From contig CAMWFQ010000009.1 of NCBI GenBank assembly GCA_947173495.1, positions 1 to 64,000 of the forward strand: DNA of 64,000 nt. Direction: 5' to 3'. The stretch comes from an uncultured Lachnospiraceae bacterium (lineage in GTDB: Bacteria > Bacillota > Clostridia > Lachnospirales > Lachnospiraceae). The position numbers and the translations under genes were made by a program. Of this stretch, positions 1 to 64,000 are shown in pieces; positions within the stretch are counted from its first letter, which is position 1, and each line of letters begins with the position of its first letter. The notes under the pieces are model-generated. The model was given only the letters and a program-made list of their open reading frames with translations, searched no databases and had not been told where the DNA came from.

Positions 1-291
1 TTTCGGAACACGAAAAACTACGTCATACTCAACAGGCTAAAGCCCATATCAAAATATCGCGCAGACAAACCCCTGACTTTTGAGGGGGGACCGGGCTTAA
101 AAACCCGGCAGAGGTGTCTGTGTTATTTTTCCTGAAATGCATAAAAAAATAAGAATGCAACATTCTATATACAAATGTCGCATCCCTGCCTGTTATTATA
201 TTTATCGGATCAAGTCGAAAATACTTTAGGTCATATTTTAAGTTTTTTACTTTTTTATTTTTTTCTTTGTCTGTATTCATTTCTGTTATCT
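1..291. other. Gene-poor left edge
   Basis: No convincing gene is visible here. An 83-codon minus-strand frame at 29-280 has no Shine-Dalgarno site, runs through the candidate recombination site, and resembles no family I recognise, so it is not called. The stretch is AT-rich around 121-300 and contains the left candidate recombinase site (154-183). The first 60 bases may be the end of an element that starts outside the window. Confidence 0.4.
154..183. repeat. Left candidate crossover site for the adjacent tyrosine recombinase
   Basis: Two half-sites in opposite orientation (TGCAACATT and AAATGTCGCA) flank the AT spacer CTATATAC, the usual layout of a tyrosine-recombinase core. Read on the minus strand the spacer is GTATATAG, close to GTATATAA in the site at 1012-1042, so the two sites face each other. 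The 9-mer ccctgcctg follows at 184-192, and its reverse complement lies beside the right site at 1048-1056. Seen: the half-sites and their opposed orientation. Inferred: use by the recombinase encoded between them. Confidence 0.45.
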
Positions 292-876
292 TTACAGGGA
301 AATATTTTTGAATACCTTATCCCTGTCGTCCTGTTCAATCCCCAGATAGCGCTTTGTGATCTGATAGGAAGAATGGTTATAAATATTCATCAGCAGGGCC
401 GGCGGCGTTCCCTGCCGCCAGGCGTGGTAACCGAAGGTCTTCCGCAGGGAATGGCAGCTTATATTATGGCACAGACCCACGGACTCGGCGGCCTTTTTAA
501 TGACCCGGAAGGCCTGACTGCGGCTCAAAGGCTGATTTGCGCCCTTACGGCTGGGAAACAGGCAGGTATCTTTTTCAGGGGCGGATGAAAGCTGACTCCT
601 GTATACGGTGAGAACATCCATGACAGCCTGGTTTAAGGCGATAGCAGTCGATTTGCCGGTCTTTTTTTCTGTAACAGCCAGATGCTCCAGAAAGCAGCTT
701 CTGCTGAAATCATAAAGATCACCCCATCTTAATGCAAGAATATCCGTGATGCGGAGGGCGGTGTTGAGACCCAGAATGCAAAGGGTATAATTGCGGATGT
801 TTGTTTCTTTTTCCAGATAAAAATTCTTAAATTCGTGAAGCAATGCAGTATCTCTGATCGGTTGTGTTGTACTCAT
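292..876 (-). CDS. Small tyrosine recombinase, FimB/FimE-sized
   Basis: 194-residue protein made up almost only of the catalytic domain of the phage-integrase family. Visible catalytic elements are the first Arg in ALRITDILALRW, the beta-hairpin Lys region (EKKTGKS), the HSLRKTFGYH box (HxxR), the late His in NHSSYQITKRY and the nucleophilic Tyr in KRYLGI. The frame stays open to 1293, but the ATG at 876 has a good ribosome site (GGAAAGGAG, five bases before it) and gives the usual start for this size class. Proteins of this length in the family commonly invert DNA switches (FimB, FimE, RecV-like) rather than integrate phages. It lies between inverted candidate core sites (154-183 and 1012-1042) and transcribes away from csrA and flagellin. 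No phage genes or integration module are nearby, so a DNA-inversion role is plausible but unproven. Confidence 0.85.
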   Translation of the reverse strand: MSTTQPIRDTALLHEFKNFYLEKETNIRNYTLCILGLNTALRITDILALRWGDLYDFSRSCFLEHLAVTEKKTGKSTAIALNQAVMDVLTVYRSQLSSAPEKDTCLFPSRKGANQPLSRSQAFRVIKKAAESVGLCHNISCHSLRKTFGYHAWRQGTPPALLMNIYNHSSYQITKRYLGIEQDDRDKVFKNISL

Positions 877-977
877 TTTTCTCCTTTCCGTTTCCGGCGA
901 TGTTCCATGCCTGTTAACACTAAATATTCCTGTAAACATCATAGAAGACTCTCTCTGGGTCTTCCATGTCATGAAGT

Positions 978-1005
978 AAAGCGGCTGTGTTGAAGCAGCC
1001 GCTTT
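978..1005. terminator. 10-bp perfect hairpin at the edge of the possible invertible segment
   Basis: AAAGCGGCTG and CAGCCGCTTT form a perfect 10-bp stem around an 8-base loop. Neither side has a long U-tract, so this is at best a weak bidirectional terminator. It sits between the recombinase start and the right candidate recombination site, where it could block read-through toward csrA in this orientation. A TATAAT hexamer follows at 1009-1014, but I see no -35 at proper spacing. Confidence 0.4.
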
Positions 1006-1011
1006 CATTAT

Positions 1012-1042
1012 AATGCAACACTTGTATATAAAAAGTTGTATT
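1012..1042. repeat. Right candidate crossover site
   Basis: Half-sites TGCAACACTT and AAAGTTGTAT flank the spacer GTATATAA. This is the counterpart, in opposite orientation, of the site at 154-183. The site ends about 40 bases before the csrA start, so any promoter for csrA lies in or just inside the segment that could flip. Confidence 0.45.
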
Positions 1043-1083
1043 CGAAACAGGCAGGGATTGCTGAAAGAGACAAGGAGGTTGGC

Positions 1084-1416
1084 ATGCTGAGACTGACAGT
1101 GAGCACAGAGGAATATCTGATGATCGGGGAGGACATCAGGCTGGTGTTTTTGGGAGGGACGGGAAAGCACCTGAGAATCATGATAGATGCACCCAGGGAC
1201 AGAAATATCGTCAGGAGTACCGTACTGGAAAGGGACATCAGGGATTCGGAAGAGAGAGCAAGGATCCCCCGCTATTACGCGGAGCAGGAGCATCCGGAGA
1301 AATATGTGAAGAAGAGAGGAGGAGGACCCAGGGAACAGGAGAGTCCGGCACCCGAAGGGAAAAAGCCTGTTATTTCAATTGTTCATGGAAAGGTAAGGAG
1401 CAGTTCAATCAGGTAA
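1084..1416 (+). CDS. CsrA-family RNA-binding regulator with extended tail
   Basis: 110-residue protein whose first 50 residues match CsrA/RsmA (start MLRLTVS, then LMIGEDIRL, GKHLRIMIDAPRD and Arg44). CsrA dimers bind GGA motifs in mRNA leaders and block translation; in Bacillus and clostridia the classic target is the flagellin mRNA. The ATG at 1084 follows an excellent AAGGAGG. An upstream in-frame ATG at 1036 has no ribosome site and would add residues not found in the family. Two features are odd: the normally conserved Arg6-Arg7 are Val-Ser, and a 50-residue basic, Glu/Pro-rich tail extends beyond the usual 60-75 residues. Flagellin starts 125 bp downstream and carries a CsrA-like hairpin in its leader. 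FliW, the usual CsrA antagonist, is not in the window. Confidence 0.85.
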   Translation: MLRLTVSTEEYLMIGEDIRLVFLGGTGKHLRIMIDAPRDRNIVRSTVLERDIRDSEERARIPRYYAEQEHPEKYVKKRGGGPREQESPAPEGKKPVISIVHGKVRSSSIR

Positions 1417-1497
1417 TAACCGGACGTTCTGCATTGCAGCAAGGGCACGGCAGAGGGATGCCCGGTCATTATAAAAGACACACAAACAATTCACACC

Positions 1498-1534
1498 GAT
1501 GTAAACGGATTTACATCAGGTAAAGCCAAGGAGG
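1498..1534 (+). promoter_or_regulatory. CsrA-type binding hairpin and overlapping Shine-Dalgarno in the flagellin leader
   Basis: GATGTAA and TTACATC (1498-1504, 1511-1517) form a perfect 7-bp stem that presents the hexaloop ACGGAT, a GGA in a hairpin loop as in the CsrA consensus (loop ANGGAU). Eleven bases later the AAGGAGG ribosome site (1528-1534) supplies a second GGA, seven bases from the ATG. This reproduces the two-site layout of the Bacillus subtilis hag leader, where one site overlaps the Shine-Dalgarno. With csrA as the preceding gene, translational repression of flagellin is the natural reading. A consensus sigma-28 promoter was not found: TAAA (1472) and CCGAT (1496) are 20 bases apart, too far. 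Confidence 0.65.
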
Positions 1535-1541
1535 TAAATTT

Positions 1542-3191
1542 ATGGTAGTACAACACAACTTAACAGCAATGAATTCCAACAGAATGCTCGGTCTGACCAC
1601 AAAGTCACAGGCCAAGTCCACTGAGAAGCTCTCTTCCGGTTATAAGATCAACCGTGCGGCGGATGACGCGGCAGGACTGGCGATCAGTGAAAAAATGAGA
1701 AGGCAGATCAGAGGTCTGACTCAGGCTTCCTTAAACGCACAGGATGGTATCAGCGCAGTACAGACGGCAGAAGGTGCTCTGACAGAAGTACACGATATGC
1801 TCCAGAGAATGAACGAGCTGGCAACCAAGGCGGCAAACGGAACAAACTCCTCGGAGGAGCGCGAATACATCCAGAGCGAGGTTGATGCTCTCATCGATGA
1901 GATTGACCGTGTGGCAGAGACCACCAAGTTCAATGAGCTGTATCTGCTCAAGGGCGGCGACAGCGATTCCGCAGCAGATACGGCGGCTGTTAAAAAGACC
2001 GCTGTCATGAATGACGCGGCAAAGAAGCTGGGAGAGATGACGATCACTCTTAAGGCTGGTGCAGCAGCTGTGTATGGTGCAGGTGAGACAGATGCGGTTA
2101 CGGCTACCGCTGCTGCCGCTGCTGCGTCAATGGCGTTGGATACGGCCACACTTGGAACAAACAAGTTATTTGTAAGCCCGACGGCCGGTGGAACAGCAGC
2201 AACCGATCATGTGGAGGTAACAGACGCAAATCTTTCTACTTATTTTGACGTGGATGCACAGGGAAACGTTACGGCGAAAGCAGGTCTCAGCTTTGTAACG
2301 GCAGCCAATGCGACAGTTGCCAATGCTAACGGTGGAACGACTTCCAATGGTGTGGCTGTAGTGAAGGGCACCGCAGCAACAACCGCAACCACCGGCACCC
2401 TCGACCAATATGTAGAATTAGATGCCGATGGTAACTTAAAGTATAAGGCTGGTGCAATGCTGTACAAGGTAGCTGCTGATGCAACAGGCCAGCATGGTGC
2501 GCAGACTCCTCAAACCGGCAGTCAACAGATTGCAGAAGGTGATCTGGGAACCTATTTTGAGGCAAAAGGAACACCGATCCGCACAGGAGCAAATAATACC
2601 GATCCGGCTCTGGCAGAAGATGCGGATATGTCTGCTTACTTTGATGAATATGGTGTATACAAGGGAGGTCTCTATCTGGAGGATAATGCAGGCGCCATGA
2701 AGGAGATCGGTGCGGAGCAGATCGAAAAATATTTTACCTTTAAAAATGCAGACGGTTCAGACAGCAGTGCCGCCACTTCCAAGCTGCAGTTCAAGCTTCA
2801 GGTGGGAGCAGATGGTACGGAACGGAATATGATTGAAGTGGAAATCGAGTCCATGAGCGCAGCCGGGATCGGTGTTGATGGACTGGTGAAGACAGGTGTT
2901 CTCACGCAGGACAGCGCCAGAGAGACCATTGAGACACTGAAAGGAGCTATCAAGAAGGTTTCCCAGCAGCGTTCCGACCTTGGTGCAGTTCAGAACCGTT
3001 TGGAACACACCATTAACAATCTGGACAATATTGTTGAGAATACAACCGCCGCAGAATCCCAGATCCGTGATACGGATATGGCTACTGAGATGGTCAGATA
3101 CTCCAATAACCAGATTCTTGCACAGGCCGGTCAGGCAATGCTTGCACAGGCAAATCAGTCAAACCAGGGTGTTCTTTCGCTCCTTGGTTAA
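1542..3191 (+). CDS. fliC: Flagellin
   Basis: 549-residue flagellin, the filament subunit secreted by the flagellar type III apparatus. The N-terminal D0/D1 (residues 1-140) is canonical (VVQHNLTAMNSNRML, SSGYKINRAADDAAGLAISE) and includes the LQRMNELA helix that corresponds to the TLR5-binding region. The C-terminal D1/D0 (about 455-549) is also canonical, ending in ILAQAGQAMLAQANQ. The middle (140-450) is Ala/Thr-rich and variable, with a degenerate motif of the form L..YF....G...KAG repeated about five times (near residues 228, 284, 333, 360, 392). Translation starts at the ATG seven bases after AAGGAGG. It is monocistronic, with a CsrA-type leader and a strong terminator at 3237. Many Lachnospiraceae flagellins bind TLR5 but signal weakly; that cannot be judged from sequence alone. 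Confidence 0.95.
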   Translation: MVVQHNLTAMNSNRMLGLTTKSQAKSTEKLSSGYKINRAADDAAGLAISEKMRRQIRGLTQASLNAQDGISAVQTAEGALTEVHDMLQRMNELATKAANGTNSSEEREYIQSEVDALIDEIDRVAETTKFNELYLLKGGDSDSAADTAAVKKTAVMNDAAKKLGEMTITLKAGAAAVYGAGETDAVTATAAAAAASMALDTATLGTNKLFVSPTAGGTAATDHVEVTDANLSTYFDVDAQGNVTAKAGLSFVTAANATVANANGGTTSNGVAVVKGTAATTATTGTLDQYVELDADGNLKYKAGAMLYKVAADATGQHGAQTPQTGSQQIAEGDLGTYFEAKGTPIRTGANNTDPALAEDADMSAYFDEYGVYKGGLYLEDNAGAMKEIGAEQIEKYFTFKNADGSDSSAATSKLQFKLQVGADGTERNMIEVEIESMSAAGIGVDGLVKTGVLTQDSARETIETLKGAIKKVSQQRSDLGAVQNRLEHTINNLDNIVENTTAAESQIRDTDMATEMVRYSNNQILAQAGQAMLAQANQSNQGVLSLLG

Positions 3192-3236
3192 TGGCCGGGC
3201 AGTTAAAAAATTGGAATATTGTTGTACACATAATAC

Positions 3237-3276
3237 AAAAACCGCGGGAGGGAAAGAACTCTCCCGCGGTTTTTGT
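3237..3276 (+). terminator. Rho-independent terminator of flagellin
   Basis: CCGCGGGAG and CTCCCGCGG form a GC-rich stem around GGAAAGAA, preceded by an A-run and followed by TTTTTGTT. This is a strong terminator, and the flanking A and T runs suit bidirectional activity. Confidence 0.9.
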
Positions 3277-3378
3277 TATGGCCTGTTTCCTTTTTCTGTA
3301 ATTAATCATCTCCTGTAAATATTTCCCGGTGTATATATTTCCTGAATTCAAAACATGATAAGAAATAACAAAAAGAGA

Positions 3379-3409
3379 TTGACAAGGCAATGGAAATATT
3401 GTATATATA
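3379..3409 (+). promoter_or_regulatory. Sigma-A promoter of sugar-importer operon 1
   Basis: TTGACA (3379-3384), a 17-bp spacer and TATATA(AT) (3402-3409) give a near-consensus vegetative promoter. Downstream, 3410-3443 is an AT-rich stretch with the repeated motif AATTAAAC/TTTAATTAA, which could be a regulator site, for example for the ROK protein encoded at the end of the cluster. Confidence 0.75.
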
Positions 3410-3462
3410 ATTTATAATTAAACTTTAATTAATAATTAAACCTAAGAGAAGGAGGAAGTTAT

Positions 3463-4851
3463 ATGAAACGATCAAATCCCCAAAAAGTTCTTGCTGTGCT
3501 AATGGCCTGCATTATGGTTCTGTCTGCGGGATGCGGCAATTCCGGTGCAGACAAATCGACCGACAGTGCTGCAGATACCCAGGAGAGCAAATCGTCTGAC
3601 AGTGCTGCAGATACCCAGGAAGGCCAGACAGCCGATAGTTCCGCAGAGACGCAGGCAGGTGACGATCCGGCAGATGCTCCTGAGGAAAGCATTCGGGTTA
3701 TCACATATTTTGCAGGTTCTGATACCTGGGCGCCTACATGGAAAGAAGTAATTGCTGAATACATGGAGGCTCATCCTAATATTACGATTATAGATGAATC
3801 GGTTCCCACTGCCGGTACCAGCGATGTGATCCGTCCGAAGATGAATGCTGATATTACGGCCAATACCCCTGCAGATTGCGCATTATATTTTAATGGGACA
3901 GATGCGGAACCGTTGTATAAATCCGGGCTTTATGTTACATGGGATGAAATTCTGGATGAAGATCCACAGTGGAGGGATCAGTTTTTGACGGCAGCTCTTG
4001 AAGCAGGAAAGACGAATGGTGAAATCAGCAACCTTCCCTATATCGGCTCTTTTGAAGGACTGATTTATAATAAGGCTATTTTTGACGAGTACCAGTTAGA
4101 GTACCCGACAAGCTGGGAGAATATCATAAAGGCCTGTCAGGTGCTTTCAACGGAATCGGATTATATTCCGTTGTCAAATTCTCTGCTTCGTGTGACGGCG
4201 CTGTTTGATTGTATCCTGCTTGCACAGGTGGGCCCTGAAAAGCGTAATGAATATATGGATTCTTCCTGGGCCGCAGGACTGGACCGGATTAAAGAGCTGT
4301 ATGAGGCAGGCGCTTTTCCCAAGGATGCCGCAACACTGGCATTGGCTGACGTCCGTGCGATGTTCGCGGAAGGAAAAGCTGCCATGATGTTTGATGGATC
4401 CTGGGTATTAAACAGCGTTGAAGATAATCCTGACATGCGTATGATTTCATGCCCTGTTTTTGAAGACGGAACCGGTGAGGAAGGAGCTGTAATCGCGGAT
4501 TATGCATCCGGCTGGTTTATGTCCAAAGCGGCCTATGAGCGCAGCAGCGCGACCCTGGATTTCATTAAATTTATGTGTTCTCCGGAAACACTCTCCCGGT
4601 TTATCGAAGTTGGCGGTTATGCAGCCATGCAGATAGAAACCACCGAAAATACGAAACCTGTCAATGTCAGTGCAGCTGAGATGATGGCTGCGGCAACACG
4701 GATGGTTTCTCCCATTAATCAGAATATGAATCGTGAGGTTTATAACTCACTTTCCGGTAACATTGTGCTTGTGTGTGAAGATGAAATGACCAGTGAAGAG
4801 CTGCTTCAGGAGTCCCGGGACATGCTGGACTCTATTGAGGCAATGGAATAA
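3463..4851 (+). CDS. Sugar ABC importer 1: lipoprotein binding protein
   Basis: 462-residue extracellular solute-binding protein of family 1 (CUT1 type). It begins with a lipoprotein signal (hydrophobic residues 8-20, lipobox LSAGC with Cys23), so it should be anchored on the outer face of the membrane. Residues 24-65 are an acidic Ser/Asp/Gln-rich linker containing a direct repeat (DSAADTQE twice, 36-bp period in the DNA at 3562 and 3598). The rest has the usual two-lobe fold, with motifs such as EGKAAMMFDGSW typical of carbohydrate-binding proteins. Ribosome site AGGAGG precedes the ATG. Two permeases follow at 4931 and 5814; no ATPase is encoded. The nearby GH9 enzyme suggests a beta-glucan-type oligosaccharide, but the substrate is inference. 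Confidence 0.9.
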   Translation: MKRSNPQKVLAVLMACIMVLSAGCGNSGADKSTDSAADTQESKSSDSAADTQEGQTADSSAETQAGDDPADAPEESIRVITYFAGSDTWAPTWKEVIAEYMEAHPNITIIDESVPTAGTSDVIRPKMNADITANTPADCALYFNGTDAEPLYKSGLYVTWDEILDEDPQWRDQFLTAALEAGKTNGEISNLPYIGSFEGLIYNKAIFDEYQLEYPTSWENIIKACQVLSTESDYIPLSNSLLRVTALFDCILLAQVGPEKRNEYMDSSWAAGLDRIKELYEAGAFPKDAATLALADVRAMFAEGKAAMMFDGSWVLNSVEDNPDMRMISCPVFEDGTGEEGAVIADYASGWFMSKAAYERSSATLDFIKFMCSPETLSRFIEVGGYAAMQIETTENTKPVNVSAAEMMAAATRMVSPINQNMNREVYNSLSGNIVLVCEDEMTSEELLQESRDMLDSIEAME

Positions 4852-4930
4852 GACATTTGATCTCAGGCAGGCAGTATTGATGCGATGTGCTGTCTGCCCT
4901 GACACATTGGCTATAAGGAGGAGCATTTCT

Positions 4931-5800
4931 ATGGCGTTGAAAAGCAAAAAGTATCCGCTTTTATTCCTCATTCCGGCGCTTGCCTTTATAGGAATTTTTT
5001 TACTTCTGCCTTTGGGAAGGACCGTTTATTACAGCTTTACGGCATGGTTCAATTTTGCGCCGACGAAGAAGTTTATCGGGCTTCAAAACTATGTGAATCT
5101 GCTACAGGATGACGTACTGCGCATTGCTTTACGCAATACGGGAATTTTAATTGTATTTGCGCTGATCTTTCAAATCGGAATCGCTACGCTGCTGGCGGTC
5201 TGTGTTGATTCTGTCCGTCATGGCTTTCAGTTTTTCCGTACCGTTTACTTTTTTCCAGTCATTATTTCGGCAACGGCGATTGGGCTGATGTTTTCTTTGA
5301 TCTATAAATATGATTATGGTCTGCTCAATAATATTCTGGCGGGTTTTGGGAAAGAGAAGCAGGTGTGGCTGACTGCCAAAAGTGCAATCTATTGCGTAGC
5401 GATCCCCACTGTGTGGCAGCATGTGGGCTTTTATTTCATAGTGGTATTAACCGGAATTACCAATATCCCGGGAGATATTTATGAGTCCGCTACATTGGAT
5501 GGGGCAACTTTCCGGCAAAGAGCGGTTCATATCACGATTCCCATGCTGAAACCGATACTGGTTTCTAATATTGTTCTGGTGGTATCCCAGAGCTTTCGGG
5601 TGTTTGACATGGTGTATGTGGTTACAGGGGGAGGACCACGCCATGAATCTGAGCTGCTCAGCTCCTATATGTATTCGAAGGCTTTTGCGGATTATAATAC
5701 CGGCTATGCCAGTGCAATTGCCATTGTAATGATTATTATGGGCATTTTCCTGACCGGAATTCTCCGTTTTCTGACAGGCAGAATGCAGGGAGACGACTGA
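4931..5800 (+). CDS. Sugar ABC importer 1: MalF/UgpA-type permease
   Basis: 289-residue inner-membrane permease with six predicted hydrophobic segments and the cytoplasmic EAA loop (ESATLDGATFRQRAVHITIP) that docks the ATPase. The frame is open from 4793, but the ATG at 4931 has AGGAGGA nine bases upstream and starts the typical basic N-terminus (MALKSKKY). It pairs with the permease at 5814 and the binding protein at 3463. No ATPase gene lies in the cluster, so a shared MsmX-type ATPase is expected. Confidence 0.9.
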   Translation: MALKSKKYPLLFLIPALAFIGIFLLLPLGRTVYYSFTAWFNFAPTKKFIGLQNYVNLLQDDVLRIALRNTGILIVFALIFQIGIATLLAVCVDSVRHGFQFFRTVYFFPVIISATAIGLMFSLIYKYDYGLLNNILAGFGKEKQVWLTAKSAIYCVAIPTVWQHVGFYFIVVLTGITNIPGDIYESATLDGATFRQRAVHITIPMLKPILVSNIVLVVSQSFRVFDMVYVVTGGGPRHESELLSSYMYSKAFADYNTGYASAIAIVMIIMGIFLTGILRFLTGRMQGDD

Positions 5801-5813
5801 GAGGTAAAAGATC

Positions 5814-6677
5814 ATGAAATATAATTATGTGAAAAAAAGTGACAGAATCAAGGCTTCTGTGTACGGATGTCTGCTATACGCGTTTCTGATCTTCTGGGCA
5901 CTGCTGACCATTGTTCCGTTACTTTGGGTGTTTATTAACTCCTTTAAAACGTCAAACGATATTCTGCTGAATTCCCTGGATCTTCCTAAAAGATGGGATC
6001 TTCGGAATTATATCAATATGTCCACATATCCGGATATGAATCTGATCACGGCATTTAAAAACAGTATGTTGATATGTGGAGGGGTTGTGTCGGGGGTTTT
6101 AATCGGTGCGGGATTTGCGTCTTTTGCATTGGGACGTTTTGATAACTGGTTTAATAAATATGTAAACGCACTGTTGTCCGGCTGCATGTTGATTCCGGCT
6201 TTTTCAACACTTATCCCGAACTTTGTACTCATCAGCGGTTCGCCTTTCCGCGGAACACAGTGGGCAGTTATACTGCCGCTGATTGCCAGTAATATGAGTT
6301 TTTCTACAATTTTGCTGACAGGATATGTGCGCTCCCTGCCAAGAGAACTGGATGAAGCTGCTATTATTGACGGAGCCAGTGTTATGCAGGTATTTGTCCG
6401 TATTATAATTCCATTATCCAAGCCCATGCTGGTTACGGTGGGAACCATGGCTTTTATCTGGACGTATAATGAGCTGCTGCTTTCCCTGGTATATCTGCCT
6501 ACCCGGAATTTGCAGCCGGTCAGCGTGATTCTGTCTCTTGTGAGCAATATGTACGGTACAGATTATGGTGCTATGATGGCATCTATCTGCCTGACGATTC
6601 TGCCGGTATTACTGCTGTATATTGCAGGACAAAAACAGGTTGTCAAAGGGCTGACAGCGGGAGCTGTAAAAGGATGA
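5814..6677 (+). CDS. Sugar ABC importer 1: MalG/UgpE-type permease
   Basis: 287-residue membrane permease with about six transmembrane segments and an EAA loop (LDEAAIIDGASVMQVFVRII, followed by PLSKP). The C-terminus KGLTAGAVKG is the standard ending of CUT1 MalG-type subunits. It starts 13 bp after the preceding permease with a GAGAGG ribosome site, so the two are co-transcribed. It is followed 66 bp later by the GH9 gene, which very likely belongs to the same operon. Confidence 0.9.
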   Translation: MKYNYVKKSDRIKASVYGCLLYAFLIFWALLTIVPLLWVFINSFKTSNDILLNSLDLPKRWDLRNYINMSTYPDMNLITAFKNSMLICGGVVSGVLIGAGFASFALGRFDNWFNKYVNALLSGCMLIPAFSTLIPNFVLISGSPFRGTQWAVILPLIASNMSFSTILLTGYVRSLPRELDEAAIIDGASVMQVFVRIIIPLSKPMLVTVGTMAFIWTYNELLLSLVYLPTRNLQPVSVILSLVSNMYGTDYGAMMASICLTILPVLLLYIAGQKQVVKGLTAGAVKG

Positions 6678-6743
6678 GTGTGATCTGAGAGGGCGGCGCT
6701 TCAGCGGGGAAAACAGAAAGAAAATGATAAGGGAGAAGAAACG

Positions 6744-8543
6744 ATGATCCGAATATTGATCAATCAACTGGGGTATGATTCCGAGGATACGAAAAAAGCT
6801 GTTTTGCAGGTGACAGCCGGTGAACAGCCGTTGGAAGAGAGCTTTACCATTTTTGAAGAACTGACGGGAAGGAAGGTCTACCAGGGCTTGCTGATAAAGT
6901 CTGCACCGGTTGCCAGATGGAACAAAGGGGATTTTTATGTGATGCCCTTTTCGGATTTTCAGCCGGATAAGAGTAAAAATTATGGATATTCTTATAAGCT
7001 TCGTGTAAAGACAACGGCTGGCGTGGTGGAATCATCTCCCTTTGAGATATACGGCAATGTCCTTGAGTATACAACCTTGTCCTCTGTTATGTATTATTTT
7101 AAGTCCCAGCGGGTGACAGGGGAGTATGAAAAGGCAGACCGTTGTCTGGCCTTTAAGGGCCCCAGAGAGGGGACCGTAGATATGCATGGGGGATGGAATG
7201 ATGCTACGGGAGATATCGGCGTCCATCTGACGCATCAGACGGTATCCGGCTATTTTAATGTGCAGCAGGGAAACCTGGCGGTTTTTACTTTCTACAAACT
7301 GATGGAACTGATAGAAGAGAGCAGCTGGGAATATTACGCTATTTTCAACCGCCGTATTCTGGATGAAGCTGCCTATGGAGCAAACTGGCTTATGCGCCGC
7401 CGTGCTCCTTCCGGATCTTTTTTCAAGGCAGGACCTCTGCGGCTGCCAGATGCCTATGAACTTTCTGAGGTGACCCGTAAATGTGGATTTGAATACAAGA
7501 ATACGATTGGAGCAGATGGAAAACAGATTCCTCCGGACCAGTGGACGATCACAGACGAAAGCTATGAGGCGTCCTTCAGGGGCGGCGGTGGTTATGCGGT
7601 GGCGGCGCTGGCCATGGCGGCCCGATACCCTTATGCTTCTTCGGAATATACCTCCTGGGAATATCTGGATGCGGCCCGGAGTTCCTTTTTGTATCTGGAA
7701 GAGAATAACGAGAAGTATACAAAGGACGGCAAATGGAATTTAATGGATGAGTATTGTGCGTTGGAGGCCTGCATTGAGCTGTACCGTACTTCCCGGGAAT
7801 TCGGATTTATGCGGCGGGCCCGGAATTATGCGGAGAAGATTATGGGGCACTATATTGGCAGGACAGAACGCAGCGGTTATCTGAGCCACGATGAAACGGA
7901 CAGACCATTCTTTTCCCCGGCGGAGGAAGGCGCGCCTGTTATGGCGCTGCTACACTATACGGAAATAGAAAAGGACGCGGAGCGGAGAGAAAAAGCAATC
8001 GAGACTGCAGAAAAGGTTATGTGGTTTTTGCTGGAAATGACGAACCGGGTATCCAATCCCTTCGGCTATGCCCGCGAGTATATACAGGACAGAGAAGGTA
8101 ACCGCAGAGAGCAGTTTTTCTTTCCCCATAACTCGGATGACGCGCCCTGGTGGCAGGGCGAGAATGCCCGGATTCTCTCGCTTTCGGCGGCGGCAAGATT
8201 GCTGATGGGGAAGACGCGGGACGCAGAGCTGGCAAAGGCGCTGCAGGAGTTTGCAGATGATCAGATTGCGTGGGTGCTGGGAATGAACCCTTATGATTCC
8301 TGTATGATGGTGAATCGTGGCAGGCATAACCCGGAGTATTTTTATAAATATCAGTATGATTTTATCGGAGCGCCGTGTGGGATTGTGAACGGCATTACCA
8401 GTGCAATAGACGATGAAGAGGGAATTGAATATGTGGCCTCGCCCCTGGATAACCCGCCGGTGGATGACAACTGGAGGTGGGCGGAGGAATGGCTTCCCCA
8501 TGCGATCTGGTATCTGCATGCGGTTGGCTTAAAGAGGCGTTAG
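6744..8543 (+). CDS. Glycoside hydrolase family 9 enzyme
   Basis: 599-residue protein with the architecture of GH9: an N-terminal immunoglobulin-like domain (about 1-105; start IRILINQLGYD is typical) and an (alpha/alpha)6 catalytic barrel. The conserved GGWNDATGD at 149-157 supplies the two Asp residues of the family (D153, D157). Late motifs WVLGMNPYDSCMMVNRG and NWRWAEEWLPHAIWY also fit. There is no signal peptide, so it should act in the cytoplasm on imported oligosaccharides, as do the GH9 exo-acting glucosidases or glucosaminidases, rather than as a secreted endocellulase. GGGAG ribosome site precedes the ATG. Its place after importer 1 supports a trimming role. Family assignment is firm; substrate is not. 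Confidence 0.85.
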   Translation: MIRILINQLGYDSEDTKKAVLQVTAGEQPLEESFTIFEELTGRKVYQGLLIKSAPVARWNKGDFYVMPFSDFQPDKSKNYGYSYKLRVKTTAGVVESSPFEIYGNVLEYTTLSSVMYYFKSQRVTGEYEKADRCLAFKGPREGTVDMHGGWNDATGDIGVHLTHQTVSGYFNVQQGNLAVFTFYKLMELIEESSWEYYAIFNRRILDEAAYGANWLMRRRAPSGSFFKAGPLRLPDAYELSEVTRKCGFEYKNTIGADGKQIPPDQWTITDESYEASFRGGGGYAVAALAMAARYPYASSEYTSWEYLDAARSSFLYLEENNEKYTKDGKWNLMDEYCALEACIELYRTSREFGFMRRARNYAEKIMGHYIGRTERSGYLSHDETDRPFFSPAEEGAPVMALLHYTEIEKDAERREKAIETAEKVMWFLLEMTNRVSNPFGYAREYIQDREGNRREQFFFPHNSDDAPWWQGENARILSLSAAARLLMGKTRDAELAKALQEFADDQIAWVLGMNPYDSCMMVNRGRHNPEYFYKYQYDFIGAPCGIVNGITSAIDDEEGIEYVASPLDNPPVDDNWRWAEEWLPHAIWYLHAVGLKRR

Positions 8544-8570
8544 AAGATATGGAAAGGAGTATTGGGTGTT

Positions 8571-9674
8571 ATGTCAGGAGCTTTAGACGCTCTTTTAAAT
8601 AAATTCCTGGATATGGATATTCCGGCGTTTGACTGCCTGGTCTATTATAAAGGAGAAGAGGTTTACCGTCGTCTGGCGGGGTATGGCGATTATGAAAAAA
8701 CAAGAGCACTGAGTACGGAACAGCGGTTTTATATTTATTCGGTTACAAAGCTGATGACAGTGACTGCTGTACTGCAAATGGTGGAAGCGGGCAGGCTTCG
8801 GCTGGAGGACAGACTGAGCGACTTTCTTCCGGAGTTTGAACATATGACAGTAAAGGAAGGGAAAAGTATCCGGGATGCGATTATTCCTGTCACGATCAGA
8901 CATTTGCTTACAATGACGGCAGGATTTAATTACGACCGTTCTTTGGAACGCCCCGCATGGCGTCGGGCACGCGCGGCCTCGGACGGACATTGTCCCACCG
9001 TACAGACAGTATGCTTTCTGGCACAGGAACCGTTGGAATATGAACCGGGAGAAGGGTGGGAATACAGTTTTGCGCATGATATTCTGGCGGCAGTTGTGGA
9101 GATACTTAGCGGGCAACGTTTTGGAGAATATGTAAGGGATCATGTGTTTGCTCCCCTGGGGATGAGACATTCCACCTTCGATGTTTCAGAAATAGCGGAA
9201 AAGGATTTGTGTGCACAATATCGTTACAGGGAAGAAACACATGAGCTGATAAACTGTGGAAAAGAGATTCAGAATGGGTTCAGACTCGGAGATCTGTATG
9301 AGAGCGGCGGGGCGGGATGCTGTTCCACCGCAGAGGATGTGATGAAGCTGTTGGAATCGCTGCGCAAAGGAGAAATCCTCAGACCGGAGACGGTTACAGC
9401 TTTGTCCGGGAATCAGTTATCCGGAATACAGACCGGGATGTTTCAGAGGGCACAGTCGGATACACGCTATGGATATGGTCTTGGAGTGGGATGTCCCAAT
9501 GGTACGCCGGGCTGGAGCTGTTTTGGCTGGGGCGGCGCCGCAGGCGCTTACTGTGCGGTTGACAGAGAAAACGATCTCTGCTTGATCTATCTGCAGCATG
9601 TATTAAACACACCCAACAAGTATTTGAGGCGAGAGCTTTATCCTGCCGCGAAACAAGAACTGAGAATCAATTAA
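8571..9674 (+). CDS. Serine hydrolase, beta-lactamase/esterase family
   Basis: 367-residue member of the class C beta-lactamase-like serine hydrolases (Pfam Beta-lactamase). The nucleophile motif S57-V-T-K60 (SxxK) is clear. The expected YxN is Tyr165-Ser-Phe167 (WEYSF), so the Asn is replaced, and the third box appears as FGWGGAAG. This pattern fits esterases and peptidases of the family better than a resistance beta-lactamase. There is no signal peptide. A TTG at 8562 is in frame but only two bases after the AGGAG site; the ATG at 8571, eleven bases away, is preferred. It follows the GH9 gene by 27 bp and probably belongs to the same operon; removing acyl groups from imported sugars is one possible role (inference). 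Confidence 0.8.
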   Translation: MSGALDALLNKFLDMDIPAFDCLVYYKGEEVYRRLAGYGDYEKTRALSTEQRFYIYSVTKLMTVTAVLQMVEAGRLRLEDRLSDFLPEFEHMTVKEGKSIRDAIIPVTIRHLLTMTAGFNYDRSLERPAWRRARAASDGHCPTVQTVCFLAQEPLEYEPGEGWEYSFAHDILAAVVEILSGQRFGEYVRDHVFAPLGMRHSTFDVSEIAEKDLCAQYRYREETHELINCGKEIQNGFRLGDLYESGGAGCCSTAEDVMKLLESLRKGEILRPETVTALSGNQLSGIQTGMFQRAQSDTRYGYGLGVGCPNGTPGWSCFGWGGAAGAYCAVDRENDLCLIYLQHVLNTPNKYLRRELYPAAKQELRIN

Positions 9675-9836
9675 TCAGAGATAACCGGTCAGAGGCTTGG
9701 GTTCAGTAAAATTCAGGAAGAATATAAGTTGCTTACGGCAACATTTGCGAATTTCTGCTATAATAATTCCTGAAGAGCATTTTTTTACAGAACAGCGTTC
9801 GGTAAAAGATTATAATCGACAGGAGGGTCTGTTATC

Positions 9837-10991
9837 ATGCATACATATATTCCTTCATATCTTCGCAGCAAGAATCGTGGTGTGGTACTGCAATTATTTA
9901 TTCAACATAGACTTCTTTCAAAGGCAGATATTGCAAAGCAGTCCAGTCTGACTTTTCCCACGGTTACAAACGTTATTTCGGATTTCATTCAGATGGGTCT
10001 TGTGTCGAAAACCGACAACATGTTCACATCTGAGAACGGACTGGGACGAAAGAGCGTACAATTGCGTTTGAACGAGAATGCCGTCAGTACAATCGGGATC
10101 TTTTTTGAGGGAAATCATTTACGTGTGGGGTTGATGAATCTTTTGCATGAAGTGGTCGACTGTATTGATTACTCCCTGCAGATTGATCCTTCTACACCAG
10201 AGGAGTATGAAGTCATTTCCAGACATATGACGGACGCGGCTGATACGCTTGTGCAGGCACATCCGGAAACACGCGTGCTTGGAGTCGGAATTGGTATGCC
10301 GGGTGTAGTTGACGCAAAAAACAGCACCTTTCGCAGATGGGGGAAATTGTATCATTTTTATGATTTTTATAAAACGTTTGATAAAAATTTCTCATTACCT
10401 GTTTTTATAGAAAATGATATTAATGCGGCCGCTCTTGGCGAGACGATCCTGCGAAATGATCCAGATTTTTCCAATCTTTTTTTCCTTTCCATTGGGACCG
10501 GCACAGGCGCCGGCCTTATCATCAATGACCGCATATGGCATGGCAATATGAACTATGCCGGGGATGTGGGCATGGTGATGAACGAGCTGGATCTTGTCAG
10601 TCTGCCCGGGGATTTTGCGTCCTTACGTCTGAATAATCAAATCTGCGTCAGCGCAATTGAGAAAAGATTCTGTGTAGATATTACCCATAAAATTCCCTGC
10701 AGTGAAGACAAAAAACAGAAAATAAGCGAGTATGTAGTAGAACGTTTTCTTCCTATGATCTATAATTTGAACTATATTCTGGATATAACAAATTATGTTC
10801 TTTCCGGGTCCCTCATAGACTACCTTGGAGATGTGGTTTTCGATTGCACACACAGGCATTTGGAGCAGCTGCAGCAGTTGGACATGATCCCGATGCAGGT
10901 AAAAGTTATTCCGAGTATCCACCGCAACGTTGGGATAGTGGGTGCGGCGGACATTGCTCTTGGCAACAGACTGTCGGCGATTCTGGATTGA
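9837..10991 (+). CDS. ROK-family transcriptional regulator
   Basis: 384-residue NagC/XylR-type repressor: a MarR-like winged helix at the N-terminus (LLSKADIAKQSSLTFPTVTN, residues 24-43) joined to a ROK sugar-binding domain (GVGIGMPG, ENDINAAALGE, SIGTGTGAGLI). Such proteins bind operators until a sugar or phospho-sugar releases them. The Cys-rich zinc motif of ROK proteins (CxCGxxGC) is not present in the expected place after HGNMNYAGDVG, so it may lack that metal site or be a degenerate branch. ATG at 9837 follows AGGAGGG. It stands between importer operon 1 and importer operon 2 and could control either. Confidence 0.88.
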   Translation: MHTYIPSYLRSKNRGVVLQLFIQHRLLSKADIAKQSSLTFPTVTNVISDFIQMGLVSKTDNMFTSENGLGRKSVQLRLNENAVSTIGIFFEGNHLRVGLMNLLHEVVDCIDYSLQIDPSTPEEYEVISRHMTDAADTLVQAHPETRVLGVGIGMPGVVDAKNSTFRRWGKLYHFYDFYKTFDKNFSLPVFIENDINAAALGETILRNDPDFSNLFFLSIGTGTGAGLIINDRIWHGNMNYAGDVGMVMNELDLVSLPGDFASLRLNNQICVSAIEKRFCVDITHKIPCSEDKKQKISEYVVERFLPMIYNLNYILDITNYVLSGSLIDYLGDVVFDCTHRHLEQLQQLDMIPMQVKVIPSIHRNVGIVGAADIALGNRLSAILD

Positions 10992-11201
10992 AGATAAGAT
11001 TTGCTTTTTCAAAATGTCACAAAAAGAAAAAACCCCATCACAAAAACAACATTTCTTTCGCAGAGTGCATAAGATTATCAGAACTTATATCACAAAAATA
11101 ACAATTTGAAACACAAAAATTACAGATTCATCCCTTCGTTTACAGATAAAATGAATTTCAACAAACATTCAATTTTACTGAATCAAACGGAGGGATTCAT
11201 T

Positions 11202-12719
11202 ATGAAAATGAAAAAAGTGATCGCACTGATCAGTGCGGCGGCGATGGTAGTTTCCCTTGCAGCCTGCGGCGGAAGTGATTCCTCAGGCGGCAGTTCATCA
11301 GAAGGCAGTACTGCTTCGGAAGGCAGTTCATCAGAGGGCGGATCGGACAGCGCCGGCGGCAGCGGAGAGGTGCAGGGGGTGGCGCTTCATCTTCCCACGG
11401 TTTATGATCTTCCGGATGCCGAAATGGTGGAAGCAGAGATCAATAAGATTGCAGAAGAAAAATACGGCCTGCGTTTTGATATCAATTTTATCTCCACAGG
11501 AAACTGGCAGCAGCAGTCCAACCTTCTTTTTACAGGTGATGAGGCGGATGTGATCGCAGTATTCGGAACACCCCTTACCACATTCGTGAAGAACGGACAG
11601 CTGACAGATCTTACTGATTATTATGCCAATGCATCCGACGAGTTCAAGAAGGTATGGTCGGCAGAGGAAATGAAGGGAACAACCATTGACGGAAAGATTT
11701 ATGCGGTTCCCAATCTGAGAAATTTCGGTAACTATTTCGGCCTGAATATTGATACGGAAGTGGCAGCCGAGCTGAATATTGAAGACGGTCAGCATCTGAC
11801 CATGCAGGAGGTAAGTGATTTCCTCTATGCAGCTCATGAGAAATATCCGGACCGTTACGCATTGGTTCCTCAGGGCGGAACAACTCTGATCGGCCAGTGG
11901 TCATGGGACGGGCTCGGAGACGAGAGATGGGTCGGCGTCCTGGAAGACTGCGGGCAGGATACCACCGTTAAGAATGTTCTGGATATCGATGACTTTACAG
12001 AGTTCTGTACATGGGCCGAGACCTGGTATAAGGATGGGTTGATCATGCCGGACATTCTCAGCAATACCACCCCCTGGCAGACAATGATTCTGAACAAGCA
12101 GGCGATTTCCGTATTTGACAATTATGGCGTCAATGCAGCTGCCGGATGTATCCGTACCGTTGTAATCGACAAATGGGCACAGTCCAATTCCTATCAGGCT
12201 CTGTGCTATGGAATCAACCAGAATTCTTCCAATAAAGATGCTGCCTGGAAAGCAATGGAAGTTCTTTATACGGACAAAGAGATCTGCACGCTGCTGGCGG
12301 ACGGTATCGAAGGGACACACTATGTGGTGAACGACGACGGAACCATTTCCTTCCCGGAGGGAAAAACCGCTGCCGACTGCGGATACGGTATGGCGGAAGG
12401 ATACTGGATCGTTCCTTATTCAGGAAACACCTACCCGCTGGATATCAACGGACCGACCTTCTTTGAGGATCTGATCACCTTTAATAAGGAGACTCTTAAG
12501 ACCAAGGCTTTTGGATTTGCTTTTGATACCACGCCGGTTACCGATCAGTATGCCGCATGCTTAAGCGTAATGGATAAGTATTATCAGCCGCTTATGTCCG
12601 GCGCTGTGGATGTTCAGAGTACCATCGATCAGGCAAAGGGCGAGCTGGAAGCAGCCGGTATCAATGAGATCATTGCCGAAAAGCAGAAACAGCTGGACGA
12701 GTTCCTCAGCGCACAGTAG
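11202..12719 (+). CDS. Sugar ABC importer 2: LipO-type binding lipoprotein
   Basis: 505-residue lipoprotein binding protein of the LipO/YtcQ group. Signal peptide with lipobox SLAAC (Cys near residue 23), then a Gly/Ser/Glu linker (to about residue 50), then the two-lobe fold. The C-terminal 140 residues (from about WIVPYSGNTYPL to the end) match the DUF3502-type domain usual in this group. The open frame begins at 11106, but the ATG at 11202 directly starts the signal peptide and has a CGGAGGG site. It is the first gene of an operon with LplB- and YtcP-type permeases. A close paralogue lacking the lipobox is encoded at 21843. Confidence 0.9.
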   Translation: MKMKKVIALISAAAMVVSLAACGGSDSSGGSSSEGSTASEGSSSEGGSDSAGGSGEVQGVALHLPTVYDLPDAEMVEAEINKIAEEKYGLRFDINFISTGNWQQQSNLLFTGDEADVIAVFGTPLTTFVKNGQLTDLTDYYANASDEFKKVWSAEEMKGTTIDGKIYAVPNLRNFGNYFGLNIDTEVAAELNIEDGQHLTMQEVSDFLYAAHEKYPDRYALVPQGGTTLIGQWSWDGLGDERWVGVLEDCGQDTTVKNVLDIDDFTEFCTWAETWYKDGLIMPDILSNTTPWQTMILNKQAISVFDNYGVNAAAGCIRTVVIDKWAQSNSYQALCYGINQNSSNKDAAWKAMEVLYTDKEICTLLADGIEGTHYVVNDDGTISFPEGKTAADCGYGMAEGYWIVPYSGNTYPLDINGPTFFEDLITFNKETLKTKAFGFAFDTTPVTDQYAACLSVMDKYYQPLMSGAVDVQSTIDQAKGELEAAGINEIIAEKQKQLDEFLSAQ

Positions 12720-12773
12720 AGGTTTCATGTAGTTTTCTGCAGGAAAGAAAAGAGTAAAATAAAACAGAATATA

Positions 12774-12841
12774 ACCGCTGTTGAAGGCAAAGCCCCAGGC
12801 GTAGAGCCTGCCGGAACGAACCCGAGACAGCGGTAATTTTT
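12774..12841 (+). terminator. Nested hairpin between binding protein and permeases
   Basis: ACCGCTGT (12774-12781) pairs with ACAGCGGT (12827-12834) and is followed by AATTTTT. Inside lies a second stem, CAGGC/GCCTG (12796-12810). This looks like a leaky terminator or mRNA-stabilising structure that lets the binding protein be made in excess over the permeases, a common arrangement in such operons. It matches no riboswitch class I recognise. Confidence 0.5.
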
Positions 12842-12858
12842 AAGAAAGGAAGAATTCT

Positions 12859-13803
12859 ATGGCAAAGAATGCAAAAGCGGCGGCAAAAAAGAAAAGTCCG
12901 GCCAGAAATGCAAGAATGACGCTTGCCCTGTTTTCCATGATGCTGCCGGGCCTGATTTATCTGATCATCAATAATTATATTCCCATGGCGGGCCTGGTCA
13001 TTGCGTTTAAGAGGTTTGATTACAGCAAGGGAATCTGGGGAAGCGACTGGGCAGGGATCAGTAACTTTACTTATCTGTTTAAGACCAATGACGCATTTAA
13101 TATTATACGAAATACCATTGGCTATAATTTTGTGTTTATTATTCTGGGAACCGTTGTGGCAGTGGCGATTGCCATTATGCTGAATTTTCTCAGGGGAACC
13201 ATGAACAAGAAAATCTATCAGACAGTGATTCTGATTCCTTATCTGATTTCCATGGTAGTGGTCTCCTATATTGTTTTCGGCTTTTTAAGTCAGGAAAACG
13301 GTTATCTGAACAAAATCATTGAATCCCTGGGCGGGAAACCCATTAGCTGGTACACCACATCGAAGTACTGGCCGGTAATATTGACCATTGTGAATCTGTG
13401 GAAAGGATTCGGCTATACCAGCATTCTGTACTATGCCACTGTAATCGGTATTGACTCATCTCTTTATGAGGCGGCGACAGTGGACGGGGCCAGCAAGTGG
13501 AAACAGGTATGGCATGTAACACTTCCGGGACTGAGGGGCACCATTATTACTATGACACTGCTGAATCTGGGCCGTATGTTTTATTCGGATTTCGGTCTGT
13601 TCTATCAGGTTCCCATGCGCTCCGGCATGATCTCCTCTGTGACCGACACCATCGACGTGTTCGTTTACAAGGGACTGACACAGTTAAATGATATCGGAAG
13701 ATCTTCCGCAGCAGGCTTTTTGCAGTCTGTTCTTGGCTTTATTCTGGTACTGGCGGCTAACGCCATTGTCCGGAAGATCGACGAAGAGAACGCTTTATTC
13801 TAG
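12859..13803 (+). CDS. Sugar ABC importer 2: LplB-type permease
   Basis: 314-residue permease of the LplB branch, with a Lys/Ala-rich cytoplasmic start, six hydrophobic segments and the periplasmic-side motif NNYIPMAGLVIAFKRFDY characteristic of that branch. EAA loop: LYEAATVDGASKWKQVWHVT, followed by LPG. Ribosome site AAAGGAAG. It follows the binding protein after a hairpin and is 12 bp from the next permease. LplB/YtcP-type systems import complex plant oligosaccharides in several Firmicutes, so GH5/GH3/GH78 downstream are logical partners. Confidence 0.9.
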   Translation: MAKNAKAAAKKKSPARNARMTLALFSMMLPGLIYLIINNYIPMAGLVIAFKRFDYSKGIWGSDWAGISNFTYLFKTNDAFNIIRNTIGYNFVFIILGTVVAVAIAIMLNFLRGTMNKKIYQTVILIPYLISMVVVSYIVFGFLSQENGYLNKIIESLGGKPISWYTTSKYWPVILTIVNLWKGFGYTSILYYATVIGIDSSLYEAATVDGASKWKQVWHVTLPGLRGTIITMTLLNLGRMFYSDFGLFYQVPMRSGMISSVTDTIDVFVYKGLTQLNDIGRSSAAGFLQSVLGFILVLAANAIVRKIDEENALF

Positions 13804-13815
13804 GAGGGGAGAAGT

Positions 13816-14703
13816 ATGGTATCAAAAAATAAAACAGGACAGATTGTCTTAAATATCATCTTTATTCTGCTGACCATTGCTGCGCTGGCGCCGTTTCTGC
13901 TTCTGGTGTCCTCCTCTCTCTCCAGTGAAGAAGCACTGGCACAGTACGGGTACAGGTTCTGGCCCAAAAGCTGGTCCTTTGGAGCATATACTTACTTGTT
14001 TAAAAGCAGTATGAAAATTGTGAGAGGATATGGAATTACAATTCTGGTAACTCTGATCGGGACACTGGCAAGCGTTACAATGACGATTATGTTTGCTTAT
14101 CCGCTTTCCAGAAAGGAGCTTCCCTTCCGCTATGGATTTTCTTTCTTTGTATTTTTCACCATGCTGTTTAACGGAGGGCTGGTGCCCACCTATATGATGT
14201 ACACTCAGACCTTCCATATTAAGAATACCTTATGGGCGCTGGTGGTTCCCTCCCTTCTGATGAGTGGATTCTATGTGATTATGATGCGTTCTTTCTTTAC
14301 CGCCAATATACCGGACGCACTGGTGGAGGCGGCCCGGATCGACGGAGCGGGAGAATATATGATTCTGTGGAAGATTGTGCTTCCTCTTTCCAAGCCCATG
14401 ATGGCGACCATTTCCCTGATGTCGGGGCTGGGCTACTGGAATGACTGGATGAACAGCATGTACTACGTGACAGACGAAAAGCTTTACAGCATTCAGGCAA
14501 TCTTAAATACGATCATTACAAATATCCAATTCCTGACCAGTGGACAGAGCTCAGCTGCTTCCGCCGTGGATGTGGGAAAGCTTCCCAGCGTCAGCGCCCG
14601 TATGGCCATCGCGGTGATCGGAATTTTGCCGGTACTCTGTATTTATCCTTTCTTCCAGAAGTATTTTGTGAAAGGAATTGTGGTTGGCGGCGTCAAAGGA
14701 TGA
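13816..14703 (+). CDS. Sugar ABC importer 2: LplC/YtcP-type permease
   Basis: 295-residue permease with six hydrophobic segments. It contains the YtcP-branch motif FNGGLVPTYMMYT, an EAA loop (ALVEAARIDGAGEYMILWKI) and the C-terminus KGIVVGGVKG. Strong AGGAGGGGAG ribosome site. It completes importer 2 with the genes at 11202 and 12859. A short TCCTTC/GAAGGA hairpin (14715-14737) without a U-tract lies downstream, and the GH5 gene begins 139 bp later, probably in the same transcript. Confidence 0.9.
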   Translation: MVSKNKTGQIVLNIIFILLTIAALAPFLLLVSSSLSSEEALAQYGYRFWPKSWSFGAYTYLFKSSMKIVRGYGITILVTLIGTLASVTMTIMFAYPLSRKELPFRYGFSFFVFFTMLFNGGLVPTYMMYTQTFHIKNTLWALVVPSLLMSGFYVIMMRSFFTANIPDALVEAARIDGAGEYMILWKIVLPLSKPMMATISLMSGLGYWNDWMNSMYYVTDEKLYSIQAILNTIITNIQFLTSGQSSAASAVDVGKLPSVSARMAIAVIGILPVLCIYPFFQKYFVKGIVVGGVKG

Positions 14704-14842
14704 TGGGAAAGTCCTCCTTCGTTTGCATTGTGAAGGATAAGGAATCATGATATATTTGAGACAGAGAAGATAAAAGAAGGAAGAAAGCGCCGTGAAAGGA
14801 GCGGCATAAATTTGGGGATTATTGAAAGCAAGGGAGGTTACG

Positions 14843-16564
14843 ATGAATCAATTTTCCAGAGAACGTGTGAAAGGGTTTCTTCATACAGATGGAACCAGAA
14901 TGGTCAACGGAGATGGGGAGCCCATCGTCCTTCGGGGCTGGGGTGTGGGATGCTGGATGAATCCGGAAGGGTTTATGATCGGGGGCGTGCCTCTTTTTAC
15001 GGAAGTAGGGACATTTGAGGATTTTGCGCTGCCCAGAAGGTTTGAGCGGGGCAGGACGATGGAGTCAACGGTGCGGGAGCTGTGCGGAACAGCTTATGCG
15101 AAGGAATTTGCCCGACGCTGGTACCGGGAATATCTGCAGGAGGAGGATATCCGCCTGATGGCTGAGATGGGATATAACTCTGTGCGGCTTCCGGTAAGCG
15201 CGCGCCTTTTTCTGGAGGAGGAGCCGGAGATCCGATGGATAGAGGAAGGCTTTGCGGTGGTGGATCAGGTTCTTGACTGGTGCGAAAAGTACAGAATCTA
15301 TGCGATCCTTGACATGCATGGAGCCCCGGGCGGACAGTCGGCGCTGGCCTGTGATGACGGGCTCGACAACCGGCCTCACATGTTCATGGAGCCGGAGAGC
15401 AGAGAGCGGACGATCTTTCTCTGGGAGGAATTTGCCCGGCGGTATGCAAAGCGGTGGATTGTGGGCGGGTATGATCTGATCAACGAGCCGCTCTCCGGTC
15501 CGGATTGCAGAAGGCTGATTCCGGAACTGGGAAAATTCTATGACGAGCTGATTCCAAGAATACGGAAGATTGATACAAAGCATATGCTGACCCTGGAGGG
15601 AGCAGTGTTTTCCATGGATATGGATATTTTTGACCATGACTATGATCCCCGGTGGCATAACTGGTGTATCCATATTCATTACTATGGTTTTTCCCCCCAG
15701 GTAAGAGACCTGTACCGTTTCCTGGACGCCTCCCTTCGCTGTCAGGTTCCCATCTGGATCGGAGAGGGCGGAAGTGATCCTGTCTCCAACAGTATTTTCT
15801 ATGAAATAGCGGCAGCTTATGATATCGGGTATGCTCTCTGGTCCTGGAAGAAGGCGGATGATCCCAAAGGAGACGGCAGGGCGGCTGTCAGCTATCCGCT
15901 TCCGGATAACTGGGATGTGATGCGGGAATTTATCCGGAATGGAGGCCCCCGTCCATCCTATCGGGAATCCCGAAAAATTTTTGATGAAATGCTGGAAAAA
16001 ATGAAACCGGAAAACTATACCATTGACTGGACATACAACCGCTATAACCTGCGCCAGCCAGGGATTCGGCTTCCGGGCGTGGGATTTGACGAGGGGAGCC
16101 AGAAGGCGGGAGGATGGCGCTTTGGAAATGCATTTGGATACCGCACGGAAACCGGCATGAAGATGCCGTTGCGGCCGGGGGTTCTGCCGCCCCAGAGGGT
16201 AGTGGTTCCCACAGGAGAGAAACTGCGTGAATCAGACCCTCTTAGGGATCTGTGTCTGGAACTGGGGGAAGGGGAGCAAGTCTCCTATACCATCCGTGAC
16301 GTGACAAATTCCTGTCTGGTCAGGATCTGCGGCAGGGATATGGCGCCGGGAAAACTCCAGGTGATCTGCGAGGACCCGGAGGGAAAAAAGGAAGTATCCG
16401 AAACGCTCCTTGCCGGAGCGGGAAGAAGCCTGACAGAGAGCTCGTCGGGAACAGCAGTGCAGGTGCAGGCGGCCAAAGCCGAATGGCAGAAGATAACGGT
16501 CAGGGTTATCAGCGGCTGTGTGCAGATCGACGAGGTGGAATTTGTAAGGCAGGAGAACAGATAA
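14843..16564 (+). CDS. Glycoside hydrolase family 5 enzyme
   Basis: 573-residue protein with a GH5 (beta/alpha)8 barrel (about residues 15-370) and a C-terminal beta-rich domain (about 400-573) that may bind carbohydrate. The acid/base is in YDLINEPL (E215). The substrate-site HIHYYGF precedes the likely nucleophile in PIWIGEGG (E308). There is no signal peptide, suggesting intracellular action on imported oligosaccharides. Ribosome site AGGGAGG precedes the ATG at 14843; the in-frame TTG at 14822 lacks one. It lies between importer 2 and a GH3, so sequential hydrolysis of a beta-linked glycoside is the simple model. The exact GH5 subfamily cannot be assigned by eye. Confidence 0.85.
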   Translation: MNQFSRERVKGFLHTDGTRMVNGDGEPIVLRGWGVGCWMNPEGFMIGGVPLFTEVGTFEDFALPRRFERGRTMESTVRELCGTAYAKEFARRWYREYLQEEDIRLMAEMGYNSVRLPVSARLFLEEEPEIRWIEEGFAVVDQVLDWCEKYRIYAILDMHGAPGGQSALACDDGLDNRPHMFMEPESRERTIFLWEEFARRYAKRWIVGGYDLINEPLSGPDCRRLIPELGKFYDELIPRIRKIDTKHMLTLEGAVFSMDMDIFDHDYDPRWHNWCIHIHYYGFSPQVRDLYRFLDASLRCQVPIWIGEGGSDPVSNSIFYEIAAAYDIGYALWSWKKADDPKGDGRAAVSYPLPDNWDVMREFIRNGGPRPSYRESRKIFDEMLEKMKPENYTIDWTYNRYNLRQPGIRLPGVGFDEGSQKAGGWRFGNAFGYRTETGMKMPLRPGVLPPQRVVVPTGEKLRESDPLRDLCLELGEGEQVSYTIRDVTNSCLVRICGRDMAPGKLQVICEDPEGKKEVSETLLAGAGRSLTESSSGTAVQVQAAKAEWQKITVRVISGCVQIDEVEFVRQENR

Positions 16565-16598
16565 ATCATCAGCCGTACTGAAAGGAGGCAATGAAACT

Positions 16599-18830
16599 AT
16601 GGAAAAAGAAAAGCTGGAAGCATTACTTGAGGATATGTCCCTGCAGGAAAAAGCGGATCAGATGTTGCAGCTTATGGGCATGTTTTATCAGCTGGATGTG
16701 AATGCGATCCTTACGGGACCGGCAGCGGCCTTTGGCGTTTCGGAAGAGGACATCGGTATGGCAGGTTCTATTCTGGGAACCTACGGCGCGCAGACGCTTA
16801 TGGAGATTCAGAAAAACTATATGGAAAACCAGCCTCATCATATCCCGCTTCTGTTTATGATGGATGTGATCCACGGGATGAAGACCATCTTTCCCATGCC
16901 TCTTGCCCTGGGGGCGTCTTTTGAGCCGGAGCTGGCCGGACGGTGCGCCGCAGCAGCGGCGAAGGAGGCGGCGGCAAGCGGCCTGCATGTGACTTTTTCT
17001 CCCATGGTGGATCTGGTAAGAGATGCCAGATGGGGACGTGTCATGGAATCCACAGGGGAGGATCCTTACTTAAACGCTCTGATGGCGGAGGCACAGGTGA
17101 AGGGATTTCAGGGAGAGGACATGAAAGAGGAAGGAAAAGTCTGCGCCTGTATCAAGCATTTTGCAGGCTATGGAGGAGCCGTGGCCGGACGGGAGTATCA
17201 TACGGCGGAGCTTTCGGAGCGCACCTTCCGTCAATATTATCTTCCCGCCTATAAGGCCGGTGTGGATGCCGGCGCCGGTATGGTGATGACCTCCTTCAAT
17301 ACGGTAAACAATATCCCGGCTACCGCCAATCAGTGGCTGATGCGGGATGTACTCCGAAAGGAAATGGGATTTGACGGTGTTCTGATCTCCGACTTCTCGG
17401 CGATTCAGGAAACAGTGGCTCACGGGTATGCGGAGGATAAACGGGATGCAGCCAGAAAAGCAGTGGAAGCCGGAGTGGATATCGATATGATGACCAGCTG
17501 TTACAGCGGGTATCTGGCGGATCTGGTGCAGTCGGGGGAGATAGAAGAAGCCCTGGTGGACGAATGCGTACGGCGGATTCTTGAATTGAAAAATAAACTG
17601 GGACTGTTTGAAAATCCTTACAAAGATGCAGACCCGGAAAAGGAAAAAGAGCTGATCCTCTGTAAGGAGCACCGGGCGCTGGCAAGGGAAGCTGTGGGGA
17701 AAAGCTGCGTTCTGTTGAAAAATGAAGGGATGCTTCCGTTGGATCTGAAGAAAAAGACCGCATTTGTGGGACCTTATACAGATACGAGAAAGATGCTTTC
17801 CAACTGGGCCGTCACAGGAGACCAGAAAGATACTGTTTCTCTGAAAGAGGCTGCCGGAGAAGTGTTTGATCAGGCTGTCACCACCTATCACAGAGGAACC
17901 CCCTTTCTGGACAGGGATATGAAGCTGGTGGGATTCGAAAGTATCGAGTGGAAAGGCGCCACTCCGGAAGACGGAGAGTGGGATGAGGAAGCAGAGGAAA
18001 GGATGTTCGCGCAGGCAGTAGAAGCGGCCGGGGAAGCGGAAGTGGTGGTGATGCCTCTGGGAGAATCTTTTCTTCAGAGCGGAGAGGCCTGCAGCCGGGC
18101 TATGATCGAGCTGCCCCGGGTTCAGATGAAACTTTTGCGCAGGGTTGCGGCGGTGAATCCGAATATTGTAGTGGTATTATTTACCGGAAGACCGCTGGAT
18201 CTGCGGGAAATCAGCGAAATTGCCAGGGCGGTACTGGTGGTGTGGATGCCGGGAACAGAAGGCGGCCATGGGATTGCGGATGTCTTGACCGGAAAGGTCA
18301 ATCCCTCGGGAAAGCTTCCCATGAGCTTTCCATATAGCGTGGGACAATGTCCGGTCTGCTATAATGCGTTTTCCACGGGAAGGCCCTGTCGGGAAGGAGA
18401 TAATAACCGCTTTTTCTCCAAATATCTGGATATACCCAATAAGCCTCTCTATCCCTTTGGATACGGCCTCAGCTATACTTCCTTTACATTTTCAGGCGTA
18501 ATGCTCGACAGGAAAGAGATGAGTGAGGAAGAAACCATCACGGCAAGAGTCAGAGTAAAGAATACAGGATCGCTGACAGGGACGGAGGTTGTCCAGCTCT
18601 ATCTCCAGGATGTGGCGGCAAGCGTGGTACGCCCGGTGAAGGAACTGAAGGACTTTGAAAAGGTCACTCTGCAGCCGGGAGAGGAGAGAGAGGTCGCATT
18701 TCTCATTGATAATGAGAAGCTGTCCTTTATCCGGGCGGATGGAACCGTGGGGAGCGAGGCGGGTCTGTTCCGGGTATGGATCGGAAACTGTAGTGAGACG
18801 GAAAACGTGGCGGAATTCAGGAGAACGTAA
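16599..18830 (+). CDS. Glycoside hydrolase family 3, BglX-like beta-glucosidase
   Basis: 743-residue enzyme with the normal GH3 order: TIM barrel (about 1-330), (alpha/beta)6 domain (about 375-600) and C-terminal fibronectin-III-like domain (about 650-740). The nucleophile is Asp265 in VLISDFSAI; the conserved KHFAGYG (K186-H187) and RDARWGRVMESTGEDP fit beta-glucosidases of the BglX type. Bacterial BglX is often periplasmic, but no signal sequence is present, so this one is predicted cytoplasmic. AAAGGAGG ribosome site. It follows the GH5 gene by 34 bp and precedes the sensor kinase by 15 bp, so all are likely one operon. Confidence 0.9.
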   Translation: MEKEKLEALLEDMSLQEKADQMLQLMGMFYQLDVNAILTGPAAAFGVSEEDIGMAGSILGTYGAQTLMEIQKNYMENQPHHIPLLFMMDVIHGMKTIFPMPLALGASFEPELAGRCAAAAAKEAAASGLHVTFSPMVDLVRDARWGRVMESTGEDPYLNALMAEAQVKGFQGEDMKEEGKVCACIKHFAGYGGAVAGREYHTAELSERTFRQYYLPAYKAGVDAGAGMVMTSFNTVNNIPATANQWLMRDVLRKEMGFDGVLISDFSAIQETVAHGYAEDKRDAARKAVEAGVDIDMMTSCYSGYLADLVQSGEIEEALVDECVRRILELKNKLGLFENPYKDADPEKEKELILCKEHRALAREAVGKSCVLLKNEGMLPLDLKKKTAFVGPYTDTRKMLSNWAVTGDQKDTVSLKEAAGEVFDQAVTTYHRGTPFLDRDMKLVGFESIEWKGATPEDGEWDEEAEERMFAQAVEAAGEAEVVVMPLGESFLQSGEACSRAMIELPRVQMKLLRRVAAVNPNIVVVLFTGRPLDLREISEIARAVLVVWMPGTEGGHGIADVLTGKVNPSGKLPMSFPYSVGQCPVCYNAFSTGRPCREGDNNRFFSKYLDIPNKPLYPFGYGLSYTSFTFSGVMLDRKEMSEEETITARVRVKNTGSLTGTEVVQLYLQDVAASVVRPVKELKDFEKVTLQPGEEREVAFLIDNEKLSFIRADGTVGSEAGLFRVWIGNCSETENVAEFRRT

Positions 18831-18845
18831 ACAGGAGCCCGGCCA

Positions 18846-20540
18846 ATGAAAAAGAAGCAGCTTCAGCTGAACAAAACCATTGTCATTATGGCCATGATCG
18901 GTTACATGGCCATATTGTTCCTGCTCCTCCTGATGGACTGGTATCTGATCCGGAGCTACCAGGCGAAGGGAAGGCAGGAGGAGAAGGAAGCACTGCAGGC
19001 ATATATCGACCGAACCGCAGAGGCGATGAAAGATATCGATCATGAGATGTATGAGGTCTATACCAATAATCCGAATTTCCAGGTTCTGCAGAAGGAGACG
19101 AATGAGGTTCTGTCCTTTGGAAATGCCTACGAGCTTCATGAGACCCTTCATTACCGTTCTCTGGTAAAAGAAGATATGGGCGGATTTTTCATCTATTATG
19201 ATAATTGCGAGACAAACTGGTACTACATTAAAAATGAAAAGATCCGTCAGGAAAACGGCGTTCCCTTAAACCGGGCTATACGGGAGAATCTGCAGGATGG
19301 GGAGAGAAGCAGACACTGGGTATCCATAAGCCTGGATGATCATCTTTATCAGGTGATCATCTATAAAAAAGGGCGGGCTGCAGTAGCCGGTGTCTACAGC
19401 ATGGAAAATATCAGTACGCTTGCCCAGGGGCAGACCGGGGTCATACTGATTGAAAACGGAATGATTTACGGAGATAAGGAGCAGGCAAAGCGCCTTAACC
19501 TTGTACGGATGACACAGACTCGGGAAAATATGATTCAGACCGCGGTGAAAAACCATCAGATCTGCGGAATGCGGGTTCCCAGTACGGAGCTGTGGGTCTT
19601 TACCGTTTATCCAAGAACCATCTGGAGCATAGTGAATGTACAGCAGATCCTGTTACTTGCGGTAACGCTGATTTCCGCGTTGACGGTGGTGGCGGCGTAC
19701 CGGTTCATCAGGGAAGAGATGGTGCGTCCGATCCGTCAGCTGATCGTGACCATGGATACCATAAAGAACCATGAGAGCAGAGAAATTCCGTCTCTGGAGA
19801 CTCATTTTCAGGAACTTCAGGAGATGAATCATACTCTTGAGGAGATGGTACGGGAGTTAGAAGAGCAAAAGCTTCTGGTGTATGAGGAGATTATTGAAAA
19901 ACAGAAGGCACAGATGCAGTATCTGCAGCTGCAGCTGAAACCTCATTTTTATCTGAACGGTCTGAAAACCTTAAATGCGCTTGCCATTGGAAATCAGACG
20001 GATAAGATTCAGGAGCTGATCCTTTCTCTTTCAACGCATCTGCGCTATCTGCTGCAGACAGAGCGTGAGGTGGTGACCCTGGAGCAGGAGCTTGCCTTTG
20101 TAAGGAACTACGTGGCGCTGCAGAAGCATATGACAGGGAGGCCTGTCCTGATCGATATAACGGCAGGAAACGGTACCATGGAGTGGAAGGTTCCCACACT
20201 GATCGTTCATACCTTTGTGGAGAACAGTGTAAAGTATGCCCATTTGGGCGGAGAAAGTATCCCTCTTAAGATTCAGGTGAGCGCGGATATTCTGGAGACG
20301 GAAGAGGGAGAGTATCTGGATCTGATCATCAGAGATAACGGTCAGGGGTATCCGGAGGATATTCTGGAGGAAATTAATGGAGATACCCGGATCGGTATCC
20401 GAAGTGTGGGGATCAACAATATTAAGCGCCGCTGCCAGTTCCTTTACGGGCAGCAGGCAGAGTATCATTTTGAGACGGATCAGGGCGCAGTCAGTGAGAT
20501 CGTACTTCCCGGCGGGGTGTCCCTGCGGGATGAAACTTAA
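18846..20540 (+). CDS. YesM-type sensor histidine kinase
   Basis: 564-residue membrane kinase. Transmembrane helix 1 at about 12-36, an extracellular sensor region (about 40-260), transmembrane helix 2 at about 265-288, a HAMP-like linker (RPIRQLIVTMD), and a cytoplasmic kinase core with the phospho-acceptor His367 in QLKPHFYLNGLK. HATPase boxes: VHTFVENSVKYA and IIRDNGQGYP. This is the His_kinase/YesM family, typically tuned to extracellular sugars and regulating nearby importers. It is followed after 39 bp by its response regulator and then by an anchored binding-protein paralogue, which may present ligand to the extracellular domain. Confidence 0.92.
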   Translation: MKKKQLQLNKTIVIMAMIGYMAILFLLLLMDWYLIRSYQAKGRQEEKEALQAYIDRTAEAMKDIDHEMYEVYTNNPNFQVLQKETNEVLSFGNAYELHETLHYRSLVKEDMGGFFIYYDNCETNWYYIKNEKIRQENGVPLNRAIRENLQDGERSRHWVSISLDDHLYQVIIYKKGRAAVAGVYSMENISTLAQGQTGVILIENGMIYGDKEQAKRLNLVRMTQTRENMIQTAVKNHQICGMRVPSTELWVFTVYPRTIWSIVNVQQILLLAVTLISALTVVAAYRFIREEMVRPIRQLIVTMDTIKNHESREIPSLETHFQELQEMNHTLEEMVRELEEQKLLVYEEIIEKQKAQMQYLQLQLKPHFYLNGLKTLNALAIGNQTDKIQELILSLSTHLRYLLQTEREVVTLEQELAFVRNYVALQKHMTGRPVLIDITAGNGTMEWKVPTLIVHTFVENSVKYAHLGGESIPLKIQVSADILETEEGEYLDLIIRDNGQGYPEDILEEINGDTRIGIRSVGINNIKRRCQFLYGQQAEYHFETDQGAVSEIVLPGGVSLRDET

Positions 20541-20579
20541 GCATTGTCCGGACTTTCAAAGACCGGGACGGAGGAGTAA

Positions 20580-21842
20580 ATGAATGTATTGCTGGTAGAC
20601 GACCAAAGAGCGGTGGTGGAAAGTCTCAAAAAAGGGATCTGCTGGGAGCATCTGGAGGTGGAGCAGGTTTTTACCACCTCCAGCGCCAAGGAGGCAAAGC
20701 TGATTCTGAGAAATTTTCCGGTGGATATTCTTGTGACGGATATTGAGATGCCTGAGGAGGACGGACTTGCGCTGGCACGATGGGCCAAAGAAGAATTCCC
20801 GCATCTGGAGTGCATTTTTCTCACTTCCCATGCGGAATTTCAGTATGCCAGAGAGGCAATTCAAATGGGAGGTTTTGACTATATTCTGCAGCCTGCCAGA
20901 TATGAGGATGTGGAGCATTCCATCGCCAAAGCCATTGCGAGGGTGGAGGAGCATCTGAAAATGGCCAGTGTGATGAGAAATCAGAAGATGGTACTCAAGC
21001 AGAGAAATGCGCTTCTGGATGCGGTTCTTTCCAAGCAGGGGCAGGGGAAATACGAGGATGGGGATCAGATTTTCCGCAGCGCCCGGGAGATGTTTGAATC
21101 AGAATATAAGGAGGCCATATTTTATACGCTTCTGATCCAGCTGGAAAAGTGGAACAGGATCACCAATGTATGGGAAGAAAAGCTGGTGGAGATGGCACTG
21201 TGTAATGTGATGGAGGAGCTTCTTGCGCCGTTGAAGGGACGGGCGGGGATCTCCGCGCTGATTGAAAACCGTTACTGGATGCTGCTGACTATGGAGAGGG
21301 CGGAGCGGATGGAAGAGATGATCCGGGAAAATGTGGAGCTGTTTTTCCATTTCGTCAATACCAGCCTTGACTTTAAAATCAGTGTTTATCCGGGCGGAAT
21401 GCAGGAGGAAGCGTTTCACAATACCTATCAGAGACTGTGCCGGATGGCGGATCAGAACAGGGAGCACAAAGCCTTTATCTGCTGGGAGGCGCCGGAGGAG
21501 ACAGATACCGCTGAAAAGGGAGAGGATCCCATAGAAAGAGCCATCGCCTATGTGAAAAAGAATCTGAGCAAAAATATTTCCAGAGCAGAGGTAGCCCGTG
21601 AGGTCTATCTGAACGAAGAATATTTTTCACGGCTTTTCCGACAGAAGACAGGCGCGACCTTTAAGGATTATGTGCTTATGGAAAAAATGGAGGAGGCAAA
21701 AAAGCTTCTCCGGCAGTCTAAATTTTCTGTGGGAATCATTGCGTCTAAGGTGGGATATGATAATTTTTCCCATTTTTCCAAAATGTTCAAAAAGATAACG
21801 GATCAGACCCCTCAGGAGTACAGAAAGGAACATCAGAAGTAA
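20580..21842 (+). CDS. YesN-type response regulator (REC + AraC)
   Basis: 420-residue two-component regulator: receiver domain with acidic pocket D7-D8 and phospho-acceptor Asp54 (LVTDIEMPEED), a central region (about 130-310) of unknown fold, and a C-terminal AraC double helix-turn-helix (about 320-418; SRAEVAREVYLNEEYFSRLF and a second HTH near VGYDNFSHFSKMFKK). Ribosome site GGAGG. Cognate kinase is at 18846. The stop TAA is followed at once by the ATG of the next gene (21843), showing tight translational coupling. Likely targets are the promoters of importer 2 and of the GH genes around it. Confidence 0.92.
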   Translation: MNVLLVDDQRAVVESLKKGICWEHLEVEQVFTTSSAKEAKLILRNFPVDILVTDIEMPEEDGLALARWAKEEFPHLECIFLTSHAEFQYAREAIQMGGFDYILQPARYEDVEHSIAKAIARVEEHLKMASVMRNQKMVLKQRNALLDAVLSKQGQGKYEDGDQIFRSAREMFESEYKEAIFYTLLIQLEKWNRITNVWEEKLVEMALCNVMEELLAPLKGRAGISALIENRYWMLLTMERAERMEEMIRENVELFFHFVNTSLDFKISVYPGGMQEEAFHNTYQRLCRMADQNREHKAFICWEAPEETDTAEKGEDPIERAIAYVKKNLSKNISRAEVAREVYLNEEYFSRLFRQKTGATFKDYVLMEKMEEAKKLLRQSKFSVGIIASKVGYDNFSHFSKMFKKITDQTPQEYRKEHQK

Positions 21843-23315
21843 ATGGATCAGAAACAGAAATGCGGATGGAAGAAAGCCCTGGTCATGACAGTGCTTCTGG
21901 CAGCGGTATCCGGGGCAGTTCTGTGGATATCCGGGATGAACGGAAAGGCGGAATGCGAGACGGTGAGTGTCTTTATGCCCGCTCACCGCAATGCGGACGA
22001 TCTGGAGATGGTGCAGGAGGCTATCAACAGGATTACTGAAAAGCGTTATGGGATCCGGTTTGAGTTTCATATGATACCCGGCGCCGTCTATTCGGAAAAT
22101 GCGGACGTGGCAATGCTCAACAATGATACGGATATTGTGGCGGCAACCGGCAAGCCTCTGTTTGAATATGTGGAGAATGGGCAGCTGGAGAATCTGACTC
22201 CCTATATGGAAAAGGCGTCGGAACAGATGAAAGAGGTATGGTCTGAGGAGATTCTGGCAGGAGTGTCTCTTGAGGGAAAGCTCTACGGTCTGCCTACCTT
22301 CCGGAATTTCGGAAATTATATCGGGCTGAATATTGACGGACAGGTTGCGCAGGAAGAAGGGATCCGGGACGGACAAAGACTGACCATGGAAGAGGTGGAT
22401 GTTCTGCTTGGACAGCTGAAGGAGCGGTATCCGGACAGAGCGGTGCTGGTGCCCCAGGGGCTGGATACCATGATCGGGGAATGGACCTGGGACGGGCTCG
22501 GGGATGTAAAATACGTGGGTGTGCTTCCGGACTGCGGGCAGACCACTGTGGTTCAGAATCTGTATGAAACGGATGATTTTGTGGAGCTGTGTACCTGGAT
22601 GAGAAAGTGGCATGAAGAAGGAATGATCATGGATAACGTCCTGAGTAATGACCGGCAGTGGCAGGATCTGATCTATCAGAAAGAGGGGATCGCCTGTCTG
22701 GACAATTACAGTGTCAACCATGTAAGTGGAATGATACGGACTATGATCGTGGACAAATGGAGCATGTCGAACAGCTACAGCGTGCTGGTGTATGGGATTT
22801 CCGCCAACTCATCCCACAAGGAGGCTGCCTGGAAGGGGATGGAGATTCTCTATACGGACCGGGAAGTGGAAATCCTGCTGAATAATGGAATTGAGGGAAT
22901 CCACTATGTAAAAAATCCGGATGGGACAATTTCTTATCCGCCGGGTGTGACATACGCAGACTGTACCTACGGGATGGTGGAAGCAAACTGGGCAACTCCC
23001 TATTCCAGGCATGCCTATCCGTTAAAGATGAACGGGGCGGATTTCGCTGAAAAGCAGGATGCCTTCAACAGAGAGACCCTGAAGTCCAGGGCCTTTGGGT
23101 TTATATTCAATCCAGGGCCGGTGGTCAGAGAATACGAAGCATGCTGCAAAGTATATGACAAGTACACGCCGGCACTGATGTCGGGGGTGCTGGAGCTTGA
23201 ACCCGCTCTGGCGCAGGCAAAGGCGGAAATGAAAGCGGCGGGGATCGATGTGGTGATACAGGAAAAACAGCGCCAGCTGGATGAATATCTCAGGCAGAAA
23301 ACAGCGCAGAAATGA
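21843..23315 (+). CDS. Membrane-anchored paralogue of the importer 2 binding protein (possible sensor accessory)
   Basis: 490-residue binding protein of the LipO/DUF3502 group, clearly homologous over its full length to the lipoprotein at 11202 (shared blocks RNFGNY.GLNID, DRxxLVPQG, WDGLGD and the ending IxEKQxQLDE). It lacks both the lipobox and the Ser/Gly linker; the N-terminus has a basic start and a hydrophobic helix (about 12-30) followed by GMNGKAEC, where KAEC is not a lipobox. It may be a signal-anchored extracellular protein. The start codon abuts the stop of the response regulator and no permease follows, so a role in signal perception with the kinase at 18846 is more likely than transport. 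XylFII-LytS/YesN of Clostridium beijerinckii is a precedent for such three-part systems. Confidence 0.82.
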   Translation: MDQKQKCGWKKALVMTVLLAAVSGAVLWISGMNGKAECETVSVFMPAHRNADDLEMVQEAINRITEKRYGIRFEFHMIPGAVYSENADVAMLNNDTDIVAATGKPLFEYVENGQLENLTPYMEKASEQMKEVWSEEILAGVSLEGKLYGLPTFRNFGNYIGLNIDGQVAQEEGIRDGQRLTMEEVDVLLGQLKERYPDRAVLVPQGLDTMIGEWTWDGLGDVKYVGVLPDCGQTTVVQNLYETDDFVELCTWMRKWHEEGMIMDNVLSNDRQWQDLIYQKEGIACLDNYSVNHVSGMIRTMIVDKWSMSNSYSVLVYGISANSSHKEAAWKGMEILYTDREVEILLNNGIEGIHYVKNPDGTISYPPGVTYADCTYGMVEANWATPYSRHAYPLKMNGADFAEKQDAFNRETLKSRAFGFIFNPGPVVREYEACCKVYDKYTPALMSGVLELEPALAQAKAEMKAAGIDVVIQEKQRQLDEYLRQKTAQK

Positions 23316-23323
23316 GGGTAAAT

Positions 23324-26300
23324 ATGAAGATCAGTAATATTTTTGTGGAATATCAAAGCAGGCCAATAGGGCTGGATGAAAAAAAGCCCCGGTTTTCGTG
23401 GCAGATAACAGCAGAAGAAAAAGAAACTGTGCAGAAGGCGTGTCGGATCCTGGTCCGGTCGGAAGCAGAAGAGGTGTGGGATTCCGGACGGCTCGAGACG
23501 GATCATTCGCAGGGGATCGCTTACGCCGGTAAGGAGCTTTTACCCTGTACGGCCTATATGGTTCATGTGACGGTATGGGACAATCACGGAAATGAGGCGG
23601 AAGAGGACACCTGCTTTGAAACCGGATTTCTGGATCCCTCCATTCGTGCATGGGAAGGAGCAAAGTGGATCGGAGCGCCCCGCTACACGGTCAGCGCAGC
23701 AAACCGGGGCGTATTTGTAATGGAAAGCGAATTTTGTATGGAAGGCGGACGGGGACGTGCCGGAATTGTGTTTGGTGCCGGTGACGAAAGCCTGCTGGAT
23801 CATAATAAGAACGAGCTGGGAATGGAGGGGGAGAACTATATCCGTTTTGAACTGAATCTGTCGGGAGAGGAGGCGTTTCTGGATATCTACCGGGTGGGTT
23901 ATGGACCGGGGGACTCGGCGGATACTCCCTTTGCCTCCGTTCCGGTTGTGAATTTCGACGGGGAGGAAAAGGAGCAGATCATCACGAAAGAAAACGCCGG
24001 ACAATTTCATACCATGCGGATCGAGGTGGATGGAAACAACAGCTGGACCTACATTGACGGCATTCTGACAGATGCCGTGCTGCTGAAAATGCCCTATGGA
24101 GAAAAGAGAAACGGGCGCGTGCTCAACCCCAGGGGAACCAATGACGTGCTCACCTATCCCCGGTTAAACAGGATCGGCTTTTTTGCAGGGGAGGGCAGCA
24201 GGGCCTGTTTTAAGCATCTGACTGTGAGAAATATGCGCCATCCCTCCCGGGCGTTTATCCGCGAAACACCGGCGGGAAATCTGTACGGGGAAAAGAGTCT
24301 GTTTGAAGGGATCATACCTGTAAGAGGAGACTGTTTTGTAGTGGAAAATACCCAGATCACAGCAGATCCATCCAACACCTCGGTTCCCATGCTGCGCAGC
24401 AGCTTTCAGGTAAAAAAAGAAAAGAAACTGAAAAAGGCACGGCTTTATCTCACAGCCCGGGGGATCTACGACTGTCGGATCAACGGGCGGCAGGTGACAC
24501 AGGAGAGGCTGAATCCGGGACTGACGCAGTATGATGTGCGGATGAATTATCAGACCTATGATATCACAGATAAGCTGCGGGAAGGCAGAAACGGCATCGG
24601 CGTAACCATTGCTTCCGGCTGGTGGAACGAAGCGGCCACCTTTGTGGTGAGGAATTTCAATTATTTCGGAGATAAGGAATCCCTGCTTGCAAAGCTGGTG
24701 GTCACCTATGAGGATGGAGAGCGGCAGGTGCTGGTCAGCGATACCGACCACTGGAAGTATTACGGGGAAGGTCCCTGGCGTTATGCCGGCTTCTTTGCGG
24801 GAGAGATCTATGATGCCCGGCGGGCCGGTATCTATGAAGCATATTCGGAAGGGGATTTTGACGACAGCGCCTGGCAGGCGCCTGTGGAGGTGACGCCTGT
24901 GCCCATCGATGGGTTCCGGTCCATGCCTCCCGGATTCGGACGCAGCTGGCCGACAGTGAATCAGAATCCGGAGACTTTGCTTCTGGGGGGATGGCATGCG
25001 CCGGTAACGGTGACAGATGAATTATGCGCAAAGACGGTAACGCAGCCGGAGCCGGGAATTTATATTTATGATCTGCAGCAGGAGATGGCGGGAGTGCCCC
25101 GGATTCCTTTCCATGAAAAAGAGGGAACACGCATCACCATACGGTTTGCGGAGATTCTGTATCCGGATCTGCCGGACTATGCGGGAAATGTGGGGCGGAT
25201 CATGCGGGAAAACTACCGGGACGCCTCCAGTGTGGATGTTTATATCTGCAGCGGAAAGCCGGGAGAAATCTATCAGCCCCGGTTTACCTTCCACGGATAC
25301 CGCTATATTGAACTGAGCGGTCTGGAAAATCCCCCTGCGCCGGAAGAGGTAAAGAGCCTTCAGTATTCTTCCATCAGGGAAATGGACGGAAGCTTTGTAA
25401 GCAGCAATGAGCTTTTAAACCGCTTTGCCCTGAATGTGAAATGGTCTCAGAAGTGTAATTTTATCAGTATTCCCACGGACTGTCCTCAGAGAAACGAGCG
25501 TATGGGATGGGCGGGGGATACCCATGTGTTCTGCCATACGGCGTTGCAGAACAGCAATCTGAAGTTATTTTATGAGAGAAATCTTCAGGCTATGCAGGAT
25601 CTGCAGACGCCTGAGGGGAGATACCCGGAGATCGCTCCCATAGGGGGAGGCTTCGGAGGGGTTACCTATGAATGCGCTTCGATCTTCATGAACTGGGAGC
25701 TGTATCAGCAGTACGGAGATATACGTACTCTGGAAACTTTTTATCCTGCCATGAAAAAATATATGGACTATATGGCGGAAAAATCGGGAATGCCGGGAAA
25801 AGGCGACTTTGCCCTGGTTGGCCCCCTGGGCGACTGGCTCGCGCCCCAGGAGACGGATCTGCAGCTGATGTGGAACGCCTTTTACTTCCGCGAAGCCTCT
25901 CTCATGGAGCGATTTGCGGAGATTCTGCATAAGGAAGAGGATGCCCGGCATTACCGGCAGCTGGCGGAAAAGATCCGCCGGTACTGGAACGATACCTTTG
26001 TGGATCCCCTGACCCGTAAGACAAAAGGGGCGGACGGCAAAGCCTGCGACACCCAGTGTTCCTATGTGCTGGGGCTGGAATATCAGGTGGCGGCGGAGGA
26101 GCTGCGGGAAGCTTTTGGAGAGCATCTTGTCCGCAAGACCAGAGAGCTGGAACACAGAGTGGGAACCGGCTTCTTCGGAACCGGACTTCTGAATCAGGCA
26201 CTGACCCATATGGGATATACCCGGGACGCCTACGAAAATCTTCTGCAGACCGGATTTCCATCCTGGCTCTATCCGGTGACCCAGGGTGCCACCACCATCT

Positions 26301-26668
26301 GGGAGCGCTGGGATTCCTACACAAAGGAGAAGGGCTTTGGAGGACAGAATTCCATGAATTCCTTCAACCACTATTCTCTGGGAAGCGTTCTATCCTGGAT
26401 GTATCATGTGGTGCTGGGAATTCAGAAGGATGAAAATTCTCCGGGAGGAAAGCGCTTTATCTTAAAGCCTGAAATCGGACCGCTGGCCTTTGCAAAGGGA
26501 AGTGTGAGCAGCCCTTATGGCGTGATACGGGCCGGATGGGAGAAGAGAGAAGGAGAGATGGTATATCGCTTTGAGATTCCGGCAAATACCACTGCCAGTC
26601 TGATTCTGCCGGGGGAAGAGGCGAAGGAGTATGGATCGGGGTGTTATGAGGTGAGATGGAGGATTTGA
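23324..26668 (+). CDS. Glycoside hydrolase family 78 alpha-L-rhamnosidase
   Basis: 1114-residue enzyme. N-terminal fibronectin-like domain (about 1-100), an inserted beta-sandwich of LamG/carbohydrate-binding type (about 110-310), the rhamnosidase N-domain (about 350-520), further beta-sandwich, and the (alpha/alpha)6 barrel (about 640-1020) with a C-terminal sandwich. The signature DCPQRNERMGW carries the general acid Glu725, and TTIWERWDS carries the second catalytic Glu994. It removes terminal alpha-L-rhamnose from glycosides. No signal peptide. An ATG at 23312 overlaps the previous stop but has no ribosome site; the ATG at 23324 follows GAGGGT. It ends the cluster of importer 2. Confidence 0.92.
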   Translation: MKISNIFVEYQSRPIGLDEKKPRFSWQITAEEKETVQKACRILVRSEAEEVWDSGRLETDHSQGIAYAGKELLPCTAYMVHVTVWDNHGNEAEEDTCFETGFLDPSIRAWEGAKWIGAPRYTVSAANRGVFVMESEFCMEGGRGRAGIVFGAGDESLLDHNKNELGMEGENYIRFELNLSGEEAFLDIYRVGYGPGDSADTPFASVPVVNFDGEEKEQIITKENAGQFHTMRIEVDGNNSWTYIDGILTDAVLLKMPYGEKRNGRVLNPRGTNDVLTYPRLNRIGFFAGEGSRACFKHLTVRNMRHPSRAFIRETPAGNLYGEKSLFEGIIPVRGDCFVVENTQITADPSNTSVPMLRSSFQVKKEKKLKKARLYLTARGIYDCRINGRQVTQERLNPGLTQYDVRMNYQTYDITDKLREGRNGIGVTIASGWWNEAATFVVRNFNYFGDKESLLAKLVVTYEDGERQVLVSDTDHWKYYGEGPWRYAGFFAGEIYDARRAGIYEAYSEGDFDDSAWQAPVEVTPVPIDGFRSMPPGFGRSWPTVNQNPETLLLGGWHAPVTVTDELCAKTVTQPEPGIYIYDLQQEMAGVPRIPFHEKEGTRITIRFAEILYPDLPDYAGNVGRIMRENYRDASSVDVYICSGKPGEIYQPRFTFHGYRYIELSGLENPPAPEEVKSLQYSSIREMDGSFVSSNELLNRFALNVKWSQKCNFISIPTDCPQRNERMGWAGDTHVFCHTALQNSNLKLFYERNLQAMQDLQTPEGRYPEIAPIGGGFGGVTYECASIFMNWELYQQYGDIRTLETFYPAMKKYMDYMAEKSGMPGKGDFALVGPLGDWLAPQETDLQLMWNAFYFREASLMERFAEILHKEEDARHYRQLAEKIRRYWNDTFVDPLTRKTKGADGKACDTQCSYVLGLEYQVAAEELREAFGEHLVRKTRELEHRVGTGFFGTGLLNQALTHMGYTRDAYENLLQTGFPSWLYPVTQGATTIWERWDSYTKEKGFGGQNSMNSFNHYSLGSVLSWMYHVVLGIQKDENSPGGKRFILKPEIGPLAFAKGSVSSPYGVIRAGWEKREGEMVYRFEIPANTTASLILPGEEAKEYGSGCYEVRWRI

Positions 26669-26730
26669 GGCTCTGAGGCTCTGCGTGTGTCAGAGTGGAA
26701 GATGTATGAGTGAAAGATGCGGCAGGCTGT

Positions 26731-26959
26731 GGGGGCGGATTGCACAAAATGCTCTCTTGTGCCGCTGCGTCAAATGGATTTTCTAAATATTCCGGGGAGG
26801 TTTCGGCATCGAACGCAACCGCCCGCATTCGCCTTCCTGGCTCAGTGCGGGCTTTTCGGAACATCCATGTTCCGAAATTGCTGATTTTCGTACGGAATAT
26901 TAAGAAAATCTCATTTTCCTTCGCAAGGCATCCGAGAGTATTTTGTGCAATCCGCTCCC
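26731..26959. repeat. 229-bp element with 26-bp terminal inverted repeats
   Basis: The left arm 26731-26756 and right arm 26934-26959 are reverse complements at 24 of 26 positions (core GCGGATTGCACAAAAT). Between them lies a small palindrome (TCGGAACATCCATGTTCCGA, 26856-26875). It has no gene: a 97-codon frame at 26710-27003 runs through both arms, lacks a ribosome site and resembles nothing known. Size and ends resemble a MITE-like or non-autonomous mobile repeat. No target-site duplication or transposase is evident. Confidence 0.6.
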
Positions 26960-27002
26960 TTGAAGGTATGGCATTTGCTTTTCATTGGATAGCCGGAGTG
27001 TA

Positions 27003-27156
27003 GCGCTGAGGGAAGAACGAATCCAAAAGGAGCCCCTTGAAAAGCGTCAGCGCTTAGCGAGGTCATGAGCTGCTATGCAGCTCGCGAGCTTAGCGTCTGC
27101 TACGCTTTTCAAGGAGCGAGAGCGTGGCGACGTTGGAATCGTTCTTCCCTCAGCGC
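27003..27156. repeat. 154-bp near-complete palindrome
   Basis: The outer arms 27003-27026 and 27133-27156 are reverse complements at 23 of 24 bases (GCGCTGAGGGAAGAACGA and so on). A perfect inner 13-bp pair follows (CCTTGAAAAGCGT at 27035, ACGCTTTTCAAGG at 27102), and the centre contains AGCTGCTATGCAGCT. The transcript would fold into one long hairpin. It lies 43 bp from the element at 26731. It may be a palindromic repeat of REP/BIME or MITE type, or a large structured terminator between the GH78 and phosphatase genes. Confidence 0.65.
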
Positions 27157-27228
27157 GGACGCGCGGACAGACAATTTCTGAAAAGTAATGTACGGTAGCA
27201 CTTTCTGATCTTCCTCTGTCTTTTGGAA

Positions 27229-27257
27229 TTGAGTTTGGGCCGGAAATAAATTATAAT
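27229..27257 (+). promoter_or_regulatory. Sigma-A promoter of the histidine phosphatase/GH3 unit
   Basis: TTGAGT (27229-27234), a 17-bp spacer and a perfect TATAAT (27252-27257) lie 36 bp before the phosphatase ATG. This separates the downstream genes from the GH78 operon. Confidence 0.75.
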
Positions 27258-27292
27258 TGTAGTGACGGATCAGGGGCGGAAGGGCAGAGGAT

Positions 27293-27820
27293 ATGTTTTA
27301 TTTTGTAAGGCATGGGAAGACGGATTATTCGGAACGGAATACGAAAATCTATCAGGGATTCGGGGTGAATCTGGCGGGGCTTTCGGGAACGGGGAAGGAG
27401 CAGATCAGGAAAGCCGCGAAGGATGAGAGAATGAAAGGGATAGATCTGATTCTGTGTTCCCCCTACACAAGGGCGGTGCAGACCGCGGCGATTCTGTCCG
27501 GGGAATCAGGCGCTGATATCGTGATTGAGACGGATCTCCATGAATGGCTGGCCAATAAAAATTTTGTCTATGAGGATGACGGGACGGCGGAAAGGGCATA
27601 TGAGGAATATGAAAGGAATCATGGAAGGTATCCGGTCGGAAGAGAAATGGCATGGGAAGATGCAGCATCCATGAAAAAGCGGGTGCTTGGTGTGCTGGAA
27701 AAGTACGCATCCTATGGGAAAGTGGCCGTCGCCTGCCATGGTATGATGATACAGGCGGTAACGGGGGGAAGACATCCGGAATGTGGAGAGATTATAGAAT
27801 TTGATCTCCGCGGGCAGTGA
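27293..27820 (+). CDS. Histidine phosphatase family protein
   Basis: 175-residue member of the phosphoglycerate-mutase-like histidine phosphatases. The catalytic RHG is at residues 6-8 (YFVRHGKTD), with the second Arg/His region in LCSPYTRAVQTA and a late CHG (VAVACHGMM). Such proteins dephosphorylate small metabolites, for example sugar phosphates or cobalamin precursors; the substrate cannot be told here. The ribosome site is modest (AGAGG). It has its own promoter (27229), and the permuted GH3 follows 86 bp downstream. Confidence 0.85.
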   Translation: MFYFVRHGKTDYSERNTKIYQGFGVNLAGLSGTGKEQIRKAAKDERMKGIDLILCSPYTRAVQTAAILSGESGADIVIETDLHEWLANKNFVYEDDGTAERAYEEYERNHGRYPVGREMAWEDAASMKKRVLGVLEKYASYGKVAVACHGMMIQAVTGGRHPECGEIIEFDLRGQ

Positions 27821-27906
27821 GCCGGGGCTGTTGACTTTGAAAAAGCAGGGAACGATCTCCGATAGAGGTTCCCATTATAAAAAAAGAAAGAGAGGTATAG
27901 CAGAAA

Positions 27907-30537
27907 ATGGCGGATTTTTATGCGGCGAAAACAAAGGAGATTTCTCAGAGAGAGAAGGACCATATGGAGGAGGTAAGGGGGCTTGCAGGGCAGTGTATGA
28001 CATTGCTTGAAAACGATGGAACCCTCCCGCTGAAAAGCGCAGGAAAAATCGCCCTCTACGGGAATGGAGCCAGAAGAACAGTAAAAGGCGGGACAGGCTC
28101 CGGAAATGTAAACTCCAGGTCGGTGGCCACGGTGGAGGATGGGCTGGAGGAAGCAGGCTTTGAGGTCACAACAAAGGACTGGCTTGCGTTGTATGATCAG
28201 GCGGCCGACAAGGCCCAGAGCGACTATCTGGCAGAGGTTAAGAGGATCTCTCAGGAGACGGGACAGCCGGAATTCGGAGTAATGTTCAGTCATCAGCTCC
28301 AGGAGGCGGCGATTCCGGCGGTGACGGAGGAAATGATCAGAGAGTCGGATACGGATACGGCTCTTTATGTGCTGGCAAGAAACTCCGGAGAGGGGTGCGA
28401 CCGTTATAACAGGGAGGGAGATTATCTGCTTTCCCGGACGGAGCTGGAGGCGCTGAAGAAGGTGGCGGAAAATTACAAAAATACCATCGTGATTCTGAAT
28501 GTGGCCAATATTATTGACACCACGCCTCTGAAGGAAATGAATGGGATCAGCGCCGTTCTCCTTGCCGGGCAGGCGGGAAATATCGGAGGCTATGCGGTGG
28601 CGGACGTGCTCCTGGGAAAAACCATTCCTTCCGGAAAGCTGACGGATACCTGGGCAAAGGCATATGCAGATTATCCTTCCAGCGCTTCCTTCAGCCACAA
28701 CAACGGGGATGTGAACGATGAATATTACGGGGAAGGCATTTTTGTAGGATATCGTTATTTCGATACCTTTAACATCACGCCCAATTACTGCTTCGGGTAT
28801 GGAAAAGGCTATACGGATTTTTCTGTTGAGGTATGTAACGTACAGGCTGACGCAAAGGAGATCCGTGTCAGTGTAAAGGTGACCAATACAGGGGATCAGT
28901 ACGCAGGCAGGGAAGTGGTGCAGGTCTATTATTCAGCGCCCGAAGGAGCTCTGGAGAAGCCCTATCAGGAGCTGGCAGGCTTTGCCAAGACCAAAGAGCT
29001 GGCACCGGGGGAGAGCCAGGAGCTGACAGTGTGCTTCAAGACCGCGTCCATGGCCTCCTATGACAGCCAAAGGGCGGCATGGATCATGGAAAAGGGGACT
29101 TACTATCTTCGTGTGGGAAACAGCTCCCGGAACACAAGGATCGCGGCAGCCCTTACGCTGGATGCGGATGCGGTTACGGTTCAGCTGAAAAACCTTTTCG
29201 GGGAGGCGGAAGATCTGACGGAGATCAGCAGGGCAGGAACAGTATCCTACAGCTATCCCGGTGAGGAGGAGGAAAAGGCGGAGGCAGAGGTACTTCCCTT
29301 AAAAGCATCGGAAATAGAAAAAGAAGAGGTTACATACAGCGGAGCAGTAGCAGAATTCCCGCCTTATGCAGGGGATAAGCTGACCATGGAGGATGTAAAG
29401 AGCGGGAAGGCTTCTTTGAAGGATCTGGTATCCCAGCTGACGGTGGAGGAAATGGCCACGGTATGTAAGGGAGCGTCTCAGATGTCTCTGGGAGAGGATG
29501 TATCCGGCGTGGTGGGAAATGCATCTTTTTCAGCCCCAGGAGCCGCCGGAGAGACCACCTTTACCCTGTATCAGGAGAGAGGAATCCAGAATATGATCCT
29601 GGCCGACGGACCGGCAGGACTGCGCCTTACCGCACATTTCGGCATGACGCCGGAGGGAAAAACGGTTTCCTATACCAATCCCCTGACAGGAAAGGATGTG
29701 GAGGATCTCAAGGTTCCGGAAGGAACCAGAGAGTACTATCAGTACTGCACAGCCATTCCGGTGGCAGCGCTTCTGGCCCAGTCCTGGGACATGGAACTGA
29801 TCGAAAAATGCGGAGAGATCATTGGGCGTGAGATGGAGGAATTCCATGTGAGTCTGTGGCTGGCGCCGGGAATGAACATTCACCGGAATCCTCTCTGCGG
29901 ACGGAACTTCGAGTATTATTCCGAGGATCCTCTGATCTCCGGTATGTGTGCGGCGGCAACCACTCTGGGCGTACAGTCCCATGCCGGTGCGGGAACCACC
30001 ATCAAGCACTATGCCGCCAACAATATGGAAGATAACCGGATGTTTGTAAATGAGCACATCAGCGAGAGGGCGATGCGGGAGATCTATCTGAAGGGATTTG
30101 AGATCGCAGTAAAGACCTCCCAGCCCATGAGCATCATGTCCTCCTACAACCTGGTGAATGGCGTGCACACGGCAGGAAGTTATGACCTGCTTACGGCAGC
30201 TGCCAGAGACGAATGGGGATTCGCCGGACTGATCATGACCGACTGGGGCACCTCTGAGGATATGACAAAGGTATTCGGCTTTGGCAATCTGAAATATTCC
30301 TACACAGACCCGGCGGACTGCGTGAATGCAGGCAATGATCTGCAGATGCCCGGCTCGGCCGGAATCTATGACCGCATTGTGGAAGCAGTGAAAAAGGGAG
30401 AGATCTCGATGGGACAGCTTCAGATCTGCACCTGGCGGATTTTGAACATCGTGCAGCAGTCTCTTGCCTATGAGGACTGCAGGCCCTATGGAGAGCAGTT
30501 CGGAGAGATGGACTGGGCAGTGAAGGTGCTGAGATAG
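27907..30537 (+). CDS. Domain-permuted glycoside hydrolase family 3 enzyme
   Basis: 876-residue GH3 in which the domain order is reversed. The N-terminus carries the (alpha/beta)6 domain (about 20-290; CMTLLENDGTLPLK is normally mid-protein) and a fibronectin-III-like domain (about 300-430). The catalytic TIM barrel follows (about 500-860). The nucleophile is Asp779 in LIMTDWGTSED, with KHYAANNMEDNR and LWLAPGMNIHRNPLCGRNFE conserved. Reversed GH3 beta-glucosidases are known from rumen clostridia such as Butyrivibrio. No signal peptide, so likely cytoplasmic. Start at ATG 27907 after GAGAGG. It differs strongly from the BglX-like GH3 at 16599 and need not share its substrate. Confidence 0.9.
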   Translation: MADFYAAKTKEISQREKDHMEEVRGLAGQCMTLLENDGTLPLKSAGKIALYGNGARRTVKGGTGSGNVNSRSVATVEDGLEEAGFEVTTKDWLALYDQAADKAQSDYLAEVKRISQETGQPEFGVMFSHQLQEAAIPAVTEEMIRESDTDTALYVLARNSGEGCDRYNREGDYLLSRTELEALKKVAENYKNTIVILNVANIIDTTPLKEMNGISAVLLAGQAGNIGGYAVADVLLGKTIPSGKLTDTWAKAYADYPSSASFSHNNGDVNDEYYGEGIFVGYRYFDTFNITPNYCFGYGKGYTDFSVEVCNVQADAKEIRVSVKVTNTGDQYAGREVVQVYYSAPEGALEKPYQELAGFAKTKELAPGESQELTVCFKTASMASYDSQRAAWIMEKGTYYLRVGNSSRNTRIAAALTLDADAVTVQLKNLFGEAEDLTEISRAGTVSYSYPGEEEEKAEAEVLPLKASEIEKEEVTYSGAVAEFPPYAGDKLTMEDVKSGKASLKDLVSQLTVEEMATVCKGASQMSLGEDVSGVVGNASFSAPGAAGETTFTLYQERGIQNMILADGPAGLRLTAHFGMTPEGKTVSYTNPLTGKDVEDLKVPEGTREYYQYCTAIPVAALLAQSWDMELIEKCGEIIGREMEEFHVSLWLAPGMNIHRNPLCGRNFEYYSEDPLISGMCAAATTLGVQSHAGAGTTIKHYAANNMEDNRMFVNEHISERAMREIYLKGFEIAVKTSQPMSIMSSYNLVNGVHTAGSYDLLTAAARDEWGFAGLIMTDWGTSEDMTKVFGFGNLKYSYTDPADCVNAGNDLQMPGSAGIYDRIVEAVKKGEISMGQLQICTWRILNIVQQSLAYEDCRPYGEQFGEMDWAVKVLR

Positions 30538-30547
30538 TATATGCAGC

Positions 30548-30633
30548 GAACGTCAGATGAATCCCTGACGTTTCCTGATAAGGATATCCCGTGGAAGAGT
30601 GTTACTGAAAAAGCAGTGAATTCCACGGGATAT
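30548..30633 (+). terminator. Two hairpins after the permuted GH3
   Basis: The first stem is AACGTCAG/CTGACGTT (30549-30572), ending in TTTCCTGAT, a weak terminator. The second is a perfect 13-bp stem, ATATCCCGTGGAA (30584-30596) with TTCCACGGGATAT (30621-30633), around a 24-base loop and without a U-tract. Together they separate the GH3 from the acetyltransferase gene. Confidence 0.5.
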
Positions 30634-30681
30634 TCCTAACAGGAATTAAAAGCAGTCAAAGAATCGACAGGAGCAAAAATC

Positions 30682-31233
30682 GTGATACTAGAAACAGAGA
30701 GACTGATTCTGCGTCCGTGGGAAGAAAGTGATGCAGAGGATTTATACAAATATGCCAGTGATCCTGCCGTGGGACCAATCGCAGGCTGGGAGGTTCATAC
30801 CAGCGTAGAAAACAGCCGGGAGATTATCAGAGGCGTGTTGTCGGCGCCGGAAACGTATGCGGTAGTGCTGAAGGAAACCGGACGTCCTGCAGGCAGCATC
30901 GGATTGATGCTTGGACAGGCCAGTAATATCGGCATTCCTGATACGGAGGGAGAAATCGGCTACTGGATTGGGGTTCCCTATTGGGGACAGGGACTTATAC
31001 CGGAGGCGGTCAGAGAAATAATCCGTTATGGATTTGATACTTTAAATCTTGAAAAAATCTGGTGCGGATACTTTGATGGAAATGAAAAGTCAAAGCGAGT
31101 GCAGAAAAAGTGCGGCTTTTCTTATCACCACACATCGGAGAATGTTCCCTGCGCACTGGAGGGTGTTTTGCGAACAGAGCATATAACCTGTCTTACAAGG
31201 GACATATGGCTATCGGAAAGGAATCTGAAATGA
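30682..31233 (+). CDS. GNAT family N-acetyltransferase (RimJ/RimL type)
   Basis: 183-residue acetyltransferase beginning [20 protein letters not shown], the hallmark of the RimJ/RimL-like GNAT group, with [20 protein letters not shown] as the acetyl-CoA binding motif A. It transfers acetyl from acetyl-CoA to an amine of a protein or small molecule; the target is unknown. The start codon is GTG at 30682, ten bases after ACAGGAG. Its stop overlaps the start of the nitroreductase (ATGA at 31230), so the two are translationally coupled. Confidence 0.88.
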
Positions 31234-31820
31234 TACAGGCTATCAGTGACAGGAGAAGTATTCGGAAATTTAAACCGCAAAGTGTGCCGCGTGAAATGGT
31301 AGAGAATATTTTGAAAGCAGGAATGTTGGCGCCATCCTCAAAAAACAGGCAGCCGTGGAGGTTTATCGTGGTGAGAGAGGATGCCAGGGCGGAAATGCTG
31401 GGGGTTATGGAAAAGGGACTGGACAGAGAAGAAACAGACCCGGCGCTTCCGGGAAGTGCGGAGCATTTAGGCGCGGCGCGATATACACTGGAGATCATGA
31501 AGCAGGCCCCGGTCATTATCTTTATAGTGAATACGCTGGGAGAAGATATCGGCCGGCAGCTGTCGTTGGAGGAGCGGGTTTATGAGATCTGTAATGCCCA
31601 GTCCATTGGAGCCGCCATTGAAAATATGACTTTGACTGCAGTAGAACAGGGGCTGGGAAGTCTGTGGATCTGCGATACATTCTTTGCCCACAGAGAGCTG
31701 TGCGACTGGCTGGCCGTAAAGGGCGAGCTGTATGCGGCAATGGCCCTGGGGTATGCGGATGAAGCGCCTTCGGCCCGGCCAAGGAAAAAAATGGAAGATG
31801 TGGTGGAGTGGCGGGAGTGA
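31230..31820 (+). CDS. Nitroreductase family protein
   Basis: 196-residue FMN-dependent nitroreductase-like protein. Family motifs: SDRRSIRKF at the N-terminus (FMN phosphate contact), [14 protein letters not shown], and [18 protein letters not shown]. The frame is open from 31110, but the ATG at 31230 has AAAGGA seven bases upstream and forms an ATGA overlap with the GNAT stop, so that start is chosen. The enzyme reduces nitro compounds, quinones or other oxidised substrates with NAD(P)H; no context defines which. Confidence 0.87.
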
Positions 31821-31854
31821 AGCCGGATGGTCAAAAGAGAAAGAGGTAAGTCTG

Positions 31855-31929
31855 ATGCGGAATGTGTACGACTGTGTAAGGGTTTTCGAGAAACTGCTGG
31901 ATCTGCCGCTCGTTTTTCCCACAGAATAA
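31855..31929 (+). pseudogene. 24-codon ORF, possible gene remnant
   Basis: An ATG with a GAGG site eight bases upstream opens a 24-codon frame (MRNVYDCVRVFEKLLDLPLV and four more residues). The start resembles, from memory, the N-terminus of a family of small proteins beginning with a YDCVxVFEKLLD helix, cut off after about 17 residues. The next 120 bp holds no intact continuation in any frame. A truncated remnant or a chance small ORF are both possible. Confidence 0.25.
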
Positions 31930-32123
31930 AATGGATTATACAAAAAATCAGGCATCATGGGCTTTTCTATACTAAGAAGAAAGTAACTCTTTCAACAGGA
32001 GAAGAAGAATTACTGTATGACAGGCTGGAAAAGAGGGTGACAAATTTAAGGTGATCCACCCAAAGAAAAATATTAAAAAATATGTAAAAAATACACAAAT
32101 ATATGCATGATCTGCAGGATTTA

Positions 32124-32152
32124 TTTACAGAAAAAGTGAATCCCCGTAGAAT
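32124..32152 (+). promoter_or_regulatory. Sigma-A promoter of importer operon 3
   Basis: TTTACA (32124-32129), a 17-bp spacer and TAGAAT (32147-32152) lie 44 bp before the first permease gene. The region between 31930 and 32120 is AT-rich with no recognisable gene. Confidence 0.6.
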
Positions 32153-32195
32153 GAGCACAAGGTAAAGACACAAAACAGCACAGAGGAAATGTGAT

Positions 32196-33047
32196 ATGAA
32201 AAGAAAATCTGACTGGTCTGCCTATGTATTCATTCTGCCGGGATTCTGTTTTTTCTGCTTTGCGATTATGATACCTCTTGTCATGGGAATCAACATTGCA
32301 TTTACAGACTGGAACGGCATTACCGACACATACACTTACATAGGACTGAAAAATTTCACAGATGCGCTGCAGGATCAGCGTATCAGGCAGCCAATCCTGA
32401 ATACCCTGTATTTTGCACTTCTTGGGACGGCAGGCAACACGATGGTGTCATTGGGACTTGCCCTGCTGGTGAACCAGAAGCTTGGGAAGATTGCTTCGGC
32501 TGCGAAAATGATCTTCTTTATTCCGGTATGTTTCAGTGCGGTTCTGACCGCCTTTTTGTGGAAGTTCATTTACAGGGATGTGTTTGGACAGCTGTTCCAT
32601 ATCAAGAACCTGTTGGGAAATGCCGCGCTGGTTATCCTGGCCATTGTGATTATGGGGCTGTGGAATTCCTGCGGAATCAACATGCTGGTCTATCTTTCCG
32701 GACTGAAAAATATACCCGGGGATCTGTATGAGGCAGCCCGGATTGACGGGGCGGGCGCCTTTAAATCTTTCCGTTACATCACGCTTCCACTTCTGATGCC
32801 TTCTTTTACCGTGTGCGTGACCATCTCCATGACTTCATGGCTGAAGGAGTTTGCCACGACCATGTGCAGTACCGGCGGCGGCCCCTATGGGTCTTCCAGA
32901 ACCGTTTCTCTGTATATCTATGAAAACCTGTACGACTACAGCAAAGCGGGATATGGACAGGCAGTCTCCATGCTCTTTGTCATTTTTCTCGTAGTATTGG
33001 GAAATCTGGTGTCTGCATTTTTCCGGGCCAGGGAGGTGGAAGCTTAA
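32196..33047 (+). CDS. Sugar ABC importer 3: MalF-type permease
   Basis: 283-residue CUT1 permease with six hydrophobic segments (first WSAYVFILPGFCFFCFAI) and the EAA loop DLYEAARIDGAGAFKSFRYI, followed by TLP. AGAGGAAA ribosome site. Unusually the permeases precede the binding protein in this cluster. The stop codon overlaps the start of the next permease (TAATG), so the two are coupled. No ATPase is encoded. Confidence 0.9.
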   Translation: MKRKSDWSAYVFILPGFCFFCFAIMIPLVMGINIAFTDWNGITDTYTYIGLKNFTDALQDQRIRQPILNTLYFALLGTAGNTMVSLGLALLVNQKLGKIASAAKMIFFIPVCFSAVLTAFLWKFIYRDVFGQLFHIKNLLGNAALVILAIVIMGLWNSCGINMLVYLSGLKNIPGDLYEAARIDGAGAFKSFRYITLPLLMPSFTVCVTISMTSWLKEFATTMCSTGGGPYGSSRTVSLYIYENLYDYSKAGYGQAVSMLFVIFLVVLGNLVSAFFRAREVEA

Positions 33048-33880
33048 TGAGAGAAAAAAGGATCGTAAACGTATTTCAGATTTTGTTCCTGCTTCTGGTA
33101 ATGTTTGTTTTTCTGTTTCCCAGCTATATTGCGCTTCTGACGTCGTGGAAAACCAGGATAGAGGTTTCCCGGTCGGCGCTGAGCTTTCCGGAAACCTTTG
33201 CGATTCAGAACTATATAGAGGCCATCAGGAAAAGTCAGTTTCTGACAGCACTTAAGAACAGCTGCGCCATTACCTTTCCGTCAGTGCTTCTGATCGTGAT
33301 CTGTTCTTCCATGGGGGGATACAGTATCGCCAGACATTCGGCGAAGCACAAGATATTCAAATATCTGGACAGACTTTATGTATCGTCGCTGATGATTCCA
33401 TTCCAGATTCTGATGATCCCGGTCTACCGGATGTATAAAAGCCTGCGGCTTCTGAACACACTTCAGGGTATGGTACTGATGCTCACAGGAGTGAGTATAG
33501 CCTACGCCACATTCCTTTATGTGGGATTTGTCAAGTCCATACCAAGAGAGCTGGAGGAGGCGGCACTGATCGATGGCTGCGGACCCTATAAAGCCTTTTT
33601 TGTTATTGTGTTTCCCATGTTGAAACCCATTACTACCACGGTGGCGGCGCTCCATGTGATGTGGCTGTGGAATGATTTTAATATATCCCTTGTGTTGATG
33701 CAGAAGGAAAGCGTAAGGCCTCTGACGGTAAAGCAGTACTATTTCTTTGGACAGTATGCTTCCGATTATGGGATGGCGTTTGCGGCGGCGATCCTCACCA
33801 TGCTTCCGGTGGTCATCTTTTTTATGGCGGCGCAGAAGTATCTGGTGGAAGGCATCTCGGGCGGTGCGGTAAAGGGTTAG
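33047..33880 (+). CDS. Sugar ABC importer 3: MalG-type permease
   Basis: 277-residue permease with six hydrophobic segments, EAA loop ELEEAALIDGCGPYKAFFVI and C-terminus VEGISGGAVKG. Overlaps the previous stop by one base, with GGGAGGTGG as ribosome site. It forms importer 3 with the permease at 32196 and the lipoprotein at 33973. Confidence 0.9.
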   Translation: MREKRIVNVFQILFLLLVMFVFLFPSYIALLTSWKTRIEVSRSALSFPETFAIQNYIEAIRKSQFLTALKNSCAITFPSVLLIVICSSMGGYSIARHSAKHKIFKYLDRLYVSSLMIPFQILMIPVYRMYKSLRLLNTLQGMVLMLTGVSIAYATFLYVGFVKSIPRELEEAALIDGCGPYKAFFVIVFPMLKPITTTVAALHVMWLWNDFNISLVLMQKESVRPLTVKQYYFFGQYASDYGMAFAAAILTMLPVVIFFMAAQKYLVEGISGGAVKG

Positions 33881-33972
33881 GGAACCATAATTTTAATCGC
33901 GGGGGTTGTGTCTGCGCGCTGCCTGCCACAGACCCGCTATGCACAGGAAGCAGTGCGGAAAAGGAGGAAGAA

Positions 33973-35376
33973 ATGAGGAAACAGTTGTTAAAAAAAGTAT
34001 TGGCGCTGACGCTCACAGTATCTGTGGGGATCCTGCCTCTGGCAGGCTGTGGAAACAGCGGCGAAGGAAGCGGGACATCCGGAGAGACGCAGAGAACAGC
34101 AGAGAATGCTGTGGCAGAGAATGCTGCGGTGGAAAATGGAGCAGCAGAAGGAGAAAGCTCTGAACCGCAGGGCGAAGAGACACAGGTACAGGCAGGGGGA
34201 GGGGAAACGATTGAGATTACCTGGATGCATAAGTTTGTGGAACCGGGAATTCTGAAATGGGTGGATGAAGTGATCGCCAATTTTGAGACGGCCAATCCGG
34301 ATATGAAAGTCCATACCGAAACGGTTCCGGCGGATGATTATGAGCAGATGCTGAAGACTAAGATTGCATCAGATGATGCACCGGATGTATTTGTTCTGGA
34401 TAATCAGAGCCGGTATCAGGAATTTTCCGCTGCAGAGCGTCTTTATGATCTCAGCAGCCTGGAAGGAATTGAAAATATTAATCCGGATATGCTTTACGAT
34501 GGGCAGGTAAACGGTGTGCAGTATGCAGTTCCTCTGGATGTCAATGCCTATGCAGTTCACTATAATAAGGACCTTTTCGAACAATATGACCTGGAAGTCC
34601 CAACCACCATTTCGGAAATGAGGAATGTATGCGAGGTATTGCAGGAAAACGGGATTAAGCCTTTTGGCGCGGGGTATGCCACGCAGTTCTGCGTTCAGTT
34701 CAGCGTAGAGGTACTGCTTCTTCCGCTGTGCATGGATGGAGAATGGCATACCAACAAAATCGAGCGGAAGAGCTCCTTTGCAGAGGATGAAAAATTCAAG
34801 GAGGCCATGAAACTCTGGGATTCCTTCTATGAGTTTACAGGCGACGATCCCTGGGGAACAGACTGGGATACGGTACAGAATCAAATGGCAAACGGCGAAG
34901 CGGCGATGATCGTGAACGGCTCCTGGACCGTGGATGGCGTCAGCAGCATTAATCCTGATATTAATATCGGTATCTTTGCAATGCCCACCTTTGAGGAAAA
35001 GGACAGTTCCGTCATCCTCATGAAGCCGGGCGCAGGGATCTGCCTGTACAATAATACACAGGATGAAGCCCGCCTGGAAGCAGCCAGGAAGTTCTTTAAT
35101 TATCTGCTTTCAGAGGAATCAGGAAACAGCTACGCGAGGAACGCGTTCAAGATTTCCACTCTGAAAAATGCCGACTGCAGTTTTTCCCCGGCACTTATGG
35201 ATGCACTTTCCTATCCGGCGGAGAGAACCTGGAATTCTGCGGGGCTGACCCTGTTCAATTCTGAATATGAAACGGTATTTTATGATACCATAACGAAATA
35301 TGCGATGCAGGATACTCTTGATATTGATGCATTGTGTGCAGAATTGGATCAAAATTTTGCTGCTATCAGTAAATAA
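33973..35376 (+). CDS. Sugar ABC importer 3: binding lipoprotein
   Basis: 467-residue family-1 solute-binding lipoprotein: signal peptide with lipobox PLAGC (Cys26), an acidic/Ala/Gln-rich linker (to about 75) and the two-lobe fold, including NGEAAMIVNGSWTVDG, a conserved block of CUT1 proteins. AAGGAGG ribosome site. It is the third gene of importer 3 and leads into the DJ-1, PAS and beta-helix genes, so the operon probably continues. Confidence 0.9.
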   Translation: MRKQLLKKVLALTLTVSVGILPLAGCGNSGEGSGTSGETQRTAENAVAENAAVENGAAEGESSEPQGEETQVQAGGGETIEITWMHKFVEPGILKWVDEVIANFETANPDMKVHTETVPADDYEQMLKTKIASDDAPDVFVLDNQSRYQEFSAAERLYDLSSLEGIENINPDMLYDGQVNGVQYAVPLDVNAYAVHYNKDLFEQYDLEVPTTISEMRNVCEVLQENGIKPFGAGYATQFCVQFSVEVLLLPLCMDGEWHTNKIERKSSFAEDEKFKEAMKLWDSFYEFTGDDPWGTDWDTVQNQMANGEAAMIVNGSWTVDGVSSINPDINIGIFAMPTFEEKDSSVILMKPGAGICLYNNTQDEARLEAARKFFNYLLSEESGNSYARNAFKISTLKNADCSFSPALMDALSYPAERTWNSAGLTLFNSEYETVFYDTITKYAMQDTLDIDALCAELDQNFAAISK

Positions 35377-35424
35377 CAATGACTGATTTCGACAATCTTA
35401 TACAAGACAGGAGGAGATAATATT

Positions 35425-35964
35425 ATGCTGATGAAAGGCAAACGGGTGATCATGATCATCACGGAAGGGTATACGGAGCCGGAACTGTGGACGCCTTATT
35501 ACCGGTTTCAGGAGGAAGGGGCGGAGGTAATCATTGCCGGCCCCCAGAAGGGAATCGTATGCGGAGAAGGGCTTCACGGAAAGGATGGAAGCATTGCGGA
35601 GATCACCCATACAGTGGAAGAAGCGATGGCGGAGCCCTATGATATGCTGTTTTTACCGGGGGGACTCTGGTCTCCGGTGGCCCTGAGAGCCCATGAGGCA
35701 ACTCTGAACTGTGTCAGGGAGAGCATGGACAAAGGAATCATGACCTGTGCCATCTGCCATGCTCCCTGGATCTTGATATCGGCAGGCGTGGTGAGGGGCC
35801 GGAAGATCTCCTGTCCGGCGGACATGGCAATCGATATTACCAATGCAGGGGGAGAGTATGTCACGGACAATGCGGTGCGGGACGGAAACCTCTTTACGGC
35901 AACTGCATTCCCGCAGCTTCCGGACCTGATGCGGCTGATTATGGAGAATGTGGATGAATTTTAA
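35425..35964 (+). CDS. DJ-1/PfpI family protein
   Basis: 179-residue DJ-1/PfpI/YhbO-like protein. Nucleophile Cys111 sits in the nucleophile elbow AICHAPW (CH dyad), and the family start RVIMIITEGYTEPELW supplies the acidic partner. Members are proteases, glyoxalases/deglycases or stress proteins acting on reactive carbonyls. AGGAGGAG site. It lies between a sugar importer and a PAS protein, in a same-strand run. The specific reaction is unknown. Confidence 0.88.
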   Translation: MLMKGKRVIMIITEGYTEPELWTPYYRFQEEGAEVIIAGPQKGIVCGEGLHGKDGSIAEITHTVEEAMAEPYDMLFLPGGLWSPVALRAHEATLNCVRESMDKGIMTCAICHAPWILISAGVVRGRKISCPADMAIDITNAGGEYVTDNAVRDGNLFTATAFPQLPDLMRLIMENVDEF

Positions 35965-36010
35965 ACAAATAATCTGCAAGAACAAAGCAGGAGAAGTGAG
36001 GACAGGCAAT

Positions 36011-36403
36011 ATGAACGAACAGAATCAAAAAGAAGAAGTAAAAACCCCAGAAATCAGTGAAAATGAGAAATTATATTCCCATATACTGGACAGTATGCCC
36101 TTTCAGATCGTATTTATCGATAAAGATTTCATTGTCCGGTATATGAACCGCGAGGCTATGTATCAGAATTTTCAGGTTCTGGGCTATAAAGATATCCGGG
36201 GAAAAAGTATTTTTGACTGCCATAAGAATCCAAAGTCTCATGAGAGGATCCGGCAGCTGGCCAAAGAGTTTGAGCAGAATGCGCCTGAAAAGTTCAGTTC
36301 CGTCACGGATAGAAATGAGAGGCTGTATTTTGTTCCGGTGAGGGATGAAAACGGGGAATACATCGGCATGTACGAGCGGACGGAATTAAATCTGCAGCGC
36401 TGA
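36011..36403 (+). CDS. Single PAS-domain protein
   Basis: 130-residue soluble protein that is essentially one PAS domain (about residues 20-128): YSHILDSMPFQIVFIDKDF, then IRGKSIFDCHKNPKSHERI, then ERLYFVPVRDENGEYIGMYE. The DCHxxPKS block resembles the PAS domain attached to DUF438/hemerythrin-like proteins. No output domain is present, so it may sense redox state, a ligand or a cofactor and act through a partner such as the neighbouring DJ-1 protein or the kinase at 37547. The frame is open from 35948; ATG 36011 is chosen for its GAGGA ribosome site and because the upstream part overlaps the DJ-1 gene. Confidence 0.75.
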   Translation: MNEQNQKEEVKTPEISENEKLYSHILDSMPFQIVFIDKDFIVRYMNREAMYQNFQVLGYKDIRGKSIFDCHKNPKSHERIRQLAKEFEQNAPEKFSSVTDRNERLYFVPVRDENGEYIGMYERTELNLQR

Positions 36404-36442
36404 TGATGTCTGAAATTCATTCTGGTATCAGGAGGCGGGAAT

Positions 36443-37534
36443 ATGTCTTTTTATCATGAACCGAAAAGAAACAGAATTACCGTGGGAGAGCCGGGGAGCG
36501 ATTACCAGGGATTTGATGCGGACGCAATAGAACGGGCTGCGGCATATTGCCGCAGCTCCGGAGGCGGAAGCATAAAACTGAGTCCCGGCATTTATCACAT
36601 AGATCATGCTGTAAGGCTTGGCAGTCATGTTCGGTTGATCGGCAGCGGCGAGGATACCATCCTTCGGAAGACAGACGGCGCAAAAGCCGTGGCTGTGTGC
36701 GATGCGGATTACAACCAGAGGCGTATCTGCCTGGACTCAGTAGAAGGCTTTGCTGTGGGAATGGATATTCAGATCTATGAGAAGGAAAGGGCTGAGGCGT
36801 GGGACGTTACCACAACACAGATCACAGATATCAGAGGAAACCAGCTGTTTTGTGACAGTTATCTGGAGCGCGATTACAAAAAGGGAGCGATTGTGGCAGG
36901 CTCCTGCGCCTGCCTTTCCGCGATAGAAGCGGAGAATATTTATATCGGAGACCTTGTGATAGACGGAAACGGAGAAAACAATGAATTCCTGAACGGATGC
37001 CGGGGCGGAGGAATTTACTTTTACAAAGCCCGGGACTGTATTGTGGAGCATGTGAAGGTCAAGAATTTTAATGGAGATGGTATCAGCTGGCAGACCACAC
37101 AGAATATTTGCATAAGGGAGTGTGAAGTGTCAGGATGCCGTAATTTTGGATTACATCCCGGTGCGGGCTCCAAATTTTCGGAAGTGGAAGGCTGTCAGAT
37201 TCATCATAACGGACAGGCGGGAATTTATATTTGCTGGAGGGTGAAAAAAGGCTTTTTTGAGAATAATGAAATCAGTTATAATGGATTATACGGGATCAGC
37301 ATCGGTCATAGAGACACTGATAATGTAATTCGCAAAAACCGGATCCATGATAACAAAGGGTGCGGAATTTATTTCAGACCGGAGGAAGATGAAAATGCTT
37401 CTCACAGAAATATTGTGGCGCACAATATTTTTTTCCGAAATGGTAATGACAGTGCCGCAGGGGAGGAAAAGGGGTCGGAGATTTGTATTGATAATGCAGC
37501 GCAGGATCTGATTATTTATGAGAATCTGTTTTAA
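36443..37534 (+). CDS. Right-handed parallel beta-helix protein (pectate-lyase-like)
   Basis: 363-residue protein with a pectate-lyase-like start (AAAYCRSSGGGSIKLSPGIY, where a monomer edge leads into the solenoid) and repeated right-handed beta-helix coils from about residue 140 to 360 (GIYFYKARDC..., GISWQTTQNI..., GIYICWRVKK..., GISIGHRDTDN...). Families with this fold include polysaccharide lyases, GH28 and epimerases. No signal peptide, so it is probably intracellular. Which reaction, if any, it catalyses cannot be read from the motifs seen. GGAGG ribosome site. Confidence 0.8.
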   Translation: MSFYHEPKRNRITVGEPGSDYQGFDADAIERAAAYCRSSGGGSIKLSPGIYHIDHAVRLGSHVRLIGSGEDTILRKTDGAKAVAVCDADYNQRRICLDSVEGFAVGMDIQIYEKERAEAWDVTTTQITDIRGNQLFCDSYLERDYKKGAIVAGSCACLSAIEAENIYIGDLVIDGNGENNEFLNGCRGGGIYFYKARDCIVEHVKVKNFNGDGISWQTTQNICIRECEVSGCRNFGLHPGAGSKFSEVEGCQIHHNGQAGIYICWRVKKGFFENNEISYNGLYGISIGHRDTDNVIRKNRIHDNKGCGIYFRPEEDENASHRNIVAHNIFFRNGNDSAAGEEKGSEICIDNAAQDLIIYENLF

Positions 37535-37546
37535 AGGAGTTTGGCT

Positions 37547-40078
37547 ATGAATACCAGGCTGCAGAATTCGTTCATAAAAATAATAACAGTATGTACCGGT
37601 ATCTGGGCGGCTCTGGTGATGAGCTTTGTGGTCAGGGAGCAGCTCAGGTTTATGCGGCATATGCTGTTTTTTAATCGGAATTTTCTTGCGGTAAACGGAG
37701 CTGTTTCTCAATTGTTGATCAAGAAGCTGTGTCTTGGCGGCGTGGTACTGGTTTTGGGGATCTGCTGCTTTTTTCTGGACTATCTGGTGGTAAACACGGT
37801 TTTTTTGAATATAGCAAGAATCTTTTTCTATGGGGCGGGCATCATCAGTACCATATGGGAGCTGGATACCCTGTTTTTTATTGGAGAAGAAGCAGGAAGG
37901 ATATGGAATAAGAATGCAGACGTGTTTGTAGTGTTTTTTGCAGTGGAGCTTCTGCTCCTTCTTTTGCGTTATCTGGAGAAAGGCAAAAAGCTGATGGGCT
38001 GTATACTGCTGGCGGAAGGCGCTTTCTTTTTCTTATTCCTGATCAATATTCCCCAATATAAGGCGATTGCGGTTTTGAAATGCTTTGCGGTAGTGATGAG
38101 TGTAACGAGCGCTGTCATACTGATCAGACTGCGGATGGAGCACAGTGACGGTTTCTGGACGGGGTTGTTTATGGTTTGTAGTATCATCTATACGACCTGG
38201 CTGACAGGATGGAATAAAATTGATTTTATGTCCCCTTTTCATACCCATTATATAAAGCTTCTGCCCTATGCGACAGCCTTTTTTTGCATCGTGCTGTTTT
38301 TGATGGAATTTGGGAAATACCGCAGAATGATCTTTTACGACCGATTTACCAATCGGAAGCTGAATGAGGCCACCTTATATAAGGAAGAGATTCTGAAGCG
38401 GGTAAATGATTATTATGTACAGCCCCTTACCAATGTGGTCAGAATGAACGATCATCTTCTAAAGGAGGGACAGGGGGAGGAATCAGAGAAGATTCTGACC
38501 AATATCCAGGATGTGCTGCGGGGTCTGATAGGCTCCATGAATAATCTGCAGCTATACGATCAGGTGTTCAGTAATTCACTCCCTGTGGAAAAGATCAGAA
38601 CAGGATATCGCCTGATCTTTGAACTGGCAATGAAAAAAATGCAGGATGAGGGAATCTGCAGGGAAGCTTTTTCTTATCATACGATGCAGGAAGAAAGGTA
38701 TGTGCTGGGGGCGCCCTATCAGCTTCTGTACGTCCACAGAAATTTTCTGGAAGCTTTTTATGAATTGTGCGATGGAAGACATATAGACATCACCCTGCAG
38801 GAAAAAGAGAAGCATATTGTGACGCAGATGGAGACAAGAGTGACCGCCGCTCACTATAAACAGTGTCAGAGGATTCATAAGATTTTAGGTAGCAAAAAAA
38901 GCAGAGTAAGCGCAGGGCAGGATGAAGATATGAGCTTTGTGATCATCCGCTATATTATACGGATGCATGAGGGAGCTCTGGTCTCTTCTCTGGAAGGGGA
39001 CCGATACCGCGTCCGATATACGATTCCTGTTTCCCGGGAACAGCCGGGGACCGCAGGTATCTTGAAGCCGTCTGAAACGGAAGAAAAGGGCGATCAGATT
39101 ATTCTGATCACATCTCTTACGGAAGAGGTGCTGTTGGTAAAGGCTTATCTGGTACACTGCGATTATTCCCTTACCGTCTTTTACACGGAGCAGGATGCGC
39201 TGGAATATATCGGAAGGATTCAGAAGATCGGGGTTATTCTGATTGGAACAATTTTTGAGAGTATGAGTATCCGCCAGCTCTGTAGTAAAATCCGGAGCAG
39301 ATTCAGTGTCAGTCAGGTGTCTGTGATACTGTTGTGCAAGGACAGTCATTATATGCACGACAGTGAAACACTGAAGATGATCAATGATATTCTGTTCTTC
39401 CCTTTTCATGGAGATGAATTCATTTTAAAGGTCAACTATGCGCTGATGCATCAGAAGTCTATCGAAATGTTATTGAAAACCCAGTTGGATTTTCTGCAGT
39501 CACAAATACAGCCCCACTTTATCTTTAATTCCATCAATGCGATTATGCCCATGTGTATAGAGCAGCCGGAGAAAGCTTACAGGCTCCTGGGGAGCTTTGG
39601 AGAATATCTGAGGGGAAATCTTTTTACGGATGAATGTCAGTTCAGCTCTACGATTTATAAAGAGGCAGAGATGACAAAGGCATACCTGGAGCTGGAAAAG
39701 GCCAGATTCGGAGATCTGGTTTCGTATCAGATTAATCTGTTCTGTGAGGAGGAAATAAGGATTCTTCCTCTGCTCATAGAGCCGATCGTGGAAAACTGTG
39801 TGAAGCACGGGTTCAACGGAGTGGATCCCATTCATATTGAAATCGAAATATTTCAGGAGGATGACTGGATTTATGTTCAGGTCAGTGATGATGGAACCGG
39901 GATCTCCAGGGAATGTATGGATAAAATTTTTGAAATTAACAGAAATTCTATTGGCCTGGTCAATATCCAAAAAAGGCTGAAGGCTTATTATAATGAAGAA
40001 CTGGAGATCAGCAGTGTGGAAGGAAGGGGCACCACAGTCAAATTTAAGATTTCGGTAAAGGAGGAGGATCATTTATGA
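37547..40078 (+). CDS. Composite LytS-like histidine kinase with pseudo-receiver
   Basis: 843-residue membrane kinase. About seven N-terminal transmembrane helices (to about 255) are followed by a DHp/ATPase-like module without recognisable His or glycine boxes (about 265-505). Next comes a receiver-like domain (about 515-630) in which the phospho-Asp position reads ILIGTIF instead of an Asp. A complete LytS/YesM-type kinase core closes the protein: His657 in QSQIQPHFIFNSINA, N-box LLIEPIVENCVKHG, G-box VSDDGTGI. ATG 37547 follows AAAGGAG; the in-frame TTG at 37541 is too close. The stop overlaps the LytTR regulator start (ATGA). The multi-TM input suggests sensing of a membrane or small-molecule cue. 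Confidence 0.85.
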   Translation: MNTRLQNSFIKIITVCTGIWAALVMSFVVREQLRFMRHMLFFNRNFLAVNGAVSQLLIKKLCLGGVVLVLGICCFFLDYLVVNTVFLNIARIFFYGAGIISTIWELDTLFFIGEEAGRIWNKNADVFVVFFAVELLLLLLRYLEKGKKLMGCILLAEGAFFFLFLINIPQYKAIAVLKCFAVVMSVTSAVILIRLRMEHSDGFWTGLFMVCSIIYTTWLTGWNKIDFMSPFHTHYIKLLPYATAFFCIVLFLMEFGKYRRMIFYDRFTNRKLNEATLYKEEILKRVNDYYVQPLTNVVRMNDHLLKEGQGEESEKILTNIQDVLRGLIGSMNNLQLYDQVFSNSLPVEKIRTGYRLIFELAMKKMQDEGICREAFSYHTMQEERYVLGAPYQLLYVHRNFLEAFYELCDGRHIDITLQEKEKHIVTQMETRVTAAHYKQCQRIHKILGSKKSRVSAGQDEDMSFVIIRYIIRMHEGALVSSLEGDRYRVRYTIPVSREQPGTAGILKPSETEEKGDQIILITSLTEEVLLVKAYLVHCDYSLTVFYTEQDALEYIGRIQKIGVILIGTIFESMSIRQLCSKIRSRFSVSQVSVILLCKDSHYMHDSETLKMINDILFFPFHGDEFILKVNYALMHQKSIEMLLKTQLDFLQSQIQPHFIFNSINAIMPMCIEQPEKAYRLLGSFGEYLRGNLFTDECQFSSTIYKEAEMTKAYLELEKARFGDLVSYQINLFCEEEIRILPLLIEPIVENCVKHGFNGVDPIHIEIEIFQEDDWIYVQVSDDGTGISRECMDKIFEINRNSIGLVNIQKRLKAYYNEELEISSVEGRGTTVKFKISVKEEDHL

Positions 40079-40785
40079 GAGTCTGTATACTGGATGATGA
40101 AAGGCCCGCTCTTGACAATATTAAAATGGTGTTATCCGCCTTTCAGGATATTGAGATTATGCTTGCTACAACGGATTATGCCGAATTGCTGGAGAAATTA
40201 CCGGCAGCTGAGCCGGATGTGGTGTTTCTGGATATATCGCTTCCGGAAATCAACGGCATAGAGCTGGCGGAGCGCATCGACGCGCTGTATCCGTCCATCA
40301 AGATCGTTTTTGTGACCGCCTACAATGAATACGCGGTGGAGGCATTTCAGGTAAACGCGGCCGATTATATCATGAAACCCATAACCGGCACGAAAATGCA
40401 GCGTACGCTGAACAAGCTGTTCCAGTACCAGGTGGAGAATACTCAGCTGAACAGCAATTTCAGGATCATAGGAAATCAGAACGGCAAATTCTTTATTGTA
40501 TCCCCGGAGCAGGGAGAATATATCGTAAATGAAAACAGAGAGCTTATTCTGGTGGCAGGGCAGCAGAGATATCTCTTAAAGCATAGCATCGGCTACTGGG
40601 AAAATCAGTTAAAGCCCTATGACTGGATTCGATGCCATCAGAGCTTTCTGGTAAATATCAACCAGATCGCCAGCTTTTCGCCCATGTTTAACTCCACCTA
40701 TATCCTGAAGATGAGGGGAAATCAGGATGAGATCCCTGTGAGCAGGACCTACGTGCAGGAGTTTAAGAGGCGGCTGGAGATGTAG
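40075..40785 (+). CDS. LytTR-family response regulator
   Basis: 236-residue regulator: receiver domain (1-120, Asp53 in VVFLDISLPEINGIEL, conserved Thr/Lys in FVTAYNEYA and MKPITG) and a LytTR DNA-binding domain (about 135-235; YDWIRCHQSFLVNINQI is the family signature). ATGA overlap with the composite kinase at 37547 makes them a cognate pair. AGGAGGA ribosome site. LytTR proteins bind pairs of direct repeats about 21 bp apart; no clear site was found near this operon. Confidence 0.9.
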   Translation: MRVCILDDERPALDNIKMVLSAFQDIEIMLATTDYAELLEKLPAAEPDVVFLDISLPEINGIELAERIDALYPSIKIVFVTAYNEYAVEAFQVNAADYIMKPITGTKMQRTLNKLFQYQVENTQLNSNFRIIGNQNGKFFIVSPEQGEYIVNENRELILVAGQQRYLLKHSIGYWENQLKPYDWIRCHQSFLVNINQIASFSPMFNSTYILKMRGNQDEIPVSRTYVQEFKRRLEM

Positions 40786-40879
40786 GATCCGAAAAAAGCA
40801 AGTCTTTGGCTTCCGGATATTATGCGCATTACCCTTGGCAAAACGGAACTGTTAAAGCTACGTAGAAATGGAGAAAGAG

Positions 40880-41425
40880 ATGACAGATCATAATCAGCTT
40901 ATTATGTACCATGAGGACCGCAGGATCACAGATCCGGAGATTATAAAGGCGATTCTGGACATGAACAGCATATGTACGGCAGCACTTTTGGACGAGCCCT
41001 ATCCTTATATTGTCCCAATGAATTACGGATATGTATGGGAACAGAGACTGATTCTTTATCTGCATATGGCAAGGCAGGGACACAAAGTCGGCCTGATCAG
41101 AAAAGATCCCCATATTTCCTGTAATATTAATGTGTTTTTGGATCGTTTCGGGAAAAAACAATATCGCAAAGAGGGACATGACTACCGCAGTGTTTCCGTT
41201 TTTGGAAAAGCAGAAATCATCACTGCAAATGAGCCGCAGGAATTTCTGAAAGGGTTAAATGCTCTTCAGAAAAACAACGGTCGCCCTTTGTTGAAAAGAG
41301 TACCGAAGAGTGAAGAGCTTCTGGTATTGAGGGTCAAAGCTGAGCAGGTTACAGCAAAGGCACAGTATCCTGTCTCTGATATAAGCGAGGCAGAGATACC
41401 GCCGTTGGACTGGGATACTCTTTGA
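40880..41425 (+). CDS. Pyridoxamine 5'-phosphate oxidase-like flavin protein
   Basis: 181-residue protein of the PNPOx-like FMN-binding split-barrel group (NimA-like): YHEDRRITDPEIIKAILD near the start, IVPMNYGYVWEQRLILYLHMA and GHKVGLIRKDPHISC following. It probably binds a flavin and reduces a small oxidised compound. An ATG at 40868 is in frame, but the one at 40880 has GGAG six bases upstream. DUF554 follows after 13 bp, likely co-transcribed. Confidence 0.8.
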   Translation: MTDHNQLIMYHEDRRITDPEIIKAILDMNSICTAALLDEPYPYIVPMNYGYVWEQRLILYLHMARQGHKVGLIRKDPHISCNINVFLDRFGKKQYRKEGHDYRSVSVFGKAEIITANEPQEFLKGLNALQKNNGRPLLKRVPKSEELLVLRVKAEQVTAKAQYPVSDISEAEIPPLDWDTL

Positions 41426-41438
41426 ACGGAGGCCGGAT

Positions 41439-42158
41439 ATGCATGGGATAGGAACAATTGTCAATGTGGCGGCGATTTTAGCGGGAGGCATTGCCGGACT
41501 GCTCTTAAAAAACGGTCTGAAGGAACAGGTTGAGCAGGGGATGATGCAGGCCATGGGAGTCGCTGTGATTTTTATGGGAATGTCAGGCGCTTTGAAGGAG
41601 TTGCTGATCATAGAAGAAGGAGCCCTGAGGGCCAATGGCTCCATGCTTCTGATCCTCTCACTGGCATTGGGAACATTTGTGGGAGAATGGATCAATGTGG
41701 AAGCCAGAATGGAGTCTGCGGGAAGAAAGCTGAAAAAGAGATTTGCCAGCGGAGGCGACGAGCATTTTGTGGAAGGATTTGTCAATACCTCGCTGGTGGT
41801 GTGCGTGGGAGCCATGGCGATCCTTGGAGCGCTTGAGGATGGGATAAATGGGAATCCTTCTGTTCTGTATGCAAAAGCAGTTTTGGATGCGGTTTTTCTG
41901 CTGGTTCTTGCGGCTGTCTATGGGAAGGGCGCACTTTTTTCGGCAATTCCGGTGGGGTTATGGCAGGGAAGCATTACCTTATTTGCAGAAGCCTGCGCCC
42001 CATTACTGACCGACAGAGTGATCTCAGATGTGTCGGCTGTGGGAAATACACTTCTTTTTTGTCTTGGAATCAATCTCATTTTCGGAAATAGGATCCGCAT
42101 TGGAAATATGCTTCCCGGAATTGTGGCGGCGGCGCTTTATCATTGCGTCTGCATGTGA
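41439..42158 (+). CDS. DUF554 membrane protein
   Basis: 239-residue integral membrane protein of the DUF554 (YdfK-like) family. Signature GTIVNVAAILAGGIAGLLLK at the start, GVAVIFMGMSGAL, and five to six more hydrophobic segments with conserved small-residue runs (FVNTSLVVCVGAMAILGALE). Possibly a transporter; function unknown. GGAGG ribosome site. It ends 19 bp before the toxin-antitoxin promoter, so the two are separate units. Confidence 0.85.
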   Translation: MHGIGTIVNVAAILAGGIAGLLLKNGLKEQVEQGMMQAMGVAVIFMGMSGALKELLIIEEGALRANGSMLLILSLALGTFVGEWINVEARMESAGRKLKKRFASGGDEHFVEGFVNTSLVVCVGAMAILGALEDGINGNPSVLYAKAVLDAVFLLVLAAVYGKGALFSAIPVGLWQGSITLFAEACAPLLTDRVISDVSAVGNTLLFCLGINLIFGNRIRIGNMLPGIVAAALYHCVCM

Positions 42159-42177
42159 ATATAGAGATCAATTATCA

Positions 42178-42226
42178 TTGACATATTCACAGAAACACTG
42201 CATAATAAAATTAACCAAATGGTTAA
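42178..42226 (+). promoter_or_regulatory. Promoter and palindromic operator of the toxin-antitoxin pair
   Basis: TTGACA (42178-42183), a 17-bp spacer and CATAAT (42201-42206) form a strong promoter. Five bases on lies the palindrome TTAACCAAATGGTTAA (42211-42226; 7-bp arms), placed to overlap the transcription start. This is where a HigA-type antitoxin would bind to repress its own operon. Confidence 0.75.
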
Positions 42227-42244
42227 TTGAAAGGTGATGCTTCG

Positions 42245-42583
42245 GTGGAAATTACATATGCTAATAGTAGAGTACAAAAATACTTTGAAGATTATAACAG
42301 GATGCAGAAGAAATTGCCGTTTGAATGGGTGAAGACAGTAAAAAAGCATATGGACAGATTAAGGGCGGCAGAGTGTTTTGGAGATTTTCTGAAGTTGGGG
42401 TTGGGAAAACCGGAACGGCTCGAAGGATATGATCACATGCGCTACTCGTTGCATGTAGCGCCGAATGTCAGACTGATCATCGAGCCAATGGCGGCTCAGG
42501 ATGCAGTAATGATTTGTACTGAGATTGAAGTGGAAGGAGTGAGCGATTATCATGGCAGTAAAGAAAACTGGTATATCCCGTAA
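42245..42583 (+). CDS. higB: HigB/RelE-like toxin
   Basis: 112-residue protein of the RelE/HigB ribonuclease-toxin type: basic helical N-terminal half (SRVQKYFEDYNRMQKKLPFE) and C-terminal strands with GKPERLEGYDHMRYSLHVAP, as in HigB plasmid-maintenance killers. Such toxins cut mRNA on the ribosome. A GTG at 42245 preceded by AAAGGTGATG is chosen over the in-frame TTG at 42227, which lies in the operator. The coding region overlaps the antitoxin by 32 bp. Toxin first, antitoxin second is the hig order. Confidence 0.8.
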   Translation: MEITYANSRVQKYFEDYNRMQKKLPFEWVKTVKKHMDRLRAAECFGDFLKLGLGKPERLEGYDHMRYSLHVAPNVRLIIEPMAAQDAVMICTEIEVEGVSDYHGSKENWYIP

Positions 42584-43643
42584 TCTGATAATTCATCCGG
42601 GAGAAACTGTTGCTGATGTGCTGGAAGAAAGAGGGATTACACAGGCGGAACTGGCATTGGAAACAGGAGTTTCTCCAGCCTATGTAAGTAATGTGATTGC
42701 AGGTAAGAAAGGAATATCCGGCAATTTTGCAATGGGCCTTGAGTATGCATTGGGCGTGCCCAAGTCTTTCTGGCTGAATCTCCAGGCAAATTACGAGGCG
42801 GAACTCTTAGAAGCAAATGAAGAGCTGTCAATTACCGGGGAAGAGATAAACGTAAGAGATCAGCTGGATGAGGTTGTAAAATACCTGAGGAATAAGGGGA
42901 AGATGCCGGTACGGGAGAAGAGAAAAGAATCCATTCTCTCTCTAAGAAAGGCATTACAGATCAGCAATATAGCGAATCTGAAAGAAGTGATTCCGGCCGG
43001 GGCGTTTCGAATGGCAGAAAATATTGCCATAAACGAATACGTGCTGGGGGCATGGATTCGTCTATGTCAGATTACTGAGACGAAGCAGGATATTATGGTA
43101 AAGTTTGACAGGGATGATATTCCCCGCCTGACAGAGGAGATAAAGGAGGTCATGTGCCGGAACAGTCCGGATATTCAAAGGAATCTGAAGGAAATTATGA
43201 GAAACTACGGCATAGATTTTTCAGTCAGGAAAAATTTCAGGGGAGCGCCGGTACAGGGGTATATTTTCCAGAAAAGTGACGGCATATATCAGATGACATT
43301 GACAATCAGGGGAGCCTTTGCGGATATTTTCTGGTTTTCTCTGTTTCATGAAATCGGACATATTGTGAATGGAGATATAGGAAAGACTGTAAAATTTATA
43401 GACGATGGAAGCGATCAGGAGAAAGAAAAGGCGGCTGACCGCTTTGCATGTAATATGCTTTTAGCACAGGACAGCTATGAAAAATTTATTCAAAAGGCAG
43501 ACTTTTCTATTGAAGCGATTATCGAATATGCCCGGTTGCAGAATGTAATGCCATATATTGTGATTGGACGACTGCAGAGGGAGCATTTTTTGGACTATAA
43601 GGCATTCAGCAGCTATAAACTGCGATACAAATGGGCAGATTAA
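42552..43643 (+). CDS. higA: HigA-like antitoxin fused to an ImmA/IrrE metallopeptidase domain
   Basis: 363-residue protein. An N-terminal Cro/C1 helix-turn-helix of the HigA/VapI kind (about 12-75; HPGETVADVLEERGITQAEL) is joined through a linker to a C-terminal ImmA/IrrE-like peptidase domain with HEIGH at 266-270 and the distal zinc-ligand region KEKAADRFACNML. ImmA-type enzymes cleave repressors. Here repressor and protease are one polypeptide, so self-cleavage or stress-triggered derepression of the toxin is conceivable. It overlaps the toxin by 32 bp and probably binds the palindrome at 42211. Confidence 0.85.
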   Translation: MAVKKTGISRNLIIHPGETVADVLEERGITQAELALETGVSPAYVSNVIAGKKGISGNFAMGLEYALGVPKSFWLNLQANYEAELLEANEELSITGEEINVRDQLDEVVKYLRNKGKMPVREKRKESILSLRKALQISNIANLKEVIPAGAFRMAENIAINEYVLGAWIRLCQITETKQDIMVKFDRDDIPRLTEEIKEVMCRNSPDIQRNLKEIMRNYGIDFSVRKNFRGAPVQGYIFQKSDGIYQMTLTIRGAFADIFWFSLFHEIGHIVNGDIGKTVKFIDDGSDQEKEKAADRFACNMLLAQDSYEKFIQKADFSIEAIIEYARLQNVMPYIVIGRLQREHFLDYKAFSSYKLRYKWAD

Positions 43644-43816
43644 AAACTATCTCATCAGACATATCTAACATTTTTCTTCCCAATCTCTAAACCGATATAG
43701 TATAATTTTCATCAGGGAAACACGCAACAGGAAAATAAGCGCCGTCACCTTCGCGGGCCGGCTGAATGGAAAGTAACAGGCTGCACAGGGCGGCGGCCTG
43801 TTGCGGGGAAAAGCTG

Positions 43817-45631
43817 ATGAAAAAATTTTCAATCAAAATATTTGTGATGATCTGTATCTGTGTGGTGATTCCTTTCACTCTTCTCTGTCATTATATCAAA
43901 AACAGTATGGAGCATTTCCTGCAGGAACAGATCAGCGACAAGGTCATACAGAACATTTCCCGGGACGAACGGAATATTTATGAAGAGTTGCAGAAGATAG
44001 CTTATTTCTCAAACGCCCTTGTCTGTGATGAGGAGCTGCAGAACATCATGCGGGATGAAAAAAGCAGTTATTACAGGAATTCTCTTTATTTTCAGGAGCT
44101 TTTGGGTAAAATGGCTTTGAACGGACAGGACAAGATTGTGGAATCCGCCAAGGTAATTCTGTTTGATGAAAGCGGCAGATGCTATTCCAACTGGGGGCTG
44201 AATTTTCAGAGCTATCAGTTCCTTCTGGAGGAGGAGTGGGTAAAGGAGGCCAATGAGAGCGGGCATATCACATGGAGGATGTTCAATCCCGCCTATATTA
44301 TTGAGGATGCCCGGGATGAGCAGTACATTTCCCTTGTAAGGGCGGTTCTGGATGAAAAAACAGCGGGAACCAGAGTGGGGACGCTGATCATGAGCATTAA
44401 CCGGGGAGAATTCAGCGAGATTATGACCAGGTATGCCTATGAGGGAGACAGGGTATACGTCTGCATCGATGAAGGCCAGGTGCTTATGGATAATGACCCG
44501 GAGCAGGAAATCGGAGATGAAGAAATAGAGGGATTGTACCGGGAAACGGGAGGACAGCGCAGCGGGATGCTTCAGAAAAATGTGGGGAAGAAGGAGTACC
44601 TGATCAATTACTATACGCTGCGCAGACCCTGGGAATTTGACGGACAGCCTATCAAGATTTTTCATTTTACGGACTACAGAGAGATCAGAGAGCAGGTGGA
44701 GGGCATTACGGGAAGGATTGGCGCCGTGATCTTTATCGTTCTTCTGCTTATCCTGCTGATCGCTTTTATGGCGGTGAGGCTTCTGGTAAAGCCCATCACG
44801 GTTCTGACTACGGAGATGAATACCTACCGTATTGACAGGGAGATCCGGGGAATCGATGTGAACCGGAAGGATGAGATCGGCGAGCTGAACCGGTCCTTCT
44901 GCCGTATGTCGGACTCTCTTAAGGAAGCCTTCCGGCAGACCCGGGAGGAGTATAAGGCGAGGGAGCAGTACCGATATGAGTCACTGCGCGCCCAACTGAA
45001 TCCGCACTTTTTATTTAATACGCTGACCTCTATCCGATGGATGGCTGTGATAAGAGGAGCGGACAATATTGTGGAGAGCATTGATGCGCTGGCAGGCTTA
45101 TTGAAATACAGTCTGGGAAGCACGGAGGAGCTGGTGACCATCAGAGAGGAGCTGGCGCATATCTGTAATTATGTATCCATACACAATTACCGGTATGAGG
45201 ACTATGTGGTCATGGACATTGACGTAGACGAGGAACTTCAGGATCTGAAGACCATGCGTTTCATCCTGCAGCCTATTGTGGAAAATTCGATCATTCACGG
45301 ATACGGAAACAAGGACAAAAAGCAGCATACCATATACATCTACGGGGACAGAGAAGGAGATCATCTGATGCTGTATGTGGAGGATGAAGGCGTGGGAATT
45401 TCTCCGGAGCAGATTGAAGAGTTTGAGAAGGGGAAAAAGTCTTCCGGCATCAAGGAGGGCAGACTGACGGGGATCGGGCTGCATCATGTGGACGAGTGTA
45501 TCAGGCTGACCTTCGGGGAGGAATATGGGTTGAAAATATCCCGGAATGCAGAAAAAGGAACTGTTGTGCAGTTTTTGCTGCCGGTTCTGGAAAGACAGGG
45601 GCAGTCAACAGAAGTTGAGGAAAGTGTATGA
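43817..45631 (+). CDS. YesM-type sensor histidine kinase
   Basis: 604-residue membrane kinase: transmembrane helix near residues 8-28, a large extracellular sensor (about 30-300), a second helix near 305-328, a HAMP linker (VKPITVLTTEMN) and the kinase core with His397 in AQLNPHFLFNTL, N-box LQPIVENSIIHGYG and G-box VEDEGVGISP. The frame is open from 43766; the ATG at 43817 starts directly at the signal helix. A TATAAT at 43701 may be its -10, but no good -35 was seen. ATGA overlap with the YesN partner at 45628. Confidence 0.92.
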   Translation: MKKFSIKIFVMICICVVIPFTLLCHYIKNSMEHFLQEQISDKVIQNISRDERNIYEELQKIAYFSNALVCDEELQNIMRDEKSSYYRNSLYFQELLGKMALNGQDKIVESAKVILFDESGRCYSNWGLNFQSYQFLLEEEWVKEANESGHITWRMFNPAYIIEDARDEQYISLVRAVLDEKTAGTRVGTLIMSINRGEFSEIMTRYAYEGDRVYVCIDEGQVLMDNDPEQEIGDEEIEGLYRETGGQRSGMLQKNVGKKEYLINYYTLRRPWEFDGQPIKIFHFTDYREIREQVEGITGRIGAVIFIVLLLILLIAFMAVRLLVKPITVLTTEMNTYRIDREIRGIDVNRKDEIGELNRSFCRMSDSLKEAFRQTREEYKAREQYRYESLRAQLNPHFLFNTLTSIRWMAVIRGADNIVESIDALAGLLKYSLGSTEELVTIREELAHICNYVSIHNYRYEDYVVMDIDVDEELQDLKTMRFILQPIVENSIIHGYGNKDKKQHTIYIYGDREGDHLMLYVEDEGVGISPEQIEEFEKGKKSSGIKEGRLTGIGLHHVDECIRLTFGEEYGLKISRNAEKGTVVQFLLPVLERQGQSTEVEESV

Positions 45632-47409
45632 AAAAGGTTATGATCGTGGACGATGAATTTCTGGTAAGACTGGGGATCAAATCCCTGCTGCACTGGGAAG
45701 ACTATGGATACGAAATCGTGGGAGAAGCGGAGAGCGGCCAGGAGGCTCTTGAAAAAATAGAAAAAATACATCCCCAGATCATACTGACAGATCTGAGAAT
45801 GAGCCCCGGAGACGGATTCCTTCTGATTGAGCAGTGCCGGCAGAAATATCCGGAGATGAAGTTTGTGGTGCTGAGCAACTACAATGACTTTGAAAATGTG
45901 CGCCGGGCCATGAAGATGGGGGCCAGCGACTATGTGTTCAAGCTGACCCTGAAGGCGCAGGAGCTTTTGCAGGTTCTGGACGAGGTAAGCGGAAGCGGCT
46001 CGGAGAGCGGGAAGGCGGTATCGGAAGAAGGACCGGCAAGGGAGACTGAAAGGGCGGAGAGAGAAATGCCGCCCGGTCAGAATCGGGAGATGATAAAGGC
46101 CGGTATCCTGAAAAATCTCATGGAGGCCAGGGACGGGTATTATGAGGTAAATTTGAAAACGCTGTCGGAATACCCCTTTTGTGTTGACTTTGAAAAAGAT
46201 TACCGGATTATGACCATTACACTGGACGATCTTTCTATTGCCCGTTGCAGCGGGAATTTCCTGGAAAGCGATCTTCTGAAATTTGCCATCGAGAACATGA
46301 TCGGCGAGATTTTTGAGGATCATGGGGAAAAGGAAATTTTCCGGTATGGAGAATGCGATTTTATTCTTGTGCTTTCCTCCGGATCGGAAGCAGAGAATTT
46401 CAGAGAAAAGACAGAAGCTGAATTTGCAAGGCTGCATCAGTATGTACAGAAGTACTGCGGACTGCATATCAGCGGCGCGGTCTGTTCTCAAAGCAGGGGC
46501 CTTTTTTCTCTGAAGGAGGGAATTCTGGAGAATGCAGGCAGGCTGAGGATGCGCTTCTGGAACCGGCAGGAGGGGCTCCTGTGGCCGGAGGAGGATGCAA
46601 AGCCGCTTCGAGGGACGAAGAGGTCAGAGGCGGAGGTTCGGAAAATTATGGCCCTGGCGGATGAAAACGCTGGTTTTCCGGGCAGACTCATGCCGGCAGA
46701 GAGTGGAAGTGTTTCGGCGGAATCGGATCGGGCAGCGCGGCTGGAAGTAAAAATACAGGCGGGCGGAATCAGGGAGGGGCTTGCCTGCTGGGAAGAACTG
46801 ATGGAGGAAGTGCGCAGGAGCTGCGCCGGAGATGTACAGAAGTTCAGGGAGTCGCTTCTCGGTATCTGCAGGGTACTGTCCTGGTATCTGAAAAAAGGTG
46901 GTATCGATGTAAGGCATATTCAGGATGGAAACGGCGTGAATCTGGAGACGGCCATTCGGGAGTACGACTTTTATGAGGAGATCGAGGAGAGCTTTCAGGG
47001 GCTTCGGCAGCAGTACCTGGCGTTTGCCGGAGAAGGCGGAAGCTCTCAGGAGAGCCGCAGACGCCCCTGCCGGAAGGAGGTTCTGGAGGTAAAGAGTTTT
47101 GTACAGGCTCATTACGGAGAAAAGCTGTCTGTAGCACAGATTGCGGAGATGGTCAATATGAGTGAAAGCCGGTTTGCCCATGTGTTCAAAAAGGAAACCG
47201 GGATCAGTTTCTGGGAATATGTGAATCAGGTGCGGATGGATCAGGCGGAAAAGTTGCTCAAGGAGACGGATATGCGGATCGGGGATATTGCGGAAAGAAT
47301 TGGAATGGATAATCCCAATTATTTCAGCTCTCAGTTCAAGAAGAGGAAGGGAAAATCACCTCTTGCCTACAGGAATATGGCAGAACCCGGGGAAACGGCG
47401 CCTTTCTGA
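45628..47409 (+). CDS. YesN-type response regulator (REC + AraC), long form
   Basis: 593-residue regulator: receiver with D8-D9 and phospho-acceptor Asp55 (ILTDLRMSPGDGF), a long central region (about 135-485) of the kind seen in large YesN-like proteins, and an AraC-type DNA-binding domain at the C-terminus (about 490-590; SVAQIAEMVNMSESRFAHVF and IGMDNPNYFSSQF). Coupled by ATGA to its kinase. Ends at a good terminator (47585). Nearby sugar importer 4 (49321-52849) is a natural target. Confidence 0.92.
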   Translation: MKKVMIVDDEFLVRLGIKSLLHWEDYGYEIVGEAESGQEALEKIEKIHPQIILTDLRMSPGDGFLLIEQCRQKYPEMKFVVLSNYNDFENVRRAMKMGASDYVFKLTLKAQELLQVLDEVSGSGSESGKAVSEEGPARETERAEREMPPGQNREMIKAGILKNLMEARDGYYEVNLKTLSEYPFCVDFEKDYRIMTITLDDLSIARCSGNFLESDLLKFAIENMIGEIFEDHGEKEIFRYGECDFILVLSSGSEAENFREKTEAEFARLHQYVQKYCGLHISGAVCSQSRGLFSLKEGILENAGRLRMRFWNRQEGLLWPEEDAKPLRGTKRSEAEVRKIMALADENAGFPGRLMPAESGSVSAESDRAARLEVKIQAGGIREGLACWEELMEEVRRSCAGDVQKFRESLLGICRVLSWYLKKGGIDVRHIQDGNGVNLETAIREYDFYEEIEESFQGLRQQYLAFAGEGGSSQESRRRPCRKEVLEVKSFVQAHYGEKLSVAQIAEMVNMSESRFAHVFKKETGISFWEYVNQVRMDQAEKLLKETDMRIGDIAERIGMDNPNYFSSQFKKRKGKSPLAYRNMAEPGETAPF

Positions 47410-47520
47410 ATTTGCCATTGCGTTTTCTTTTTTCTTGATTCCCGCGAGCAATGCGCCAAGCGGCTGCCCATAGAGATGCAAAGCATCTTATAGACATTTG
47501 ATTGACGGGATAAAAAGACT

Positions 47521-47631
47521 GGCAGCAGGATATGGAAGATGGGAAAGGATATTGGAAAATAAACATAACAGATTACGGAAGAAAAACAGCAGATATGGTC
47601 GTCGCGGCCGGTGCTGTTTTTTTGCTATAAT
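47521..47631. repeat. Direct repeat, copy 1 (upstream of MATE gene)
   Basis: Block A (47521-47541, GGCAGCAGGATATGGAAGAT) and block B (47555-47631, 77 bp ending in TTGCTATAAT) recur downstream of the MATE gene at 49035-49055 and 49132-49208. Block B is the same length in both copies, with about 9 mismatches. The segment includes the terminator of the response-regulator operon. Confidence 0.75.
47585..47623 (+). terminator. Rho-independent terminator of the YesM/YesN operon
   Basis: AACAGCA pairs with TGCTGTT, an inner GGTCG/CGGCC stem extends the hairpin, and a run of seven T's follows. This is a clear terminator within repeat block B. Confidence 0.8.
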
Positions 47632-47695
47632 CCGTTTGTCAAATAACGGATAACGCTCTTTGAGATCAACTGCTTAAAGGAAAGGAGAGAATGGG

Positions 47696-49018
47696 ATGGA
47701 GCTGCTGACAGGTAAGATTAAACCCATGTATTTCAGATATCTGGCCGCCGCATTCGGAAGCGCACTGATTTCGTCTATCTACGGCGTGGTGGACATGGCA
47801 ATGGTGGGGCAGTATCAGGGGCCGGAAGGCACGGCGGCGCTGGCTGTGGTGGCCCCTGTCTGGAGTATTCTGTATAGCCTGGGTCTGCTTATGGGAATCG
47901 GCGGCTCTGTCCTGTTCACTACCCTGCGGGGAAAATCGGAAGAAAATAGAAATAAGTCCAATGAATATTTTACAGCTGCGCTGGTCGGAGCAGCGGCGCT
48001 GGCTGCTGTCACATGGCTGACAGTAATCTTTTTTGACCGGGAACTATTGCGGTTGTTCGGAGCGGAAGAGACGCTGCTTCCGCTGGCAAGAAGTTATCTG
48101 TTTCCCATTAAATTTGTAGTGCCGAGCTTCCTTTTTGTGCAGCTTATGGCGGCTTTTTTGCGTAACGATGGAAATCCGGCTCTTGCTGCGAAGGCGGTTT
48201 TGACCGGAGGAATTTTTAATGTGTTTGGCGATTATTTCTTTGTTTTTGTATTAAACATGGGAATTATGGGGGCAGGTCTGGCAACTGCTGCCGGCTCTGT
48301 TTTTTCCTTATCAGTTATGCTGACTCATTTCTTCAGTAAAAAGAATACGTTAAGGCTTGTGAAACCTTCGGAACTGTTTTTGATTCTGAAATCCATCTGC
48401 GTAACCGGATTTTCCGCTTTTTTTATTGATGTGGCTATGGGAATTCTTACCGTGCTGTTTAACAGACAGATTTTAAAATACCTGGGAACGGATGCGCTGG
48501 CGGTTTATGGGATTATTATCAATATTAACACCTTTGTCCAGTGCTGCGCATACAGTATTGGCCAGGCTTCGCAGCCAATGCTCTCTGCAAATTTTGGCGC
48601 GGGTAAGGGGAAGCGTATTATACAGATCCTGCGGCATGCGTTGGGAACGGCGGCGGTATTCGGAATCATCTGGTCTGCGCTTGCAGTTTTGGATCCCGAT
48701 TTTTTTGTCCATATCTTTATGAAGCCGACGGAGAAGATCCTGGTCATTGCTCCGGCTATTATTCGCAGATATGGCATTTCTTTCCTCCTGCTTCCGTTTA
48801 ATATTTTTTCAACCTATTATTTTCAGGCGCTGATGAAGCCTGCGGCCGCCTTTACTGTTTCTGTTTCCAGGGGCATTGTAGTCAGCGGAATATTAATCTG
48901 TATTCTCCCGGCTGCGGCAGGAGCAGACGCGATCTGGTTTGCGATGCCGATTACGGAAATACTGGTTGCAGTTTATGGTACACGGAAAATGATGAAAAAC
49001 ACGAAAGCATTGTTTTGA
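47696..49018 (+). CDS. MATE family efflux transporter
   Basis: 440-residue integral membrane protein with 12 predicted helices of the multidrug and toxic-compound extrusion family (MatE twice). Typical start: GKIKPMYFRYLAAAFGSALISSIYGVVDMAMVGQ. The second half carries GTDALAVYGIIININTFVQ. It exports drugs or metabolites by cation antiport; the substrate is unknown. AGGAG ribosome site eight bases before the ATG. It is flanked on both sides by the same repeat (47521-47631 and 49035-49208), which suggests local duplication or insertion of the gene between repeats. Confidence 0.92.
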   Translation: MELLTGKIKPMYFRYLAAAFGSALISSIYGVVDMAMVGQYQGPEGTAALAVVAPVWSILYSLGLLMGIGGSVLFTTLRGKSEENRNKSNEYFTAALVGAAALAAVTWLTVIFFDRELLRLFGAEETLLPLARSYLFPIKFVVPSFLFVQLMAAFLRNDGNPALAAKAVLTGGIFNVFGDYFFVFVLNMGIMGAGLATAAGSVFSLSVMLTHFFSKKNTLRLVKPSELFLILKSICVTGFSAFFIDVAMGILTVLFNRQILKYLGTDALAVYGIIININTFVQCCAYSIGQASQPMLSANFGAGKGKRIIQILRHALGTAAVFGIIWSALAVLDPDFFVHIFMKPTEKILVIAPAIIRRYGISFLLLPFNIFSTYYFQALMKPAAAFTVSVSRGIVVSGILICILPAAAGADAIWFAMPITEILVAVYGTRKMMKNTKALF

Positions 49019-49034
49019 CAGAATTTGAAAGACC

Positions 49035-49208
49035 GGCAGCAGGATATGGAAGATGTACCATGGATGTTTTCAAGGGGAGGACGGTCAGGGGGAAGGAGGC
49101 GGCTGTATTTGAAAGAAGGGCAGGGATATCAGAAAATAAACACAACAGATTCTGGAAGAAAAACAGCAGATATGGCCGTCACGGCCGCGGTTATTTTTTT
49201 GCTATAAT
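49035..49208. repeat. Direct repeat, copy 2 (downstream of MATE gene)
   Basis: Matches copy 1 at 47521-47631, but 76 bp rather than 13 bp separates blocks A and B. The block B hairpin (GGCCGTCACGGCC at 49174, then a T-run) can act as terminator of the MATE gene, although the outer stem of copy 1 is disrupted here. The 302-bp stretch 49019-49320 otherwise holds only the leader of importer 4; a CATAAT at 49231 is a possible -10 without a convincing -35. Confidence 0.7.
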
Positions 49209-49320
49209 GCATTCATCAGACAACGGGTATCATAATTTGCGATATCTTCATCCGACAATAGAAGAGAGATCTGGAGGTCTTCTGTTGTCAAAAATAATTA
49301 AAAGAAGGAGGAAATTTATT

Positions 49321-50751
49321 ATGAGAAACAAAAAATGGCTGGCACTGGGAATGGCAGCGGCTCTTACACTCACCGCTCTTACGGGCTGTGGGAACAGCGG
49401 TCAGGATTCCGCTTCATCCTCTGCAGGGACAGAGGAAAGTACGGATGCAGCATCTGAAGAAAAGAAGGAGGATGCAGAGCAGACGGCAGATGCGGCCGAT
49501 GAAACAAAAAACAGCGGAGAGACAGTGACCTTGAGAATGTGGGGCGGAGTTCCCCCGGAAAGCGGTCCTCAAAAGGCATGCGACGACTTCAACGCTCTTT
49601 ATGCAGATAAGGGAATTCAGGTAGAGTATGAGCGGTTTGTAAATGATGATACCGGCAATCTGAAGTTGGAGACGAACCTTCTTTCAGGCACAGGCGTGGA
49701 TATTTATGTAACTTACGGACTCTCTGTTCTGCAGAAGAGAGCGGACGGTGATATGGCCCTGGATCTCACAGAACTTATGGAGAGGGATGGATTTGATCAG
49801 AAGGAATATTTCGGCGAAATGGCTGAGGCCTATTATGTGGACGGAAAGCCTTACAGTGTACCTACCAAGCTGGATCAGTATGGTATCGTGCTCAACAAGA
49901 CCATGTTTGAAGAAGCAGGTATTGAGATTCCCACAGAGTGGACCTTTGACGAGTTCAGAGAAATTGCAAAGCAGCTGACTCATGGAGAGGGACAGGATAA
50001 GGTCTATGGCATGTTCTGGAACAGCCAACAGGATCTCACTTATCTGTTTACTTATCTGGCAGCACAGACCAATGGCGGAGATCCCATGTATTTAAGCGAA
50101 ACAGAATCCGCATTTATGGACCCGGTGGTACTTAAATCGGTTGAACTGATCAATAACATGATGAATGTGGATGGCTCCTCACCCACTCATACGGATTCCG
50201 TTACGCAACAACTTTCCCAGGAAGGGATGTTCCTGACGGGAAAGAGCGCTATGACTGTGGGTCCTTGGATGATCCGCAGCATCAAGGATCTGGAGAACTA
50301 TCCTCATGAGTTCGAGACGGCTTTTGCACCTTATCCGGTAGTGGAAGAAGGACAGAGAAACTTTACCCAGGGTGGATACGGAGATCTGATTTCCATCAAT
50401 CCCAAGTCCGAGTACATTGATGAAGCATGGGAATTTGTAAAGTGGTATGCACTGGAAGGTATGCTTCCCGTGGCAGAGGGCGGACGAGTTCCCGCAGCTA
50501 ACACCTATGATACTCAGGCAGTGACAGACGCATTCTTAAAGGGAGCAGAAGGCATTATTGATGCGGAGACCACCAAGAATATACTGATCGCACCTGCGGA
50601 TAATTATGCAGTGCCTTCCATTACCGCCCACGGGCCGGAAATCTCCCAGGTGGTGAAGGAGGAGCTGGAGAAGATTTTCATCGGAGAAAAGACGGTGGAA
50701 GAGGGAATGTCAGATGCCAAGGAACGGGCGGATGCAATTCTGCAGGAGTAG
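49321..50751 (+). CDS. Sugar ABC importer 4: binding lipoprotein
   Basis: 476-residue CUT1 solute-binding lipoprotein: signal peptide MRNKKWLALGMAAALTLTAL with lipobox ALTGC (Cys23), an acidic Ala/Glu linker (to about 65) and the two-lobe fold. The ATG at 49321 follows AAGGAGG and begins the signal peptide; the longer frame from 49015 runs back through the repeat and is rejected. Permeases at 51055 and 51980 complete the importer after a repeat-rich spacer. Confidence 0.9.
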   Translation: MRNKKWLALGMAAALTLTALTGCGNSGQDSASSSAGTEESTDAASEEKKEDAEQTADAADETKNSGETVTLRMWGGVPPESGPQKACDDFNALYADKGIQVEYERFVNDDTGNLKLETNLLSGTGVDIYVTYGLSVLQKRADGDMALDLTELMERDGFDQKEYFGEMAEAYYVDGKPYSVPTKLDQYGIVLNKTMFEEAGIEIPTEWTFDEFREIAKQLTHGEGQDKVYGMFWNSQQDLTYLFTYLAAQTNGGDPMYLSETESAFMDPVVLKSVELINNMMNVDGSSPTHTDSVTQQLSQEGMFLTGKSAMTVGPWMIRSIKDLENYPHEFETAFAPYPVVEEGQRNFTQGGYGDLISINPKSEYIDEAWEFVKWYALEGMLPVAEGGRVPAANTYDTQAVTDAFLKGAEGIIDAETTKNILIAPADNYAVPSITAHGPEISQVVKEELEKIFIGEKTVEEGMSDAKERADAILQE

Positions 50752-50772
50752 GCAGGGACTTACAGGCAATAG

Positions 50773-50862
50773 CAAATAAATTTGCCATATCAAATAAATT
50801 TGCAATAACAAATAAATTTGCCATATCAAATAAATCTGTCATGTCAGATGAATCTGCCGTTT
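50773..50862. repeat. 18-bp tandem repeat array (5 units)
   Basis: Five head-to-tail copies of CAAATAAATTTGCCATAT and variants, exact period 18 bp; units 1 and 3 are identical and units 4-5 are diverged. Each unit contains the imperfect palindrome CAAAT-AA-ATTTG. The array lies in the 303-bp spacer between the binding protein and permeases of importer 4. The rest of the spacer has a GCGCTG/CAGCGC-type hairpin (about 50919-50940) and no gene. Confidence 0.8.
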
Positions 50863-51054
50863 TCTGTATAAACAGATAGCATTGAAACAGATATTTTTAT
50901 GAAAGAAGCAGATGGCAGGGCGCTGAAAAAAAGCAGCGCCTGCCGGTGTTTGCGGAGATGAGCTTTCCGGCGGAACGCGTCGGCATATGCCGGATGAGCT
51001 CATTACGGAGCGCGGGATCATCTGCTGTGAACCGAGCGGAAAAGAGGTAAAGAT

Positions 51055-51966
51055 TTGAAAAAAGAAAAAGAGAAAAAGAAAGGCCTAAGCCGTCAGGCAA
51101 AAACCAATCTGGTGGGTTATTCCTTTATTCTTCCCAATATTATCGGCGTCTGTGCGTTCACTTTATTTCCGATGCTCTTTTCTCTGGTGATCAGTTTTAC
51201 GGACTGGGATTATACCAAAGGGATCGGAAACTGGAACTTCATAGGCATCAAAAACTTTATCACCATGTGGTCGGACGAGTGGTTTACAAGCGCTCTTAAG
51301 AACACGCTCATATTTGTGGTCGGAGTGGTGCCTGTAACAGTATTTCTTGCCATGGTGCTGGCAGTGGTCATTGACAAATTCTGTTTTGCAAAGCTCCCCA
51401 TCCGGATGGCGTTGTTTATGCCCTATGTGTCCAATGTGGTTGCGGTGGCCATTGTGTGGGTTATGATGTATTCACCCTGGGGCCCGTTCACCCGTCTGGT
51501 GGTTGCGCTGGGAGTGGACAATCCGCCTCAGTGGCTGGGGGATACCAAATGGGCGCTCCCGGCTATCATGCTGATGACGGTGTGGTCAGGGGTAGGGTAC
51601 GCCATCATCATTTATACCTCCGCCATTCAGGGACTGCCGAAGGATGTATATGAGGCGGCGGATATAGATGGAGCGGGAGAGGTTGCCAAGTTTTTCAGGC
51701 TGACGATCCCCTTTTTATCTCCCACAACATTCTTTCTGGTCATCACCACGCTGATCAGCTCCTTCCAGGTGTTTGCACCCATTCAGATCATGACCAGAGG
51801 CGGCCCGGGAACCGCCACGAATGTACTGGTGTATTATATTTACACATCGGCTTTTACATTTTATAAGATGGGGTATGCGTCGGCTATATCGTGGGTCCTG
51901 TTTATCTTTCTGTTTATCGTCACAATGATCCAGTGGCACGGGCAGAAAAAATGGGTGAGCTATTAA
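51055..51966 (+). CDS. Sugar ABC importer 4: MalF-type permease
   Basis: 303-residue permease with a very lysine-rich cytoplasmic start (KKEKEKKKG), six hydrophobic segments and EAA loop VYEAADIDGAGEVAKFFRLT, followed by IPF. The start codon is TTG at 51055, seven bases after AGAGG; no ATG is available near it. It is separated from its binding protein by an 18-bp repeat array and followed after 13 bp by the MalG-type partner. No ATPase gene is present. Confidence 0.9.
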   Translation: MKKEKEKKKGLSRQAKTNLVGYSFILPNIIGVCAFTLFPMLFSLVISFTDWDYTKGIGNWNFIGIKNFITMWSDEWFTSALKNTLIFVVGVVPVTVFLAMVLAVVIDKFCFAKLPIRMALFMPYVSNVVAVAIVWVMMYSPWGPFTRLVVALGVDNPPQWLGDTKWALPAIMLMTVWSGVGYAIIIYTSAIQGLPKDVYEAADIDGAGEVAKFFRLTIPFLSPTTFFLVITTLISSFQVFAPIQIMTRGGPGTATNVLVYYIYTSAFTFYKMGYASAISWVLFIFLFIVTMIQWHGQKKWVSY

Positions 51967-51979
51967 GGAGAGGAAGTAT

Positions 51980-52849
51980 ATGAAAAATAAAAAAGGAAAA
52001 CAGAAGCTGCTGAGAGTAATGCCGCGTGTGATCTGGACGCTGGTGCTGGGTCTGCTGGCAGTTTCCATGGTAACGCCCTTTATCTGGATGCTTTCCGCCT
52101 CCATGAAGCTGCCGCTGGATGTGATGAAGCTTCCCATAGAGTGGATCCCCAAATATTTTTATCCGGACAATTATATGAAGGTATGGAACATTGCGGGAAA
52201 AGGGGCCAGAGATTACCATTTCGGAGTGGCCTATGCCAATTCGCTGAAGATCGCCTTTATCAATGTGGCAGGCTCCGTGCTTACCAGTACGCTGGCAGGC
52301 TATGCTTTTGCCAAAATTAATTTTAAGGGCAGAAATGTATTGTTCCTGTTTTATCTGGCGACCATGATGATTCCCAGCCAGGTGACTTTGATCCCCAAGT
52401 TTGTCATGTTCAACAAAATGGGACTTATGGGAACTCATCTGACGCTGATTTTGCCCGGTGTGATCACCATCACAGGAACCTTCCTGATGCGTCAGTACTT
52501 TATGCAGATCCCGGACGAACTGCGGGAATCCGCAAGAGTGGATGGAGCGAACGAATATATGATATGGGCCAGGATTATGGTGCCCATTGCCAAGCCCAGC
52601 ATGGCGTCTCTGGCTATCGTGGTGTTCCTCTGGAACTGGAACAGCTATCTGGAGCCTCTGGTATTCCTGAGCAACTGGCGATTGTATACCATACCCCTGG
52701 CACTGACGAATTTCATAGAGGAGAGTGTGACCGAATACAATCTGGTCATGGCGGCGGCCTCTTCCGCACTGATCCCGGCCTTTGTGGTATTTTTGCTGGG
52801 GCAGAAGTTTCTGGTGAAGGGACTTGTGAGCGGAGCAGTGAAAGGTTAG
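51980..52849 (+). CDS. Sugar ABC importer 4: MalG-type permease
   Basis: 289-residue permease with six hydrophobic segments, EAA loop ELRESARVDGANEYMIWARI and C-terminus KGLVSGAVKG. GGAGAGGAAG ribosome site. Last gene of importer 4. It is followed by a 37-bp repeat array and then the convergent PocR-AraC gene. Confidence 0.9.
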   Translation: MKNKKGKQKLLRVMPRVIWTLVLGLLAVSMVTPFIWMLSASMKLPLDVMKLPIEWIPKYFYPDNYMKVWNIAGKGARDYHFGVAYANSLKIAFINVAGSVLTSTLAGYAFAKINFKGRNVLFLFYLATMMIPSQVTLIPKFVMFNKMGLMGTHLTLILPGVITITGTFLMRQYFMQIPDELRESARVDGANEYMIWARIMVPIAKPSMASLAIVVFLWNWNSYLEPLVFLSNWRLYTIPLALTNFIEESVTEYNLVMAAASSALIPAFVVFLLGQKFLVKGLVSGAVKG

Positions 52850-52867
52850 GCGTACAGAGGCAGGCGC

Positions 52868-53015
52868 GCAGAGGCCCGGCATGGCAGGGCAGAGGATGCA
52901 GGGCGCAGGAGTCGGACATGGAAGGGCTGAGAAAACAGGATGCAGGAGCCCGGCATGGAAGGACTGAGGACACAGGACGCAGGAGCCCGGTATGGAAGGG
53001 CTGAGGAAACGGAAC
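52868..53015. repeat. 37-bp tandem repeat array (4 units)
   Basis: Four copies with exact 37-bp period (starts 52868, 52905, 52942, 52979); the middle copies share GCAGGAGCCCGGCATGGAAG. The period is not a multiple of three and frames across the array are not gene-like. It lies between the convergent ends of importer 4 and the PocR-AraC gene. The GGAGCCxGG core also occurs in the array at 55348-55523. Confidence 0.8.
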
Positions 53016-53042
53016 ACAGGAGATAAGGGCACAGACGCCGGA

Positions 53043-53936
53043 TTATAGTCCGGGCGGCTTACACTGACGGAAATCAGTAGGAGAGCAGCCCATTTCCTTC
53101 CGGAACACATTTGAAAAATAATTCTGCTCTTCGTATCCCGACATAGCGCCGATGATTCCGACAGGGAGATCCGTATCCTGCAAAAGCCGTACGGCATTCT
53201 GAATCCGCAGCTGCTGCCGATAATCGGTTATGCTCATTTTCATATTCTTTTTAAACAGGTGACTGAGCGTGGATACGCTGCAGTGACAGTATTCTGCAAT
53301 ATCCTTTACGGATACGGGCCGGGCATAGTGGCGGCGCAGGTAGACCACGGCATGGCTGAGGATATTGCTTTGAGTGACATTTGCGACAGACTGTGCGGAA
53401 TCGGGTGGAAGCTGATGGTATAAAAGCTCAAACATTCTGCACAGAGGCGCTATCTCTGTACGGAGCGCTTCTATGGAAGGCAGCTCCGGGGACAGGTTCC
53501 GGTAATAGGATTGCAGTAGTTGTTCTTCGTTATATCTATATTTTTTTGCAACATATTTAATCCGTTCTATGGATACATCATCAGAAATCCGATAACCGCT
53601 GACACTGATGAATGCGAGAACGGAATGCTTTTCATCCCGGACAGGGAATACCCGGACAGGGAATACATATTCGCCCATTCCGGCATAACAGATTCCTTTC
53701 ATGGGGCCGTCTGCACAGGCCTCCAATACTTTTTTCTGCCTCTCAATGCAGTGATCCCATGCGCTTTTGTCTGATTTGACCATCAAACAGAAGGGATTGC
53801 TGCTGATATTATAGGGAGTTAAAAGTGTCATATAATTCTGAAGGGGAATAAAAAAATTATGAAAAGCCAGATAATAGCCCCGGTTTTGCAGGACTTCAAA
53901 ATAACGGGCAATGTCGTGAATCAGTTCTTCTATCAT
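53043..53936 (-). CDS. AraC-type regulator with PocR sensory domain
   Basis: 297-residue regulator on the minus strand. An N-terminal PocR-like ligand-binding domain (about 5-165; FCLMVKSDKSAWDHCIERQK, then CYAGMGEYVFPV with the conserved Cys/Gly motif) is followed by an AraC double helix-turn-helix (about 195-295; SVKDIAEYCHCSVSTLSHLF). PocR domains bind small molecules such as hydrocarbon derivatives or diols. Start at ATG 53936 with AAGGAGAT. It is divergent from two FAD oxidoreductase genes (54064, 55612), which are its probable targets. Confidence 0.88.
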   Translation of the reverse strand: MIEELIHDIARYFEVLQNRGYYLAFHNFFIPLQNYMTLLTPYNISSNPFCLMVKSDKSAWDHCIERQKKVLEACADGPMKGICYAGMGEYVFPVRVFPVRDEKHSVLAFISVSGYRISDDVSIERIKYVAKKYRYNEEQLLQSYYRNLSPELPSIEALRTEIAPLCRMFELLYHQLPPDSAQSVANVTQSNILSHAVVYLRRHYARPVSVKDIAEYCHCSVSTLSHLFKKNMKMSITDYRQQLRIQNAVRLLQDTDLPVGIIGAMSGYEEQNYFSNVFRKEMGCSPTDFRQCKPPGL

Positions 53937-54063
53937 TCATATCTCCTTGCACGAAATTATAGATTATTGACAGAATAATATCTTCTTTTTTTACCAGAAT
54001 CATTCTATCATGATTTTAACAAACAGAACAGTACTCAGAGACAAAAAGGAGGGAAAATTGAAA

Positions 54064-55353
54064 ATGAAGATTATAGAGGAAAGAAGAGAGATCCCGGTAT
54101 GGGAGGAGACAGACGTACTGGTGGCCGGCGCAGGACCGGCCGGCGTATCGGCGGCGATTACCGCAGCCAGAGAGGGCGCGTCGGTTATCCTTGTGGAGCA
54201 GTCGGGAAACGTAGGGGGAATTGCTACGGAAGGGCTGATGAGCCACTGGACGGGAAACACTGAGGGCGGTTTCTATGAGGAAATCCTTGCCCGATCTTCC
54301 GATACGGACGTAAATGACAGAGAGATGCAGAAGGTGATCAATCCCGAGAAGCTCAAAACCGTGCTTCTGGAAATGCTTGAGGAGGCGGGAGTAAAGCTGC
54401 TGCTTTATACCTTTGCCTGCGAGCCGGTCATGGAAGGGGACAGAATAAAGGGAATCATCGCCGAAAACAAGTCGGGCCGGGGAGCCATTCTGGCGAAGAT
54501 CGTAGTGGATGCCAGCGGAGATGGTGATATCGCGGCCAGGGCAGGCGCACCCTATTACACGGGAAGAGAGACGGATGGAAAAATGCAGCCGGCGACCATA
54601 ATGTTCAAGGTAGCCGGAGTGGACGTGGAAAGAGGGGTTTTCCCGGGGGGCTTTGAGGATCATCTGGCAATCCCGGCAGGCGATATTCAGAAGCTGGGAG
54701 AAGAGCATCTTCCCGCTCCGGCAGGACATGTACTGTTGTACAGAACCACTCTTCCGGGTGTAGTCACCTGCAACATGACCAACTGTACGGACATTGACGG
54801 GACGAAGGCGGAGGATCTGACCCGGGCCACGATTGTGTGCCGGAAGCAGATGGATGCGATTGTGAACTTCCTGCGGGAGTATGTGCCGGGATTTGAAAAG
54901 TGTTACCTGATCAGCTCCGCTTCTCTGGTGGGGATCCGGGAGACCAGACACTTTAAAGGAGAGGCGCAGATCACCCAGGAGGACATCCTGCAGGCGAGAG
55001 TCTTTGAGGACTGGGTGGTTGCGAAAGCCCATTTTAACTTTGACGTTCACAATATCACCGGAAGCGGCCTTGATGAGACGGGAGCACAGAAAAAATTTGG
55101 ACAGAAAAAAGGCTACACCATTCCTTACGGGTGTTTTGTTCCTTTAAAGGTGGAGAATCTGTATCTGGCGGGAAGAAACATCAGCGGTACCCATATGGCC
55201 CATTCCAATTATCGGGTGATGCCCATTTGCGCCAACATGGGGCAGGCAGTGGGAGTTGCCGCAGCTATGTGTGTGAAAGAAGAATGCAGCCCCCGCAGTC
55301 TGGAGGCGAAAACGGTTCAGGCAAGGATGCTGGAGCTGGGAGTGGAGCCGTAG
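54064..55353 (+). CDS. FAD-dependent oxidoreductase (FAD_oxidored family), short
   Basis: 429-residue flavoprotein. The N-terminal Rossmann fold binds FAD (VLVAGAGPAGVSAAITAARE, G22-x-G24-x-x-G27; Glu near residue 43 in ILVEQ). The C-terminal part ends in LYLAGRNISGTHMAHSNYRV, the FAD-binding cap of this family. AGGAGGG lies ten bases before the ATG; a TTG at 54058 is an alternative start. Divergent from the PocR-AraC regulator and followed by a second, related flavoprotein after a repeat array. Substrate unknown; a sugar, cyclitol or aromatic is possible. Confidence 0.85.
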   Translation: MKIIEERREIPVWEETDVLVAGAGPAGVSAAITAAREGASVILVEQSGNVGGIATEGLMSHWTGNTEGGFYEEILARSSDTDVNDREMQKVINPEKLKTVLLEMLEEAGVKLLLYTFACEPVMEGDRIKGIIAENKSGRGAILAKIVVDASGDGDIAARAGAPYYTGRETDGKMQPATIMFKVAGVDVERGVFPGGFEDHLAIPAGDIQKLGEEHLPAPAGHVLLYRTTLPGVVTCNMTNCTDIDGTKAEDLTRATIVCRKQMDAIVNFLREYVPGFEKCYLISSASLVGIRETRHFKGEAQITQEDILQARVFEDWVVAKAHFNFDVHNITGSGLDETGAQKKFGQKKGYTIPYGCFVPLKVENLYLAGRNISGTHMAHSNYRVMPICANMGQAVGVAAAMCVKEECSPRSLEAKTVQARMLELGVEP

Positions 55354-55523
55354 GAGAGTAAGCGGAACCGTAAGGGGCAAGCGTGCGGGAGCTATGAGTG
55401 AGCCGTAGAGGGCGAGCGTGCAGGAGCTATGAGTGGAGCCGTAAGGGTCAAGCGTGTGCGGGAGCCGGGTGTGAAGCGTAAGGGGGCAAGCGTGTGTGGG
55501 AGCCGGGTGTGGAATGTAAGGCA
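55348..55523. repeat. 35-38 bp tandem repeat array
   Basis: Units anchored on GTAAGG/GTAGAGGG begin at 55370, 55405, 55441, 55478 and 55516 (spacings 35, 36, 37, 38), with shared GCAAGCGTG and GGGAGCC. The array begins in the stop region of the first flavoprotein gene (GGAGCCGTAG), which itself looks like a unit end. It sits between two co-oriented flavoprotein genes and has no coding character. Confidence 0.75.
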
Positions 55524-55611
55524 GCTGGCAGTAGAGAAGAGCAGCGGAATGCAGCGCATCCGTATCCGGATACAGACGCAGGAAGGGTCCGGAGGAAAGG
55601 CAGAGAAAAAT

Positions 55612-57384
55612 ATGGAAGAACAACTCATAACAAAAGAATTTGACTTTGTAATTGTGGGAGGAGGAATGGCCGGCGTATGCGCGGCTCTTGCGGCGGCCAG
55701 AGGCGGCGCGCGCACAGCGCTTGTGGAGAACCGGCCAGTCCTGGGCGGCATGGCCAGTTCGGAGCATCGGATGCACATCTGCGGCGCCGATCATCATATG
55801 TCCAATCCCAACCTGCGGGAAACCGGTATTCTGGAGGAGATCCTGCTGGAAAACAAAAGAAGAAACCCGGAGATGAACTACCCGGTATTTGACGCCGTCC
55901 TGTGGGAAAAGGTGAATTTCCAGGAGAATCTGGAATTGTTTTTGAATACCCATATGACGGAAGTGCTCTGCCGGGAAAACAGCATCCGGGAGATCAAAGC
56001 GGAGCAGATGACCACGGAAAAGAAATACTGTTTCCGGGCCCCATTATTTATGGATGCCACAGGAGATGGCACCTTGGGAGCCAGGGCAGGAGCAGAATAC
56101 CGAATGGGAAGAGAGGCGGAAGGCACTTACGGGGAAACGCTGGCGCCCACTGCAGAGGATCATGTGACCATGGGGAATTCTCTGATGTTTCTGGCGAAGG
56201 ATATGGGACATCCGGTGCCTTTTGTAAAGCCCTTCTGGGCAAATACCTATACAGAGGAACAGCTCCGTTTTCGGGATCATGAGGATGTCACCTCCGGCTA
56301 CTGGTGGATTGAGCTGGGAGATGAGAAGCACAACACCATCACGGATACGGAGGAGATCCGGGACGATCTGCTGAAAACCGTCTTTGGCGTATGGGATCAT
56401 ATTAAAAACGGCGGCGATCACGGAGCGGAAAATCTGGATCTGGAGTGGGTGAGCTTTCTTCCGGGAAAACGGGAGAGCAGAAGGCTCTTGGGGGACTATG
56501 TTCTGACCCAGAAGGACTGTCTGGAAAATACAGACTTCCGGGATGCGGTTGTCTATGGCGGATGGCCCATGGACATTCATACAGAGGGCGGGATGCTGAA
56601 CGAATCCGACAATCCCACTGTATGGAATCAGGTCAACGGTTTGTATCGGATCCCCTACCGCTGTCTGTACTCCGTCAATATTGAAAATCTGTTTCTGGGC
56701 GGACGTGCCATCAGCTGTTCCCATGTAGCCTTTTCCTCCACCAGAGTGATGGCGACCTGCGCCGTGGCGGGTCAGGCGGCCGGGACGGCGGCGGCCATGG
56801 CTGTTGAAAAAAAGCTTTCCCCGAGACAGGTGCTTGACCATGTACGAGAGCTGCAGCAGAGGCTGCTGAAAGCGGACTGCTACATCCCCGGCCTCAAAAA
56901 TGAGGACGAAAAGGATCTGGCCAGGAACGCCCGGGCCAGCGCCAGTGCAGAGCTTCCGGGATGCGGGGCGGAGAATGTGATCAACGGAATTCCCAGAACC
57001 GTGGGGGATGAGAAAAACTGCTGGATGGCTCCCATGAGCAAATCTCCCGTGCTTTCCCTGAAATGGGAAGAGGAGATTCGACCTGCCCAGGTGCGAATTC
57101 TTCTGGATTCCAATTTAAGCAGAGAGATTACGCCCTCCATTAACAGAGGCGTGCTCGCCCGCCAGGCAAAGGGAACGCCGCCTGAGCTGATACGGGATTT
57201 CAGGCTTATTTTCTGTAAAAAAGGGGAAGTGAAGAAAGAATTACTCTGCGATGGAAAGGGGCAGCGCCTGCAGGTGATAGATATAGAGAAAGAAATATCT
57301 GCGGATGAGATCCGAATCCTGCCTCTTGGCACCTATGGCAGTGAGAATGCGGCTGTGTTTGAGGTGCGGGTGTATGGGAGGTGA
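55612..57384 (+). CDS. FAD-dependent oxidoreductase (FAD_oxidored family), long
   Basis: 590-residue flavoprotein. FAD-binding start FVIVGGGMAGVCAALAAARG (G16-G18, G21), conserved LGGMASSEHRMH (second dinucleotide loop) and the family end LFLGGRAISCSHVAFSSTRV at about 435. An additional C-terminal beta-rich domain (about 460-590) is absent from its neighbour. The frame stays open from 55429 but that portion is repeat array; the ATG at 55612 with upstream GGAGGAAAGG is chosen. It may act together with the flavoprotein at 54064, as a pair working on the same compound. Confidence 0.85.
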   Translation: MEEQLITKEFDFVIVGGGMAGVCAALAAARGGARTALVENRPVLGGMASSEHRMHICGADHHMSNPNLRETGILEEILLENKRRNPEMNYPVFDAVLWEKVNFQENLELFLNTHMTEVLCRENSIREIKAEQMTTEKKYCFRAPLFMDATGDGTLGARAGAEYRMGREAEGTYGETLAPTAEDHVTMGNSLMFLAKDMGHPVPFVKPFWANTYTEEQLRFRDHEDVTSGYWWIELGDEKHNTITDTEEIRDDLLKTVFGVWDHIKNGGDHGAENLDLEWVSFLPGKRESRRLLGDYVLTQKDCLENTDFRDAVVYGGWPMDIHTEGGMLNESDNPTVWNQVNGLYRIPYRCLYSVNIENLFLGGRAISCSHVAFSSTRVMATCAVAGQAAGTAAAMAVEKKLSPRQVLDHVRELQQRLLKADCYIPGLKNEDEKDLARNARASASAELPGCGAENVINGIPRTVGDEKNCWMAPMSKSPVLSLKWEEEIRPAQVRILLDSNLSREITPSINRGVLARQAKGTPPELIRDFRLIFCKKGEVKKELLCDGKGQRLQVIDIEKEISADEIRILPLGTYGSENAAVFEVRVYGR

Positions 57385-57450
57385 ATGCAGCGCTCTGATA
57401 TCTGCTGAAAATATTTGATAAATTGCCGATAGTGATATAAACTATTCTAA

Positions 57451-57480
57451 AGGGAACGACGAGTAAAATTGTCGTTCCCT
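57451..57480 (+). other. Perfect 10-bp inverted repeat before the LytTR regulator
   Basis: AGGGAACGAC (57451-57460) and GTCGTTCCCT (57471-57480) flank a 10-base AT-rich loop; there is no U-tract, so it is not a terminator. It lies downstream of a weak promoter (TTGATA 57415, TATAAA 57436) and 47 bp before the regulator ATG, where it could be an operator or mRNA hairpin for autoregulation. Confidence 0.45.
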
Positions 57481-57527
57481 ACAGGTGCAGGCGTTTATCA
57501 GGGAATCCGGGACGGAGAGAGAAAAAT

Positions 57528-58220
57528 ATGTACAGGCTGGCAATCTGCGACGACAATCAGGCGGACATCGCCTATCTGCAGGTATTTCTGGAAAGGTGGG
57601 CGGCAGAGACACAAGCCGCTTTGAAAATAGAGAGCTTCCCATCTGCGGAAGCGTTTCTTTTCCGGTATGAGGAGGAAGCTTTTGATCTTCTACTTCTGGA
57701 TATCGAGATGGGAGAGATGAGCGGCGTAGAGTTGGCAAGGAAGATCCGGCAAAAGGATCACCTTGTGCAGATTATTTTTATTACGGGTTACATGGACTAT
57801 ATAGCGGAAGGGTACGATGTGGAAGCGCTCCACTATCTGCTTAAGCCTGTGACGGAAGAAAAGCTTCGGGCGGTTCTTGAGAGGGCGCTGCGGCGGCTGG
57901 AGGCCGGGGAAAAGGAGCTGTGCCTGTCGCTGCCGGGAGCAGTGGTGCGGATACCCCTCCGGGAGATCCGTTATCTGGAGGTGCAGAGAAATTATGTGAC
58001 GGTCTGCGGACAGGAGATCTACAGAGTGAAAAAGACGCTGAATGAACTGGAGCAGGAGCTGGACGAGCGCTTTTTTCGGATAGGACGGTCGTATATCGTA
58101 AACCTTCATTTTGTCAGAAAGGTTACCAGAACACAGGTAATCTTAAAGGATGGAGGTCAGCTCCCCCTTTCCCGGAAATTTTATGAGGAAATCAACCGGG
58201 CGATGATACATTATTTTTAA
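57528..58220 (+). CDS. LytTR-family response regulator
   Basis: 230-residue regulator: receiver domain with Asp58 (LLLLDIEMGEMSGVELA) and a LytTR DNA-binding domain (about 125-230; RYLEVQRNYVTVCGQEIYRV and ERFFRIGRSYIVNLHFVRKV). Start ATG after GAGAGA-type site. Cognate kinase encoded at 58326. A pair of 21-bp-spaced direct repeats upstream of the ABC exporter genes (59011-59041) is the expected LytTR target architecture. Confidence 0.9.
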   Translation: MYRLAICDDNQADIAYLQVFLERWAAETQAALKIESFPSAEAFLFRYEEEAFDLLLLDIEMGEMSGVELARKIRQKDHLVQIIFITGYMDYIAEGYDVEALHYLLKPVTEEKLRAVLERALRRLEAGEKELCLSLPGAVVRIPLREIRYLEVQRNYVTVCGQEIYRVKKTLNELEQELDERFFRIGRSYIVNLHFVRKVTRTQVILKDGGQLPLSRKFYEEINRAMIHYF

Positions 58221-58231
58221 AGGAGAATACT

Positions 58232-58393
58232 GTGAAAAATAAATTTTTCACAAACGAACTTGTTCGTTTTGCAAATATTGTGCTGACGCCCAAATTTGCA
58301 GGTGCCGGCAGCAGGGAGGATTATAATGTCATTACCGAAACTATCTTTCCGGGAAAAAAGAATGGACAGGCGGATCGCGGCTTATCAGAGTGA
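58232..58393 (+). CDS. Small ORF, possible remnant of a kinase N-terminus
   Basis: A GTG at 58232 follows AAAGGAG by five bases and opens a 53-codon frame starting MKNKFFTNELVRFANIVLTP. It overlaps the kinase start at 58326 in another frame. The start lies in hairpin-forming DNA (GTGAAAAA/TTTTTCAC at 58232-58251, AACGAAC/GTTCGTT at 58253-58268). Because the kinase lacks transmembrane segments, this could be the leftover beginning of a longer kinase after an internal deletion, or an independent small protein. Confidence 0.35.
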   Translation: MKNKFFTNELVRFANIVLTPKFAGAGSREDYNVITETIFPGKKNGQADRGLSE

Positions 58394-59000
58394 TCTCCTC
58401 GCCACCCACTATGCTGAGGTGGAGAACATGTACCGGCAGATGAGAGGGTGGCGGCATGACTACCGCAACCATATACAGGTGCTGAAGAGCTATCTGGCCA
58501 TGGGAGACGTAGAAGCGGCTTCCGATTATCTGGATGCCCTCAGCGAGGATTTAAGCTCTGTGGATCCGGCACTGAAAACGGGAAATAAAATGATGGATAT
58601 CATCTTAAGCAGCAAGATATCCCTTGCCAGATCAAAGAACATCCGGGTGGAGGCGGATGCCCATGTGCCGGTGGCACTTGCCACTGCCGAGATCGATCTC
58701 TGTGTTATCATTGGGAATCTTTTTGACAATGCCATCGAGGCGTGTATGGCGCTTCCGGAAGAGGAGCGGATGATCCGGGTATATATGGAGATGAAGAATA
58801 CCCAGCTCTATATGTCTTTCACCAACAGCACTGCCTTAAAGAAGCAGAGAAAGGAAAACGGACGTTTCGCCTCAACCAAAGGCGCGGGGCACGGCTGCGG
58901 GCTGGTGCGTATTGATACCATTATAGACAGGTATCAGGGATATATCAGCAGAAACAGCGAGGACGGCGCGTTTACCACGGAGGTTCTGCTGCCCCAGTGA
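58326..59000 (+). CDS. Short soluble GHKL-type histidine kinase
   Basis: 224-residue kinase with no membrane segment: phospho-acceptor region MRGWRHDYRNHIQVLKSYL (His44; the HDYRNH box is typical of AgrC/DcuS-like GHKL kinases) and a GHKL ATPase domain (N-box NLFDNAIEACM, glycine box near GAGHGCGLVRI). Typical relatives have an N-terminal sensor; here it is missing, so it must sense in the cytosol or through a partner. GGAGG site before ATG 58326; the longer frame from 58296 has none. Pairs with the LytTR regulator at 57528. Confidence 0.85.
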   Translation: MSLPKLSFREKRMDRRIAAYQSDLLATHYAEVENMYRQMRGWRHDYRNHIQVLKSYLAMGDVEAASDYLDALSEDLSSVDPALKTGNKMMDIILSSKISLARSKNIRVEADAHVPVALATAEIDLCVIIGNLFDNAIEACMALPEEERMIRVYMEMKNTQLYMSFTNSTALKKQRKENGRFASTKGAGHGCGLVRIDTIIDRYQGYISRNSEDGAFTTEVLLPQ

Positions 59001-59010
59001 AAAGAATTGT

Positions 59011-59041
59011 TTTCATCCCCCCAGTGATGCATTTCGTCCCC
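59011..59041 (+). promoter_or_regulatory. Direct repeats fitting a LytTR-regulator binding site
   Basis: TTTCATCCCC (59011-59020) and TTTCGTCCCC (59032-59041) repeat with a period of exactly 21 bp, i.e. 10-bp boxes with 11 bp between them. LytTR proteins bind two direct repeats of 9-10 bp on one face of DNA with this kind of spacing. The site overlaps the terminator at 59037 and lies about 90 bp before the first ABC gene. A possible extended -10 is TGTTATGCT near 59067. Confidence 0.6.
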
Positions 59042-59066
59042 GGAATGTATTGCCGGGGGATTTTTA
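59037..59066 (+). terminator. Terminator between the two-component genes and ABC exporter
   Basis: TCCCCGG and CCGGGGGA pair around AATGTATTG and are followed by TTTTTA. A plausible rho-independent terminator, so the ABC exporter genes should have their own promoter. Confidence 0.65.
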
Positions 59067-59131
59067 TGTTATGCTGTTTACGATAGTACGCCGCATGGGG
59101 AGGCTTTGCGAAAGGAGATGGACTTACGAAA

Positions 59132-60970
59132 ATGAAACACTTGAAAACAAAGGCCGCTGTAAAATATGGAATGCTGAGCAATTCCCGGTTTATGATAAAG
59201 GAAGCGCTGGCCGCAAATCCCGTTGTGCTGATCTACACCTTACTGCAGGCCTTGTTTGTGGTGACGGCATCTCTCCTGGAGCTGTATGTGACTCCTGTTA
59301 TTCTGGGGAATCTGGAGCGGCATGACACGCTGGAAAAGCTGCTTGGCAGTATCGGCTTTTTTTCTCTGGGGATCATGGGGATTTATGCGCTTTCCGCATA
59401 TCTCGAAAATAATCAGATGTTTATGAGGACGCCGGTGCGCCTTTATATTATTTCCAGGATGTGGCAGAAGGTGGGTACCTGTTCTTATCCGGTCAGGGAA
59501 AGCCAGGAGTTCATCCGGGCTTTTGCAAAGGCGACCGATGCGTCTATGGGAAATGCATCTGCGGCGGAGTACATATGGAATACCTTTGCCGAGATCATAC
59601 AGAATGTTCTTGGATTTCTGATTTATTTGTATTTGCTGACCCATGTGGATCCTGTGATCATCATTGTGACGCTGGTAGTTGCGATTACCGGCTATCTGGT
59701 GAGCAGCCGTCTAAACGGCTGGGGATACCGGCACAGGCAGGAGGAAGCCGATATCAAAAACCGGTTTTTCTATTTCAGGGACAGGGCAAGGGACCGACGT
59801 CTGGCCAAGGATGTGCGTCTCTTTGGCATCGGAGACTGGCTGGGGGAGCTTCTGGATAAATGTATGAGAATGCTGCAGGATTTCTATCTGAGGAGAGAGA
59901 GAATATATCTGCTGGCAGATCTTACGGATATTGTCCTCTCTTTTTTGCGGAATGGGGTAGCCTACGCTTGGTTGCTTTATCTGACACTTCAGGGAAACTT
60001 AAGCGCTTCGGAATTTCTGCTCTATTTTACCGCTGCCGGAGGCTTTACCACCTGGATCACCGGAATCATGCGCAGTTTTTCCCAGTTGCATAAGCAGAGT
60101 ATGGAGCTTTCCTGTATCAGGGAGCTGCTGGATTATGAGGAGATTTTCCTTTTTGAGGAGGGAAGGGCGCTGACAGCGGCAGAAGGGGTTGCCTGTACCA
60201 TAGAGCTCAGGGATCTCACTTTTCGCTATCCGGGATCAGGGCAGGCAATTTTTTCCCATTTGAATCTGACCCTGCATCCGGGAGAGAAGCTGGCGGTGGT
60301 AGGGGCAAACGGCGCCGGCAAGACTACGCTGGTAAAGCTGATCTGCGGCTTTTATGATCCCGATGAGGGGGAGGTGCTGTTGAATGGGGTAAATATTAAG
60401 GAGTACAACCGAAGAGATTATTATCAGCTTTTTTCTGCGGTGTTTCAGGATTTTTCCCTGCTGGCGGGGGAAATAGGGGAGAATGTGGCCGCCTTTGATC
60501 AGAAGGTGGATCCTGACAGGGTGCGGGCGTGTGTGGAAAAGGTGGGACTTGCCGGAAAGATCGAATCCCTTCCCGAAGGGTATCACACCCATCTGGGTAA
60601 AGAAGTGTACGATGACGCGGTGGAACTCTCAGGCGGGGAGATGCAGCGGCTGATGATGGCAAGGCTCCTTTATAAGGACAGTCCCATTATGATTCTGGAT
60701 GAACCGACTGCGGCGCTGGATGCCATTGCCGAGAGCGAGATTTATGAGAAGTACCATGATATGAGCCAGGGGAAGTCTTCTGTTTTCATTTCTCACAGGC
60801 TGGCATCCACCCGCTTCTGCGACCGTATTATTCTGCTGGAAGAAGGGAAGATTGCGGAGGAGGGAACTCATGAGGAGCTGCTCGCACAGGGAAAAAGCTA
60901 TGCAAGGCTTTTTGAAATTCAGAGTAAATATTATGTGAGCGGACCGGATACGGGCAGCAGTGAAATGTGA
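59132..60970 (+). CDS. ABC exporter half-transporter A
   Basis: 612-residue fused permease-ATPase. The membrane part (about 1-340) has six hydrophobic helices; the nucleotide-binding domain has Walker A VVGANGAGKTT (near residue 390), Q-loop VFQDFSLL, signature LSGGEMQRL, Walker B IMILDEPTAAL and H-loop FISHRLAS. All catalytic motifs look intact. Partner gene is at 61149; together they likely form a heterodimeric exporter of a peptide or lipid-like molecule regulated by the LytTR system upstream. AAAGGAG lies about 13 bases before the chosen ATG. Confidence 0.9.
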   Translation: MKHLKTKAAVKYGMLSNSRFMIKEALAANPVVLIYTLLQALFVVTASLLELYVTPVILGNLERHDTLEKLLGSIGFFSLGIMGIYALSAYLENNQMFMRTPVRLYIISRMWQKVGTCSYPVRESQEFIRAFAKATDASMGNASAAEYIWNTFAEIIQNVLGFLIYLYLLTHVDPVIIIVTLVVAITGYLVSSRLNGWGYRHRQEEADIKNRFFYFRDRARDRRLAKDVRLFGIGDWLGELLDKCMRMLQDFYLRRERIYLLADLTDIVLSFLRNGVAYAWLLYLTLQGNLSASEFLLYFTAAGGFTTWITGIMRSFSQLHKQSMELSCIRELLDYEEIFLFEEGRALTAAEGVACTIELRDLTFRYPGSGQAIFSHLNLTLHPGEKLAVVGANGAGKTTLVKLICGFYDPDEGEVLLNGVNIKEYNRRDYYQLFSAVFQDFSLLAGEIGENVAAFDQKVDPDRVRACVEKVGLAGKIESLPEGYHTHLGKEVYDDAVELSGGEMQRLMMARLLYKDSPIMILDEPTAALDAIAESEIYEKYHDMSQGKSSVFISHRLASTRFCDRIILLEEGKIAEEGTHEELLAQGKSYARLFEIQSKYYVSGPDTGSSEM

Positions 60971-60990
60971 TGCAGATACAGGAGGTTACT

Positions 60991-61092
60991 ATGAAAGTCA
61001 AAGACTTTCATAGTATGGATGGCCATGCGGCCCGCGAAAGCGGCAGGCTGAGCATGCTGGGAGGTTACTATGAAAGTCAAAGACTTTCATAG
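60991..61092 (+). CDS. Leader ORF 1 from the 79-bp repeat
   Basis: 33-codon frame starting at the first repeat ATG with GGAGG five bases upstream: MKVKDFHSMDGHAARESGRL and 13 more residues (SMLGGYYESQRLS). It ends at a TAG in repeat copy 2 because the period of 79 shifts the frame by one. Its first 21 codons equal the ABC protein start, except for one Gly/Ser change. It may be a by-product of duplication or a translated leader. Confidence 0.4.
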   Translation: MKVKDFHSMDGHAARESGRLSMLGGYYESQRLS

Positions 61093-61171
61093 TATGGATG
61101 GCCATGCGGCCCGCGAAAGCGGCAGGCTGAGCATGCTGGGAGGTTACTATGAAAGTCAAAGACTTTCATAG
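61070..61171 (+). CDS. Leader ORF 2 from the 79-bp repeat
   Basis: Identical in design to leader ORF 1: ATG in repeat copy 2, 33 codons, TAG in copy 3, about 20 bases after the ABC start ATG at 61149. It overlaps ORF 1 by 23 bp, so ribosomes finishing ORF 2 would be released right at the true start. Confidence 0.4.
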   Translation: MKVKDFHSMDGHAARESGRLSMLGGYYESQRLS

Positions 61172-63170
61172 TATGGATAGCCATGCGGCCCGCGAAAGCG
61201 GCAGGCTGAGCATGATGGAGGATTACAGTAAAATGAGGGATCATGAGAAAGAAAAAAGAGAAGGCCTTTCATGGAAGGAAGTCTTTCTGCTGAACAAAAG
61301 GGCGGTTCTGCTCTGGTGCAGGGAATGCCCTAAGCTGTTTATATCTACTGCGCTCCATTCGGCCATTGCCGCCCTGGTTCCCTATCTGACCCTCTGTTTT
61401 TCCGCCGGACTTCTGGACGAGCTGGCAGGGGCAAGAAGACGGGAGGAGCTGATCCGGTGGATCATGATCCTGCTGGTGGCGGATGCAGGGGCTTATCTGC
61501 TGAAGGCTCTGGTATTCAGATGGAAGGAGGCTCTTTCGGCCACCATGTATTATCACGGAGAGGCACGGATCTCGCGAAAGATTCTGTCCATGGATTTCTG
61601 TGCAGCGGATGATACAGCCACTCATGAGCTGCTGAGCAGGATCAGGCAGCGTGAGCATTGGAGCGGTTGGGGAATCCACAGGATTTACTGGCATTTTGAG
61701 CGTCTGACAGAGGAGCTGTTCCGGATCATCGGAGCGGCGGCGCTTACCGTTTCCCTGTTTTGTCTGCCGGTGCCGGAAGAGGCAGGGAGGCTTGCCCTGC
61801 TGAACAGTCCGCTGTTTATCCTTTTACTGGCACTGGTAATGGCAGGAGTGACACTGCTTTCCCCTTATCTGTCTACCCTGGCGGAAATGTGTGTGATGGA
61901 TCATGATGAAAGTATGAAACGGGGAAACCGGAATTATTTTTTCTGCCTGGATCTGTTCAGGGAGGAAAAAAGAGCGCTGGATATGCGTATTTACAGACAG
62001 GATCTTTTCGGACTGAAAAGAATAAGGAAAACGGCAAGCGTGAAGGACGGAGTACTTCGCGATGTGATCAGGGACGCCAGAGGACGGATGGGCATCCTTT
62101 TCGGGCTTTCGGCAGCAACTTCCCGGCTGTTCATGGGAGCGGCCTATCTGTTTGTGTGTTTAAAAGCCTGGGGCGGCGCTTTCGGAGTGGGCTCCGTGAC
62201 CCGGTATATCGGCGCCATCACGGCTCTTTCCGCTGGCCTGTCCGGGGTGCTGAAGGTGATAGGTGAGGCCAGAGTGAACAGCGATACGCTGAAGATGACC
62301 TTCGAATTTCTGGATATTCCCAACGAGATGTATCAGGGCTCCCTGACAGTGGAAAAACGTTCCGACAGAAAGTATGAGGTGGAGTTCCGGAATGTGAGCT
62401 TCCGATATCCCCATACACAAATCTGGGCACTTAAGAACATCTCGCTGAAGTTCAGAGTGGGAGAGCGGCTGGCGGTGGTGGGGCAGAACGGTTCCGGCAA
62501 GACCACCTTTATCAAGCTCCTGTGCCGTCTCTATGATCCCACAGAAGGAGAAATTCTGTTAAATGGGATCGATATCCGCAAGTACAATTACCGTGAATAT
62601 CTTGGTATTTTTTCTGTGGTATTCCAGGATTTCCAGCTTCTTGCCATGAGCCTGGGTGAGAATGTGGCGGCCGGGAGCAGCAGAGGTTATGACAGGAAGA
62701 GGGCCGAAGCATGTATCCGCATGGCGGGCCTTTCAGAGTGGTTCGCTGCAAGAGAAGAGGGTCTGGACACCATTCTTTATAAGGACCTGGACGAAAAGGG
62801 GGTTAAAATTTCCGGAGGCGAGGCTCAGAAGATCGCCATTGCCCGTTCTCTGTACCATGACGCTCCTTTTATCATTCTGGACGAACCTACGGCAGCCTTA
62901 GATCCGGTGGCAGAGTATGAGATCTACACAAAGTTCAATGAGATCGTGGGAAATCGGACAGCCATTTACATCAGCCACAGGCTTACCTCCTGCCGGTTCT
63001 GCGATGAAATCGTCGTGTTTCATGAAGGCAGCATTCTGCAGAAAGGAAGCCATGAGGAACTGCTCTCTGAGGAGGGCGGGAAATACTATGAGCTGTGGAG
63101 TGCACAGGCGCAATATTATGGGAAGGAGCAGCCTTCCCTTGACAGCCCTCATAAAGTCATCTATAGTTAA
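61149..63170 (+). CDS. ABC exporter half-transporter B
   Basis: 673-residue fused permease-ATPase. Residues 1-60 are hydrophilic and largely repeat-derived. Six hydrophobic segments follow (about 60-370). The nucleotide-binding domain has Walker A VVGQNGSGKTT (near residue 443), signature ISGGEAQKI, Walker B FIILDEPTAAL and H-loop YISHRLTS, all intact. Heterodimer partner is at 59132. Start is the third repeat ATG (61149); the internal ATGs near 61211-61214 (start MMEDYSKMRD) or at 61234 are alternatives if the repeat-derived part is not translated. Confidence 0.88.
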   Translation: MKVKDFHSMDSHAARESGRLSMMEDYSKMRDHEKEKREGLSWKEVFLLNKRAVLLWCRECPKLFISTALHSAIAALVPYLTLCFSAGLLDELAGARRREELIRWIMILLVADAGAYLLKALVFRWKEALSATMYYHGEARISRKILSMDFCAADDTATHELLSRIRQREHWSGWGIHRIYWHFERLTEELFRIIGAAALTVSLFCLPVPEEAGRLALLNSPLFILLLALVMAGVTLLSPYLSTLAEMCVMDHDESMKRGNRNYFFCLDLFREEKRALDMRIYRQDLFGLKRIRKTASVKDGVLRDVIRDARGRMGILFGLSAATSRLFMGAAYLFVCLKAWGGAFGVGSVTRYIGAITALSAGLSGVLKVIGEARVNSDTLKMTFEFLDIPNEMYQGSLTVEKRSDRKYEVEFRNVSFRYPHTQIWALKNISLKFRVGERLAVVGQNGSGKTTFIKLLCRLYDPTEGEILLNGIDIRKYNYREYLGIFSVVFQDFQLLAMSLGENVAAGSSRGYDRKRAEACIRMAGLSEWFAAREEGLDTILYKDLDEKGVKISGGEAQKIAIARSLYHDAPFIILDEPTAALDPVAEYEIYTKFNEIVGNRTAIYISHRLTSCRFCDEIVVFHEGSILQKGSHEELLSEEGGKYYELWSAQAQYYGKEQPSLDSPHKVIYS

Positions 63171-63210
63171 TTAATAAAAAATTAACCAGGATGAAAAGTG
63201 GGAAATCATT

Positions 63211-64000
63211 ATGGCCAAAAAAGTAACACTTGTGGATATTGCAGAGAGAGCCGGGGTCAGCAACGTGGCGGTACACAAAGCACTGACGGACAAGCCTGGC
63301 GTCAGCGATGAGATGCGCAGAAGGATCAAGGCGCTGGCGGAGGAAATGGGATACCGGAGTCCTTCGGATCACCGCAGCCCAAAGGGACACGGCGGCTCTT
63401 CAAACTACGGGAAAAAGGGGGAAGGCGCTCCCATGACCGGGAATATCGGCGTCATCATACCGGAGCAGTATTACGGCTGTTCTGTCTCCTTTTATGGGCA
63501 ACTGTATGAAAATGTAGTGAAAGCGCTGTTTAAAAAGGATTACTACGGGATTCTGGAGCTGCTTGCAAAAGAGGATGAGCTGGCGGGGAATACACCCAGG
63601 ATGCTCCGGGATCATAAAGTGGATGGCCTGATTTTTCTGGGGCAGATGCAGGAACAATATATAAAGGAGGTTCTCGCAAGGTCGGATGTGCCGGTGATCT
63701 TTCTTGATACCTATCACCCGGAGCTGATGATCGATACGGTGATATCTGATGGCTTTTACGGGACTTATATGCTGACGGAATATCTGATCAGAACCGGCCA
63801 TAAGAGAATCGGATTCGTGGGAAGCGCGGATGCTACCAGCAGTATCTCCGACAGATACTGGGGGTACCGGATGGCGCTTCGGAAAGGCGGGATCCATTAC
63901 CGGGATCACTGGGAAATCCCGGACAGAGACGAAAACGGAAGGGTATATGACAGGATCATCTCTGAGGATACGATTGGATCCGTCTCCGGAGCGGACAGGA
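63211..64000 (+). CDS. LacI-family transcriptional regulator (truncated by window end)
   Basis: Open from ATG 63211 to the end of the window (263 codons visible). LacI-type helix-turn-helix at about 4-25 (KVTLVDIAERAGVSNVAVHK), then a periplasmic-binding-protein-like ligand domain (GNIGVIIPEQYYG, VDGLIFLGQMQEQY, VPVIFLDTYHPE, GHKRIGFVGSADA). It should bind a palindromic operator and release it with a sugar. Modest GGGAAA ribosome site. A GTTAATT/AATTAAC inverted repeat at about 63166-63186, between the ABC stop and this start, is a possible operator. Its targets probably lie to the right. Confidence 0.9.
   Translation, partial: MAKKVTLVDIAERAGVSNVAVHKALTDKPGVSDEMRRRIKALAEEMGYRSPSDHRSPKGHGGSSNYGKKGEGAPMTGNIGVIIPEQYYGCSVSFYGQLYENVVKALFKKDYYGILELLAKEDELAGNTPRMLRDHKVDGLIFLGQMQEQYIKEVLARSDVPVIFLDTYHPELMIDTVISDGFYGTYMLTEYLIRTGHKRIGFVGSADATSSISDRYWGYRMALRKGGIHYRDHWEIPDRDENGRVYDRIISEDTIGSVSGADR

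What the first reader, a model, noticed from the sequence alone, without database searches (positions are those of the whole stretch)
60981..61217. Triplicated leader that hides the ABC start codon in a hairpin
Each 79-bp copy has a ribosome site directly followed by a perfect 13-bp hairpin whose stem contains the ATG. The first two copies encode 33-codon ORFs ending inside the next copy, the second only about 20 bases past the true start. Ribosomes reading one unit would melt the next hairpin, giving a chain of coupled reinitiation. Copy number could therefore set exporter level. I know of no described system with this layout.
Basis: partly seen in the sequence, partly recalled or inferred. 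Interest (0 to 1): 0.8.

Follow-up and report, generated by a model that had tools for sequence, protein, structure and literature searches.

The report
Mobile hairpin repeats at gene starts
The triple repeat in front of an exporter gene is a local multiplication of a short hairpin element scattered through this gut bacterium's genome, one of a group of elements that can settle between a gene's ribosome-binding site and its start codon while bringing a replacement ribosome site.

Summary
In detail: three 79-bp copies, a perfect 13-bp hairpin in each, two 33-codon ORFs. It is not a private leader of the exporter. The unit ("A") is a dispersed repeat: 27 copies or fragments on 18 contigs of this genome, none found in 39 relatives. 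The exporter's native start is most likely ATG 61233, downstream of the array; close relatives start there and lack the repeat. So the hairpins do not hide the native start.

A second element ("B") with the same plan lies in this operon before the kinase gene (58228-58325), at about 22 places in this genome and in other Lachnospiraceae. B typically lies between a gene's own Shine-Dalgarno (SD) and its start codon and ends in its own GGAGG; empty sites in relatives support insertion. The element ORF is mostly open to the gene start (27/33 B, 18/21 A), but uORF ends are not tuned for coupling.

Best reading: mobile, SD-carrying hairpin elements that insert at translation-initiation sites, tandemly duplicated here. 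Mover and regulatory effect are unknown.

The parts
60981..61059 (+). element A, copy 1 (its first 5 bases GGAGG are probably the exporter's native Shine-Dalgarno, kept upstream of the insertion: inference)
61060..61138 (+). element A, copy 2, identical to copy 1
61139..61222 (+). element A, copy 3, running into the GGAGG at 61217-61221
60987..61015 (+). hairpin 1 of copy 1, 13 bp, loop AAA; the same at 61066-61094 and 61145-61173
61014..61056 (+). second hairpin of copy 1 (outer CATG-type pairs with inner GC-rich pairs), from the consensus fold of 21 A copies; repeated in copies 2 and 3
60991..61092 (+). element ORF 1, 33 codons, overlaps the ATG of ORF 2 by 23 nt
61070..61171 (+). element ORF 2, 33 codons, overlaps ATG 61149 by 23 nt
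61149..61232 (+). element ORF 3: in frame with the exporter gene, so a 28-residue N-terminal extension is possible
61217..61221 (+). GGAGG before the most likely native exporter start (element 3' end merged with the native leader)
61233..63170 (+). ABC exporter half 2 from its most likely native start, 645 aa
59132..60970 (+). ABC exporter half 1, 612 aa
58228..58325 (+). element B, between an AAAGGAGA stretch (overlapping the response-regulator stop) and the kinase start, ending GGGAGGATTATA
58326..59000 (+). GHKL-type histidine kinase, 224 aa
57528..58220 (+). LytTR response regulator, 230 aa

Best explanation
60981-61222 is one insertion of a small dispersed element (A, 79-bp period) into the ribosome-binding region of the second exporter gene, later multiplied in place to three copies. 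A belongs to a group of short (79 to about 150 bp), hairpin-rich elements in these Lachnospiraceae with a shared plan: 5'-TTACTRTGAAA + hairpin(s) ... GRGG + short spacer-3'. The clearest family, B, typically sits between a gene's native SD and its start codon, so the native SD now faces the element's own start codon while the gene start is served by the element's terminal GGAGG. This would let the insertion be tolerated: ribosomes can load directly at the new SD, and ribosomes loaded at the old SD can translate the element ORF through the hairpins to the gene start. SHOWN: dispersal, boundaries, position between SD and start (B), sites without the element in relatives, open frames, tandem copies. 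INFERRED: mobility (from dispersal plus empty sites), ribosome transit, in-place duplication. UNKNOWN: what moves the elements, and any effect on exporter level.
For: 27 full or partial copies on 18 contigs in this genome, 0 of 39 relatives at E <= 0.001. Tandem pairs at two other loci. Copies 1 and 2 identical, and the two array copies put in the alignment share a T at column 29 found in only one other of 21 rows, pointing to local duplication. Sites without the element: ilvB-ilvN spacer 101 nt here with A, against 11-41 nt in the 20 of 22 relatives that could be parsed (the other 2 look short too); Soj/ParA here has B between AAAGGAAG and ATG, while the 21 other orthologues printed have an (A)AGG-type SD, a short spacer and ATG; the kinase start lacks B in 5 of 5 relatives printed. 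blastn with A, B and C consensus finds no hit in the 24 exporter loci, 22 ilvN loci and 22 Soj-type loci of relatives. SD test: 24 of 33 B left flanks have a 5-nt or longer anti-SD match in the adjacent 14 nt, against 1, 2, 2, 1 and 4 of 33 in the next five windows upstream. With a B query lacking the 3' end, 17 of 21 copies have a GGRG-type SD followed 5-12 nt later by an ATG that opens an ORF of 100 aa or more; of the other 4, L071 and L108 have an A element or part of one in between, L074 has a diverged end and L111 (minus strand) no clear start. Open frames 27/33 and 18/21. Helix next to the B SD: 87.9% of cells paired, covariation score reached by 1 of 500 shuffles.
Against: Only B is closely tied to start codons. 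A copies lie mainly between genes in either orientation; besides this array, L068, L069 and L071 are the A loci whose 3' end I read as running directly into the start codon of a long ORF. No terminal inverted repeats were found and no transposase partner: Y1_Tnp is absent here and the 20 kin loci fetched with it hold no A/B/C match. Copies of one family are related, so open-frame counts are not independent, and 6 of 33 B and 3 of 21 A copies break the frame. uORF ends show no tuning to the gene start. Covariation is modest: a 3-column slide scores 0.183 against 0.230 and has more double changes (13 against 6 cells); the A stems show one compensatory change; RNAalifold predicted no pairs on the B alignment.
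Confidence: 0.74

Rival explanations
1. Dedicated regulatory leader: copy number and coupled reinitiation tune exporter translation.
For: ORF 1 and ORF 2 each overlap the next ATG by 23 nt; strong SDs and stable hairpins. Element frames are open more often than the other frames.
Against: The unit lies whole or in part at 22 other loci beside unrelated genes; close relatives start the exporter at the site equivalent to 61233 without any repeat; uORF ends are not tuned to gene starts.
Confidence: 0.1
2. B (and perhaps A) is a genuine cis-regulatory RNA that binds a common regulator, and the copies form a regulon spread by duplication.
For: B lies just before a start codon in 17 of 21 copies counted strictly, has a partly covarying helix next to the SD and is seen before what looks like the same gene in several species (L077, L232, L236; L234, L246; N-termini compared by eye).
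Against: Downstream genes are mixed (ParA, BlaI-like, asparaginase-like, TetR-like, ABC, nitroreductase-like, named by eye and recall); no Rfam family matches; presence varies between orthologues.
Confidence: 0.13
3. Ordinary MITE-like intergenic debris: position at starts reflects only purging of harmful insertions, with no targeting and no translational role.
For: Short, no coding capacity for a mover, mostly intergenic, adjoining copies.
Against: Precise placement of B between SD and start in many genes and species is hard to get by purging alone.
Confidence: 0.2
4. Assembly artefact of the copy number.
For: Identical copies 1 and 2; draft assembly of 52 contigs.
Against: Copy 3 differs, flanks are unique, and two other loci also hold tandem pairs. 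The dispersed element does not depend on the array.
Confidence: 0.05

Closest known systems
BOX elements of Streptococcus pneumoniae (with RUP and SPRITE)
   Same: Short, species-expanded, modular, hairpin-forming repeats with a tandemly multiplied unit; elements cluster or insert into one another; some carry expressed ORFs (PMC3049150 and PMC10969869, passages seen).
   Different: The passages seen do not place BOX between SD and start codon, and the BOX ORFs there lacked good SD candidates (PMC3049150); the elements here end in an SD.
Rickettsia palindromic elements (RPE)
   Same: Dispersed palindromic elements with an open frame that can extend host proteins in frame (PMC10969869 passage).
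   Different: RPEs are noted there for insertion within genes and for a conserved peptide; here the elements lie before start codons or between genes.
TAACTGA direct repeats of marine Beggiatoaceae
   Same: Dispersed repeats placed just upstream of start codons, suspected of a role in translation (PMC4679880 passages).
   Different: Heptamer arrays that overlap or stand in for the SD; here 79-104 bp hairpin units that carry an SD.
REP elements with RAYT transposases / IS200-IS605 derivatives
   Same: Palindrome-bearing repeats; TTAC-like target letters (comparison recalled, not from a call).
   Different: No Y1 transposase in this genome and no match of the elements at 20 Y1 loci of kin.

Membership tests
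MITE (miniature inverted-repeat transposable element) | short, multi-copy, dispersed, no transposase gene | tested here: met
   79-104 bp for A and B; 27 A copies or fragments and about 22 B places in this genome
MITE (miniature inverted-repeat transposable element) | terminal inverted repeats | tested here: not met
   between the outer 20 nt of the consensus elements the longest inverted match is 3-5 nt; the direct match is 11 nt for A and 5 nt for B and C; inverted repeats are internal
MITE (miniature inverted-repeat transposable element) | target-site duplication | tested here: inconclusive
   leaders differ between species too much to place the ends to the base
REP/RAYT or IS200-IS605 derivative | Y1 transposase in the genome or a Y1 locus with matching ends | tested here: not met
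   0 in own genome (draft, 97% complete); 21 of 37 genus genomes have Y1, but the 20 loci taken show no A/B/C match
BOX-like composite repeat | modular units that adjoin head-to-tail with tandem multiplication | tested here: met
   A-A, B-A, A-B and C-A neighbours in one orientation, by inspection
BOX-like composite repeat | sequence relationship to pneumococcal BOX | not tested
   no BOX sequence was compared
Known cis-regulatory RNA family | match to an Rfam model | tested here: not met
   no match over A or B of the window at gathering score or at E <= 0.5
Rickettsia palindromic element | conserved peptide inserted inside protein genes | tested here: not met
   insertions precede start codons or lie mostly between genes; loop codons vary and frames break in some copies

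The most novel reading that the evidence does not exclude
Lachnospiraceae carry a class of mobile elements, of several unrelated sequences but one plan, that home to the junction between Shine-Dalgarno and start codon. Each inserts a self-contained cassette (start codon, open hairpin-rich mini-ORF, new SD), so the host gene stays expressed while gaining a leader ORF through which its translation can be routed. Stacking them, as in the three copies here, builds chains of overlapping leader ORFs.
Probability: 0.45. Interest if true: 0.82.

Novelty: new variant of a known kind. Interest (0 to 1): 0.62.

Why it matters
Small interspersed repeats are usually treated as intergenic debris or promoter modifiers. 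A group that sits exactly between SD and start codon and brings its own SD would be a natural, repeated experiment in re-wiring translation initiation across a common gut family. It would mislead start-codon annotation (element ORFs read as N-termini, as with 61149 here) and would raise a testable question: what mechanism chooses translation-initiation sites as DNA targets?

Tried and rejected
Transposase partner: Y1_Tnp absent in own genome; 21 of 37 genus genomes have it, but 20 loci taken show no element match. Phage carriage: exact 40-nt and 33-nt core patterns gave 0 hits in viral contigs. Further families by end motif: TTACTRTGAAA occurs 47 times against 6 for the reversed control, but of 17 further loci printed only L192 (C-type) and L201 (a B variant, already a weak hit) are clearly elements; most others look like coding sequence, so the motif alone is not diagnostic. 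Leader peptide: rejected as a conserved product (loop codons vary, frames break), although frames are open more than the other two. Tight stop-start coupling: not supported. A first, wrongly registered structure for the B helix gave nothing and RNAalifold predicted no pairs on that alignment; the register taken from the single-sequence fold was then counted. A uORF scan that read CTG instead of GTG was discarded (second part) and redone. A liberal SD count (29 of 33) was replaced by the stricter one with controls. A loose count of genes after B (21 of 21, which took the longest ORF in a 130-nt stretch) was replaced by a strict one (17 of 21).

Literature: searches (open-access PMC library only) listed no description of these elements; that is no proof of absence. 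Papers seen: PMC3049150, PMC10969869, PMC6429828 and PMC4679880 as passages; the others only as listings.

Full report
OBSERVATION. The window holds three head-to-tail 79-bp units at 60981-61217, each with a perfect 13-bp hairpin. Copies 1 and 2 are identical and copy 3 differs at two positions. The stretch folds far better than shuffles (z -7.58; 0 of 200). The two 33-codon ORFs are as described and each overlaps the next ATG by 23 nt.

IT IS A DISPERSED REPEAT. Searching the window's own genome (4.58 Mb, 52 contigs) with one unit gives 35 matches: 27 full or partial sense copies on 18 contigs, at 87-97% identity outside the array, and 8 self-hits of the palindrome on the other strand. The same search finds none in 39 relatives, 23 of them in the same genus. 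I fetched the other copies with about 2 kb on each side. Aligned (22 of the 27; five short fragments left out), they define an element starting at TTACTATGAAAGTC-nnn-GACTTTCATAG and ending in CTGAGCATGATGGAGGTTTACT. So the GGAGG seen before copies 2 and 3 is the 3' end of the preceding copy. Two other loci have tandem pairs (L064, L065). Copies 1 and 2 of the array are identical, and both array rows put in the alignment carry a T at column 29 that only one other of 21 rows has. I infer one insertion followed by duplication in place.

THE EXPORTER'S START. The 24 exporter relatives examined (L009-L032, of 54 loci found) show no repeat: by inspection of the stretch upstream of the match (for L031 that stretch lies inside the gene) and by blastn of A, B and C against the whole loci. 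In the closest ones, L009-L011 (71-76% identity), a purine-rich SD is followed by ATG-(K/R)-(S/N)-K, which corresponds to ATG 61233 with GGAGG at 61217-61221. Homology of L009 begins at residue 40 of the long ORF, 11 residues after this ATG. I therefore take 61233 as the native start; the frame from 61149 is an element ORF that happens to be in frame. The ACAGGAGG before copy 1 looks like the native SD left on the upstream side (inference).

A SECOND FAMILY IN THE SAME OPERON. Copies of A often adjoin another repeat, B (TACTGTGAAAAATAAATTTTTCACA...GGTGTTGGCAGCATGGAGGATTAYTATG). B has 22 places of 46 nt or more in the genome, one of them at 58228-58325, between the response regulator and the kinase of this same operon. 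A third family, C, has 14 matches. All three share, by inspection, the end plan TTACTRTGAAA ... GRGGTTTACT or close variants of it. B or parts of it occur in 11 of 23 same-genus relatives and 1 of 16 further ones (several of these are short parts only) and, with a short form of B, in 24 of 299 genomes of the family including own (only three candidates per genome were scored, and the weakest hits are 23 nt long).

B SITS BETWEEN SD AND START. The query ended before the SD, so it does not select for one. Of the 21 copies printed there, 17 have a GGRG-type SD followed 5-12 nt later by an ATG that opens an ORF of 100 aa or more. In L071 and L108 an A element or part of one lies between B and the gene, L074 has a diverged 3' end, and L111 (minus strand) has no clear start there. 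On the left side, 24 of 33 copies with a definable end have a 5-nt or longer anti-SD match in the adjacent 14 nt, against 1, 2, 2, 1 and 4 of 33 in the five windows further upstream. In a wider set of 61 copies from own and other genomes, 54 have a start codon exactly at the element end (this set required a match close to the 3' end, so it is biased).

SITES WITHOUT THE ELEMENT. ilvN: the ilvB-ilvN spacer is 101 nt here, with one A element between two GGAGGTTTACTATGAAA stretches; 20 of 22 relatives parse to 11-41 nt and the other two also look short. Soj/ParA: here AAAGGAAG - B - ATGGGAAG; in the 21 other orthologues read, an (A)AGG-type SD, a short spacer and ATGGG(A/T), without the element (L283, a paralogue, and the lower-scoring L284-L290 were left out). 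Kinase: here AAAGGAGA - B - ATG; 5 of 5 relatives printed have no B. blastn finds no A, B or C in any of these relatives' loci. These favour insertion between SD and start over ancestral leaders, although some B sites seem shared by two or three species (for example the gene at L077, L232, L236), so not all are recent.

FRAME AND STRUCTURE. The frame of the element's own start codon is open to the gene start in 27 of 33 B copies (other frames 1 and 1) and through the element in 18 of 21 A copies (0 and 1). The two main B length classes differ by a multiple of three (76 against 94 nt; about 52 nt in the shortest form at L236-L240, counted by eye). Against a conserved peptide: loop codons of A vary, L064 and L080 break the A frame, and six of 33 B copies have stops, several with hairpins that still look intact. 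Against tuned coupling: B uORFs end at a median of +29 nt relative to the gene start, 12 of 23 within -10..+60, against a median of 7 nt and 20 of 23 within 60 nt for the other out-of-frame reading; 5 more run in frame into the gene. The helix beside the B SD pairs in 87.9% of cells and its covariation score (0.230) is reached by 1 of 500 shuffles, but a 3-column slide gives 0.183 with more double changes, and RNAalifold predicted no pairs. The A stems pair in 97.5% of cells with one compensatory change.

MECHANISM, STEP BY STEP. Shown: dispersed copies, placement, sites without the element, terminal GGAGG, open frames, tandem copies. Inferred: the elements move; the element's SD keeps the downstream gene translated; ribosomes from the native SD can cross the hairpins through the open frame; arrays form by local duplication at the repeated end sequence. 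One economical idea, untested, is that a circular or single-stranded form whose junction reads GGAGG-TTTACT-ATGAAA recombines with a gene's own SD-start sequence, which would by itself put the insertion in exactly this place. No mover was found: no Y1 transposase here and no link to Y1 loci in kin; other mover families were not searched.

COMPARISON. The elements work most like pneumococcal BOX repeats in modularity and tandem growth (PMC3049150, passages) and resemble Rickettsia palindromic elements in carrying an open frame (PMC10969869, passages). Repeats just upstream of start codons are known as TAACTGA arrays in Beggiatoaceae (PMC4679880, passages), but those overlap or stand in for the SD. 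Placement between SD and start, with a carried SD, is what I did not find described in the ten searches listed. Membership of MITEs fails on terminal inverted repeats; REP/RAYT fails on the transposase.

NAMES. Gene names given for B neighbours and for ilvB, ilvN and Soj/ParA were read by eye from sequence and recall, not searched.

VERDICT. The larger finding is a group of small elements that occupy translation-initiation sites. Interest 0.62; most novel reading at probability 0.45.

Noticed in passing
58228-58325: Element B between the response-regulator stop and the kinase start; the same gene cluster thus carries two unrelated elements at two gene junctions.
   Followed up: yes
L076, L080, L123, L125, L126, L192: Third dispersed family C (14 matches) with similar end motifs but longer hairpins; the copies read do not end at start codons.
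   Followed up: partly
A copies genome-wide: The 3-nt loop of the first hairpin varies (AAA, TTC, AGG, AAG and others) while the stem stays nearly fixed, suggesting subfamilies.
   Followed up: no
59000-59131: Between kinase and exporter genes lies a GC-rich inverted repeat followed by T-rich sequence (CCCCGG...CCGGGGGATTTTTAT, by eye), so the exporter pair may be a separate transcription unit; only a sub-threshold Rfam hit.
   Followed up: no
26762-26926 (-): TwoAYGGAY RNA, RF01731, 115 bits.
   Followed up: no
50766-50858, 52867-53022, 55364-55521: Other tandem repeats with 18-, 37- and 38-bp periods.
   Followed up: no
58326-59000: The GHKL kinase is only 224 aa, its Pfam hits being a Spo0B-type helical domain and ATPase domains; in the closest relatives (L009, L010) the match also starts at residue 1.
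   Followed up: no
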